From positions 21,138,828 through 21,198,827 of the forward strand of contig NC_087076.1 in NCBI RefSeq assembly GCF_026151205.1: 60,000 nt of DNA, read 5' to 3'. The notes beneath the pieces are model-generated. The model searched no databases and was not told the DNA's origin. It saw nothing but the letters and a program-made list of their open reading frames with translations. Shown one piece after another: positions 1 through 60,000 of the stretch. How positions within the stretch are numbered: the stretch's first letter is position 1; each line of letters starts with the position of its first letter. The position numbers were made by a program, and so were the translations under genes. Source of the DNA: Bolinopsis microptera. Taxonomy: Eukaryota > Ctenophora > Tentaculata > Lobata > Bolinopsidae.

Positions 1-44
1 ATTTACTATTATTCATTTGTTTATGTAAGTAATAAATTAGTTAC

Positions 45-232
45 CCGTAATAAACTTGCTGTACAAGTTCTGATGAATCTTCACAACCAAAGCATTTGTG
101 GAAGATGAAAGAGAAAGCGATAGCTACACACGCTGTTCCGATAAGATGCCAAGTCTTACGTTTCCCGTACCTCTGAATACCTACCTTATCTATTGCAATA
201 CCAACCAATGGTGTGGCTAAACCGTCTGCTAC
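45..232 (-). CDS. MFSD12-like transporter, internal exon (gene continues off left edge)
   Basis: This exon encodes the stretch beginning VADGLATPLVG and ending FHKCFGCEDSSELVQQVYYG. It matches the region of animal MFSD12, a lysosomal/melanosomal major facilitator, with QVADGL-TPLVG, a basic loop RYGKRKTWHLIG and an F-FIF...C-GC segment. It is 188 nt long: 62 codons plus two bases. The acceptor is at 233-235 (TTATCAG on the minus strand) and the donor GTAAC begins at 44, so the reading frame continues outside the window. It joins the upstream exon at 1850-1976 in phase 0 (VGQ then VADGL), exactly as the family protein reads. The ATG-led extension to about 346 is intron read-through. Family assignment is from recalled conservation, not a search. 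Confidence 0.8.
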
Positions 233-1217
233 CTGATAAAAAGGGAAATTGTAAGAATCATCAGTTGTATACGTACCAAAACTTAAAAGGAGTTGGTCCA
301 TATCAAACTCTAACTTCACATTATTCTGCCCATTCAATACCATCACATCAAACAGTTCCCCTCGTACACACTTAACACAATGTCAATAGTGTAACTTATG
401 AGCTATAATTAATGATATGCAATTAACTGTGTTCTGTCTTTCCAGTCTCTGTAAGTGTATAGTACCTGTAGACTACATTATAATGTACGGTGCAATGTCT
501 GTATATTTTTTCAGTACGTGATCACACAACAGTAAGCACATTATTGGAAGAGGTAGTATCGGGCTGTGATCAATGGGAATTGCAACCCCATGAAAACATC
601 AAATATATTGGCACTGTTATAGATAACAGAGCCAATGTTGTTTTCGCTTCGTCAAATAACTTATTACATAGTACATAGTATTGAAAGAATGAAAGCTGTT
701 CTCACACAACTCATGACAATGATACATGACGGAGACATAACAATCTCGTGATAAGGCCAATAATCCTCGCAGCGTTCAATGGTAAGAGAACTGTTCAAAT
801 GTTGGTGAACTATAACATGTGACTGTGCTACTTTAAGAATCCGTAGTGTGACCTGTGCGTAGTGCGACCTGTCTATAATTACACCCTTTAGCTTTTTGAG
901 TACTAAATTCACCTTTTGAGCAGGACTGCATCATTGAATGTAGTACATTGTTGAATGTAGGGCAATATGGTGCATTATAAAATGTAGTAGCAGCCCACTA
1001 GTTTTACTGCCTCGTAGTATTCCGTTCCTACACGTGGAACTTAAAGAACCCTTTAGCAGGTTTAGAGTGGTCCACATGTGTTGTGATAAGTTGCACTGAG
1101 TGGGAGCTTGCTAAATGGTTACGGGTGGTTGAAGTAATGGCTGAATAGTTAGGGCTGACTGAAGGGTTATAACGGCGAGAGTGGACTAAGTGGTGTACTG
1201 GTAGAGTAATTAGCGAG

Positions 1218-1716
1218 TCAAGTAACACAGCTGTACAGGTTAAAGTGGAGGCTAAAAGGGTGGTCAAGTAACACAGCTGTACAGGTTAAAGTGGAGGCTA
1301 CAAGGGTGGTCAAGTAACACAGCTGTACAGGTTAAAGTGGAGGCTAAAAGGGTGGTCAAGTAACACAGCTGTACAGGTTAAAGTGGAGGCTAAAAGGGTG
1401 GTCAAGTAACACAGCTGTACAGGTTAAAGTGGAGGCTAAAAGGGTGGTCAAGTAACACAGCTGTACAGGTTAAAGTGGAGGCTAAAAGGGTGGTCAAGTA
1501 ACACAGCTGTACAGGTTAAAGTGGAGGCTAAAAGGGTGGTCAAGTAACACAGCTGTACAGGTTAAAGTGGAGGCTACAAGGGTGGTCAAGTAACACAGCT
1601 GTACAGGTTAAAGTGGAGGCTAAAAGGGTGGTCAAGTAACACAGCTGTACAGGTTAAAAGTGGAGGCTAAAAGGGTGGTCAAGTAACACAGCTGTACAGG
1701 TTAAAGTGGAGGCTAA
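1218..1716. repeat. 46-bp minisatellite in the MFSD12-like intron
   Basis: About 11 near-identical head-to-tail copies of a 46-bp unit containing AAGTAACACAGCTGTACAGG and GTGGAGGCTAAAAGGG. Copies differ at one or two positions (ctaaaa/ctacaa), and one copy has an extra A. Each unit carries a CAGCTG E-box-like hexamer. The array fills a third of the intron between the two exons. Confidence 0.95.
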
Positions 1717-1849
1717 ACACAGCACCACATAATACAACTTCAAACAAATCACATCGGTTTTAAATCGACGAAATGGTAACCAATGTTCTGAAACTCATGG
1801 AACCATTTCACTACCACGCTAACATACCTGACATACCACGCTAACATAC

Positions 1850-1976
1850 CTGACCAACAAGCATCAGGATCCCAGCAACATCTTTAGATTTCTGTAGAAC
1901 TTCTGTTAGATAGATTATAAGGTAGGTAAACCAGCATGATGAGCAGAGATCGTTCAGAATGTGGCCCACTGAGTAT
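1850..1976 (-). CDS. MFSD12-like transporter, upstream exon
   Basis: This 127-nt exon is one split-codon base plus 42 codons. It encodes YSVGHILNDLCSSCWFTYL followed by a hydrophobic stretch ending LMLVGQ, and corresponds to the first helix and loop of MFSD12 (SYGVGH-LNDLC---WFTYLL...LLGQ). The acceptor (CAACCTCCAG on the minus strand) is at 1977-1986 and the donor GTATGT begins at 1849. The donor neighbourhood is tandemly duplicated: CGCTAACATACCTGAC occurs twice at 1817-1854, so a second donor-like site lies about 21 nt inside the intron. The N-terminal exon was not found. It could lie further right, even beyond the receptor at 4.9 kb, which would then be nested in the intron. Confidence 0.8.
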
Positions 1977-2005
1977 CTGGAGGTTGGGAGGTTAGAACTT
2001 GTGTG

Positions 2006-2485
2006 TACACTGTACATTGTACATTGTACACTGTACACTATACACTGTACACTGTACACTGTACACTGTACACTGTGCACTGTACACTGTACACTGTATA
2101 CTGTGTACTGTGCACTGTACACTGTACACTGTACACTGTACACTGTACACAGTACACTGTACACTGTATACTGTGCACTGTGCACTGTGCACTGTGCACT
2201 GTGCACTGTACACTGTACACTGTACACTGTACACTGTACACTATACACTATACACTGTACACTGTACACTGTACACAGTACACTGTACACTGTATACTGT
2301 GCACTGTGCACTGTGCACTGTGCACTGTGCACTGTACACTGTACACTGTGCACTGTACACTGTACACTGTGCACTGTACACTGTCCACTGTGTACTGTGT
2401 ACTGTACACTGTACACTGTTTATTGTACACTGTACACTGTAAACTGTACACTGTACACTGTACACTCTTTATTGTACACTGTAGT
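2006..2485. repeat. Heptamer satellite (ACTGTAC)n
   Basis: About 68 copies of a 7-bp unit ACTGTAC, with variant blocks ACTGTGC and ACTGTAT arranged in a higher-order pattern (a block near 2100-2190 recurs near 2280-2340). Seven is prime to three, so each frame reads a 7-residue repeat (VQCTVYS-like) and long spurious open frames appear on both strands. The unit holds the palindromes GTAC and TGTACA. The array is flanked by an imperfect direct copy of GAGGTTAGAACTTGTGTG (1988 and 2544). Confidence 0.97.
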
Positions 2486-2599
2486 CTATACGTTACTGAA
2501 TGTAGTACATTATTGAATGTTAATAATTTAATGTAGTACACAAGAGGTTAGAACTTGTGTGTCCACTTTTGAAAATTTCTTTTTTTCTATTTATGAGTA

Positions 2600-3655
2600 G
2601 TAAATACTGTGTTTTGTTTTGTATCAGTAACCTGGTTACTGATACAAAACAAAACCATTAACAGTTAATTGGTGTGGGCCAATTTGATGAACAAAATTCA
2701 ATTTAGTTAATCACAATGAAATTTTTTTACCGTTAATATCTTATTCTTAAGACAATTCCGGATTAAATTGCTTTTTATAAAATCTCAAGTTTCTGTATTC
2801 AGTCACACATTCATTAACCTCGTGACAGGATACAAAGATAAAACCTTGTCCTTAGTTCCAACTTTAGTTTTACTAACGATGTCAACTTAATCGTATTTGT
2901 ACAGTTGTAATACTATCACTGAACTTTGGGAAGATACACAAGATAAAGACCTGTCAGGTGCACAGTAGCTAGTAAGAGAAATACAGGATATTTTACAAGT
3001 ACCAGTACAGGATATTTATTGACAAGCCGGCAGCAGGGCGAAGCCGGGACTTATTTACGCTAGAATTGAGCTCATCTTTAATCACAAAGAGGTCTTTTAA
3101 GCGTATCTTTTTGCGAGATATGCGCCAAATCTGCATTTATATTGGACCCAGCTGATACGAAGATAGTCGAGCATATCATGATATTTAAGTCTGCTCCCTG
3201 GGTCCTAAATTTATTGTATTTTTCCTGTCCCTTTATAAGTTTATTAAAAAGCGCGACCTCGAAACTGAGAAATTAACATTTTAGAGCTAGAGAAATCCAC
3301 CCTGAATTATGAATAATAGAAAATACTGCTTGCCGTGTCATACTAGCCAATCTGATCCACTCCTTCGCAGTTCAGAGAGGAATTTTTTCCTTCCAATTTT
3401 GCTTTTGAAAATTCCCAATGATCAGGATTCTGGGTCTCGTGAAAAGTGTGAACTCTATATATAATATACGTATAGCTGGGTTAACGGATTTGGTTAACAA
3501 CTGAAACATGATATCATATTTACATGATATTATCGGTGATCAAGTGAGTTGATTATATTATTTATTGTTATATTTTACATTCATTTATTGCTGTACTCTG
3601 TAAAATTTGAAAAGTATTTAATAAAAAACAATAATATAATCAACTCCCTATTATA
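2600..3655. other. AT-rich intergenic or intronic DNA
   Basis: No coding exon recognised. A short inverted repeat lies at about 2613-2657 (GTTTTGTTTTGTATCAGTAA and its complement around a short centre), and a second, spaced one at 3546-3656 (TTGATTATATTATTTATTGT and complement). Confidence 0.5.
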
Positions 3656-3659
3656 ATAA

Positions 3660-3974
3660 CTAGCAGGAACCCGTCTAACCCTAAAATGGTGTCAAGACTC
3701 AAGAGACTAAAACAATTATTACCTATTTAATTCGCGTTTTTGACACCACTTGGGGTACCAAATTTTGGGCTCTAAAACTCCTATTTCTTGGCAAATTTTT
3801 TATTTTTTCATGCTGATTTGGAGGCCATTAAAGCATTTGACCCAGTCAAAAAAGTTTCAGTTGTATATCTTTCACGGTTTTTGCAGAAATTTGCGTTAAA
3901 GTTGATGCCGTGGTGTCAGTAAAATGGCACAGATGAATATATATATATATCGTCTCGCTTTATATATAGTAAGA
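3660..3974 (-). mobile_element. Non-autonomous Helitron-like element, copy 1
   Basis: On the minus strand it starts TCTTACTATATATAAAGCGA and ends GGGTTCCTGCTAG. This is the TC...CTAG (CTRR) signature of Helitrons, inserted between A and T with no target duplication. The roughly 310-bp sequence recurs at 22476, 22816, 27130 and 56989. No Rep/helicase coding is present and a strong 3' hairpin was not identified, so the class is inferred from termini and insertion context. Confidence 0.65.
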
Positions 3975-4897
3975 TGTGAATATGTTAATACCGCAGAACA
4001 TGAGATAAGATGAAGTTTTCAGGAGTCTAATTTTTAGACAATGTAAATAAAAGGTAATTACAAAATGCTAGCAACCGTAAACGAATCATCTCTGTGTTTG
4101 TTGTGTTATTACTTAATGAATAAGATCTTCGAGAGGATTATATTTCTTAATTTAGCCTCCGCATTTCATCAATGTGCAAATTTATAAAACTTTCTTCTTT
4201 ATAAAACATTCTTTAGAAAAAAGAAAAAAATCTTGTTGCAGATAATATAGTCCAATAAATAAAATTACAAACTGTGCGAAAAAACGCAAACATTCCATCT
4301 CACAGTTTTTATGAGCGGACAATATTTTAAATGAAAAATCCGGATTTGAATATTATTTATGAGTCGCATAGTTGAAATTTTTTCTTGGGAGATCATGAAT
4401 ACGATGTTGTCACATTGAAACGTTGAATAATTCCTTTCCTGATAAGAGCCTTTTCCTTGCAGCATCAAACGGGATCAATAGAAATTTACCCAAGAAACCA
4501 ATATTTTAAATGGTATGCTCATTTATTACCTATAAGCCTATCATGGTAGCGACTAACTATACCTTTTAAAACTGGTATTTGCTCTTATAACCAACATATC
4601 TTCAACTCCCTGTTTACGAAGATTATAGCATATCATGACAGTATGAAACACCCTAATAATATATTAGCATGTCAGGACTAAGGATACGATCCATTGCACA
4701 AACAGATCTGAATAAGTGATAACCGTTTCCAGATAACCCATCGGTGAGCAATTACCCTGCCCTAATGGAAATTCTTTGCTGGACTGGAGTATGAATAAGG
4801 CAGCAGCGATGTTGCAAGGGCGGTCGAACTATTCGATGACCCAGTAGAGGGATCTACGAATCTCTCCAAAGTTTCCAAAGTAACCACTATAAGCTTG

Positions 4898-5893
4898 TCA
4901 TTGAACAGATTCCTTGCTGGTCCTGGGATATGTAACTCGTTCTAATAACGGGACTCTAACTCGTTTTACAGCTATTCTATTCCAATTGAAGAAGTGGTAG
5001 AATTTATCCCTATAACTAGGCATTCTGAACAGATACAAGCAGGGGTTCAGTGCAGCGTTTACCAGAACAGGTACATAAAGTAGCAGTAAATGTCCATAGA
5101 ATGATATAACATCCCCACTTATTATTAGTTGGGCAGATTCCAGCCGGTAGGAGAGGAGTATCAACATCTGGTAAGCAAAGACAGGGGTGTTGGACACCAT
5201 GAAGAGTGCAGTGAAGAGGGTGATTGTGATGGACACATTCCTGAATCTCTTCTCGTGGTTGTTTATCAGAGTGAGAGCTGTTGATTTCCTCATCAGAGAC
5301 AAGGTGCCCGCTAGAAAGCTGATGAAAATGATGAGCGAGGGAAGGAACAGTTCTACTTGGAGAGCGATGAGGAAGAAGAGTTTAGTCCACTCTGGGGTGC
5401 GTTCTGTAAAGTTAAAGGAGCAGAATGGTAGCTGCTCTTGGAAAGTCCCTTTCATCCAGCCCACACCGAAACCTACCCCATCAACTGTCAACAACAGAAT
5501 ACCATATCCTGCCACCAACGCAATGACCATGTTTCCGCGGACATACCTTGCTTTATAAGGCAGGATGATGGCCATGGTTCTGGATACACTCAATACAGTT
5601 ACCATGAACATGGAGATACGAACTGTCAGATTAGCGAGTATTGCCCAGAATGCACACACGTGCTCGTCTTTAAAGAGAGTTTCGTTGCGATCGTTGAACA
5701 GGGAGACGATGACAGGAATAGCGGTGATGGAAGTGCAAATGTCGACAGACACGATACTCACGTATAGTTTATCTGGGATTGATTTGTGTCTTCTGTACCA
5801 AAAGTAGAGAAATGACGATATGTTGCCAAATAGACCGGTTAAGGAGATGATTATCATTGCACAGCCTATAATTCGGTCTGAAGTTGAATCCAT
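4898..5893 (-). CDS. Class A (rhodopsin-like) G-protein-coupled receptor, single exon
   Basis: This 331-residue intronless receptor has seven hydrophobic segments at roughly residues 9-33, 43-66, 80-110, 120-146, 172-201, 218-245 and 262-291. Class A marks are GN in TM1, an Asp in TM2 (SVDICTS), a Cys before TM3 (EHVCAFW) paired with a Cys in loop 2 (LPFCSF), SRT in place of DRY at the end of TM3, and NPCLY for NPxxY in TM7. A basic C-tail follows. The start ATG (5891-5893 on the plus strand) has A at -3 and precedes TM1 by only about 8 residues, so there is almost no extracellular N-terminus. Ligand unknown. It shares SRT and the TM6 pattern with the receptor at 55162, so both likely belong to one lineage-specific expansion. 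Confidence 0.9.
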   Translation of the reverse strand: MDSTSDRIIGCAMIIISLTGLFGNISSFLYFWYRRHKSIPDKLYVSIVSVDICTSITAIPVIVSLFNDRNETLFKDEHVCAFWAILANLTVRISMFMVTVLSVSRTMAIILPYKARYVRGNMVIALVAGYGILLLTVDGVGFGVGWMKGTFQEQLPFCSFNFTERTPEWTKLFFLIALQVELFLPSLIIFISFLAGTLSLMRKSTALTLINNHEKRFRNVSITITLFTALFMVSNTPVFAYQMLILLSYRLESAQLIISGDVISFYGHLLLLYVPVLVNAALNPCLYLFRMPSYRDKFYHFFNWNRIAVKRVRVPLLERVTYPRTSKESVQ

Positions 5894-7180
5894 TTTTCTG
5901 AGGCAGTTGATGGATTTACTGTTACAAAATTACATTATAATCAACTTGTACACTGCTGAACACAATTGAGACCTAACAAACAAATTAATGAAGTATGCTC
6001 TAAAGAAGTTTAAAAGTTAGAATTTAACCATAATTACTACTAATTGTTATCCAAGGCTGATCAATAACAGTTTAATTTACCCTACAGATGAAAACGAGAA
6101 CAACTCAAATGACCTCATTCGACTGAACTAAACGTAAGATCTGCAGAGCAAACTTTATTGGCGAAAGTTTAAATGAGGCGATTAAACAACTCTTATCCAA
6201 TCTAAATATGGGTTAAAATACCATTTAACTGCATGTTGGTTTGCACGAAGTCTTTTTGTTTTATTGCTTGTTTAAAAGTAGCCGTAATAGGTATCGCCGT
6301 AAATATGAATTTATCAGCTCAAGTTAGGAACTTTATCAACACTGACTTTATATTCGGCAATTTAGGAAGTCCTTGTATTTGAAGTCATAAATGTCAATCT
6401 TATGCACTCTGCAGTTTTTTAAATATAATATCATTTGTATATAACTTTTTTTGTAAATTGGTCATTAGAACTACCGGCACCGTCCAGACGACAAACAAAC
6501 AAAACATTGCAATATTTTGAAGAATTAATCTTCCGAATTAGACACATTCACATCACGTGACATTTCGACTGTCCCTCAGCCGGTCACGTGAGTATGTACA
6601 CATCGTTACTCTAATTGTAACGGGTATTGATATTTCTCCAAGGTATCATGTGTTAACGGGTACAACTATGTGGTTAGGCCAAACGTAATATTTATTGTAG
6701 TTGCACAGTGCAAGTGGTAGATCGGGTAAAGTTAAGCAGGGTAAAAACCAATCATTTCAGTGTTCTTTGGGACGGCGCTACGTTTCCATTCGACCAGTTA
6801 ATGGTTCACACCGTAAGATTCATAATTAGCACATAGATTATGAAAAGCGTATGTTGGTTTGATAAATAATGGCATGCCATATTTTAATGGATCATCAAAT
6901 AAAGGTAATGACTTGAATTCAGATATAATTTTGAATTTCATAGTTCTTTTGTCAAGGGACAGTCTAGAGTTACATAAACCACTAGTCTAACATAAACCAT
7001 ATAATAATAAAAATAAGAATTAGTCGACAAAAGAAACACCGAAAGCCTTATTGTATAACTATGAAACTGAGATTTTGTCAGGCATTCTTGTACAGACTAA
7101 TAATTCATAAACTAGTTATTTAGGCAAACTAAGAATAATAGAATAATAAATTCGCTTGGTTGGGTCGGTGTACTCAGAGG
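5894..7180. other. Upstream region of the receptor, no further gene seen
   Basis: AT-rich sequence with no recognisable exon. It contains scattered CACGTG-type palindromes (near 6555 and 6583) and short poly-purine runs. It presumably holds the promoter of the minus-strand receptor, but no TATA element could be assigned with confidence. Confidence 0.4.
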
Positions 7181-7187
7181 TCTAAAT

Positions 7188-7386
7188 CATGCAGCTCACT
7201 GAGTCAAGGTAGTACGTATAATAAATAATTGATAGGATTTTATATATTGGCTATAAAGCAATAATTTGATCACGAATTAATTAATTAATGCAGCTCACTG
7301 AATTAAGGTAGTACATATAATAAATAATTAATAGGATCTCATACATTGGCTAAACGGCAATAGTTTGATCACGAATTAATTAATTC
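7188..7386. repeat. 100-bp tandem duplication
   Basis: Two adjacent copies (about 7188-7286 and 7289-7386) begin ATGCAGCTCACTGA and end TTTGATCACGAATTAATT. They differ at about a dozen positions, so this is an old duplication. Confidence 0.9.
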
Positions 7387-7769
7387 AGAGACTGGGTTTA
7401 ATTTCATAGATTAAAGTGTATCTAATTCATTTAACTGATTTGCTACAACTCTTTGTCAATAGAAAATGCTTAAAGGTATTATTTACTTGAGAGTATTATA
7501 TTATATTATATAACAAATGAAACAAAGTTCAAATGGCAAGTTCAACTTCAAGTTTCATACTATAGCATTTCGCAATTAAACTAAAGCAATCGTCAGGAAC
7601 TTATATCATAAGCATCGGTCTAACACTTGCAATTCAGAAGAAAAGTTCCCAAACCGGATTTAATGTGTTGTCGTTTGTTGAGTGAGCTGCATTGTGGGAA
7701 CTAACCCAGGCTCATTATAAGCAACCACTGCTATGAGTGCTAGGCAATCACTGCTGCAATTATCATCTT

Positions 7770-8045
7770 GATGTCATGTGCTTGCAAGGAACAAAATACA
7801 AGGAGCCTTCTGACCAGACAATAAGCAAGGAATACAGGCTTATTATTGTGCAGCAACAAAAGTGTTGACAAGGAGGATTAGGGTTTGCCTAAGTGGATAA
7901 AATCATATTGTTACACTAGTGACATAGTTGACTTTCTTGATCTACTCATCACTAATAGTGAGAGAGGACACCAACTATAGTATCACTAATGTGTATGGTC
8001 CTACCAACCCAAGAGCAAATGCTAATCCTCATTCCTCAGTCAGTA
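7770..8045 (+). pseudogene. LINE endonuclease-domain remnant
   Basis: Broken reading frames resemble the AP-endonuclease domain of CR1/L2-type LINEs: QGTKYKEPSDQ with EYRLII (about 7785-7850), then QGGLGFA (about 7868-7890), and after a frameshift YSITNVYGPTNPRANANP (about 7973-8030), the NVY-P-N motif. In-frame stops and frame changes show it is dead. It lies in the same orientation as the LINE fragment at 8740-9025, with a SINE between them, so both are probably parts of one decayed element. Confidence 0.55.
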
Positions 8046-8372
8046 ACATATTTAATATGTTTATCGTTACCTTAGCAAAACATATTATATATGTACCAAT
8101 ACTATAACATACAATAATATAATAAAGTTTATTTTGGACTAAGCCGAAACCCAAGCGTTATTATATAATATAAGTCTACTGGAAATAAGAAAGTTAGAAG
8201 AGTGTTCTACGTAACTTTGACAATCAAAATGCAGATAATTACTGAACTAGTGTACCGTAAATTATGGGTTTACAGTAGTTACTGTATTAATGCATATTAT
8301 TAAGTTCCAAGCAGCAGTAGCGCAGTTATGCACTGTTGATCAATTTACCTTCTTATATTTTATAACTTTAGG

Positions 8373-8610
8373 CCAGGTAGCGCAGTTGGTTAGAACGCCA
8401 GCTTTGCAATCGTGAGGTTGCGAGTTCAAATTCCACTGTCTGCCTGGCGTGGGGTGAGCGTCGTTGACGTTCAGCTAAAAATCCTGAGTGGTCTATGCAG
8501 CCCCCCGGTACACACTACATTAACCGTCACTGGCCAAATAGATCCTTCGGCTTCCTGTAATTGGCTGGTTGCACTTGTGTAACAATGTGGCTGTTGGAAT
8601 ACACCGAAGT
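8373..8610 (+). mobile_element. tRNA-derived SINE, copy 1
   Basis: The head resembles a tRNA: acceptor-like GCCAGG pairs with CCTGGC, the A box is TAGCGCAGTTGG and the B box is GAGTTCAAATTCC. The anticodon stem does not pair well, so it is not a functional tRNA gene. The body (GTGGGGTGAGCGTCG through CAATGTGGCTGTTGGAATA) is shared with the copy at 40437. This copy lacks about 85 bp present in the other, between two GGT triplets, which suggests a slippage-type deletion. Confidence 0.85.
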
Positions 8611-8739
8611 AAAATAAGTGTCTTGATAAAAAAACTAACAGAATAGAATTCAGAGTCAATGTTCAAGAGTATAAAAGCAACAGTAGTCCAACTATGAAAT
8701 TGATATCACTAATGAAAGTAGTCAAAAAAACTGCTGCTG

Positions 8740-9025
8740 ATATTGTTGGGATCCACAAACCAACTAGACACGCGAATCTCATGATGACAAAGAGGTAGCT
8801 GGTCTTTCAGAACAGTGGAAGAACCTTACAGACTGAAGTTGAATCACAACTTTAGCAGATCTGTGTATGCGCAGATACAACAGCGACTCAAACAATTAAA
8901 ATGTGAAGCAGCAGACCATCTTACCATGACAATTGGATCCACAGATGAGTCAAGACGGATGTTTGAGGCTGTTAAACAACTTACCAACAGCAAAACCACT
9001 CGACCTATCTCAGTACCAATTTAGC
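8740..9025 (+). pseudogene. LINE linker-region remnant between endonuclease and RT
   Basis: Translated pieces read DDKEVAGLSEQWKNL and, in another frame, DESRRMFEAVKQL followed by TRPISVP. This resembles the segment between the endonuclease and reverse transcriptase of CR1-like LINEs, where LS--RK-L and S-KMF-AVK-L are typical. A frameshift and stops interrupt it. It shares orientation with the endonuclease remnant at 7770-8045. Confidence 0.5.
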
Positions 9026-9029
9026 TTAA

Positions 9030-12000
9030 GAGGGTCTCTTGAGAAATAAATTAAGTTAGTGTGAGCTCTTATTTTTTTACTATAGACATTATTACTTGTG
9101 CCTACAAGACCTTAGACCACTGGAGGACCCTGCATTATGTAATGGCATATGTCGTGGAGCCTCGTTATGACCTTCATGCGTATAATTTGGTTATTTGACC
9201 GTGTTTTCTGAGCTAGATCCAGTGGACCATCAAGGGGTTCTCCATGATTATAAAGTAATTAAGAAGTTAACAAATAGGTAGAGAATTTCTTGATCGCTAA
9301 TAATTTGGATTGCTAATATTTATTTGTAAAGTTACACAATCAGGACTCTTCGTTACTGGCACTTACAGGCTCTATTTACTAGGGTAAACAACTCCAATGA
9401 TTGCAAAAATTTCATATAATGGAGAGCAATATTATATTATTATATTATCGAGCATTAACATATATAAATCTCAGCAACACAAGGAAGAAGGGACTAATTC
9501 AATGAACACCTTCTTTAGAATAAAAACATAGGTCGGCGCTATATTGCCATTAGATAGTTATCATTGCTACAAAGGAACACAATTAGCGGAGGTAATAGCT
9601 CTCTTACAAAGAGTGTATATTTGTGATGGCACTGTAAGCCTGTAGTCTGGGGCAATGATACACAACTGAGTATAATGAAAGTGTGTTCGAACCTTCGAAG
9701 TATAATCACAGGAAAATGTAGATAACAATATTATATACTGAGAGATAACAAAGTTAAGGTAAAAGTATATAATCCAAAGGTCCTATAATATAAACCAAAG
9801 GCATAATATATAGAACTGGAAATATATAGCCTGACAGCATCAACTTACCGTAATGTACAGTATACACGTATAGTGAGCCATTAAGTGATTATCACCTGAC
9901 AAAAATAACACTTTGATAAGCACTGGATGGCTCACTATTTTGTTGTATAATCATATCAAAGTGAATATATATAATATAGATATTCACTTTGATACAATTG
10001 TACAACGACAAAGTGAGCCATTGTTAGTTTGGTCACACAGGTTTATTTCCTTTTCTGTGACAGACTTCATTCTAACCAGGTTTACCTTTTCTTGAGTAAC
10101 ATCGTTTGTGTTTGTAGCAGACTACTGTCGCGTCCAATCCGTAAGTATTTATAATTGTTTCATTTATTAGATGGTGTATATGGAATTGGTTTATATGCTA
10201 TGTATTGAGTTATTATTGTTGTAATAAAGTATTTTGTTTTACAGGTTTTGTATATGTACAAGTAAACCGGAGTTTCACTTGAAGAACGTATCTAACAGCC
10301 ATTATATCATACTAACTAGTTCATACAGAACATTTGATTTATCAGAGCTCAAATCACCATTGGTGGTGATGTGATTATAAATCGAGCTGTATTCCAATAT
10401 AATCTGCATGTAAAGCCTCTCATGGGGTATATGAGACGCTTGACATGCTATTTGAGAGGCTGCAGATACTTTTTTGATTTATTTTTTGAAAGCCCTAATT
10501 GTAGCAACACAATGATGTTTTATTGTATAACTTACTAAAAATCATTTTGAGTTTGAGTCTGACACTTTCCTTTTTTGACAGCTCAACTTAGTCGAATGTA
10601 CGACATAGAAGGAAATAATATCGAAAGTTACTTAATTGTTTAGCAGAAATCTGTTAAAAATTAATATTACAATTGAGAAATTATTCAAATTTACATACCC
10701 AAATTGAGCTGTTGCACTGATGGGTATTCTGTTAATACCAGTATAAATACCACTTCTTGAATCCATCTCTGATACCTAGTGGTGAAATCACAACTATAAT
10801 ATTAAATATTTATGTAGCAATCAGTTGGTATCACTTTCAAACATTACATAAAGATAGTTTAGTATAGTAAAGTAGTAAAATACTATATTTATAGTACATT
10901 ATAATTAAGATGCACTAAAAGGGTACCCTATAAAGATTCTTGATCTTTCAGCAATACTTCTCCTAATTTAACCCTCAATTACGATTTTCTGATCATTCGG
11001 CTGAGTCAACCAAGGAGACATTACACAGATGTGCATTGTGCAACTATGCATCCTTAGCTATCTCCCTAGACCATGTGAACTGAAATTGAAATAAATTGAT
11101 CTATTAACATTGGACAACCCTAACCAGGCATGGAGGAAGAGACAGGGCCCCCCCCCCCCCCCCCACTTTTGAGCTCTTTTTCGGCTACCCTCACAGTGCA
11201 GCAGCTGGGCGAAATTGGCACCCTCTACTAATATCCAACTTCCTTCATGTCTGACCCTAACTAGAGTGTGAAAACTGTAATAAAGCCATCCGTACCAAAT
11301 GCTTCAAATCTGCTAAATATTCATGAAAACAGGGGTGTAACAACGGGCCGGCTGACCCCACTGTGCGAGGTGCACCATCTTAGGGGGGCGTCAAATTGAT
11401 GCTTGAATGTGGAACAATTTTGAAAAACTTAACTACAGTACTAGCAAAACTGTGCATTTTGCTCTAGGAACACACTTTTTCTGATATTTTATCGGTGTAT
11501 CCGCTATAATCATCTAAATTGTCCAATTTTAGGGAGGGGTGCCAATAGAGACGGGGCACCAAAAGGGGGCGCTTTTTTGCCGGGGGGCACCAACATGCAA
11601 AGTTACACAGCTCCACTGCATGAAAGATGGACTATTGATGTGCCGCAAGTGTACCAGTTATGCAGAACTCTGCAGAGGAGTGATGCTGTTCATTTCCATA
11701 TGATGAGGCATCCAATGACTCTGATAGATTATTATAATGATCTGAAAACTGGCCACAGGCCTAAATATTACATATCAATCAATTTCAATTCATTAATGTT
11801 ACCAATCTTAAAAACTATCCAAAATATCTAAGAAAGTATTCTCTAGCCAAAGGGCTCAATATTCAAATCTAAATCTTTTTAGATTTTAGATTTTAGATTA
11901 TTATAATAGAAAAAATGAGGATGCCTTGATTGCATCATATGCCATTGTACTTGAACGCTGTCGTCGCTATTCTAAAATCAAGTTCTGAAATGCAATCAAG

Positions 12001-12600
12001 CAGCTCAATTCCTCAAAAAATCTGGCTCAAACCAATACTGATCCTGTGCAGCAGGCCTTGTACCAAATTTCAGCATGCACAGGATTCTATAGAAAAACAT
12101 TGGCAGGGAAGAAGAAAGACACAAGTGTTGCACTCTATGTCTTTGGCCATCTCAACACATGGGTTTTAGAAACAGTATCACATTGTACCTCTAATTGCTC
12201 ATATTGAGCCATTTATCAGCCTCCTAATAACTTCTGTGAAAGGCCTCGCTGCAAAGTTAGTCCAAATTTAGTTAAATGGAAAAACTGCATGTTAATTTGT
12301 AATATAATGGAGTTTATTAAGTAAGTATTAAAATATTTAATACTTTCAACACTACTATTTAACAAATAATTTGAGCCTGAAGATGGCGTTGACGCCAAAA
12401 ATTTGTCCTTAGACCTAACTTCCTTGTTTCATTTGTCCTTGTCTCTTCTAACCGGATAATATCCAACTATCAGTATTTCAATCATGAGACTAATAAACAG
12501 CGAACTACTCCGTTATTTGATATAATGGAGTTTGACTCGATTAACACACTCCATATTTCTAAAAGTTTTCAGCTCTCTTAGCGGCCAATTAGTGCTATGT
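9030..12600. other. Long gene-poor stretch
   Basis: No exon recognised. Holds the inverted repeat at 9.9 kb, a C homopolymer at 11149-11164, a GC-skewed repeat-like block at 11335-11600 (GGGGGCG runs and GGGGCACCAA), and short open frames at 11577-12169 that match nothing recalled. The motif GCCTGAAGATGGCGTTGACG at 12373 resembles sequence found in many invertebrate repeats. AT-rich elsewhere. Confidence 0.4.
9871..10022. repeat. Pair of inverted repeats with GTGAGCC ends
   Basis: TGGCTCACTATTTTG at 9928 pairs with the complement ending AAAGTGAGCCA at 10022, and the inner arms ATCAAAGTGAATAT / ATATTCACTTTGAT pair around a short AT centre. A neighbouring TAGTGAGCC at 9872 also faces 9928. It may be a small foldback MITE. 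Confidence 0.7.
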
Positions 12601-12814
12601 AGTGCTATGCTTCTGGTAACAATAGTAGCAAATAGCTATAGTATTATTTGATGCGCGGTGTGGCTCAATAGTGCATCGCACTACATTAAAAATTAAATTA
12701 AAAATATTTTGATGGTATATTTTTTTTAAGTATTCTAATTTTACATTTATCACTGCTAAATAAAAATACACTTTTTCCTTTTAGTTAAGCGTAACAACTT
12801 GACACATGCTTAGC

Positions 12815-13381
12815 CTTGACACATGCTGTAACCCCTTATCGCGCGCAAAGCCGCAAAAGGCTCTCTTCCCGACCAGCGTGCACAAGAAGTATAATTGCAT
12901 GACCCGCCGCGCACGAGTGCGCGGCTCCTCCTGTATCGTAGAAACTCTAGTGAAGCTATAGTAAAACTATAGTGAAGCGACAGTGGGGGTCACGCACGTG
13001 ATACAAAGGTATACAACGTGCATGTAGCAAGCTTAGCCTTAAGCATTATATTTTGCTACACGTTGTATACCTCTCGTGCATGCGGCCGGTCGGCCGCGCT
13101 CAAAAGGCACAGGGGGGTCTGAAACCAGGTTTTCGATCAAATGCTGCCATTTTTAGTCAAACGTCGCCAACAGTTGCTCTCGTCCAATGAAATCGCTGCA
13201 TTTTGCAAGTTAGTATGCATAATTGAATTACATATATTCATATGCAGAGCTTGGCTTACATAATGCAGCGATTTCATGGGACGAGAGCAACTTTTGGTAA
13301 CGTTTGACTACACATGGCAGCGTTTGATCGAAAACCTGGTTTCAGCTCCCCCTGTGAAGGGGTTACAGCGTGATGTGTCAA
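12815..13381. mobile_element. Foldback MITE with compound inverted repeats
   Basis: Outer ends TTGACACATGCTGTAACCCC (12815) and the complementary GGGGTTACAGCGTGATGTG (13361) are imperfect TIRs. A second inverted pair lies inside: AAACCAGGTTTTCGATCAAA (13125) against its complement near 13345, with arms of about 95 bp. The interior also holds a small GC-hairpin element (about 12902-13008). Confidence 0.7.
12902..13008. mobile_element. GC-hairpin MITE, copy 1
   Basis: Contains the family core TGACCCGCCGCGCACGAG with its perfect hairpin CCGCGCAC/GTGCGCGG, then CTGTATCGTAGAAACTCTAG and a right end GTCACGCACGTGATACAA. The left TIR is degraded. Family copies are at 13727, 14949, 19316 and 34930. 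Confidence 0.65.
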
Positions 13382-13630
13382 ATATTTTTATATTATTAAT
13401 ATTAAGATATGAGATAATAAATTACATTTACAGTAAACATTAAACATGTTTCACAGTCGTTGCATTATATTAACAGTTAAATTTGTACGTTTGGCGTTTG
13501 TGCTTTTGGCTTTGCAACAGCAAAAATAAACCCACTCAAATTAATTTTATACCTGTAGGGCATTTTTACAAGAATGTTCTTAAAATTTGGGCAGGCGATT
13601 AAGTGTTGTTATACGTTGTATGACCCGTTT

Positions 13631-13722
13631 TAGCGCGATGCACTACTGGGTCGCGCGCGCATCAAATAATGCTTCTCGCAACCGATGCAGATCGGCGAGA
13701 TGCGAAGGATTGACATCGTGAA
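13631..13722. repeat. Short repeat beginning TAGCGCGATGCACTACTGG
   Basis: A roughly 92-bp sequence that recurs at 45375-45452 and 46919-46955, where another element splits it. Ends with GATTGACATCGTGAATCAA, which also appears with changes at 15954. Confidence 0.75.
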
Positions 13723-13726
13723 TCAA

Positions 13727-13806
13727 TATGACCCGCCGCGCACGAGTGCGCGGCTCCCCCTGTATCGTAAAAACTCTAGACAGTGGGGATCACTACGTAA
13801 TACAAA
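13727..13806. mobile_element. GC-hairpin MITE, copy 2 (shortened)
   Basis: TGACCCGCCGCGCACGAG hairpin, CTGTATCGTAAAAACTCTAG, then GATCACTACGTAATACAAA. The left terminal repeat is missing and the middle is shorter than in other copies. Confidence 0.65.
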
Positions 13807-13950
13807 TTAAGTGGAAGCAAACTAGTCGACTAAAAATTTTCAAAAAGATAGAGATTAATTTTAATAATTAAATTACAAAGTAACTAGTTTTTACTAGCCC
13901 CATCCTGTATCATGATGTTGTCTCATGTCTATTGTTAATGGGCTAACACC

Positions 13951-14945
13951 CAGCAAACCCTACCGGCCGGGGAATATCTCCAAAAGTAAAATAGATAGAA
14001 CCTTCCGGTTTTCAACAAAATGTCCGTCTCGTAAATTTAAAGGAGGCTCCTCAGGAGCACAATTGGGGACAACTTAGATTTTGAATTAAACCGAAAAGTT
14101 TGATTTTCGGCTAAATTAAAGATCGCAGCTTTTAAACTTTGCAAAGTCATGTCGTTGTCATGACTACTAAACTAAATGCAGCGTGTGAGAGGTAAACTCG
14201 ACGTGACGCGCGACGCCAAACGTGCTGTTGAAAATCTATCACCTCTAGCAAGCCCAGCAGGCGGTAAGGTTTTCTGGGTAGGCGAGAGAGCTGAGAATTC
14301 ATATTTCAGATGCAAAAGAAAGCAGAAGGAAGGGGGGGGAGAAGTGGAAGGGGGGGGAGTTGCAGGGAGGTAGGGGGATGTTTTGCGATATAAAGATATA
14401 AGACTTATAATTTCGGCGGAAAATGTATGAAGTTTTAAAAGTCGATTTTGAGGGCGAAGATCGCGTTTTTACCTACCCATCCAAGAGGCCCCTTTCTTGT
14501 TGGCGAAATTCTCTACTTTCTTTTGATATTTGACTTGATTGGCGGAGAGTTATGGTTTGTCAAAGTGGACGTTTTAAAATGAAGCGCAAATTCTTTTAGA
14601 CGCGCCTAGGTTCGGCCCAGCAAACCCTACCGGCCGGGCAATATCTCCAAAAGTAAAATAGATAGAACCTTCCGGTTTTCAACAAAATGTCCGTCTCGTA
14701 AATTTAAAGGAGGCTCCCCAGGAGCACAATTGGGGACAACTTAGATCTTGAATTAAACCGAAAAGTTTGATTTTCGGCTAAATTAAAGATCGCAGCTTTT
14801 AAACTTTGCAAAATCATGTCGTTGTCATGACTACTAAACTAAATGCAGCGTGTGAAAGGTAAACTCGATGTGACGCGCGACGCCAAACGTGCTGTTGAAC
14901 ATCTATCACCTCTAGCAAGCCCAGCAGGCGGTAAGGTTTTCTGGG
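13951..14945. repeat. 328-bp direct repeat pair (LTR-like spacing)
   Basis: 13951-14278 and 14618-14945 are about 98% identical by eye, both starting CAGCAAACCCTACCGGCCGG and ending GGTAAGGTTTTCTGGG, separated by 339 bp. The arrangement resembles two LTRs around a tiny interior, but TG...CA ends and a primer-binding site were not seen. A plain segmental duplication is equally possible. Confidence 0.75.
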
Positions 14946-14948
14946 CAG

Positions 14949-15082
14949 TTGTCATACGTTGTATGACCCACGTCACCGCGCACGTTATACAAGCGCGCGG
15001 CTCCCCTGTATCGTAAAAAAGATAAAAAGGTTTCCACATAGAGTTAGTAAAACAACCATGGGAGTCATGACGTGATACAAGT
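14949..15082. mobile_element. GC-hairpin MITE, copy 3
   Basis: Left end GTTGTCATACGTTGTATGAC, a diverged hairpin (CGCGCACGT...GCGCGCGG), CCCCTGTATCGTAAAAAAG and right end GTCATGACGTGATACAA. It abuts the second 328-bp repeat. Confidence 0.7.
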
Positions 15083-15285
15083 AAGCCGTGCGTCATCGAC
15101 CGTAAGGGGGGACTGTTGTGCAAAGAAACTGCTGCTCACTGCTGCTCACTGCTCACTGCTGCTCACTGCTGCTCACTGCTGCTCACTGCACTGCTATGGA
15201 GGACCTTAACAACAGTAAACTCAACCATATCTTCTAATTTGTGGGTAACTTCCTTGGATTTTTCACCAGGAACTTTCGCTAAATC

Positions 15286-15849
15286 TAGGTAGTGCGCCAT
15301 CGACAGTGAGCCGCGCGTGCCGACTGTAGGATGGTTTTTTAGCACTAATTTCGGCCAGCACAATTTTCTTCAAAGAAATAGATATTAAGTATTCTTCCCG
15401 ACCTCCGATTGCAACAAAAAGTGTCCGAAAAGTTTAAAGCATATCCAACCATCAGACATTATGTTACAGCTAAAAGCAGCGTATTTTGCCCCATTTTGAT
15501 CACTATATCAACTCCGATATCCACTAAATTTTTCGGACAGATGTGAAAGCCCTATTGGAAGGTCGTCGCCAATTTTCAGAATGATCTCATTCAAGGAACT
15601 GAAGAAATATCCAAATGATACGACAAAAATCAACGAATTTGGTCAAATTTGGTCAAATTACGCAACTTTTACAGCTAATTTTTCTCCAAAAGCCGCGCAC
15701 CATCAAATATGGCACCTAGGCGAAACTCACTGATTTTTCCAACAAGGTATGACAAATTTGGTATTGTGAAAATTCTCACAGTCTCTAGAAAACAATGGTA
15801 CAAAAATTTTAAAAATCCGAGCAAGTTTATTTTTATGGTGCACCCCCTA
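15286..15849 (-). mobile_element. TAGG-family DNA element with 7-bp TSD, copy 1
   Basis: The termini are TAGGTAGTGCGCCAT and, on the other strand, TAGGGGGTGCACCAT: imperfect TIRs. It is flanked by an exact 7-bp direct repeat CTAAATC (15279-15285 and 15850-15856). The body is shared with copies at 16365, 17838, 21533, 45459 and 47492. No transposase is visible, so it is non-autonomous. Confidence 0.85.
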
Positions 15850-16088
15850 CTAAATCCCTTGGAGGACTTTGCCGCTTCGACGCGCCGCGCAAACTAGCAT
15901 TCTTGCTTCTTGTCGACGATCGTTGCTTTGCTTCGCAGAGCAACGATCTCGACGGATTGACATCGTCAATCAACTAAATCCCACACTAGGAACTCAACCT
16001 AGGCCTATCTCTGCATAGAGACATATCTCTATTCATTATTTTATGATTTCGTATATACTTTGACCAGAACAGAGATATATATAGAGAG

Positions 16089-16345
<257 letters not shown>

Positions 16346-16364
16346 AATTTCTTTGCACTGTACT

Positions 16365-16940
16365 ATAGTCCCCTGTGTAAGACGCGCGTGCTGACCATTG
16401 AATGGTTTTTAGCAAGCATATTTTGGCAAGCACAATATTTCGAAAACAATAAAAAAAAGTTATAATACTTCCCATGCAATAATTTTGTTCAAATTTGGTC
16501 AGCATACGTAAACACTTATGTTTTACTGAACTTAAATTAGTTTGAGCAATTTCGATGGTCAAAATTTGAGTTATTAACGAATTTACACCTATTTTGTCAT
16601 TTTGAGACCTCTTAATTCTCTTAATCAATGCCAATCTCTCCCAACTAATTTAGGTTCGGTAGTTTAGTATGATTAAAAGGTTCTGAAAAATTTTCAGCAT
16701 GATTCATGTTGACGGATGTTACTCGTCTAAATTGCTTCGAAGTAGCGCCCGATGGCAAGTGCTACGAAGTAGCGCGCGCCGGGCCAGATCATTAACATTG
16801 GTCAAGATTATATTCATGTTCAAGAACCGAAGATATGACCGAATAATACGACAAAAATCAACAAATTTCGTCAAATTACGCAACTTTTACAACTAATTTT
16901 GCTCCAAAAGCCGCGCACCATCACATATGGCACTTAGGAG
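16365..16940 (-). mobile_element. TAGG-family element, copy 2 (ends degraded)
   Basis: Internally close to copies at 45459 and 47492 (GACCATTGAATGG, TTTGAGCAATTTCGATGG, GCTCCAAAAGCCGCG). The left terminus is altered and the right end is lost at about 16940. It carries a short insertion near 16710-16800 compared with relatives. Confidence 0.75.
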
Positions 16941-17159
16941 AAACTCACTGATATAATTAGTTTTAGGAAATTTATTTGTTTAGTATTCGAATCGAAAAGG
17001 TATTTTAATTGGATTTAGTTTTAGGGGACAAGTGATACAGGTTTATTATTAACAATAAATAAAGGGCTTTTACTAATTCGCTCGCCCAAAAATTATCACG
17101 TGTCTTTGGTTCTTACGGTTTTCAACCGAACAAAGCGGTTTTATATAAACCCTGATCCG

Positions 17160-17440
17160 GATCCCAACTCTGATCCAACCCTAACCATAACCCCAAAGCT
17201 ATCCACAACCCTTAGTCTAACCCTAACCCGAGCCCTAAACAATCGAATTCGTGTTTAACTAGCCTGTCACGTGACCAGAACAGTTTTTTGCCCATAACTC
17301 TCAGGGAAGCATTTTTACTTTAAATCATGGGGGTGGTTCGGAATCAGCGTCCAAAAATACACTGAACAAAAGTACTTTCATATCCTCAGGGCCTTTTCAC
17401 AAGAATTTTCTTAAAATTTGGGCGAGCAATTTAAGGGGAG
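17160..17440. repeat. Degenerate (CCCTAA)-like tract with flanking repeat
   Basis: Scattered CCTAACCCTAA motifs at 17190-17245, followed by CTGTCACGTGACC and GGCCTTTTCACAAGAATT. Related sequence recurs at about 20160-20300 and 37850-38250. It looks like part of a dispersed element, not a telomere. Confidence 0.55.
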
Positions 17441-17837
17441 CGTAACTAAAGTGAGTTCGATCAAGACAAGATTGTGTTTCGTGCACTCAAACAATATCAG
17501 CTCGATCAAATTTGAAACTTGTTATTTTTCCCGTAACGGGCTTTCATACTTTGATAAACTTCATAAATCTAAATTACTGCACGAGAAAGTTTGATTAAAA
17601 TTCCTGCAGGATGAATCGATCTACAGTTCACAATACTATTATCAATTATCAAAAGAGTCCGACTGATTCGAAATACCGGTCAATACCATTCAAAGTTAAT
17701 CAGCCGTGATGCATAAAATACCAATAATTTAACTTTAATCTAGAGGGCTTTTCCGTGAACATAAAGGTGCTAACTCCGTGGGAGGTTCCTTACTGATTAA
17801 ATTTAAAGAGCTGGGTTCTCGGTCTTACCGCTAATTA

Positions 17838-18434
17838 TAGGGGGTGCACCATAAAAAATAAACTTGCTCGGATTTTAAAATTTTTTGTACCATTGTCTTC
17901 TAGAGACTGTGAGAATTTTCACAATACCAAATTTGTCATACCTTTTTGGAAAGATCAGTGAGTTTCGCCTAGGTGCCATATTTGATGGTGCGCGGCTTTT
18001 GGAGCAAAATTAGCTGTAAAAGTCGCGTAATTTGACCAAATTTGACCAAATTCGTTGATTTTTGTCCTATTATTTGGATATATCTTCAGTTCCTTGAATG
18101 AGATCATTCTGAAAATTGGCGACGACCTTTCAATAGGGCTTTCACAACTGTCCGAAAAATTTGGTGGATATCGGAGTTGATATAGTGATCAAAATAGAGT
18201 AAAATACGCTGCTTTTAGCTGTAACATAATGTCTGATGGTTGGATATGCTTTAAACTTTTCGGACACCTTCCTTGTAAGTCTATGAGTAAGCTCACCAAT
18301 TTTTGTTGCAATCGGAGGTCGGGAAGGATACTTAATATCTATTTGTTTGAAGAAAATTGTGCTGGCCGAAATTAGCGCTAAAAAACCATCCTACAGTCGG
18401 CACGCGCGGCTCACTGTCGATGGCGCACTACCTA
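17838..18434 (+). mobile_element. TAGG-family element, copy 3, full length
   Basis: TIRs TAGGGGGTGCACCAT and TAGGTAGTGCGCCAT (other strand), flanked by a 7-bp target duplication CTAATTA (17831-17837 and 18435-18441). About 597 bp with no coding capacity. It is closest to copy 1 at 15286, on the opposite strand. Confidence 0.85.
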
Positions 18435-18441
18435 CTAATTA

Positions 18442-19310
18442 ACGACCATATTAAATGTTAGTCATTTGGACTTTTGGAAAATATTGGAATCAGAACGGAT
18501 AATAAAATAAGGATCATAAAGTCAGGAATCATAAAATTCCGAAAATAAAACACCCGGATCATAAAATCAGGAAGGTAAAGGCCCCGTACATTATGATTAT
18601 ATTAATGCAGATAGTGGTTCTAAGGTGATAGTGGTTCTAAGGTGTGAGGATTCTTTATGATTTATACAAATAGTGGTTCTAATGTAACTGACAGACGTGG
18701 GTACAGGAGCCTGCAATCTACATCGACAATTTGAACATTGAAACATTTAAACAGAAATATTTAACGAAAAGTCAAAGTGTAACTCAATCGTCCATAGCTA
18801 ATAAGATGTGACCACCGCTGAGATCAGAGTAGTACCACATGCAAGATCAAGCTCGCGAACATGGACAACTTCTAATTGGACACTCTGTACTGTCCCTAAC
18901 TAGTATGCAAAATGGAAATTTAAAAGTCTATGCTGTAATCAGAACTTTTTGTGCGGTTTGTCCTGAAATAAATTAGATTTTTAGATGAAAAGACAAAAAT
19001 AGCTATCCGATCCGATGTTATGTGTGAACTATTTCTCTATTGGGATAAAACATAAAACCTTTACAAAGCTGAGTCATTAATATGATTGGAATTTAACCAA
19101 ATTTTCTAATTAATTAACAAAAAATAATGGTCACAATTAAATAAAAATTACCATAACTAGAAGAGCATCATGTAGCAGACGAAGATTGCAGCTAGGTATT
19201 GATAAGCAGATCTAGATCGCAAACTGGCAGTGTTTCCTGAAATGTTGATATGAAGATTATATTGGATCGATTTGGAAGGGATGCGATTATACAAGACATA
19301 CTAAATACCT
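18442..19310. other. AT-rich stretch without recognised gene
   Basis: Contains short direct repeats (GATAGTGGTTCTAAGGTG, twice near 18610-18645; ATAAAATCAGGAA-type units at 18500-18570). It could hold downstream exons of the secreted-protein gene at 20.4-21.1 kb, but none was identified. Confidence 0.35.
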
Positions 19311-19315
19311 TACAC

Positions 19316-19406
19316 TTGTCATACGTTGTATGACCCGCCGCGCACGAAGTGCGCGGCTCCCCCTGTATCGTCAGGAAACGACCGTGGGGGTCGCAACGTG
19401 ATACAA
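19316..19406. mobile_element. GC-hairpin MITE, copy 4, intact
   Basis: A compact 91-bp element: TTGTCATACGTTGTATGACC (itself a hairpin GTCATAC/GTATGAC), a second hairpin CCGCGCAC/GTGCGCGG, TGTATCGT, and right end GTCGCAACGTGATACAA, whose complement resembles the left end. The flanks CCTTACACT and CCTTATAGT match at 7 of 9 positions, compatible with an aged 9-bp target duplication of MULE type. Confidence 0.75.
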
Positions 19407-19419
19407 CCTTATAGTGTAT

Positions 19420-19895
19420 GTACTAAGAGCGTCAACTTGCGGGTGAACATTTTATGTCTCAAAACCCAACATATTATACATCATTGGAAAGGTCTCAGTG
19501 AGTAGAGTCGGTTGGTACCAAGTTTTGGGCAAATGGCTGTTCCTAGCGGAAGTTATAACCCGTCAAAGTCCCAAAAATGATCAATTTAGAAAATGGGGCG
19601 GGACATCGTGTTATTACACAAGACTTTATTTGAACGAACACCATTTGGAAGCGCTACTTTTTAATTTTGCCTTCTGTCAATTTCTGTCGTCGGATTATAA
19701 ACTATATCATCATTTTATTGCTTAACGACTGCTTTTCTTGCTTATTAGTATTACAGTTACAATTACTGTACTAAAAAAAATCTATCAAAAATTATTTACT
19801 AAATTGTAAATAAAAAAATTAAAAAACGCCCAAAAATAATTTTTGATTTGTAATGGTTTTGAATGCCTTTTATTTGATCGTTAGTTGTAATGTCC
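19420..19895. mobile_element. Degraded relative of the ACCTTATCGG-TIR element
   Basis: TTTATTGCTTAACGACTGCT at 19717 and AATGGTTTTGAATGCCTT at 19852 match the element at 32331-33184 (33010 and 33120), including its subterminal region. The termini are decayed. An open frame at 19498-19725 lies in it and matches nothing known. Confidence 0.45.
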
Positions 19896-20013
19896 GTTTA
19901 AAATTATATCCGCTCTCGCAATATCCAGTAATTGTAAACAATGACCGATCAGGTATATCATATATCAAAGCGCCCCTACTACACTACTAAATACTATGCA
20001 CTAAATCGCTCGG

Positions 20014-20346
20014 ATGATGATTAATCACTCTACACTCGACGACTGTCACGTGACTTTTTCAACCCGTTCTCTAGCTAGTCCTGAACGACTATTAAAATGG
20101 TCCCCTAGCGCGCGAGATATCGGCGAAAAACTGTCTCGATCACGTAAGATTACCATATAAGGAAATTGGTCTAATTTCTCGTTAGGGTAAGGGTTTCAGC
20201 ATATCAATATGCTTCATTTAGAGATTAGGTTAGGGTTGGGATCAGATTAGAGGGTTAGGGTTTCGAATAGGCATTCATTTCAGAGCCAACTAGAGGACGT
20301 GTTAAAAAGTTACGTGACAGTCGAGTGTAGAGTGATTAATCATCAT
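20014..20346. mobile_element. MITE with 35-bp TIRs
   Basis: ATGATGATTAATCACTCTAC at the left end is repeated in inverse orientation at the right end (20311-20346), each followed inward by CTCGAC...TGTCACGTGAC-like sequence. The interior has GGTTAGGG-type motifs. A partial copy starts at 37832. It lies just beyond the 3' end of the visible secreted-protein exons. Confidence 0.8.
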
Positions 20347-20417
20347 TCTTTTGGTGAGGCATATAGGGACGAATAGTTAATATATACTGGCAGTGGCTAT
20401 ATATCAGTATTTCTTAC

Positions 20418-20885
20418 CTTCGGATTTCGTAGTTGAGAATGCGTACTGTCTTACTCCGTTGTCCAAGTTAAAGTTCATCCACTCTTTGTTTATTTCCCAC
20501 GCATCTCTCCAAGACGAAACTCCTGTGCACACTTCGTTGGAAGGTTCGAAAGTGATCAGTAACTCATCGTTACAACTGATCTTCAAACCCATTGTTCCGT
20601 GCGTTTCTACTTTGAAGATCCTAAAACCATCATCATCTTTAGCGGGCAAATCAACAGGAAGGTCTAAAATTAAATCGTCTCCGTCTACTCCCGTACACTT
20701 AATGAAACCATATTTTGGTGGATCTGTGAACTGTAATCTGAAAGCCCCTGCATTCATGCTGTTATTGGTTTGATAGTTGATTCTCAAATTTCTGAGATTT
20801 CCAATCGTCAGATCAGTCTTCATATAAACATCCGCTCGGTTGGGAATTTCAATCTGTTGTCTATATTTCTTGTCCTTCCATTGAC
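20418..20885 (-). CDS. Secreted protein, exon 2 (function unknown)
   Basis: This 468-nt exon starts QWKDKKYRQQIEIPNRADVY and ends STTKSE. The minus-strand donor GAAG|GTAAGA at 20417 is strong, so the apparent stop four codons later is probably intronic and more exons lie to the left. The encoded stretch of about 155 residues is rich in beta-type alternation (LRINYQT, AFRLQFTD, LLITFEPS), has three cysteines (FIKCTG, KISCND, EVCTG) and one W-R-D-W cluster. It faintly recalls uncharacterised secreted cnidarian proteins, but I do not recognise a family. Acceptor TTTCAG is at 20886-20891. Confidence 0.7.
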
Positions 20886-20982
20886 CTGAAATTGTGGTGT
20901 TTAAAAGACATATGACAATTATAAATGGTACTTCTCAGTTCTCAGTCGAGTAGAAAATATTATAAAATCTAGCTTATATTAC

Positions 20983-21058
20983 CTGGAATACTGGGATCCG
21001 CTGCATCACTGACAACTAGACAGAAAGCTGCAAAACCTAAAAACGAGAGGCTCTGCAT
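20983..21058 (-). CDS. Secreted protein, exon 1 with signal peptide
   Basis: The ATG is at 21058 and 25 codons follow, ending DPSIP, then a split Gly codon joins exon 2 in phase. The residues read as a classical signal peptide: short polar start MQS, hydrophobic LSFLGFAAFCLVV, then SDAAD as a likely cleavage region. The donor CAG|GTAATA begins at 20982. Upstream on the minus strand is a long pyrimidine tract ending TTTTTCAG (about 21079), which indicates a 5' leader acceptor (cis or spliced-leader). Between it and the start codon lies a tiny upstream frame ATG-ACG-ACA-TAA. Confidence 0.75.
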
Positions 21059-21447
21059 CTTTATGTCGTCATGAGCCTACTGAAAAACAAAAAAGAAGAG
21101 GAATAAATACGAATTCATATTTTAAATTTACCTTTTATATTGGGTCAGACATTAACATTGTAATTTGAATTTGAATTCGTTTAGGTTACACACCGTTTAT
21201 AAAGTTCGAATAAGGACAACAAAGTATATAAGGAAATCGAGCTAGCCTATAATAGACTCAACTTTCAGAAAATGAAAAAAAAATGTGAGTTTCTTGTTTT
21301 AAACAGCATTTGATGAAAAATTTTGCCCCATGTTTTAAAAGTTTGTTCGTTAATAATACTAGCAGGATTCAGGAACCCGTCTAACTCTAACCTTAAATTT
21401 AAATTTAAAATGGTGTTAAGACTCAAGAAACTAAATGTCTAAAATAA

Positions 21448-21790
21448 TCACAGTGCTGGCAAACATGACTGATGACTGTGTCACTTATACTCACCATACT
21501 ATTTACCCCCTTTACTATTATATTTATACTAGTGGGTGCACGATAAAACTAAACTTGCTCGGATTTTCAAAATTTTTGTACCATTGTTTTCTAGAGAATG
21601 TGAGAATTTTCACAGTACCAAATTTGTTATACCTTTTTGGAATGATCAGTAAGTTTCGCCTAAATGCCATATTTGAATTTGATGGTGCGCAGCTTTTGGA
21701 GCAAAATTAGGTGTAAAAGTCGCGTAATTTGACGAAATTCGTTGATTTTTATCGTATTATTTTGTCATATCTTCGGTTCCTGAACATGAA
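21448..21790 (+). mobile_element. Fragment pair: CAGTGCTGGC terminus joined to a TAGG-family fragment
   Basis: ATCACAGTGCTGGCAAACAT (21448) matches the terminus of the repeat module ending at 25605. At about 21533 it passes into GGGTGCACGATAAAA, the left end of the TAGG family, which breaks off near 21790. The same junction order occurs at 47382-47492. Confidence 0.65.
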
Positions 21791-21948
21791 TCATGCTGAA
21801 AATTTGAAAAACACATGAATAAGGAAGATCTTTAAACGTGTGTTCTTAAGCTCATTCATACGAATACATGCTAAATAACATGCTTGCTTACATAAATTAA
21901 GTGTGCGAAAACATATGGTTGATATGCAATATATGTTACAGGCCCATC

Positions 21949-22200
21949 TTACTAAATATAAAGCGAGACAATATATATAATTATATATACTAGAAACCCG
22001 CTGGCCGCTAGTCGAAAGCTTTGTTCGAGGATTTTTTTAAAATCAGTTATTATATGTTTTAATTTCTTTTCATCATCTAGCTCTGTTATACTGTAGAAAG
22101 TATGGCTTTTATTTTGCAATGTCGACAACGTTGTTATACTATAACAACGTTGTCGACGTTGCAAACGTTGTCGACGTTGCATACTTATAGAATTTGGATT
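21949..22200. mobile_element. Helitron-like terminus plus GTTGTCGAC inverted repeat
   Basis: TCTTACTAAATATAAAGCGA at 21949 is a diverged Helitron-like 5' end. AACCCGCTGGCCGCTAG follows at 21994, resembling a CTAG 3' end. At 22122-22160 GTCGACAACGTTGTTAT is inverted around three bases, then GTTGTCGACGTTGC repeats tandemly. Confidence 0.45.
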
Positions 22201-22475
22201 CCCTAAACGATACCTTTTACCGCATCTGTTCATAAACACTAACAGATTGAAGCTGCGGCGGAATGACAGTCTGAGGGCGGCCCAGTAAATAAATAATTGC
22301 ACGAACCAAAACATTTTAATCCGAACTTACTGATCAAATATTTACCACAAAATAATGACTAGACTGTTATACTCAAATACACGACAGTAATCACAGTTGA
22401 AGAGGACAGTGCAAGATTCGTTTGATATAATTATATTCAGTATTTGGTCATACTTGATGCATACCCCATTTCAAA

Positions 22476-22788
22476 TCTTACTATATATAAAGCGAGACCA
22501 TATATATTTATCCGTGCCATTTTACTGACACCACGTTATCAACTTTAACGCGAATTTCCGCAAAATCCATAAAAGATATACAACTGAAACTTTTTTGACT
22601 GGGTCAAATGCTTTAATAGCCTCCAAATGCCTCCGCATGAAAAAATGAAAAAATGGCCAAGAAATAGGAGTTTTAGAGCCCAAAATTTGGTACCCCAAGT
22701 GGTGTCAAAAATGCGAATTAAATAGGTAATAATTATTTTAGTCGCTAGAGTCTTGACACCATTTTAGGGTTATACGGGTTCCTGCTAG
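22476..22788 (+). mobile_element. Helitron-like element, copy 2
   Basis: Begins TCTTACTATATATAAAGCGA after an A and ends TTCCTGCTAG before a T; 313 bp. Sequence CACCACGTTATCAACTTTAA onward matches copy 1 at 3660 in reverse orientation. Confidence 0.7.
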
Positions 22789-22815
22789 TTTAACTAACCT
22801 ACAACAACATTACAA

Positions 22816-23145
22816 TCTTACTATATATAAAGCGAGACGATATATATATATATATATATTTATCTGTGCCATTTTACTGACACCACGGCATCAACTTTAA
22901 CGCGAATTTCTGCAAAAACCGTCAAAGATATACAACTGAAACTTTTTTGACTGGGTCAAATGCTTTAATGGCCTCCAAATCAGCATGAAAAAATAAAAAA
23001 TTGGCCAAGAAATAGGAGTTTTAGAGCCCAAAATTTGGTACCCCAAGTGGTGTCAAAAACGCGAATTAAATAGGTAATAATTGTAATAATTGTTTTAGTC
23101 TCCTGATTCTTGACACCATTTTAGGGTTAGACGGGTTCCTGCTAG
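22816..23145 (+). mobile_element. Helitron-like element, copy 3
   Basis: Starts 27 bp after copy 2, with the same ends and a longer (TA)n near the 5' end. Two neighbouring copies in one orientation are consistent with repeated insertion or rolling-circle tandem products. Confidence 0.7.
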
Positions 23146-23501
23146 TGAGTATAATGATTATTAAAATTAAAGTATTATATATATGCTTACTGCACTTAGT
23201 TTGTTTATTCGAATATCTGTTTAATTATTTAATACAAAAAGAGTTGAAATAATTGATCACAATTCTCGAAAATTGCAACGGAAAGTCACTACATAATTTT
23301 AAGTCCTTCCCCAGAAAGAGAAACACTCAGAGCTAAGTCCAAATATCAGACCAAGAGACCCGACACGTGTGGCCCCACTCATGACTATAGTAAGCAGTAT
23401 TGATATAATTTTCTGGGACAGGCACCGTTAACTTTTAAAGTTTTAATGTATCCTGGATCATCGACAATTTAACCTCATTAATTCCGTTATCAGATTAAAA
23501 A

Positions 23502-25605
23502 TTTGACCAAAACCCATAATCATGGGTAGAGTGGACCGCTGCCAGTGTCTCTCTTTCCCAAACAAAAGGAATTGATATTACTTTGATTGACCGTTCTCAA
23601 ATGTAAAATGATACCGAGAATGAAATCGGTCGCTCGCTTTTCCCATTCATTCACGGCTTACGAATTGTAATAAGTTTCGATTGATTACATCAATCAGATG
23701 CTGTAAAAATCTCTTTGGGTTGCGTTCGGGTCGATACCTAGTATTTCGGGGTAAGGGTGGTAGTTATTAGTATTACTTATTGAATTAGCTGAAGTTTATT
23801 GAATCTTCATTGCCGAGTACAGCTGCCTTTGGGTAGTTCTTCTTAATCTATTACAATTGTAAATGAATGGGAAAAGCGAGCGACCGATTTCATTCTCGGT
23901 ATCATTTTACATTTGAGAACGGTCAATCAAAGTAATATCAATTCCTTTTGTTTGGGAAAGAGAGACACTGACAGCGGTCCACTCTACCCATGATTATGGG
24001 TTTTGGTAAAATATCATCTCTTTTTGATTATAATGTCAGGGTACTTTATAAAGTCGAAATATAAACTGATATCTTCATTAATAAGGAGGAAGTTTCAACG
24101 ATTTCGAAATTTTTCCTTTAAAAACATTTCCTTGTGTTTAGGGAAGCATATCGGTCGATCACTGACTGAATATGCCACTTAATACTCATTCAAGTTGGCA
24201 TTAAATTCATATATAATGACATTAAACTGTCGTGGCAAAGCAGAATTTGTTGGAAATCACGAATGAGCTAAATTCTCACCTTTCGCACGTGCAAACTTTG
24301 AGCAGACGTTGCGTGAGCATCCAATATTGAATCGCCGTAAATTTTTGCATGTAATTGTTTTATATATAGCTTAATAAGCATGCAAAGTTTCAAAGTATTT
24401 CAAGAAGAACTGTAATCACAACGGCACTCTAAAGTTGACAGAAAATGACGAAAACAGCAATTTTTAGTGATTTTAGCGATTTTCTATCAATTTGGGCGTG
24501 TCCCAACGTGTGCAACTTTTCGATTTTCAACTTTAAAACTAGCCTAATGCACAATTTATACCTATAGGAAGCAGAACTGAGCTCCACAACCCAAGGCATG
24601 GCCCAACACCAGAGAATACTAAATCGCAAAATTGACGTTTTTATAAAATAATTCTTCAAAAAAGCACAAACTTCAATGACGAATATCTTTATGAAGGAGC
24701 AAGCTAGAAAAACTTTCCGGTAGATTTTCAGAATGCTTGAACAATTATCTAAGGTAAAAATTTCCTCAGATTTTGAATAAAATTACTCCTTAATGGTTTA
24801 AAATTAATTTTAAAAGTTATTACTTTGTCAAAAATCAAGTTTTAAAAATGGTTAACTTGATGACGTCATCAAGGGGTGTTTATGACGGCATATAATTTTT
24901 TTATACAATGTAAACTGAAGTATAAACAATTATTTGCAAAACCTGTGGTCGGAAATGGCTGTATCTTTTATACTTTTGAATTTATGGACAATTAAATACA
25001 GGCTACAATTGACTGGCAAAGCGTCTATCCCTGAATATATGTATATATATATGTAATTGTATGTATCACGACAATCTATCGTAAAACAGGGGTTCTAGAA
25101 AACCCACTTCCCGATGCTCCTGAAACCTGAAACTTTTTTTGCAGTCGATTTGGTCAACGTCTAGACGCCCTAAAAAATTTCAGATCTCTAACTCAATTTT
25201 AACATGGTTTTTAAGGCACCTGAATATGGCGATTTTGGGTTTTTTACCGAATTTCGTATAACAGTGCTGGCGAGTATTTTATGCAAATTTCTTAAAAATC
25301 TCAACATAACTATTTTTTATTCCTGTCATCTTTGACATCAAATTAGTATGTTTTGAATTAAAAATAAATCTGCTGAACGACTTCCGATGAGTCTTAATGC
25401 CTGAAAAACTCGTGCCGGAGGAGGCGGCCTTCGGCCGCCGCCTCCGGCCGGAGTGCACGCTTCGCGTGCACGAAAGAGGCTTCCGACGAGTACCAAAGGG
25501 GTTATAGTAGTAAAGGGGGTGTAATAGTAAAGGGGGTACAATAGTAAAGGGGGTACATAGTATACCCCCAATAAAGACACCGCTCGTGCTTGCCAGCACT
25601 GTGAT
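23502..25605 (+). mobile_element. Long foldback element, copy A
   Basis: Two 146-bp inverted arms (23506-23651 and 23862-24007) flank a roughly 210-bp loop. A roughly 1-kb unique module follows to the AT microsatellite near 25040, then a roughly 0.55-kb module ending GCTTGCCAGCACTGTGAT. The last module carries TAAAGGGGGTA units and a GC hairpin (GGCGGCCTTCGGCCGCCGCC, then GTGCACGCTTCGCGTGCAC). A short open frame at 24429-24659 recurs in other copies. No known transposase. Confidence 0.85.
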
Positions 25606-25862
25606 TATTTTAGTCTCTTGAGTCTTGACACCGTTTAGGGTTATATTATACGGGTTCCTGCTAAATCGACATTTTTTTCATTTCTTTTGACGTTTTTTTA
25701 TACCAGCAAATGATCTTAAAATCCATTTTTATACAATAGCATATAATATAAGCATCTCAATATTCAACACTCAATATATTACATTGCAGTGCCGACCGCA
25801 ATACAGAACAGTTTCAAGTTTTACATTTTATTGTTACGAAAACGTACTATTTATTGTTACTA

Positions 25863-26385
25863 AAACAAACTATTTATTGTAACTAAAACCTTTTACAACG
25901 GTAACTTAATCTCAATACTCAACACTCAATATATTAGATTACAGCAGCCGACCGCAGTATAGAACCTTTTTAAGTCCAACAATTTATTATCAAATTTACT
26001 TACTTAGTTTTATCATTTGTTGCCACTATATACTATTACTATCGGGTTCAAAGGACAATAGACGGCGCGGAACTTATTGACATTGATTGCGGAGTGGTGA
26101 GAAGATTGCGGAGGGGTGAGAAAACAAACTATTTATTGTTACTAAAACCTTTTACAACGGTAACTTAATCTCAATACTCAACACTCAATATATTAGATTA
26201 CAGCAGCCGACCGCAGTATAGAACCTTTTTAAGTCCAAAAATTTATTATCAAATTTACTTACTTAGTTTTATCATTTGTTGCCACTATATACTATTACTA
26301 TCGGGTTCAAAGGACAATAGACGGCGCGGAACTTATTGATATTGATTGCGGAGTTGTGAGACGATTGCGGAGGGGTGAGATGATT
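25863..26385. repeat. 260-bp tandem duplication
   Basis: AAACAAACTATTTATTGT starts copies at 25863 and about 26122. Each runs through ACCGCAGTATAGAACC and GACGGCGCGGAACTTATTGA to a GATTGCGGAG unit, so the second copy leads into the minisatellite. Confidence 0.9.
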
Positions 26386-27037
26386 GCGGAGTGGTGAGAC
26401 GATTGCGGAGGGGTCAGATGATTGTGGAGGGGTGAGATGATTGTGGAGGGGTGAGATGATTGTGGAGGGGTCGGATGATTGCGGAGGGGTGAGATGATTG
26501 CGAAGGGGTCAGATGATTGTGGAGGGGTCAGATGATTGTGGAGGGGTGAGATGATTGCGGAGGGGTCAGATGATTGTGGAGGGGTGAGATGATTGTGGAG
26601 GGGTGAAATGATTGTGGAGGGGTGAATTGATTGCGGAGTGGTGAGATGATTGTGGAGGGGTCAGATGATTGTGGAGGGGTGAGATGATTGTGGAGGGGTC
26701 AGATGATTGTGGAGGGGTGAGATGATTGCGGAGGGGTGAGATGATTGCGGAGGGGTCAGATGATTGTGGAGGGGTGAGATGATTGTGGAGGGGTGAGATG
26801 ATTGTGGAGGGGTGAGATGATTGCGGAGTGGTGAGATGATTGTGGAGGGGTGAGATGATTGTGGAGGGGTGAAATGATTGTGGAGGGGTGAATTGATTGC
26901 GGAGTGGTGAGATGATTGCGGAGGGGTCAGATGATTGTGGAGGGGTGAGATGATTTTGGAGGGGTCAGATGATTGTGGAGGGGTCAGATGATTGTGGAGG
27001 GGTCAGATGATTGTGGAGGGGTGAAATGATTGTGGGT
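26345..27037. repeat. 19-bp minisatellite, G-rich strand bias
   Basis: About 36 copies of ATGATTGTGGAGGGGTGAG with regular variants (GTGG/GCGG, GTGAG/GTCAG). One strand is strongly purine- and G-rich, with a GGGG run in nearly every unit. It grew from the 3' end of the 260-bp duplication. Confidence 0.95.
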
Positions 27038-27129
27038 TATAGCCCTAGCCAGCAATGTTAATCTATAGCTATTGCTACGGGTTATAGCCCTAACCAGCTA
27101 TGTTAATCTATAGCTCTTGCTACGGGTTA

Positions 27130-27438
27130 TCTTACTATATATAAAGCGAGACGATAGTTTTCCGTGCCATTTTACTGACACCACGGCATCAACTTTAACG
27201 CGACTTTCCGCAAAAACCGTAAAAGATATACAACTGAAAATTTGTTGACTGGGTTAAATGTTTTAATGGCCTTCAAATCAGCATGAAAATTTTAAAAATA
27301 GGCCAAGGAATAGTGATTTTAGTGCCCAAAATTTGAACCCCCAAGTGGTGTCAAAAACGCGAATAAAATAGGTAATAATTATTTTAGTCTCTTGAGTCTT
27401 GACACCGTTTAGGGTTATATTATACGGGTTCCTGCTAA
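27130..27438 (+). mobile_element. Helitron-like element, copy 4 (CTAA end)
   Basis: TCTTACTATATATAAAGCGA start and CCTGCTAA end, fitting CTRR. The 3' portion and 70 bp of right flank are duplicated at 25610-25738, so a block containing the Helitron end was copied before the foldback elements inserted. Confidence 0.65.
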
Positions 27439-27518
27439 ATCGACATTTTTTTCATTTCTTTTGACGTTTTTTTATACCAGCAAATGATCTTAAAATCCAT
27501 TTTTTATACAATAGCATA

Positions 27519-29495
27519 TTTGACCAAAACCCATAATCATGGGTAGAGTGGACCGCTGCCAGTGTCTCTCTTTCCCAAACAAAAGGAAATGATATTAATT
27601 TGATTGACCGTTCTCAAATGCAAAATGATACCGAGAATGAAATCGGTCGCTCGCTTTTCCCATTCATTCACGGCTTACAATTTGTAATAAGTTTCGATTG
27701 ATTACATCAATCAGATGCTGTAAAAATCTCTTTGGGTTGCGTTCGGGTCGATACCTTGTATTTCGGGGTAAGGTTGGTAGTTATTAGTATTACTTATTGA
27801 ATTAGCTGAAGTTTATTGAATCTTTATTGCCGAGTACAGCTGCCTTTGGGTAGTTCTATTACAATTGTAAATGAATGGGAAAAGCGAGCGACCGATTTCA
27901 TTCTCGGTATCATTTTGCATTTGAGAACGGTCAATCAAATTAATATCATTTCCTTTTGTTTGGGAAAGAGAGACACTGGCAGCGGTCCACTCTACCCATG
28001 ATTATGGGTTTTGGTCAAATATCATCTCTTTTTGATTATAATGTCAGGGTACTTTATAAAGTCGAAATATGCACTGATATCTTCATTAATAAGGAGGAAG
28101 TTTCAACGATTTCGAAATTTTTCCTCTAAACACATTTCCTTGTGTTTAGGTAAGCATATCGATCGATCACTGACTGAATATGCCACCTAATACTCATTCA
28201 AGTTGGCATTAAATTCATATATAATGACATTAAACTGTCGTGGCAAAGCAGAATTTGTTGGAAATCACGAATGAGCAAATTCTCACCTTTCGCACGTGCA
28301 AACTATGAGCGGAAGTTGCGTGCGCATTGAATATATTGAATCGCCGTAAATTTTTGCATATCATTGTTTTATATATAGCTTGATAAGCATGCAAAGTTTC
28401 AAAGTATTTTAAGAAGAACTGTAATCACAACGGCACTCTAAAGTTGACAGAAAATGACGAAAACAGCAAATTTCAGTGATTTTAGTAATTTTCTATCAAT
28501 TTGGGCGTGTCCCCACGTGTGCAACTTTTCGATTTTTAACTTTAAAACTAGCCTAATGCACAATTTACACCTATAGGAAGCAGAACTGAGCTCCACAACC
28601 CAAGGCATGGCCCAACACCAGAGAATACTAAATCGCAAAATTGACGTTTTTATAAAATAATTCTTCAAAAAAGCACAAACTTCAATGACGAATATCTTTA
28701 TGAAGGAGCAAGCTAGAAAAACTTTCCGGTAGATTTTCAGAATGCTTGAACAATTATCTAAGATAAAAATTTCCTCAGATTTTGAATACAATTACTTTTT
28801 AATGGTGTAAAATCATTTTTAAAAGTTATTACTTTGTCAAAAATCAAGTTTTAAAAACGGTTAACTTGATGACGTCATCAAGGGGTGTTTATGACGTCAA
28901 ATAATTTTTTTGTACAATGTAAACTAAAGTGTAAACAATTATTTTCAAGACCTGTGGTCGGAAATGGCTGTATCATTTATACTTTTGAATCTATGGACAA
29001 TTAAATACAGGCTACAATTGACTGGCAAAGCGTCTATCCCTGAATATGTATATATCACGACAATCTATCGTAAAACAGGGGTTCTAGAAAACCCTCTTCC
29101 CGATGCTCCTGAAACCTGAAACTTTTTTTGCAGGCGATTTGGTCAACGCCTAGACGCCCTGAAAAATTTCAGATCTCTAACTCAATTTTAACATGGTTTT
29201 TAAGGCACCTGAATATGGCGATTTTGGGTTTTTTACCGAATTTCGTATAACAGTGCTGGCGAGTATTTTATGCAAATTTCTTAAAAATCTCAACATAACT
29301 ATTTTTTATTCCTGTCATCTTCTCAATGCCTGAAAAACTCCTGCCGGAGTAAAGGGGGTATAATAGTAAAGGGGGTATAATAGTAAAGGGGGTATAATAG
29401 TAAAGGGGGTATAATAGTAAAGGGGGTATAATAGTAAATGGGGTACATAGTATACCCACAATAAATGCAACGGTCGTGCTTGCCAGCACTGTGAT
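27519..29495 (+). mobile_element. Long foldback element, copy B
   Basis: Arms at 27523-27668 and 27870-28015 (146 bp each). The same modules as copy A follow, ending TGCCAGCACTGTGAT. The tail has five or six 17-bp TAAAGGGGGTATAATAG units (29350-29440) and lacks the GC hairpin of copy A. Flanks ATAGCATA and ATAGCACA match at 7 of 8 positions and may be a target duplication. Confidence 0.85.
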
Positions 29496-29504
29496 ATAGC
29501 ACAA

Positions 29505-30180
29505 GAGCAATAGCCGGTTTCGTTCCGACCGGAAAATGTTATTATTATAGTATTATTAAGGATTATCTATTTAAGGGTCAATTCTTAAGGAATATTCAGT
29601 ACAACTATAATGGACAAACAAATCTGGGCTGGTTAGATAATAGATCACGATCTGGTCACGATAACGATCACGAAAATATTTTCTCATAATTTATAAACTA
29701 ACTGTCGTACTAGTATAACGATGCTGCAGATGACTGCAGTCAAGTATTTTAGATGGCTAGGTTGGTGGTACAGCAGACTGCAATAGTGAAGTGTTTGTGT
29801 ATGCTTATAATATGGTCGTGAGACGTAAAAGTGGGACAAAAGCTGGCGATTTGTTTTATAATTAGAATGACTCAGTGATATCGTGAAAGTGATCGTGAAA
29901 GGTTTTCAGGTAGTTAGCAACAAAATATATGTAAAATTGTAGCCAGAACTTTGACAGAAGTTGGAGAAGTTGTACCATATAATATAGTATAAAATACAAA
30001 ATACGTGCAGCTTCCTAAGAGTATTCTTTATTCACAACAAACTTTCGCTTACATGTCAAATGCTGTTAAAGGATATGATTGTTGAAAGTTATTGCTGTAT
30101 AATTAGGGTAAAGATTCTTGGACTTTAGCCACCAGGTAAAGAGACCCAAATTAAAATATTGGTAAAATGATATTAAGCTC
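29505..30180. other. Gene-free stretch before the LINE
   Basis: No exon or named repeat recognised; AT-rich. The last part leads into a 240-bp block (30181-30424) that is repeated at 33690-34484. Confidence 0.4.
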
Positions 30181-30424
30181 ATTGGCATATTCGATCAATA
30201 ATATTGAGATTTTCTGCTTCACCAATATAACCATATTAAAATAATATAATACTTTACTTAAACATTTAAAGAATTCCTGCATGAGTCTGCAAGAAGGATC
30301 GCTTTTTCTTCATCTTATAACTTAATTACATACCTTTCCAGCCATCAAGGCTGCAAGCCATACGATTTTCAGGTTCAGAGCAAGAAGACCTATCCCAAAA
30401 AGTGTTTGATAATGCATTTTGTAT
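30181..30424. repeat. Paralogous block (uninterrupted copy)
   Basis: TTCGATCAATAATATTGAGA through AATGCATTTTGTAT matches 33690-34484. That copy contains a 509-bp insertion, and here the LINE is joined at the block's right end. GCAAGAAG at 30289 marks the unfilled site of that insertion. Confidence 0.85.
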
Positions 30425-32297
30425 TTACCTCCCATCAAAGTGACTGTGAAATGGAAAACGAAATGCGTGACTATATTAATAAAGCGATGTTGTTACAAAT
30501 GGAGATTGGAGATAAGTGGACTCTAAGACCTATAACAGTTGGCAACAACATTATAGGTCTTTCCAAGTCTGCTAAATTTCTAGGAGTGACCTTGGACAGC
30601 AAACTCAACTTCAATGAACATATCATCAACACCACCAAAAAAGCCACGGCATCCCTCATGCAATGTCGAAGAGCTATCGGCCCCACATGGGGTATGAGCC
30701 CCAAAACATGCAAATGGATGTACACGGCTGTCATCCGTCCAATCCTATCCTACTGCTGTAGTATATGGATCAGGGCCACTCAAACGGACTATAACGCGAA
30801 GAAACTCAAACGTGTTCAGGCATTGGCACTCAGAATGATGTCTGGTGCCATGCCAAGCACACCTTTTATCGCATTGAATCACCTCACCGACACTTCTGAC
30901 ATCATACTGTTCCTGCAAGGCGAAGCAGCAAAGGGTGCGGCCAGGCTACAAGCTTATGGCAGCCTCACTCTTGAAACTATCGCCTTCAGGAAGGGAACTA
31001 TCAAAAATCATACCACTATCAACAAACAATTCATGGCAGATCTCATTATTCCACCTAGAGCAACGAGAGACCTAACAACACCAACCATGATGCTGGGACG
31101 GCACTTCACCGTCACAACTCCTGGAGCAGATAACACTGAATATAGAAATTCACTTCAAAACACCATTGACAACATTACCAGTGAAACGATCACCTGCTAC
31201 ACTGACGGGTCACTCACAGACTCAGGATGCGGGGCTGGCTATATCATCACAACTGACAACAATAACACCACCCTTGAAGAAAGATCATTCAAGCTCCCTG
31301 ATTATTGCACTGTTTACCAAACAGAGCTCACCGCCATCATTGAAGCTTGCAAATATCTCTCTACCTATACCAACACACATATCATCATATGGTCTGACAG
31401 TCTCTCATCTATACAAGCTATCTCTGCGCTTTCAACGCGGAGTAGAACTACAAGAGACTGTTACGACTCTCTTAATGCACTCGGATCCAACAACACTCTA
31501 GAGATACGATGGATTGCAGCACACATCGGATTGTGGGGGAACGAAAAAGCAGATGAGCTGGCCAAGCTTGGTACAACCAGTGAATCCACTTTGAAGTGTC
31601 CAATTCCACAATCCTACATCAAGCGTCAAATCGACAACAAAGTCAACAGACTGAATCAGGAAACTTGGTTAACTGACGGTCCCAGACACACCAAACTGAC
31701 ACTCGGCCACAAGCATGCCAAAATCATCAAAAACCTCAACACTACACTCAGCAAAAACAGACAAGATTACAGAACTGCAGTTCACCTCATCACGGGTCAC
31801 TGCGGCTTAAACAAACACCTTCACACCATTTGCAAATCAAACACCAGTGCTTGTCCTATGTGCGGCGACGGAGAGGAAACTGTCTCACACTTCCTTGGAC
31901 AGTGTCCAGCTATTGCCCAAATTAGAGGTCAATATTTCCAGGACTACTACCTCTCTGTCAATGACATATTCGACAACCAACACATCACCACAATTGTCAA
32001 TTTCGCAAACCGCACCAAACGCTTAATTGTGCCGGAAGAGCTGGATCAGACCGGGGTGACTTAAAGTATTATTTCATATGCTGTCTCGTCTCGTTTTACT
32101 TTTCCAAACCCAGCTGGCATTTAAGCGTATCATTTTGACTCATATATCATCTTACACCATCCTCCACCAATCACTCTGATTTCACCGGCAACCTTCCCCA
32201 AGGTTGCCACACCCCAGAGGTAGGCAGAGCATCTCAATGCTATCCTCTCGTGGGCTATCTTGGCCCAGCCTCTCTTAAAAAAAAAAAAAAAAAAAAA
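30425..32297 (+). mobile_element. 5'-truncated I/Jockey-like LINE with poly-A tail
   Basis: The open frame ends at 32064 (about 550 codons if read from the ATG at 30406, whose first few codons lie in the flank). It encodes the RT thumb and beyond (SAKFLGVTLDSKLNFNEHI, RPILSYCCSIW), then RNase H (about residues 263-390) with the acidic set D267 (YTDGS), E307 (TELTA), D331 (WSDS) and D383 (NEKADELAK). A CCHC knuckle CPMCGDGEETVSHFLGQC follows at 483-500. A roughly 210-bp 3' UTR and about 19 A residues (32278-32296) follow. The palm with YADD is missing, so it is a dead-on-arrival copy. The long intact frame implies recent insertion. RNase H in this position points to an I-group LINE. Confidence 0.9.
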
Positions 32298-32330
32298 TGG
32301 AGATTGAAAAGAGAATAAAAAACACTTTAC

Positions 32331-33184
32331 CTTATCGGACCTTATTTGGACGGACATTAATTGAACGCTGGAGGCCCTAACGGTCATCTTAATGTCCGTT
32401 CAAATAAGGTCCGTTGAATTTTTTTCAAAAATTTTTCCACTTCGAACTTTTTGTCCAGAATATGACAACTATATGAGAACTTTATTGTGCCGTAAGTTAA
32501 CGACGGAAAGGTTCTCCTTTGTCTGCCGGAGTATATGATGTTTTCAAGGGTCACTTGGCGAAAAAGTCAACGAAATTATGGCACTCAACAACACAGTTCA
32601 TGAGCTAGTCTCCCCCCCCCCCCCCCCCCCCCCCCCGGCCCCGCCAACATGACAAACTTGTTCCAGCCTCTAGAAATTACGGTAAATTGTGTTGCCAATG
32701 ACATTGTCCGACGTTGTTATAGTTCATATTACTCAGGGGAGGTAATGAAACAGTGCTAGGAAAGCTCCACGTGATGTTAAGCCTAAGGTTAACCTAAAGT
32801 TTTCTAAGATAAAACCACTTCGCGCCAAATGGCCGTAAAAGTTAACACTGAAATGCAGGACCGGGGTAGTTTGATTTAAAAAAAAGGTTTCCATTATAAG
32901 CTAGAAATCACTGATGCTTTAAGCATGGAATATCTCATGCACGAAACCCCATTTGATGAAGATGATATGTCATATGTGATATTAGACACTGATCATGTAC
33001 ACATATTTTAATATTTACTGCTTAACGACTGCTTTTCTTACTTACTGTATAAAAAATGGATTTAAAAATCATTTGCTGAAATAATAAAAAGTTTTTAAAA
33101 ATGAAAAAATTCGGATTTTTGATGGTTTTGAATGCCTTCTAGCGTTCATTTAATGTCCGTCCAAATGAGGTCCGATAAGGTAAA
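32331..33184. mobile_element. DNA element with about 48-bp TIRs (ACCTTATCGG family)
   Basis: TTTACCTTATCGGACC at 32327 and its complement GGTCCGATAAGGTAAA at 33171, with matching subterminal TTTGGACGGACATTAA (both ends). The interior contains a C homopolymer (32611-32636) and no coding frame. A decayed relative lies at 19420-19895. It starts about 35 bp after the LINE tail. Confidence 0.75.
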
Positions 33185-33689
33185 TTCTTAACATATATGA
33201 TACGTAATATTTTACATTCCAGAAAATAATACTCAGTCACGGATAAAATATCTTAATAAATAATAAATATCATTATCATGGCATCACGAATTACGATCAT
33301 GGACATGATGATCGTGACCTCAAGACTTTTAATCGCTAGAATTGCAGATCGCCTGATCAACTGTGGCCTAGCACTTCAGCAATATTGATATCATATAAAG
33401 CCATCATAGGGTGACCGACAACTGAACCCAATAATATTAATTGAACCTAGTTCCCACTAACCAATCAGCTTAATTGGTTAGGGTTATGGTTATGGTTAGT
33501 GTTATCATATTTTGTGATGAGAAAAGGACGAATGACTCGGAGACTTGAACCGGCTTTCGAGGGCCAAATTAAACCTAAAATTCGATTCAAAATAAAGCGA
33601 CAGAGAGAATAACTGGGTCCGTCCCAATCGAGCAAGGGACTGGGGAGACTGGAAAACTGTTTACATAGACAGCATATTTGTAATTAGCA

Positions 33690-34484
33690 TATTAACATAT
33701 TCGATCAATAATATTGAGATTTTCTGCTTCACCAATAGTTACAACCATATTAAAATGATATAATACTTTACTTAAACATTTAACGAATTCCTGCACGAGT
33801 CTGCACGAAGCAAGGTCAAATTCAAAAGGAAATCGCGGCACGTGCGGAATCGCTGCATATCGCGACTTTCACCCCGACACAACTGAGTGAAACGATGATG
33901 GGGGTCACGACGTGATGCAATGAGTGAATGAGGGTAAAGGAAATATTTATACGAACATATCGATAGTGAACAACTTATACAAACTCAAAGGATCCCACAA
34001 TCATGCTGGCAACATGCCACCACCTCTAATTAGTAGCCCACAAAAAGCCAGCTGCAAAATTTTGCCACTACTCGATAGAATTAAAAATGTTAAGTAATTT
34101 AAACCTCATTCTGTCCGATAACCATAACGATAATTATATGCCATTGGACTACTCGTTCCAGAATCACGTGCCTAAGAACAACTTGTTCACTTGAAGAACC
34201 GTGGAAATGTTTGCGAATCAGCCGCGATTTTCGAGATTTTCGCCGCGATTTTGCCTAGTTTGGCTTGTCGCGGAGCCGCGATTTTTGTCCTAAATAATAG
34301 CGATTTTCTTTTGTCCTTGGCACGAAGGATTGCTTTCTCTTCATTTTATAGTTATAACTTAATTACATACCTTTCCAGCCATCTGCAAGGCTGCAAGCCA
34401 TACGATTTTCAGGATCAGAGCAAGAAACTTGTTACTACTGACGATCTAATAATCCCAAAAAGTGTTTGATAATGCATTTTGTAT
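33690..34484. repeat. Paralogous block (interrupted copy)
   Basis: Left part 33690-33810 and right part 34320-34484 match 30181-30424 in order. Between them lies the hAT-like MITE at 33811-34319. The block ends in a C homopolymer (34486-34508). Confidence 0.85.
33811..34319. mobile_element. hAT-like MITE with 8-bp TSD
   Basis: Flanked by GCACGAAG (33803-33810 and 34320-34327). The ends CAAGGTCAAA and, on the other strand, CAAGGACAAA form short TIRs. The paralogous unfilled site at 30289 has a single GCAAGAAG. The left part contains a fragment of the GC-hairpin MITE right end (near 33885-33920). No transposase. Confidence 0.85.
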
Positions 34485-34929
34485 CCCCCCCCCCCCCCCC
34501 CCCCCCCCATGAGAATCAGCCTTTCAAACTCAAAGGATGACACGCTCGACCAAATAAAATCAAAGGACCCCTTACCTGGAGATAATTTATTTGACTTCAC
34601 AAATTACGGTTCTTTACTGTTGTAAAATGACGGCTCAGGCGGCCTCCATCTACTTCGGCGTAGCTAGTGGGCACTGGGCCAGTAGGGGGCATATAGTAGG
34701 AGCGGGCCACAATATATGTTTTAACTTTTAAACAGTAGCTGAAAGGCCAAACTAACCTAAACCTAATTGGAGTTTCCTTTGTTAATACTTTAACACACTG
34801 GGCAAAAACGATTAGCGCTGGTTCATTCAAAAGAAAGGCTAGTATTAAGTCACTAGCTGGGGACTATCCAAATTGTGAACGTGATCACCATACCACGGGT
34901 TCGCAACATTTAACTATCGTAAAGAAGGT

Positions 34930-35044
34930 TTGTCATACGCGGTTGTATGACCCGCCGCGCACGAGTGCGCAGCTCCCCCTGTATTGTAGAAACTCTACAC
35001 TATACTTATAGTGAAACGACGATGGGGGTCACGACGTGATACAA
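34930..35044. mobile_element. GC-hairpin MITE, copy 5, intact
   Basis: TGTCATACGCGGTTGTATGA start, hairpin CCGCGCAC/GTGCGCAG, TGTATTGTAGAAACTCTA and GTCACGACGTGATACAA end. Flanks AAGAAGGTT and AGGAAGGTT match at 8 of 9 positions, again suggesting a 9-bp duplication. Confidence 0.75.
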
Positions 35045-35486
35045 AGGAAGGTTAAAGAAATATTTACCGGACATTTTACCCTATAAACTATATACTACTG
35101 CTTGACTCCTCCATTTTAAGTTAATCAAAAAGTCGATTTAGTTTTACCTAGATAGACAGAAATTAGTACCCATCTGTATTGTATCAACTTCAAGAATACG
35201 ACTAAGAAACATGAATGAACACACGAAAAGAAAGCGAAGTAAAATTATGGGCATAGTACGCTCATTATCGTGTAACGTTGTTGAATATACTTGAATATAA
35301 CCGCGCCTATTGTACATAATCTTGAAATTATGTTGCATATTAATAAATCTATTGTGTTGCGGTCCCTCAGTGGAGCCAGCGTGGGCCTATCATGCTATCA
35401 TGGGTTTATAACACTCTACACTTATCAGCCGTTATTAACTGCGGTAGTGAAATCCCGGCCAAAGGCCGGGTTACACTATAGTACTT

Positions 35487-35690
35487 GAATATAAATATGC
35501 CATGAATTGCACATTATCTTGTCATTATGTTGAATATTTGGAGCCAGCGTGGCCTGGGTCTATGACCATGGATTTACACTTAACCGTGAGTCATGAGGAC
35601 AATGCATACAGTGTAAATAGTTTCAAACTATGCCGCAACACACCGCGGGAACAGTTATTGTGAGGGAATAACACACGTGAGAAGCTTGGC
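35487..35690. repeat. Dispersed direct repeat, copy 1
   Basis: TACTTGAATATAAATATGCC to about AACACACGTGAGAAG matches 38303-38515 at roughly 97% by eye. A perfect hairpin CCCGGCC-AAA-GGCCGGG lies just upstream at 35453. Confidence 0.85.
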
Positions 35691-35941
35691 TCAAGTTTTG
35701 GGCTTCATGGCCACGTGCAGCTTCGATCGATAGGCCAAAAGGCCAAAACGATTTGATCAGCACTGGTAAACATCTTCCGTTCAATTTCAAAAGACAAGCT
35801 ATAGCATTATAGCTATATATTAAACTTGAAGTATTAAGTTAGACTAGCTGGCGACTATTTATATTCCGAACATGATCACCAGGGTTCGCAACATTTAACT
35901 ACCGTAAGAATAAGATTTACCGGAAATTCCACAACGGGAAG

Positions 35942-36908
35942 TTGGTCGTTTAGCTCCGGACAGTCTATGCAACGTCTATGCAACGTCCGTGCAACAACAA
36001 AAGAACCGTCTATGCAACGTCTATGCAACGTCCCTGCACAATGAACACTCTATGCACACTCCCTGCACGGTCAGTCTATGCAACGTCTATGCAACGTCTA
36101 TGCAACGTCCCTGCACAGTACCATATGAACACCGGCTACTAGCCGGCTACTAGCCGGCTAGTAGCCACTTTTGTAATAACAGCTCCTCAACTTCACATTA
36201 ACAACCAGCTACTAACCGGCACTTGAAAAGTGGTCACTAGCCGGCTACTAACCGGCTACTAGCCGGCTAGTGACCACAAAGTGGCTACTAACCGGCTACT
36301 AAGCGGTCACTAGCGGGCTAGTAGCCGGTTTGGAACCGGCTACTAGTAGGTCCGCTTAAGAGCCGGCTAGTGACCGGTTAGTAGCCGGTTAGTAGCCACT
36401 TGGTGGTTACTAGCCGGTTAGTAGCCGGTTAGTAGCCGGCTAGTGACCGCTTTCTAAGTGCCGGCTAGTAGCCGGTTTGGAACCGGCTACTAGTAGGTCT
36501 GCTTTAGAGCTCGGCTAATAGCCGGCTAGTGATCGCTTAGTAGCCGGTTAGTAGCCACTTTGTGGTCACTAGCCGGCTAGTAGCCGGTTAGTAGCCGGCT
36601 AGTGACCACTTTTCAAGTGCCGGTTAGTAGCCGGTTGGTAATGTGAAGTTGAGGAGCTGTTATTACAAAAGTGGCTACTAGCCGGCTAGTAGCCGGCTAG
36701 TAGCCGGCTAGTAGCCGGTGTTCATATGGTACTGTGCAGGGACGTTGCATAGACGTTGCATAGACGTTGCATAGACTGACCGTGCAGGGAGTGTGCATAG
36801 AGTGTTCATTGTGCAGGGACGTTGCATAGACGTTGCATAGACGGTTCTTTTGTTGTTGCATGGACGTTGCATAGACGTTGCATAGACTGTCCGGAGCTAA
36901 ACGACCAA
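35942..36908. mobile_element. 967-bp giant inverted repeat (foldback) with internal tandem units
   Basis: The outer 375 bp or so of each side are near-perfect complements, beginning TTGGTCGTTTAGCTCCGG. Each arm has an outer zone of 11-bp units GTCTATGCAAC with CCCTGCAC spacers, then an inner zone of 11-bp units CCGGCTACTAG whose junctions give palindromes such as CTAGCCGGCTAG. The central 215 bp is also built from these units in both orientations. No coding. No clear target duplication, though the flanks TTACCGGAAA and TTGCCGGAAA are similar. Confidence 0.9.
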
Positions 36909-36914
36909 GTTGCC

Positions 36915-37830
36915 GGAAAAGCTCGCATTAAGTTAGACTTAGAGTTAGACTAACTGGCGACTATATAGTATCAAAATTCCGAATAACATCATATGACTAT
37001 GAGTATGACCACGGAATGGGCGCGATTATATTTACTAGGCCTATCCGTAAGCTTTTGTAACGCTTACGGTGAACAACGAAATGGACGTTTACAAACGTAC
37101 ACGGATAGTCGGATAGGCCAAAATGTTATACTAATTACTATATAGGCCTTACTTACAAGTTATGCATTTGGCCCAGAGCACTTAGTGCTAATAATAACTC
37201 TGCTGGTCCAAAGGAAAGATCTCGTTATGTTTGACCAGTGGGCGACCACCCATCCAGTGAAATACAGGGTAACTGGGCTTCAGGTTTTATAACTTTATAA
37301 CACCCCGAGGTACGAAGATAATTACATTACAATCGGGTAATTTCAAGTAAATTTATTAAAATTACGGAGTTAGCTATTTTCAGCTCAGGAAACTTCAGCT
37401 TTTGAAGTTGGTTCAAAAATCTTACTCTTTGTTTGATTTTTTTCAGTGATGAAATCGCTCTGAAGAATGTCCTCAACTTACGCTAATTATTTATATTATA
37501 TATTACTATTAGTCCTACGGTCAACCTAAAACGAACTTAACATTATAGTTATAATAGTTATACTTATAGGGATGTTTCTTTTTATCGAGGCCAGAGCGAA
37601 CTTTCAAGACTAGTGAATTAATAAACCATATTTTAAAAAGAATTAATGGGCATGATCATAGAGTTGCTAGATTTGGTGTCAAACTTAATCAAAAAGTAAA
37701 TTTACCTAGCAGACAGCTAGAAATGGGTGCCTAGCTATCAAGAATGCGACTAAGGGATATAAATATAATAAATGAACACACGAAAATAAACTGTAGCAGT
37801 TATGGACATTATATTAGTACGCTCATTATC
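36915..37830. other. Gene-free stretch
   Basis: No exon recognised. Contains diverged copies of the sequences around 35090-35240 (TTTACCTAG-AGACAG, GAATGAACACACGAAAA). Confidence 0.4.
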
Positions 37831-37831
37831 G

Positions 37832-38260
37832 GATGATGCTTAATCACTCTACACTCGACTGTCACGTGACTTATTCAACCCGTTCTCTAGCTGTACTGGC
37901 CTTGAAGTTGAACAACTATTCAAAACCCTAACCCTCTAATATAATCTGATCCCAACCCTAACCGGAACCCTAACCCAATCTTTAAGAAAAGCATATGCTG
38001 AAAGTGAAACCCTAACCCTGATAATATATAGCGAGAAATTAGACTAACTTCCTTATAGTTATACGGTCATATCGAGACATTTTCTTCCCAATGTCGAGAC
38101 AGTTTCTTCCCAATATCTCGCCAGGGGAGCATTTTAACCCTATGTCATGGGCCGGGGGTGATTAGGAATCTAGAATCAGCGTCCGAAAATACATCGATTC
38201 GAGTTAGTTTCAACTGTCGGGGCCCTTTTAGAACAATCTCTAAGATTGACTGTAAAGTGA
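37832..38260. repeat. Partial copy of the 20.0-kb MITE joined to CCCTAA-like tract
   Basis: GGATGATGCTTAATCACTCTAC matches the TIR at 20014 only at the left side. The continuation contains CCCTAACC motifs and a block (TCATGGG...ATCAGCGTCC) shared with 17325-17360. Confidence 0.55.
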
Positions 38261-38302
38261 TTTAGCAGTTAGTAGCTCATTATCTTGTAACAATGTTGAA
38301 TA

Positions 38303-38515
38303 TACTTGAATATAATGCCATGAATTGCACATTATCATGACATTATGTTGAATATTTGGAGCCAGCGTGGCCTGGGTCTATGACCATGGATATACACTTA
38401 ACCGTGAGTCATGAGGACAATGCATACAGTGTAAATAGTTTCAAACTATGCCGCAACACACCGCGGGAACAGTTATTGTGAGGGAAAAACACACGTGAGA
38501 AGTTTGACTCAAATC
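38303..38515. repeat. Dispersed direct repeat, copy 2
   Basis: Copy of 35487-35690, including GGAGCCAGCGTGGCCTGGGT and GCCGCAACACACCGCGGGA. Confidence 0.85.
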
Positions 38516-39049
38516 GTATAGTCAAGTCGTGGACCTGGCAATTTTTGATTGACATATTGCATATCAACCATGTTTTCGCACGCTACGTTTATGTAAGCAG
38601 AAGCAAGCATGGATTCGTTTGAATATTATTATTAATTCAAAATATGTGATGAGTAATATCGTGATTATATTTCGGGATTAGACGCTTGAACTTGAAGACT
38701 CTATGCAATCTTAAATACTAATCTCAGAATTATGACTTATGCAGATCTCAGAAACTGCATATTGTTTCTGTCTGGTTCTAATGTACTGTCACAATAGTGA
38801 CTTTAATATATGTTTGTTTGTTTTTAGAACCCGTCTAGTCCCCAATCTCGTATCGGAAAATGACTCAGGTCTGAGTGTGAATACGGCCGGGTGGTACCTG
38901 CATTTAGAGTTCTGTAAAACTGCAGTTACAATTGTACTAGAGTATTTTTAGTATATATACTATTGGTATCAGATACTATTGGTATCAGATCTATATCTAT
39001 TTATTGGTATCAGATCTATACGATTGGTATCAGATCTATATCCCAACAT

Positions 39050-39298
39050 GCTTCCAAAAATTGTAAAGCCGTAGTACACTTAATCCTCCCACAAGGTCCA
39101 CTCCCTGAGTCCGGCTGTGATCGTCTACTACGATAAATGCCGGACAGAACACTACTTTCTTTCCCGCCCCCTTCAACCGCAGGGATTTCAACTGATGTAA
39201 CCAGATAATATCGAGCTGTCCGCAGAATTACTACAACCATCAGAATGAGCTGGGTATGATAAACCAGTAATTAGCTATAAAAACTAGGATTACAGCCG
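39050..39298 (-). pseudogene. ABCC-type transporter exon with frameshift
   Basis: After the acceptor CATTTTCAG (39299-39307) the frame continues AVILVFIANYWFIIPS, then hits a stop. Shifting frame gives ILMVVVILRTARYYLVTSVEI and EGGGKESSVLSG. Together these fit the ABCC second membrane domain between its helices and the coupling loop (family pattern LRRYYL-TSRE--RLEG---SPVFS). Further similarity fades. Either this copy is a pseudogene or the assembly has an indel near 39245. Confidence 0.6.
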
Positions 39299-39500
39299 CT
39301 GAAAATGAGGATACTGATGAGGACTGAGCATTTGCTAATTATCTATCGTTAATTATTTAATTAATTACTTCACATATCTTGCCATCTTATCTGATCAGAG
39401 AAATTCTAATGAAAAATGAATTGTTATTGACAATCATTTTAATCTATCTTAAAGTTGTTATTATATTTATTCAATTGTTATTTCTATTGTCATTTATTAC

Positions 39501-39599
39501 CTAAGAAAAGGAGAAATAATTGAACGAAGTCGAATGAAACGTCAGGGAATTTTTCGTCCATGAAGAAGGTATCTTTGGAGAAGCGATTGATTATTAATC
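39501..39599 (-). CDS. ABCC-type ABC transporter exon
   Basis: This 99-nt exon encodes LIINRFSKDTFFMDEKFPD followed by VSFDFVQLFLLFL. It carries the diagnostic G-I-NRFSKD---MD motif at the start of the second transmembrane domain of MRP/ABCC exporters. Acceptor ATTCATTCAG is at 39600, donor TTAG|GTAATA at 39500. It joins the exon at 39792 through a split Gly codon and the exon at 39298 through a split Ala codon. No nucleotide-binding-domain exons were recognised in the window. Confidence 0.75.
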
Positions 39600-39791
39600 C
39601 TGAATGAATTTGTTTGTGAAGATTTTTAATGACACAGAAACCAAATTCTTATCATATTTGTACATCAGTGTTAACCGATAACATTTAAGTTATGCAATCT
39701 GGAGCAAATAGCATCACAGCTAAAAGTAAAGTTCCAAAAAATTACTTGGATGCTTGAGGCCAAATATCAAAATACCAATTATATGACTCAC

Positions 39792-39871
39792 CTATAGGAT
39801 GCGTGTCGAAGTACCTCATCGGGGATCTAAGCATGGCAAACAGAGCTTTGTTGTGAAGTTTTCTGCCAGCT
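39792..39871 (-). CDS. ABCC-type ABC transporter exon (LHNK...FFDT-PIG region)
   Basis: Eighty nucleotides encoding AGRKLHNKALFAMLRSPMR, YFDTHPI and a split Gly. This matches the conserved LH-K-L---LRSPM-FFDT-P-GR segment of ABCC transporters. Acceptor ATTTTTCAG is at 39872, donor ATAG|GTGAG at 39791. The reading frame is clean here and in the next exon, while the third exon is broken. Upstream ABCC exons were not found before the FLYWCH exon at 40064, so this may be a gene fragment. Confidence 0.75.
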
Positions 39872-40063
39872 CTGAAAAATTAATAGGATGAAATGACTTG
39901 TTCTGATGAGAGATTATCACTGACCATATAAGTCACCTGAATGATATGCTTTAACGTTGATAAAAGAGATGATAAGCTGTTTTCAGAAATAATTTGAGTC
40001 CTCTGATAAAAACTACAATCCGGATTGTCAGAAAGTAGATCGAACACCAAAGGGATGCACTTC

Positions 40064-40417
40064 TTATTGAAGACAGCGTGGATGGAGTAATTCTGTTATT
40101 ATTCTGTTGGAATATCCTAGGGCAGCTTTCCGCTTCAATTCTGCTCTGAACTTTGCTTTCTCGGCTACTAAGTTGTCAGGGTTGTGGGAATGAGGTTTGG
40201 CACCGCTGGCCAAGGACTGATCTCTATGGTCAAGGATTACATGAGCAGGACATTTCTTGATTCTGTACTTCTGATATCTCCAGGTAGAGGTAGTAGGGGT
40301 ATCTCGATCCTTTCTCCGGGTGTAGAGGAAACCGTCTGTGTCCAGAAGTAGTTGAGCTCCTCTTTGTCCGCTGAAGTACTTGCTGAAGACAATCATGTCC
40401 TTATGTATTGATCCGAT
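40064..40417 (-). CDS. FLYWCH-type zinc-finger exon
   Basis: Starting after the acceptor TTATACAG (40418-40425), the exon reads IGSIHKDMIVFSKYFSGQRG, then LLLDTDGFLYTRR, TTSTWRYQKYRIKKCPAHV and PHSHNPD, followed by a charged FRAELKRKAA tail and a stop at 40064. FLYWCH domains bind zinc through C-C-H-H and occur in MULE transposases and in host DNA-binding proteins. Here the first cysteine, normally in WRC, is Tyr, while the second Cys and H-H remain, so zinc binding is doubtful. A SINE sits about 20 bp upstream of the acceptor. It may belong to a MULE remnant or a host gene lying before the ABCC exons. Confidence 0.65.
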   Translation of the reverse strand: MGSIHKDMIVFSKYFSGQRGAQLLLDTDGFLYTRRKDRDTPTTSTWRYQKYRIKKCPAHVILDHRDQSLASGAKPHSHNPDNLVAEKAKFRAELKRKAALGYSNRIITELLHPRCLQ

Positions 40418-40436
40418 CTGTATAACAAGCGTAACG

Positions 40437-40760
40437 GCCAGGTAGCGCAGTTGGTTAGAAAACCAGCTTTGCAATCGTGAGGTTGCGAGTTTGAATCACG
40501 CTGTCTGCCTGGTCGTGGGATGAGCGTCGTTAACGTTCAGCTTAGGATCCTGAGTGATCTATGCAGCCCCCGGTCTACTCAGCCGAATACTCGAGAAATC
40601 GGGTGTGAGGGTTAAATGAGGAGCTGCCCATTGCAGCAAAGTCTCGGGCGAATAAAGTATGGTACACACTACCTTAACCGTCAAGGGCCAACTAAATCCT
40701 TCGGCACCTGTAATTGGCTGGTTACACTTGTGTAACAATGTGGCTGTTGGAATACTCCGA
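40437..40760 (+). mobile_element. tRNA-derived SINE, copy 2 (longer form)
   Basis: Same A box TAGCGCAGTTGG and diverged B box GAGTTTGAATCACG, then the full body including about 85 bp absent from the copy at 8373. It is inserted immediately upstream of the minus-strand acceptor of the FLYWCH exon, in antisense orientation. Confidence 0.85.
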
Positions 40761-41128
40761 ACAAGCTTAGTTCTTACGTGTTCATGAAGCGTTCCAAGAA
40801 GGATACGATCCACTGCTCCTCAAGCATCGAGATCTGAACCATGGCTGATGGCCAAGGCATTAGAATACACGAGATCTGAGCCAAGCAGGCTTGTCCGCCG
40901 CCGCCGAACGCCGCCGCCGCCGGGTGATTTTGCCACGCCGAACGCCGCCGATACACCCCGGCGTACATCGGCGTACGGCGTGCATTTTTTGACTTCAAAA
41001 TAATTCTGTCTTCATTTGAAGATATCAGTGTTACTGATAGCGATTAGCGGCTAGGGGCAACACACACATGATACACACCTTTAGCTAACTTAACAATATT
41101 AACCTAACAGTATTACCTATTCATAAGT

Positions 41129-41380
41129 TTGACTGAAGAAGAAATTTTACAATTCGAACTTTTAAGATTTTGGGCCGATAGGCAAATAACTTTCCCAATA
41201 CTCTCAAACATAGTAAGAATAGTGCATTGTATACCTGCCAGTAGTGCGGAAATTGAAAGAACCTGGTCGGCTGCAGGTTTAATTCTTTCTAGTCAGCGAT
41301 CTAGGATGAATGTTAAGAATTTCAAATATACACTGTTTTGTTCTAAAAACTATGATTTTGTTTCCAACAAAAAAGATTGA
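41129..41380 (+). pseudogene. hAT transposase C-terminal dimerisation domain
   Basis: The 83-codon frame reads ILQFELLRFWADRQITFPIL, IVRIVHCIPASSAEIERTWS and AAGLILSSQRSRM. This is the hAT dimerisation region (L-FW------FP-L---A----IPASSA--ER-FSAAG-----RSRL). The Trp in place of Phe in ERTWS is a tolerated variant. The DDE catalytic part is absent, so the element cannot move itself. It lies inside the hAT boundaries in the same orientation. Confidence 0.85.
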
Positions 41381-41571
41381 GAGATCCATTGATTTCAGCA
41401 ATAATTTATTGTTTATGTATTTTACCTTAAATAAAATAATTGTATCAATTTGTCTCAACTTTTATTTGATAGCAGATAATACCATAACAATATACCAACA
41501 TCATTTGTTGAAGTTAAGTCTAAATTACCCAAATTAAGTACATGATCATATTCATATTTCATAGACCTCAA

Positions 41572-43340
41572 TTTGACCAAAACCCATAATCATGGGTAGA
41601 GTGAACCGCTGGCAGTGTCTCTCTTTTCCAAACAAAAGAAAATGATATTAATTTGAGGAACCGTCCGCAAATGCAAATTGATACCGAGAATGAAATCGGT
41701 CGCTCGCTTTTCCCATTCAATAAGCTTTATTACAATACGTAAGCCGTGAATGAATGGGAAAAGCGAGCGACCGATTTCATTCTCGGTATCAATTTGCATT
41801 TGCGGACGGTTCCTCAAATTAATATCATTTTCTTTTGTTTGGAAAAGAGAGACACTGGCAGCGGTTCACTCTACCCATGATTATGGGTTTTGGTCAAATA
41901 TCATCTCTTTTTGATTATAATGTCAGGATAATTTACACAGTCGAAACTTAATAAGGAGGTAATTTCAACGATTTCGAAATTTTACCTTTGAAAACGTTTC
42001 CTTGTGTTTAGGTAGGCATATCTGTCAATAACAGACTGAATATAGCACTTTTTACTCATTAAAGTTGGCATTAAATTCATATATAATGCCATTTTAATAT
42101 CGTGGGAAAGCAGAATATATTCGAAATCACGAATGAGCAAAATTCTCACCTTTCGCACGTGCAAACTTTGAGCGGACGTTGCGTGCGCATAAAATATTGA
42201 ATCATCATCAATTTTTGCATAGTGTTATTTAATATATAGTTTGATAAGCATGAAAAGTTTCAGAAGATTTCAAAAAGAACTTGGATCACAACGGGACTCC
42301 AAAGTTGGTAAAAATCGTGAAAATAACAATTTTTAGTGATTTTAGCTATTTTAAATGAATTTGGGCGTGTCCCCACGTGTGCAACTTTTCGATTTTCAAC
42401 TTTAAAACTAGCCTATAACACAATTTAGACCTTTAGGAAGCAAAATTGAGCTCCACAACCCAAGGGATGGCCCAACACCAGAGAATACTAATTCACAACT
42501 TTTGTGTTTTTATAAAATTATTCTTCAAAAAAGCACAAACTTCAATAGCGAATATCTTTATGAAGGAGCAAGGTAGGAAAACTTTCCGGTAGATTTTCAG
42601 AATGCTTGAACAATTATCTAAGGTAGAAATGTCCTCAGATTTTGAATAAAATTACTCCTTAATGCTTTAAAATCGATTTGAAAAGTTGTTATTTTGTCAA
42701 AAATCAAGTTTTAAAAACACTTAAATTGATGACGTCATCAAGTGATGATGATGACGATAAATTATTTTTCGATATAATGTAAACTAAAGTATAAACAATT
42801 ATCTTTAAAACCTGTGGTTCGAAATGACTGTATCTTTTATACTTTTGAATCTACGGACACTTAAATGTAGGCTACAATTTACTGCAAAAGCGTCTATACA
42901 TATATATATATATATAGCTTCACGACAATCTGTTGTAAAACAGGGGTTCCAGAAAACTCACTTCCCGATACTCCTGCAACATGAATTTTTTTTACAGTCG
43001 ATTTGGACAAGGTCTAGACGCTCTGCAAAGTTTCAGATCTCTAACTCAATTTTAACATGGTTTTTAAGGCACCTGAATATGGCGATTTTGGGTTTTTTAC
43101 CTAATTTCGTATAACATGCTGGCGCGTATTTTGCGCAAATTTCTTAAAAACCTCCACATAACTATTTCTTATTCCTGTCATCTTTAACATTGAATTAGAA
43201 TGTTTTGAACTTAAATATACCTGCTGAACTACTTTCGATGAGTCTTAATGCCTGGAAAACAATAAAGGGGATATAATAGTATAGGGGGTACATAGTGTTG
43301 TGAATATAAGGGCAACGGTTATGCTTGCCAGCATTGTGAT
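41572..43340 (+). mobile_element. Long foldback element, copy C (nested in hAT)
   Basis: Arms at 41576-41719 and 41751-41894 (144 bp each) with only a 31-bp loop. The most diverged copy: its open frames are broken. Ends TGCCAGCATTGTGAT. The short loop makes this the strongest hairpin of the family. Confidence 0.85.
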
Positions 43341-43564
43341 TTAGTTGGCCTTGATTTCACGGCTCACGCCGGCGTACGCCACCGCCGCCGGTGTAATTTT
43401 AGTGAAACGCCGCCGCCGATCCATTTAGCCACAGCGGACAAGCCTGGAGCCAAGTAATCTGAGCAAAGTAACCTAAACCACTTTATTGGCTAGTGCCCGA
43501 AGTGGTCTTACCAACGAGGAGGATACTTTGACTTATTCCTAATTCCTTTACTGGGCAAGTAAGC

Positions 43565-43800
43565 AGTGAGCTCACTAATGGTATTGGGACAGCTGCAATG
43601 ACAAGGTTTACTTGTCTTTGTGAGTAGTGAGTTACTAGTTCACTAATGGTATTGGGACAGCTGCAATGACAAGGTTTACTTGTCTTTGTGAGTAGTGAGC
43701 TACTAGTTCACTAATGGTATTGGGACAGCTGCAATAACAAGGTTTACTTGTCTTTGTGAGTAGTGAGCTATACCAGTTCACTAATGATATTTTGACAGCT
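43565..43800. repeat. 68-bp tandem repeat
   Basis: About three and a half copies of a unit containing TAATGGTATTGGGACAGCTG and AAGGTTTACTTGTCTTTGTG. Unit ends vary (GTTACTAGTT, GCTACTAGTT, GCTATACCAGTT). Confidence 0.92.
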
Positions 43801-44230
43801 TGGTAATATTGACCCCAGGCAAAGACTTGCAACATATTCGCCCCATTCACCCAGCCTCATAACATTGCCAAGTCAACTGGGGATCTTACCCTTTTTAAGT
43901 GGCTGGGCTTACCTCAACTAATGGTATTGTAGTAGCGATTATCCAGTTGAAAAGTGATCTGTATGCAGGATTCTAGGATTAGAGAAGCAATGGTCATAGT
44001 ATTCCCTTGTGGCTTTAGTGGCTCAACAGTTGTTGTTAGACTTAGTTTATAGCTTGCGGCTGGCGGCAGGAACCATTTTATTTTTTTTTTATTTTAAATC
44101 CAGCAAATTTTCAGGCCAAACATCGAGATCTGAGCCAAGTAATTTAAGCAAAGTAACCTGAACCACTTTATTGGCTAGTGCCCGAAGTGGTCTTACCGAC
44201 GAGGAGGATACTTTGACTTCTTCTACCTTA

Positions 44231-44420
44231 GGGGTCGTTCATATATTATTACGTTATAGTTTTTTGGAACATGTTCAGTGTTGTTCACCTCCCCCCTCCG
44301 TAATCAGTTTTACACATAGCAATCACTGTGTCAAAATTACACTAGCGTAATCATTCGGACCCCCCCCCCCCCCCCCCCCCCTCAGCGGCTCAGCTGATTA
44401 CGTAATATGTGAACGACCCC
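44231..44420. mobile_element. MITE with GGGGTCGTTCA TIRs and TTA duplication
   Basis: The left end GGGGTCGTTCATATATTATT and the right end complement GGGGTCGTTCACATATTACG are TIRs, flanked by TTA on both sides (44228-44230, 44421-44423). A 3-bp TWA duplication fits PIF/Harbinger. The interior has a C homopolymer (about 44361-44381). Total 190 bp. Confidence 0.8.
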
Positions 44421-44639
44421 TTAGTGTGACAGACATTTTGGATAAGTTCTCACAACCAAGGATTATCGCCTTCATACAAGCAACAAAACGATTCACCAAA
44501 TGCGGAGAAAACGAAGTTTAACGTTTTTCTCCACTTATTAATATTTTACCGGGGTAAGCACAGGGCTCCAATGCTCTAAATAACAGTGGTCATGATCTAT
44601 CCTATAGTGATAATGACCACAGTCCCCTGCGAAGAAGGA

Positions 44640-45000
44640 GAACCTGAAAATCTGATCGTTGGGTTCAGTTGTCGTATTTCCGATTTCAGTGCAGTTGTGA
44701 TATGACCTGGGTTCAGTTGCCGTTTAAGCTGATTGGTCACCCAATTAAGCTGATTGGGTACCTGTTAACTGCGTGGGAACTAGGTTCAATTGGGTTCAGT
44801 TGTCGGTCACCCGGATTTTTCACGCCGTAGAGTCCTGTTTTGTACGGCGCCGCCGTAGAGTCTTACGCCGTAGAGTCTCATGCTGTAGAGTCCGGACCCC
44901 GTTAGGAACATATTATAATTACACGATCTGGCAAAATAGCAGAGCTGGGATTAAAGGCTGGATCACATACTGTGGTCTGTGTGCAGCATGTAACGTCTAG
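44640..45000. repeat. Repeat block GGTTCAGTTG and CGCCGTAGAGTC
   Basis: GGGTTCAGTTGTCGGTCACC (44794) and neighbouring units are also found inverted at 33410-33480. From 44821 to 44902, four units of CGCCGTAGAGTC-type sequence follow. No gene recognised from 44430 to 45310. Confidence 0.6.
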
Positions 45001-45458
45001 CTGGAACGAAGAATCATCTGGTAATCGTCTAGCTGGTATGGGGTCTAATGCACCATAATATGATGAAACGTTTTCAACGTTTATACCAAACTTATGATCA
45101 ATGATTTTGTAACAAATATCAAATTTTCTCCATTTTAAAATACCAAGAATACCATATCAATATCATTCGGCTATTATATTATATTATGTTACTGTTGTGG
45201 TTACAAAGCATTTGATAACTTATCGCAAAACTCTTCGCGTTCAATAACCAGGTGGCTACAAACTTATAGAGCTACTGCAATAATAATGGACGAATAGCAT
45301 TGTTAGCTTATCACAATGCTGGCAAGCATGACCGTGCCTCTTATATTCACAATACTATTTAACCCCTTTACTATTTGTAGCGCGATGCACTACTGGGTCG
45401 CGCGCTCATCAAATAATGCTTCTCGCAACCACGGTAGATCGGCGAGATGCACCACTGT

Positions 45459-46911
45459 TAGGCAGTGCGCCATCGACAGTAAGACGCGCGCGCTGACCAT
45501 TGAATGATTTTTTAGCTCTTATTTCGGCCAGCACATTATTTTGGAAACAATCGAAAAGTTATAATACTTCCCAAATAACAATTTTGTTGAAATTTGGTCA
45601 GCTTACGTAAACGCTTATGTTCTACTGAACCTAATTTAGTTTGAGCAATTTCGATGGTCAGAATTTGAGTTATCAACGAATTTATACCTGTTTTGTCATT
45701 TTTAGACCTCTTAATCAAGGCCAATCTCTCCCAACTAAATTAGGTTCGGTAGTTAAGTATGATTGGAAGGTTCTGACAAATTTTCAGCATGATTCATGTT
45801 CAGGAACCGAAGATATGACAGAATAATATGACAAAAATCAACGAATTTCGTCAAATTACGCGACTTTTACACCTAATTTTGCTCCAAAAGCCGCGTACCA
45901 TCAAATATGGCACCTAGGCGAAGCTCACTAATCATTCCAAAAAAGTATAACAAATTTGGTACTGTGAAAATTCTCACAGTCTCTAGTAGTAGAAGCTCTT
46001 ACGGGCAAAAAGACGTGTTTTCTGCTACGAGTTTAGAGACCTAACCGCTAATCAAGCACAATAGTATGATGTCTAAGGATCGATAATATGTTAAGAAGTA
46101 TAAATTTGGCCTTATTAGTCACGTGCTATACCAATGCGCGTTTTAAACTTTGACAGTCTATTACTCTAAGGCAAATAAAGTAATTATATTCATATTTTGT
46201 CAGCAATAAGATCACATTATTTTCTATTTGGTGTGAAAATATGAGCTAGAACGGACATAATCTCGCTGAGTTATAGCTGTTTGAAGTTTATGATGAACGC
46301 GCGGGTGCCAATTGATAACAACTAAATGCTTTTGCGCGTAGTGCGCGTCGAAAATTTGGCAAAAACGCTTGCGGAGTGACAATATTCAAACTTCGATAAA
46401 GTATATGAAGTGGGTACTTCTCGGGAAGGAAAAATTTAGATAAACACGATGTGACTATTTTTGGGTTGATTTAATACAACTGCAAAAACTTATTCAAACT
46501 TCAAGCAAAAAAGTCAAAATTTTTACCACTGTTTTTGATTTTTACCTCAGAACAAATAGAGGGATTTGTTTTATTTTTATACCATCTTGTGCGGCTGTCT
46601 TTTAGCTATCTTCATGCAAGTTTTTTCGACATGCCAACAAAATTAACTTGCTCAAAATATCAAAAAACATGGTTTTTTGGCCTATTTTTGGCCCCAAAAT
46701 CGGTTTTTTGCGATTTTACCCCAGAACAATCAGTCCAATCATCTTAAAACTACTTTTAATCGATTCTACGGTCAAAAATACGTCTAGTAAGGTGTATCTG
46801 GGGTCCCTAACGTTTCATGCAGACAATGCCCGTAAGAGCTTCTACTATAGAAAACAATGGTACAAAAATTTTGAAAATCCGAGCAAGTTGATTTTTACCG
46901 TGCACCCCCTA
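45459..46911 (-). mobile_element. TAGG-family element, copy 4, with internal insertion
   Basis: Ends TAGGCAGTGCGCCAT and (other strand) TAGGGGGTGCACGGT; 7-bp duplication CCACTGT at 45452-45458 and 46912-46918. The body is interrupted at CTCTAG by an 861-bp element. Confidence 0.85.
45987..46847. mobile_element. 861-bp DNA element with 21-bp perfect TIRs
   Basis: It starts TAGTAGAAGCTCTTACGGGC and ends with the exact complement. Flanks TAG (45984-45986 and 46848-46850) form a 3-bp duplication of the CTCTAGAAAAC sequence seen uninterrupted in other copies of the host repeat. The interior is AT-rich, with a GCGCG-containing patch at 46290-46350 and no recognisable transposase. Confidence 0.85.
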
Positions 46912-47381
46912 CCACTGTGCCTCACCGAGCTGCGAAGGATTGACATCGTGAATCAACTTTACTATTTACCCCCTTTACTATTTACCGCCTTGACTTTTAT
47001 ACCCCCTTTACTAGTATACCCCTTTATTGTTTTTCAAGCATTAAGACTCATCGAAAGTAGTTCAGCAGGTATATTTAAGTTCAAAACATTCTAATTTAAT
47101 TCTAAATATGACAGGAATAAGAAATAGTTATGTGAAGGTTTTTGAGAAATTTGCGCAAAATACGCGCCAGCATGTTATACGAAATTCGGTAAAAAAACCC
47201 AAAATCGCCATATTCAGGTGCTTTAAAAACCATGTTAAAATTGTGTTAGAGATCTGAAATTTTGCAGGGCGTCTAGACGTTGACCAAATCGACTGTAAAA
47301 AAAGTTTCAAGTTTCAGGAGCATCGGGAAATGGGTTTTCTAGAACCCCTGTTTTACAACAGATTGTCGGGACATATCACAG

Positions 47382-48480
47382 TGCTGGCAAGCACGAGCGG
47401 TGTCTTTATTTGGGGTATACTATGTACCCCCTTTACTATTGTACCCCCTTTACTATTATACCCCCTTTGGTACACATTTGAAGCCTCTTTCTAAGGGGTG
47501 CACGATAAAAATAAACTTGCTCGGATTTTCAAAATTTTTGTACCATTGTTTTCTAGAGACTGTGAGAATTTTCACAGTACCAAATTTGTCATACCTTTTT
47601 GGAATGATCAGTGAGTTTCGCCTAGGTGCCATAATTGATGGTGCGCGGCTTTAGCAAGCAAAATTAGGTGTAAAAGTCGCGTAATTTGGCGAAATTCGTT
47701 GATTTTTGTCGTATTATTCGGTCATATCTTCGGTTCCTGAACATAAATCATGCTGAAAATTTGTCAGAACCTTCTAATCATACTTAACTACCGAACCTAA
47801 TTTAGTTTGGAGAGATTGGCCTTGATTAAGAGGTCTAAAAATGATAAAATAGGTATAAATTCGTTGATAACTCAAATTCTGACCATCGAAATTGCTCAAA
47901 CTAATTTAGGTTCAGTAGAACATAAGTGTTTACGTAAGCTGACCAAATTTCAACAAAATTGTTATATGGGAAGTATTATAACTTTTTGATTGTTTCCGAA
48001 ATAATGTGCTGGCCGAAATACGAGCTAAAAAACCATTCAATGGTCAGCGCGCGCGTCTTACGGTCGATGGCGCACTGCCTACTCTTTCGTGCACGCGAAG
48101 CGTGCACTCCGGCCGGAGGCGGCAGGAGTTTTTCAGGCATTAAGACTCATCGGAAGTCGTTCAGCAGATTTATTTTTAGTTCAAAACATTCTAATTTGAT
48201 GTCAAAGATGACAGGAATAAAAAATAGTTATGTTGAGATTTTTAAGAAATTTGCATAAAATACTCGCCAGCACTGTTATACGAAATTCGGTAAAAAACCC
48301 AAAATCGCCATATTCAGGTGCCTTAAAAACCATGTTAAAATTGAGTTAGAGATCTGAAATTTTTCAGGGCGTCTAGACGTTGACCAAATCGACTGCAAAA
48401 AAAGTTTCAGGTTTCAGGAGCATCGGGAAGTGGGTTTTCTAAAACCCCTGTTTTACGACAGATTGTCGTGATATCTATCT
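47382..48480 (-). mobile_element. CAGTGCTGGC module (minus), split by TAGG-family copy 5
   Basis: ATCACAGTGCTGGCAAGCAC start, broken at CCTCTTTC (47491) and resumed at CTCTTTCGTGCACGCG (48082), through CGCGAAGCGTGCAC, the CGCCAGCACTGTTATACG motif and CCCTGTTTTACGACAG. Reconstructing it without the insertion gives the module of foldback copy A. Confidence 0.85.
47492..48081 (+). mobile_element. TAGG-family element, copy 5, full length
   Basis: TAAGGGGTGCACGAT at the left end and TAGGCAGTGCGCCAT at the right (other strand), with 7-bp duplication CTCTTTC (47485-47491 and 48082-48088). 590 bp. The undisrupted target is visible in foldback copies A and D (complement of GTGCACGAAAGAGGCTT). Confidence 0.9.
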
Positions 48481-48493
48481 ATATATATACACA

Positions 48494-48665
48494 TATAATT
48501 CGAACAATTGAAACAAATCAAATTGGCGGGCAAACGATCCGTTTCATGATATGTATAAAAACAATACCAATCATCAGTGCACTGATGATTGGTATTGTTT
48601 TTATACATATCATGAAACGGATCGTTTGCCCGCCAATTTGATTTGTTTCAATTGTTCGAATTATA
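48494..48665. repeat. Perfect 172-bp palindrome, no spacer
   Basis: Position 48494 pairs with 48665, and so on to the centre between 48579 and 48580 (GTG|CAC), with no mismatch in 86 bp. The arm includes CAATTGGCGGGCAAACG-like sequence (TTGGCGGGCAAACGATCC) and AACAATACCAATCATC. It lies between two other elements and matches nothing else in the window. Confidence 0.95.
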
Positions 48666-48741
48666 ATGCTCCTGCTTAACTGCAGTCGAGCACTCTCTTT
48701 GGGAAACCAAACAACAACTATTTATTATTTATATACACATA

Positions 48742-50645
48742 TTTTACCAAAACCCATAATCATGGGTAGAGTGGACCGCTGCCAGTGTCTCTCTTTCCCA
48801 AACAAAAGGAAATGATATTAATTTGATTGACCGTTCTCAAATGCAAAATGATACCGAGAATGAAATCGGTCGCTCGCTTTTCCCCCACAGATGCCTTTGG
48901 GTAGTTCTTCTTAATCTATTACAATTGTAAATGAATGGGAAAAGCGAGGGACCGATATCATTCTCGGTATCATTTTGCATTTGAGAACGGTCAATCAAAT
49001 TAATATCATTTCCTTTTGTTTGGGAAAGAGAGACACTGGCAGCGGTCCACTCTACCCATGATTATGGGTTTTGGTAAAATATCATCTCTTTTTGATTATA
49101 ATGTCAGGGTACTTTATAACGTCGAAATATAAACTGATATCTTCATTAATATTAATAAGGAGGAAGTTTCCACGATTTAGAAATTTTTCCTTTAAAAACA
49201 TTTCCTTGTGTTTAGGTAAGCATATCGGTCGATCACTGACTGAATATGCCACTTTATACTCATTCAAGTTGGCATTAAATTCATATATAATGACATTAAA
49301 AAGCAGAATTTGTTGGAAATCACGAATGAGCAAAATTCTCACTTTTCGCACGTGCAAACTTTGAGCGGACGTTGCGTGCGCATCCAATATTGAATCGCCG
49401 TAAATTTTTGCGTGTAATTGTTTTATATATAGCTTGATAAGCATGCAAAGTTTCAAAGTATTTCAAGAAGAACTGTAATCACAACGGCACTCTAAAGTTG
49501 ACAGAAAATGACGAAAACAGCAATTTTCAGTGATTTTAGCAATTTTCTATCAATTTGGGCGTGTCCCCACGTGTGCAACTTTTCGATTTTCAACTTTAAA
49601 ACTAGCCTAATGCACAATTTATACCTATAGGAAGCAGAACTGAGCTCCACAACCCAAGGCATGGCCCAACACCAGAGAATACTAAATCGCAAAATTGACG
49701 TTTTTATAAAATAATTCTTCAAAAAAGCACAAACCTCAATGACGAATATCTTTATGAAGGAGCAAGCTAGAAAAACTTTCCGGTAGATTTTCAGAATGCT
49801 TGAACAATTATCTAAGATAAAAAATTCCTCAGATTTTGAATTCAATTACTTTTTAATGGTGTAAAATCATTTTTAAAAGTTATTACTTTGTCAAAAATCA
49901 AGTTTTAAAAACGGTTAACTTGATGACGTCATCAAGGGGTGTTCATGACGTCAAATAATTTGTTTATACAATGTAAACTAAAGTGTAAACAATTATTTTC
50001 AAGACCTGTGGTCGGAAATTGCTGTATCTTTTATACTTTTGAATCTATGGACAATTAAAAACAGGCTACATTTGACTGGCAAAGCGTCTATCCCTGAATA
50101 TATGTATATATATATGTATGTATCACGACAATCTATCGTAAAACAGGGGTTCTAGAAAACCCATTTCCCGATTATCCTGAGACCTGAAACTTTTTTTGCA
50201 GTCGATTTGGTCAACGTCTAGACGCTCTGAAAAATTTCAGATCTCTAACTCGATTTTAACATGGTTATTAAGGCTCCTGAATATGGCGATTTTGGGTTTT
50301 TTACCGAATTTCGTATAACAGTGCTGGCGAGTATTTTATGCAAATTTCTTAAAAATCTCAACATAACTATTTATTATTCCTGTCATCTTTGACATCAAAT
50401 TAGAATGTTTTGAACTAAAATTAAATCTGCTGAACGACTTCCGATGAGTCTTAATGCCTGAAAAACTCCTGCCGGAGGCGGCGGCCTTCGGCCGCCTCCT
50501 CCGGCTGGAGTGCACGCTTCGCGTGCACGAAAGAGGCTTGTAACGTGTACCAAAGGGGGTATAATAGTAAAGGGGGTATAATAGTAAAGGGGTTACATAG
50601 TATACCCACAATAAATGCACCGGTCGTGCTTGCCAGCACTGTGAT
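48742..50645 (+). mobile_element. Long foldback element, copy D
   Basis: Arms about 48746-48884 and 48937-49075, with the loop shortened. Both modules are present, ending GCTTGCCAGCACTGTGAT. Includes the GC hairpin GGCGGCCTTCGGCCGCC and two GGGGGTATAATAGTAAA units. A 117-codon open frame (minus, 49492-49845) equals that of copy B with few changes. Confidence 0.85.
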
Positions 50646-50650
50646 ATATA

Positions 50651-52037
50651 TATTCAGGGATAGACGCTTTGCCAGTCAATTGTAGCCTGTATTTAAGTGT
50701 CCATAGATTCAAAAGTATAAAAGATACAGCCATTTCCGACCACAGGTCTTGCAAATAATTGTTTATACTTTAGTTTACATTGTGTAAAAAAAATATTTGA
50801 CGTCTTAAACACCCCTTGATGACGTCATCAAGTTAACCGTTTTTAAAACTTGATTTTTGACAAAGTAATAACTTTTAAAATTAATTTTAAACCATTAAGG
50901 AGTAATTTTATTCAAAATCTGAGGAAATTTTCACCTTAGATAATTGTTCAAGCATTCTGAAAATCTACCGGAAAGTTTTTCTAGCTTGCTCCTTCATAAA
51001 GATATTCGTCATTGAAGTTTGTGCTTTTTTGAAGAATTATTTTATAAAAACGTCAATTTTGCGATTTAGTATTCTCTGGTGTTGGGCCATGCCTTGGGTT
51101 GTGGAGCTCAGTTCTGCTTCCTATAGGTATAAATTGTGCATTAGGCTAGTTTTAAAGTTGAAAATCGAAAAGTTGCACACGTGGGGACACGCCCAAATTG
51201 ATAGAAAATCGCTAAAATCACTGAAAAATGCTGTTTTCGTCATTTTCTGTCAACTTTAGAGTGCCGTTGTGAGTACAGTTCTTCTTGAAATACTTTGAAA
51301 CTTTGCATGCTTATCAAGCTATATATAAAACAGTTACATGCAAAAATTTACGGCAATTCAATATTGGATGCGCACGCAACGTCCGCTCAAAGTTTGCACG
51401 TGCGAAAGGTGAGAATTTTGCTTATTCGTGATTTCCAACAAATTCTGCTTTGCCACGACAGTTTAATGTCATTATATATGAATTTAATGCCTACTTGAAT
51501 GAGTATTAAGTGGCATATTCAATCAGTGATCGACCGATATGCTTCCCTAAACACAAGGAAATGTTTTTAAAGGAAAAATTTCGAAATTGTTGAAACTTCC
51601 TCCTTATTAATGAAGATATCAGTTTATATTTCGACTTTATAAAGTACCCTGACATTATAATCAAAAAGAGATGATATTTTACCAAAACCCATAATCATGG
51701 GTAGAGTGGACCGCTGTCAGTGTCTCTCTTTCCCAAACAAAAGGAAATGATATTAATTTGATTGACCGTTCTCAAATGCAAAATGATACCGAGAATGAAA
51801 TCGGTCGCTCGCTTTTCCCATTCATTTACAATTGTAATAGATTAAGAAGAACTACCCAAAGGCAGCTGTAATCGGCAATGAAGATTCAATAAAATGGGAA
51901 AAGCGAGCGACCGATTTCATTCTCGGTATCATTTTGCATTTGAGAACGGTCAATCAAATTAATATCATTTCCTTTTGTTTGGGAAAGAGAGACACTGACA
52001 GCGGTCCACTCTACCCATGATTATGGGTTTTGGTAAA
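50651..52037 (-). mobile_element. Long foldback element, copy E (terminal module absent)
   Basis: Minus-strand copy starting at the AT microsatellite boundary (TATTCAGGGATAGACGC) and ending with the arms (51681-51826 and about 51894-52034). It lies head-on to copy D, sharing the (TA)n junction. Confidence 0.85.
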
Positions 52038-52055
52038 ATACAGATATACATATAT

Positions 52056-53604
52056 ATTCAGGGATAGACGCTTTGCCAGTAAATTATAGCCTTTATTTAA
52101 GTGTTCATAGATTCAAAAGTATAAAAGATATAGCCATTTCCGACCACAGGTCGTGCGAGTAATTATTTACACTTTAGTTTACATTGTATAAAAAAATTAT
52201 TTGACGTCATAAACACCCCTTGATGACGTCATCAAGTTAACCGTTTTAAAAACTTGATTTTTGACAAAGTAATCACTTTTAAAATCGATTTTACACCATT
52301 AAGAATTAATTTTATTCAAGATTTGAGGACATATTGAAGTTAGATAATTGTTTAAGCATTCTGAAAATCTACCGGAAAGTTTTTCTACCTTGCTCCTTCA
52401 TAAAGATATTCGTCATTGAAGTTTGTGCTTTTTGAAGAATTATTTTATAAAAACGTCAATTTTGCGATTTAGTATTCTCTGGTGTTGGGCGATGCCTTGG
52501 GTTGTGGAGCTCAGTTCTGCTTCCTATAGGTATAAATTGTGCATTAGGCTAGTTTTAAAGTTGAAAATCGAAAAGTTGCACACGTGGGGACACGCCCAAA
52601 TTGATAGAAAATTGCTAAAATCACTGAAAATTGCTGTTTTCGTCATTTTCTGTCAACTATAGAGTGCCGTTGTGATTACAGTTCTTTTTGAAATACTTTG
52701 AAACTTTGCATGCTTATCAAACTATATATAAAACACCAACATGACAAAATTTACGGCGATTCAGTATTGGATGCGCACGCAACGACCGCTCAAAGTTTGC
52801 ACGTGCGAAAGGTGAGAATTTTGCTCATTCGTGATTTCCAACAAATTCTGCTTTGCCACGACAGTTTAATGTCATTATATATGAATTTAATGCCAACTTG
52901 AATGAGTATAAAGTGGCATATTCAGTCAGTGATCGACTGATATGCTTACCTAAACACAAGAAAATGTTTTTAAAGGAAAAATTTCGAAATCGTTGAAACT
53001 TCTTCCTTATTGAATTTGATGAAGATATCAGTTTATATTTTGTATTTCAACTATATAAAATTAAAGTACCCTGACATTATAATCAAAAATAGATGATATT
53101 TGACCAAAACCCATAATCATGGGTAGAGTGGACCGCTGCCAGTGTCTCTCTTTCCCAAACAAAAGGAAATGATATTAATTTGATTGACCGTTCTCAAATG
53201 CAAAATGATACCGAGAATGAAATCGGTCGCTCGCTTTTCCCATTCATTTACAATTGTAATACATTAAAAAGAACTACCCGAAGGCAGCTGTACTCGGCAA
53301 TAAAGTTTCAATAAACTTCAGCTAATTCAATAAGTAATAACTACCACCCTTACCCCGAAATACTAGGTATCGACCCGAACGCAACCCAAAGAGATTTTTA
53401 CAGCATCTGATTGATGTAATCAATCTAAACTTATTACAATTCGTAAGCCGTGAATGAATGGGAAAAGCGAGTGACCGATTTCATTCTCGGTATCATTTTG
53501 CATTTGAGAACGGTCAATCAAATTAATATCATTTCCTTTTGTTTGGGAAAGAGAGACACTGGCAGCGGTCCACCCTACCCATGATTATGGGTTTTGGTCA
53601 AATA
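52056..53604 (-). mobile_element. Long foldback element, copy F (terminal module absent)
   Basis: Tandem with copy E and truncated at the same TATTCAGGGATAGACGC boundary. Arms at 53103-53248 and 53453-53598 with a loop like that of copies A and B. Confidence 0.85.
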
Positions 53605-54275
53605 CTATTAATGCTTTTCATACAAAGTTATATACTTATTATCAGCTCAAATAAACCTCATGAGGTCGCAAAAACAAAAGAAAATATGTGGCTTATGACA
53701 AGGTTTAGTTATTCAAATCTCTAATCAGAGTGAGGACTCCATATTATTAAGATAGGTTTTATTTTTTCCCCACATTGCTGTTCCTTGGTGAGCTAAAGAA
53801 CATACTCTTCTTTAATAGTTTTTTTTTGTGTTTAAAACTTTGATTAAGACAATTTATAATTCCATATTTTCAAAACTTAATCTAATTTTATGGGCGGTGA
53901 CTACAATTACAACGATTAAACTATTAACAACACTACAAATCTATTACATTTATTGAGGCCGTTACCGTTAAGGAATGTATTTAATGTAGTTATTGAGGAG
54001 TCCTAACTCTCCTCACGTCCGTAAATGGAGTTTTCTTTGTATCATATTATATGTAATATTACTTTTATTACTTTTCAGCTTTAATAATCAGACTAATCTT
54101 CTTCTTGTAATGCACAGCATATTGTATAGCAGAGCCTCGTCCCTCGTAATTACCAACCTATTCGAATTTGTTATCACTTCGATCTGAACTCTTAACCTGA
54201 TTCAAGTTATCTAATTCACATTGATTAACAGAAATGTGACTGATCCAATACAGAAAGCACCGCACACCACAGGTA
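53605..54275. other. Upstream region of the second receptor, no gene seen
   Basis: AT-rich, without recognised exons. It originally lay directly 5' of the receptor start codon. Since the insertion at 54284 it is separated from it by 873 bp. Confidence 0.45.
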
Positions 54276-54283
54276 ACCCGATG

Positions 54284-55156
54284 CATCGATGGTAAATACG
54301 TCAAAAAATCGCCTGTAAATACGCCGTATTCAAAAATTCTAAGAAATACGTGAAATACGGCAAAATTTGGCGCTTAAATTCTTTGATGGTAAAATTTTTC
54401 AAAATACGCGCGTATCTCTATGGAAATACGTGATTACAGATTAGTGATATTTGCGCGTGCGTCGCTGGCTCAGTGGTATATAGCAATACTGACAGTCGTT
54501 TTGGAGACTTTACGGTGCTCGAATGAAAACGCTGCAGCGACTTGCTATTCTTATGCTGAACCAACCAATCAGTCAGTCTGCTGCAAAGCAGAGCTTCTAA
54601 GGGTATAAAGCAGTTATGCCTCCCTCGAGGAATAGACTTTCAACCGAGACCCAGTTCCAGTGCATTTTTATCTATTACAATATTCGCAGACTAAGATCAC
54701 AAGTCTCTCTTGCTTGAATTTTGAAACCGGTTACCGGATTAACACGGACTTCCCAGTGGCATAAATTTAAAAAGTGACTAGGAATCCAGCCTGGAAAGAA
54801 AAAACGGTTATAATAAATTTTTAAAACGGCTACAATAATTTTTTCGGCCGGAAGACGATTTCATTTCACCTTGCTAGTTATATTACAGAGGTATTTTTAG
54901 TTATTCATTAGTTATTCATAATTGCCAAAAGTATGGGAAAAAATGATCCTATCCAAGTCTCGAACTCGCTATCTGATGCTATGGAGCTAGCGTATTAACC
55001 AATTAGGCCACGATTCCATATACTGTAATGTAATATTTATATATATATATCTTCGCGCGTTACTGCAACTTAATTTGAAATACGTAATTTATCACCGGGA
55101 AATACGTATGCGTAGTATCTACGCGTAGTCTCCCCAAAACGCATTTACCATCCTTG
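54284..55156. mobile_element. hAT-like element inserted at the receptor start codon
   Basis: The exact 8-bp duplication ACCCGATG is at 54276-54283 and 55157-55164. The ends CATCGATGGTAAATACGT and, on the other strand, CAAGGATGGTAAATGCGT match at 15 of 18 positions. The interior is AT-rich with TAAATACG/AAATACGTG repeats at both sides and two tRNA-like patches. No transposase frame. The second duplication copy contains the receptor's ATG (55162-55164). Confidence 0.85.
54950..55017 (-). ncRNA. tRNA-like (SINE-derived or pseudo-tRNA) patch
   Basis: The minus strand reads GGAATCGTGGCCTAATTGG with an A box (TGGCCTAATTGG) and a B-box-like GAGTTCGAGACTTGG at the right spacing. The acceptor stem has no good 3' partner, so it is not a convincing tRNA gene. 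It lies inside the hAT-like element. Confidence 0.45.
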
Positions 55157-55161
55157 ACCCG

Positions 55162-56151
55162 ATGAACCCCAAAACTCTGGAACCATACTTCATCACCGGG
55201 GTACCTTGTGTAATACTGAGTATGATTACAATCACCCTCAACATCTTTGTTGTCAACTTCTACCGGAAAAACAAACTCTCCCTAGTCCCACTCCTTTATA
55301 TTATGATATCAGGGGCTGATATTCTGACTGCTGTTGGGGTCATACACCAGTCCATAGCAATCTCACTCTTCACAAGAGATCTAATCAGCGAGGCAACTCT
55401 GGACCATAACACAGTAGTATGCTTCACTCTCACCCAGATAAGCTACAGATCGTCCGTATTCTACAACTTAGTACTCGCTGTTTCCAGGACAGTCATGATC
55501 CTCAGACCCTTCCACCAGATCAAGATAAAGATGGTGATACTGGTCTATGTTCTGTATGTTGTGCCTTGGATTGTCATTGCTGGACTTGATATATATCAGG
55601 TTTATATCGTGGAAAAATGGTTCACTAAGGGTTTCTATGTTAAGTACGCTGTTATGGGCTCCGGTCTGGCAACTATGGTTGCAGGTGGATTTCCAAATGG
55701 TCAAACAAAATGGTTCGGCACAGTGGTGACGCTCCTGGTGATTGCTTTCCTGATACCAGTCGTTATTATCATTATTACGTACATTCTGCAGGTCATATCT
55801 CTCCACAGATCAAGTCAGTTCCCAGCTAGCTCCAATCAACGTCACGTGACCATTACAGTTATCCTCATGTCATCCCTATTTGTCATCTGTAACTCTGCGT
55901 TCTACGGATATCTGTTTTCAATGCTGTTAGGACTAAAATACCGTGATCATTTTACTCTTTTTATAGCAGTGTTTGGGACATTGCTGCCGATTCTAGGTTC
56001 AGCCCTGAATCCTGTTATCATCATCTCTAGAAGTGGGGGATTGAGAGAAAGGTTTCTGGCCCCAGTGAGGAGGAGAGTTCCGTTAAGTTTGAGGGGGCAA
56101 ATTTCAAACAGAGTCAGTGCTGCGACAGAACAAAGTGGAGGGACTGTATAA
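55162..56151 (+). CDS. Class A (rhodopsin-like) G-protein-coupled receptor, single exon
   Basis: This 329-residue intronless receptor has hydrophobic segments at roughly residues 9-32, 43-66, 84-112, 124-148, 185-211, 228-252 and 263-288. Marks are TLN in TM1, SGADI in TM2, SRT for DRY at the end of TM3, Trp in TM4 (VVPWIV), Pro in TM5 (FLIPVV), and NPVII for NPxxY in TM7, so the Tyr is lost. The start codon lies inside the 8-bp target duplication of the hAT-like element just upstream, so promoter and leader are displaced or replaced. The context before ATG (ACCCG) is weak. A polyadenylation signal AATAAA is at 56188. It is a paralogue-level relative of the receptor at 4898. Confidence 0.88.
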   Translation: MNPKTLEPYFITGVPCVILSMITITLNIFVVNFYRKNKLSLVPLLYIMISGADILTAVGVIHQSIAISLFTRDLISEATLDHNTVVCFTLTQISYRSSVFYNLVLAVSRTVMILRPFHQIKIKMVILVYVLYVVPWIVIAGLDIYQVYIVEKWFTKGFYVKYAVMGSGLATMVAGGFPNGQTKWFGTVVTLLVIAFLIPVVIIIITYILQVISLHRSSQFPASSNQRHVTITVILMSSLFVICNSAFYGYLFSMLLGLKYRDHFTLFIAVFGTLLPILGSALNPVIIISRSGGLRERFLAPVRRRVPLSLRGQISNRVSAATEQSGGTV

Positions 56152-56187
56152 GAGTACAAATAAGAGTAAAGATAAAAGAAAGTGCTG

Positions 56188-56193
56188 AATAAA
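56188..56193 (+). promoter_or_regulatory. Polyadenylation signal AATAAA of the receptor
   Basis: Canonical hexamer 37 bp after the stop codon of the receptor at 55162-56151, in GCTGAATAAACTGAAG. Confidence 0.55.
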
Positions 56194-56751
56194 CTGAAGT
56201 CCGCTGGGTCGGCTTCTTGAATACTGCATATCTACAATAACCTCATACATACTACTGACTTCTTCATTATAATAAGAAAAATATATAAAAAGAACAAAAA
56301 TTATAATAAAAAATCATTAAAAAAGTATTTATCTATTACATAGATGTTCTCTTTCTTATTTTATAATTTATTTTTTATAATTTTTTCGGCAGAAGAAGCG
56401 TAGTGATATATTACTTAATCTTGAAATGAATATATTGAATACTTAGTGAATATCTTCTAGTTGTAAATAATTCTCTTTCTTTATCTTCTGTTTTTCTGTC
56501 TTAAGCCGCCGAAGCATATAATTTATTCAATTTCGATTAAACATTGCAGAAACGAATTAGCTATAGAAGCAGACAGAAATTAAACTTGAGAGTAGCGAAT
56601 TATTTTAATCGAAGAATCTTAACTCTGCAATATGACCACCAAAGATGGAGAGTTAATTTTTAGTAGAGAAAGTAGATTTTACTCTTATAACTTGTTAAAC
56701 TTATAACAAAGTTAGTCAGCATCTATTTCATAGTTTTGGTCACATTAATGC

Positions 56752-56989
56752 TGGGTCAAAATTTTGGGCTCTAACCTCCTATTCCTTGGCCAATTTTTAT
56801 TTTTTCATGCTGATTTGGAGGCCAATAAAGCATTTGACCCAATCACAAAAGTTTCAGTTGTATATGAATATCTTTTACGGTTTTTGCGGAAAGTCGCATT
56901 AATAAAGTTGATGCCGTGGTGTTAGTAAAATGGTACGGATAAACACATCCATAATCCATATATATCGTCTCGCTTTATATATAGTAAGA
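56752..56989 (-). mobile_element. Helitron-like element, copy 5 (3' truncated)
   Basis: The minus strand begins TCTTACTATATATAAAGCGA at 56989 after an A. The body is as in the other copies, but the sequence stops near TTTTGGGCTCTAA/GGGTCAAAAT, before the CTAG end. Confidence 0.65.
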
Positions 56990-57484
56990 TTATAAAGCCC
57001 TTTACAGCACGGCTCCGGTGTGTCTATACACGTGATATCCGAGTGACGTAGTCACGAGGTATTGTCACGTGGTATGACCCGTGACAGTTCTTAGCCATTT
57101 AGAGGGCTGATCCCCCCTGCGGTCAAATTTTATACGACTGGGATCAAGTAAACTTGTGTGGCTCTTGCCAATCTATGTATCACTACCATCATGCTACTTT
57201 ACCACTTTACCCATTGATTATGAGACTGAGAGTTTTATTTCCTTTCACGCTTCAGCCTGGAGCTCGCCTGTCATTGATACTTATAAAAATACAGTACGTT
57301 TATAACGGAGGTCACATGAACAACACCAAGCATCCATTGATATGTTTAGAAATCGCCAAGTGATATCCAGATGTCCTGCACGCTACCTGTCAGATGGAAG
57401 GCCTCTCATTGGACAAGGAACACTTTTGAAGGTGTGAAAAATTAGATTTTGGTATTTTCGACCTCTTAAACTTAAAGCTTCGAT

Positions 57485-58265
57485 AAGGTAGATCACGCTA
57501 TACTTTTGAAGAAGCTCCATATGCACGGTATCTAGGGCAACGCCCACCGTTGGCTGGAGAGCTTCCTCAGTGGAAGAACCCAACATGTCGTTGACATACG
57601 TTGCATGCCACTTTTCGCGCCGAAGGTGCTAAGTGGGGTACCACAGGGCACTGTGTTAGGCCCACTGCTAATGTGCTATTCATTTTGTATATAAACGACC
57701 TGTTCCTAGTTGTAAAACATTTGCATAGCTAATTAAAAATGTTCGCTGAACTCCCCGTCCGACTGCAAATGTATCCAGGAAGAATGAAGATCTCTGTGCA
57801 GTCTAATAGTGCGATGGGCAGTAGCAAACAACATGGAGCTAAACGAAAGTAAGTTCAAACTTCTCCAGCATAGTAAGAACCCTGAGCTAAAGAAACCCTA
57901 CATTTTACCATTTGGTGCATCGATATCTTCTGATGATGCCGTGAAAGATCTCGGTGTGTATGTTGACAGTGATCTCTCCTGGCGTCAACACATCACAAGA
58001 AAGTCCTCTGAGGCAGCGAGCGAAGCTGGATGGGTACTGAGAACTTTCTCTACCAGAGACAAAGACACGATGATGATGCTCTTAAAGACATAAGTCTGCT
58101 CTATTGTCGAGTATTGTTGTGCTCTCTGGTCGCCTCACCTGCAGTGTGACATAATCATGATTGAGTCGATCCAACGCTCATTCACTGCAAAAATAGCAGG
58201 ATACAAGCATCTTAGCTACTGGGAGCACCTGAAGCAGCTTGATCTCTACTCCCTACAGCACCAAG
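57485..58265 (+). pseudogene. CR1/L2-like LINE reverse-transcriptase fragment
   Basis: Frames with stops give FDKVDHAILLKKLHMHGI and WLESFLSGRTQHVVD, then VLSGVPQGTVLGPLL (RT motif), and after frame changes VKDLGVYVDSDLSWRQHI, RTFSTRDKDTM and IVEYCCALWSPHLQCDI, then SYWEHLKQLDLYSL. This is the RT core and thumb order of CR1/L2 LINEs. The YADD box is missing between 57680 and 57800. It ends abruptly at about 58265, just before the NOX-like minisatellite. Confidence 0.75.
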
Positions 58266-58283
58266 GTACCCAAGGTAGGTAGG

Positions 58284-58570
58284 TACATGTTCCTGCAATG
58301 TAGTCAGTTGTCTATATTTGAGTGGCATCCCTTCACCCTAACCCACTACATCCTCCCCATTACGTGTTCCTGCAATGTAGTGAGTTGTCTATATTTGAGT
58401 AGCATCCCTTCACCCTAACCCACTACACCCTCCCCAGTACGTGTTCCTGCAATGTAGTGAGTTGTCTATATTTGAGTGGCATCCCTTCACCTTAACCCAC
58501 TACATCCTCCCCAGTACGTGTTCCTGCAATGTAGTGAGTTGTCTATATTTGAGTGGCATCCCTTCACCCT
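58284..58570 (+). repeat. 77-bp minisatellite built from splice acceptor and NOX exon start
   Basis: Units begin at 58284, 58361, 58438 and 58515, each TACGTGTTCCTGCAATGTAG...(TTTGAGTGGCATCCCTTCAC) followed by CCCACTACATCCTCCCCAG. The fourth unit continues into the full exon. Differences are few (TACATG in the first, AGCATC in the third, CTTAAC in the fourth). Confidence 0.93.
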
Positions 58571-58637
58571 AACTTCAGCTCCTAAAGAGGACTATCTCTC
58601 CGTGCATATCAGGAAATCGGGTGACTGGACATGACAG
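58515..58637 (+). pseudogene. NADPH-oxidase-like exon ([11 protein letters not shown]...HIRK-GDWT)
   Basis: After the acceptor CCTCCCCAG the 41 codons read [19 protein letters not shown], then [20 protein letters not shown], then TGA and CAG before the donor GTGAGT. This is the FAD-binding motif of NOX family oxidases (HPFTLTSAP...HIR--GDWT), which moves electrons from NADPH via FAD to haem. The TGA sits where relatives usually have Arg or Glu, and CGA to TGA (a CpG transition) would explain it. The stop, the frame change into the next exon and the partial duplication upstream argue for a dead copy. Confidence 0.8.
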
Positions 58638-58806
58638 GTGAGTTATTACCGGGATGTTTACCTGGTGTTAGTAGTAAATTGTATTGTTGTGTCAATTAAT
58701 AATATGTCCTGTTCTCTCCAGTTTATCTTTTTAAGCTTTCGTTCAGTTTTTGAAGACATAGTTTGAAGAAAACTAAAAATATTACCTAACCCAATTATTT
58801 ATACAG

Positions 58807-58892
58807 CTTCCCTACTGAAAGCTGTAGCCGGTCATTCTACCAAAGAGGGAAAGAGAGTAGAGCTGAACTTTAAAATAGCAGTTGATGGACCT
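58807..58892 (+). pseudogene. NADPH-oxidase-like exon ending KIAVDGP
   Basis: The acceptor TTTATACAG at 58798-58806 is followed by a frame reading LLKAVAGHSTKEGKRVELNF and KIAVDGP, then TAA. KIAVDGP followed by Y/F-G is a NOX signature preceding the NADPH-binding core. Here the sequence stops at the Pro, and the usual YG-S/T--E end is absent. The exon needs one base from the previous exon, which supplies none, so a frameshift is also implied. Confidence 0.65.
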
Positions 58893-59042
58893 TAATCCAC
58901 ATTTTCTGTGCAAACTCGACTTGCTTTATATCCTATAATAAACTCATAGCCCAACCAGTCAACCAAAGAATAATCGATAAGAATGTATCTGCTATTATTC
59001 ACAAGAAACCTGTGAGTTTCACCTTCCATTCTATGATCTCAG

Positions 59043-59125
59043 GACATATTCAAGTACAAGACTACGGTTTTAATTGGAGCTGGAGCCGGAGTAACGCCGT
59101 ATGCATCCATATCAAAATCAGTGTG
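59043..59125 (+). pseudogene. NADPH-oxidase-like exon ([19 protein letters not shown])
   Basis: Between the acceptor GATCTCAG and donor TG|GTGAGT lie 83 nt encoding [19 protein letters not shown] and YASISKSVW. This is the glycine-rich NADPH-binding loop of NOX enzymes with the conserved intron position inside the Trp codon. This exon itself is intact. No further NOX exon was seen in the remaining 870 bp. Confidence 0.85.
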
Positions 59126-59139
59126 GTGAGTAAACACTA

Positions 59140-59510
59140 TAATTAGTATTTAAATTAGTATAATAGGTATTTAAATAAGTATAATTATTATAATTAGTTA
59201 AATTAATGCAATTATTATAATTAGTACAATAAGTATAATTATTATAATTAGTATGATTAGTATAATTAGCAAAATTAGTATAATTGGTATAATTATCAAA
59301 TCAACATAATTAGCAAAATTAGTATAATTAGAAAAATTTGTGTCATTAGAAAAATTAGTGTAATTAGCAAAATTAGTGAAATTAGCGAATTTAGTATAAA
59401 TAGCAAAATTAGTATAATTAGCAAAATTCTTATAACTAACAAAATCATTATAATTAGCAAAATTATTATAATTAGCGAAATTAGTAAATTAAACATGATT
59501 AGCATAATAA
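59140..59510. repeat. AT-rich minisatellite (TTAGTATAA / TTAGCAAAA)
   Basis: About 40 irregular 9-bp units ATTAGTATA and ATTAGCAAA alternate. It generates a spurious low-complexity Ile/Leu frame on the minus strand. It lies in the intron or 3' flank of the NOX-like exon. Confidence 0.9.
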
Positions 59511-60000
59511 TCTGAATAGTATCTCGTTGAGACTATCAAATAGTAAATTTCGCAATATTTTGGCCGATTTCTGCCATAAATGATTTAAACAGAATATTTT
59601 CTCACTCTTTAATTTTGGCCAATAAGTTCATGTCGTGAGCCACTAATTTTGGGTCTTATAGTGACATTTTGTTTAAATGGTGAGTTTAGAAACACTTATA
59701 CTCTTATAGTACCTTGTTCAATTATTTATTTGTTTATCATATGTATATGATGTATTATTTTATGGCCTTGCTGAAATGTTTTATTCGAAAGAGAGTTGTG
59801 AGATTACACATTTAACTATTGCACCTGTTTGAAACAAATCATAGTCATTACTAGCGAAGTAATGTAAAACTGAAAAGTCAAAAGTAATACAACTCTGTGC
59901 TTTTAAATTAGTACTTTAAAAAAGTAATGTAAATTGTAAAGTAAAATGTATTTAAATTTCTTATTGTAAAAAACATCAGTTAAAAATGGTAAGTAATAAT
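59511..60000. other. AT-rich right edge, nothing recognised
   Basis: No exon, RNA gene or named repeat seen. Confidence 0.4.

Follow-up and report, generated by a model that had tools for sequence, protein, structure and literature searches.

Introduction

Non-autonomous elements of the hAT superfamily are deletion derivatives of the Ac/Ds type. DNA transposons at the 5′ end of host genes have been described elsewhere. OsPT1 in rice carries a transposon insertion in its 5′ UTR (PMC12902297), and in the ctenophore Mnemiopsis leidyi more than 90% of distal-loop promoters contain a DNA transposon insertion (PMC12221973). The locus analysed here lies in a 60-kb stretch of DNA (the window, to which all positions given without a contig refer), in which an 873-bp element of hAT type has landed exactly on the ATG that opens a receptor frame. 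Among the papers listed in our literature searches, none concerned a hAT insertion duplicating a start codon, although one may be in print, and those listed on hAT elements in ctenophores and on ctenophore receptors yielded nothing on this locus. A first-pass annotation of the window had presented it as a candidate regulatory capture. We argue that it is probably a young hAT hop into a fading, eroded receptor duplicate that left the frame open, and not a regulatory capture.

The element and its copies

The element occupies positions 54284-55156 (plus strand) between two copies of the target-site duplication ACCCGATG, copy 1 at 54276-54283 and copy 2 at 55157-55164 (both plus strand). Its terminal inverted repeats, at 54284-54303 (plus strand) and at 55137-55156 (minus strand, ending TTTACCATCCTTG), agree at 15 of 20 ungapped positions, and the element begins with CA and ends with TG. 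The 873-bp unit between matching 8-bp copies, and its matching ends, had been noticed in the first-pass annotation, whose coordinates proved exact and which had named other copies as the place to look for differently placed ends. A search of the genome (264,652,675 bases in 232 contigs) gave at least 44 matches, with 40 of 218 candidates scored, and other copies have breakpoints on the same bases as the window copy. Among the 31 places fetched for comparison, some of which are broken copies, 22 match the element over its whole length, bases 1 to 873, with 89-99% identity, and in 19 of these 22 a perfect 8-bp duplication flanks the same ends as in the window copy. The exceptions are L019 (7 of 8 bases), L018 (7 of 8, needing a one-base shift) and L027, which has no duplication; L037, a 75% relative that matches at 2-868 and has no duplication, was kept out of the 22. 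ATG is present in three of the 20 exact target duplications (window and 19 others). Another copy of the element, identical to the majority of the subfamily (L002/L009, C7:17215195-17216066), interrupts and splits another class A receptor frame, close to the third transmembrane stretch as judged by eye.

A remnant of the C-terminal dimerisation region of a hAT transposase lies at about 54523-54714 (plus strand), with one in-frame stop in the window copy. The two pieces of the window remnant gave no match when searched alone against PF05699; the equivalent 71-residue stretch of L023 does match (E 1.3e-10). A PF05699 scan of the genome, with 150 of 365 candidates scored, placed 12 of the listed matches in element copies, none of them in the seven-copy subfamily of the window element. 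Translated in all six frames, the 873 bp contained no full transposase frame, and an autonomous parent with the same ends was not found in a 5′-end search in which 40 of 81 candidates were scored and one long candidate was fetched. The locus C6:2719394-2724587 was rejected as such a parent: the 4.3 kb between its element pieces contain LINE-like frames (1021 and 369 residues from stop to stop, assigned to LINEs by eye), and no transposase was seen. Because of the 8-bp duplications, the CA...TG ends and the transposase fragment in sister copies, we classify the element as a non-autonomous hAT, an identity that the first reading had proposed. Two observations elsewhere in the window concern mobile elements as well: positions 41141-41338 (C5:21179968-21180165) give a further match to the hAT dimerisation region, and a 552-codon frame at 30406-32064 resembles, by eye, the terminal part of a reverse transcriptase of LINE type together with an RNase H part.

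Inside the element, positions 54752-55070 form a repeat of about 320 bp that is also found elsewhere in the genome at 76-87% identity, at places that do not match the element ends. Strings resembling an A-box and a B-box were seen in the element by eye, against their usual consensus. A tRNA-like or SINE head was dropped as an interpretation, no tRNA being reported by ARAGORN or Rfam, and the sequence is kept as an unnamed repeat.

An empty site in a segmental duplicate and the age of the insertion

The region 38713-60000 of the window corresponds largely to an inverted segmental duplicate at C5:20.90-20.92 Mb, 285 kb away on the same contig, with 92-98% identity and gaps. At the receptor locus of this duplicate, L042, the matches to the left and right flanks of the element overlap by exactly 8 bases, and in the alignment L042 reads through one single ACCCGATG. 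An unfilled site, which the annotation had expected in other individuals or sister species, is present here in a paralogue of the same genome, which is neither an allele nor a sister species. Excision from L042 in place of insertion in the window was rejected: L042 contains one clean ACCCGATG, through which the sequences of L041 and L043 run uninterrupted as well. As for an allelic empty site, no match but L042/L054 (92 and 97%) exceeded 91% amino-acid identity among those listed, with 122 of 558 candidates scored.

A second difference between the duplicates is a stretch of 8.3 kb at 45312-53601, built of nested direct and inverted repeats and absent from L042; it lies some 0.67 kb ahead of the hAT insertion. 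No clear target duplication was seen at its ends, and in a more distant copy at C1:19.94 Mb the matches flanking it stand about 50 bp apart. Since these 8.3 kb are missing from the duplicate too, the window copy has taken two insertions near its 5′ end. Further upstream, window positions 43447-43800 match the duplicate repeatedly in 68-base steps, as if a tandem array were long there and short in the window.

Set against the majority sequence of its seven-copy subfamily, the 873-bp window element shows 4 substitutions and one 2-base indel, a divergence of 0.46% (95% interval 0.12-1.17%). Compared over five stretches, the flanks of the two duplicates show 203 differences in 7674 positions (2.65%, or 1.3% for each lineage); the individual stretches range from 1.8 to 5.1%. 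These values fit an insertion later than the duplication. The upper bound for the element nearly reaches the per-lineage value of the duplication (1.3%), and the argument for youth therefore rests mainly on the empty site.

The start codon, the N-terminus and the condition of the receptor

Copy 2 of the duplication provides the ATG at 55162 of a class A (rhodopsin-like) receptor frame of 329 codons (55162-56151, plus strand; PF00001 33 bits, cut-off 30.5). That this ATG opens an intact frame, and that the insertion spared it, was correctly seen in the first reading: all 329 codons are still open. The frame stayed open because the 8-bp target spanned the first in-frame ATG and the duplication copied that ATG together with the five bases preceding it. 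As the duplication spans -5 to +3, the context of the ATG, with C at -3, is the same before and after the insertion. Another class A receptor frame, 331 codons long (PF00001 48.7 bits), is found at 4898-5893 on the minus strand of the window.

It had also been claimed that the ancestral start used this same codon, which the paralogues contradict. L043 and L044 start more than 50 residues upstream of the duplicated ATG, their frame running on without a break, and in both the codon or its position is internal. In the alignment, L041, L043 and L044 have ATG-ACT-GAT-CCA where the window and L042 have GTG-ACT-GAT-CCA. The start codon once used by the near family, now GTG, lies at 54236-54238 (plus strand), 15 codons upstream of the ATG of copy 1 and in the same frame. 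Homologues with a longer N-terminus spliced from upstream had been named in advance as evidence against the first reading; longer N-termini do exist, though as continuous frames not visibly spliced from upstream. Read from the first methionine, the residues that precede the stretch shared by the receptor subfamily number 76 in L043 (with five N-glycosylation sequons), 58 in L044 (53 from its MTDP methionine, with two sequons), 37 in L053 and L064, 31 in L049, 30 in L051 and L055, 25 in L048 and L052, 19 in L047, 15 in L046 and 3 in the stop-cut L041; L045, the last of the 13 paralogue loci, has no methionine after the last stop, and L046 and L055 are alignable only from residues 24 and 18. With 4 such residues, the window receptor falls well short of most paralogues. 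Like starts are found in L049 (MTNQST) and L051 (MTDSTD), different ones in L047 (MANNST) and L048 (MSTTVP). In L041 a stop stands at codon 7 of the upstream N-terminus, so that L041 too would have to start at MNP. The N-termini of L041 and L043 also contain tandem 24-bp repeats encoding SGNYTDYY, each with an N-glycosylation sequon, five in L043 and three in L041.

In a tree of seven rows the window groups with L042 (100/99) and L041 with L043 (93/93), and L044 lies outside these four. This makes the absence of the upstream start, and of most of the N-terminus, a derived state that arose in the ancestor of the window copy and L042. Since L043 and L044 start upstream and the window and L042 share the GTG there, the duplicated ATG is a former internal methionine; when the element arrived it already stood first among the in-frame ATGs, and it may well have served as the start just before.

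All three nearest copies are damaged: L041 has the early stop described above, L042 has a 4-base deletion that breaks its frame and L043 has lost its 3′ end. Over 281 codons the ratio of changing to silent rates is 0.60 between the window and L042 and 0.30 between the window and L041. When substitutions were polarised with L041 (2 unpolarised ones being dropped), the window branch had 6 changing and 7 silent substitutions and the L042 branch 9 and 1. The window branch thus carries fewer changing substitutions than neutral expectation in what is a small test (P = 0.020), and the contrast between the two branches is not significant (P = 0.074). From the former value, constraint appears to have acted on the window copy during part of its history, and the copy may still be in use. 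The constraint concerns the branch as a whole, most of which should predate the insertion. With its upstream start and most of its N-terminus lost in the ancestor shared with L042, the recently duplicated receptor gene was already eroded when the element arrived.

The upstream region and possible transcript leaders

The DNA upstream of the insertion, at 53602-54275 (plus strand), is common to L042 and in parts to L041, L043 and L044. These old sequences, about 670 bp, were kept in place and now stand 873 bp further from the receptor frame, a displacement that the annotation had described correctly. The annotation went on to confine any present promoter to the element or to a distant site; this conclusion is not warranted, because the old upstream DNA is still there, 873 bp off, and because a leader could be cis- or trans-spliced. 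The window copy is not alone in having insertions in this area: L041 and L043 each have about 310 additional bp immediately before the start region.

The ATG of copy 1 reads into the element as a 4-codon frame, ATG-CAT-CGA-TGG-TAA (54281-54295, plus strand), which the first reading had already pointed out. The element adds 12 further ATGs, giving 13 ahead of that of the receptor; 7 of the 12 are in the frame of the receptor, each closed by stops. Scanning from the old start site would, one can presume, rarely reach the receptor ATG, and a way out would need a transcription start low in the element, cis-splicing or trans-splicing. For cis-splicing there is a candidate donor-like site, CAG|GTAA, at 54270-54276 (plus strand), just before the element. 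Its A at 54271 is specific to the window, a T being present in L041, L042, L043 and L044. As to trans-splicing, it is common in the ctenophore Hormiphora, where a leader is found on 56% of reads (PMC8527503). A 38-base stretch of the Hormiphora leader given in that report, allowed up to 3 mismatches, had no match in the genome. Trans-splicing could still operate here, since this was the one leader tried and leaders differ between ctenophores.

Discussion

The events at this locus are best ordered as follows. The common ancestor of the window copy and L042 lost its upstream start (ATG to GTG) and most of its N-terminus, leaving a former internal methionine as the first in-frame ATG. A non-autonomous hAT element then recently jumped into one of the two copies, its 8-bp target happening to span that ATG, and the target duplication copied the codon with its five preceding bases, so that the frame remained open. 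RNA made from the old upstream region would now meet the 13 ATGs before the one of the receptor. As the ATG of copy 1 and the 12 of the element precede it, the output of the receptor is probably reduced or abolished, unless splicing removes the leader ATGs or a new start site arose low in the element. If 15,000-20,000 genes are assumed, the chance that an insertion spans a start ATG is about 3-5 in 10,000 per insertion, or about 1% for 23 copies. A genome holds many transposons and the case was picked by the reader for being striking, so no special explanation is needed.

How far the receptor copy had decayed when the element arrived is the point on which the reading of a fading duplicate borders on that of an outright pseudogene, dead before the insertion and with its frame open only through youth. 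The two overlap, and the probabilities that we attach to the readings are not meant to add up to one. The loss of the upstream start before the insertion, the frameshift in the sister copy L042, the damage in L041 and L043 and the two insertions near the 5′ end would all suit a dead gene; set against them are the 6 changing and 7 silent substitutions of the window branch, which look constrained in a test that is small. We regard an outright pseudogene as a serious possibility, though one against which we would lean. Regulatory capture, with the element giving the receptor a promoter, is a different matter. The promoter of a parental hAT transposase is expected near the left end of the element, and the transposase remnant reads rightward, toward the receptor, whose frame is intact where that of L042 is broken; the Mnemiopsis promoters also speak in its favour. 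However, RNA begun at the left end would have as many as 12 ATGs ahead of that of the receptor, and the old upstream DNA is still present. Regulatory capture is not required by anything in the locus, and we consider it unlikely.

The element could also have become a new 5′ leader intron, with CAG|GTAA spliced to an AG near 55114 or 55127, which would take out the ATG of copy 1 and all 12 of the element. It speaks for this that the donor-like site occurs in none of L041, L042, L043 and L044 and that positions 55128-55162 are without an ATG. But the donor fits 7 of 9 positions of the usual consensus, CAGGTAA occurs a second time on the plus strand of the 60-kb window, and the pyrimidine tracts of the acceptors are weak (0.40 at 55114, 0.55 at 55127), so such an intron seems improbable. 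No better chance is given to a rescue, by which the element, together with the base change specific to the window, would have provided a start-less receptor with a new leader (through an intron or a promoter) that strips the upstream ATGs and gives the receptor, shortened at its N-terminus, a new control; the copy lacking the element would have died. A recent hop into an already fading duplicate is the reading that we prefer to these.

The locus offers a clean and datable case of a target-site duplication sparing a gene whose start codon was struck, and the unfilled site is preserved within the same genome. A second lesson is that no ATG should be called ancestral until the paralogues have been read, the duplicated ATG here being a fallback. 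Should the window copy prove to be expressed, it would allow a tractable natural test of the 5′ disruption that a young receptor duplicate can tolerate.

With systems of the Ac/Ds type the window element shares the 8-bp duplications, the short CA...TG terminal inverted repeats, a dimerisation-region remnant and some two dozen end-complete copies at 89-99% identity, and it differs from them in that an autonomous partner was not found and in the separate repeat of about 320 bp inside it. As in OsPT1, a DNA element stands between the promoter and the coding frame of an otherwise intact gene; the OsPT1 report describes changed expression (PMC12902297), whereas the mark of the present locus is that the insertion fell on the ATG itself. 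The Mnemiopsis cases, for their part, concern the promoters of looped genes (PMC12221973); there as in the window, a DNA transposon is found at the 5′ end of a gene, and the hosts are probably related.
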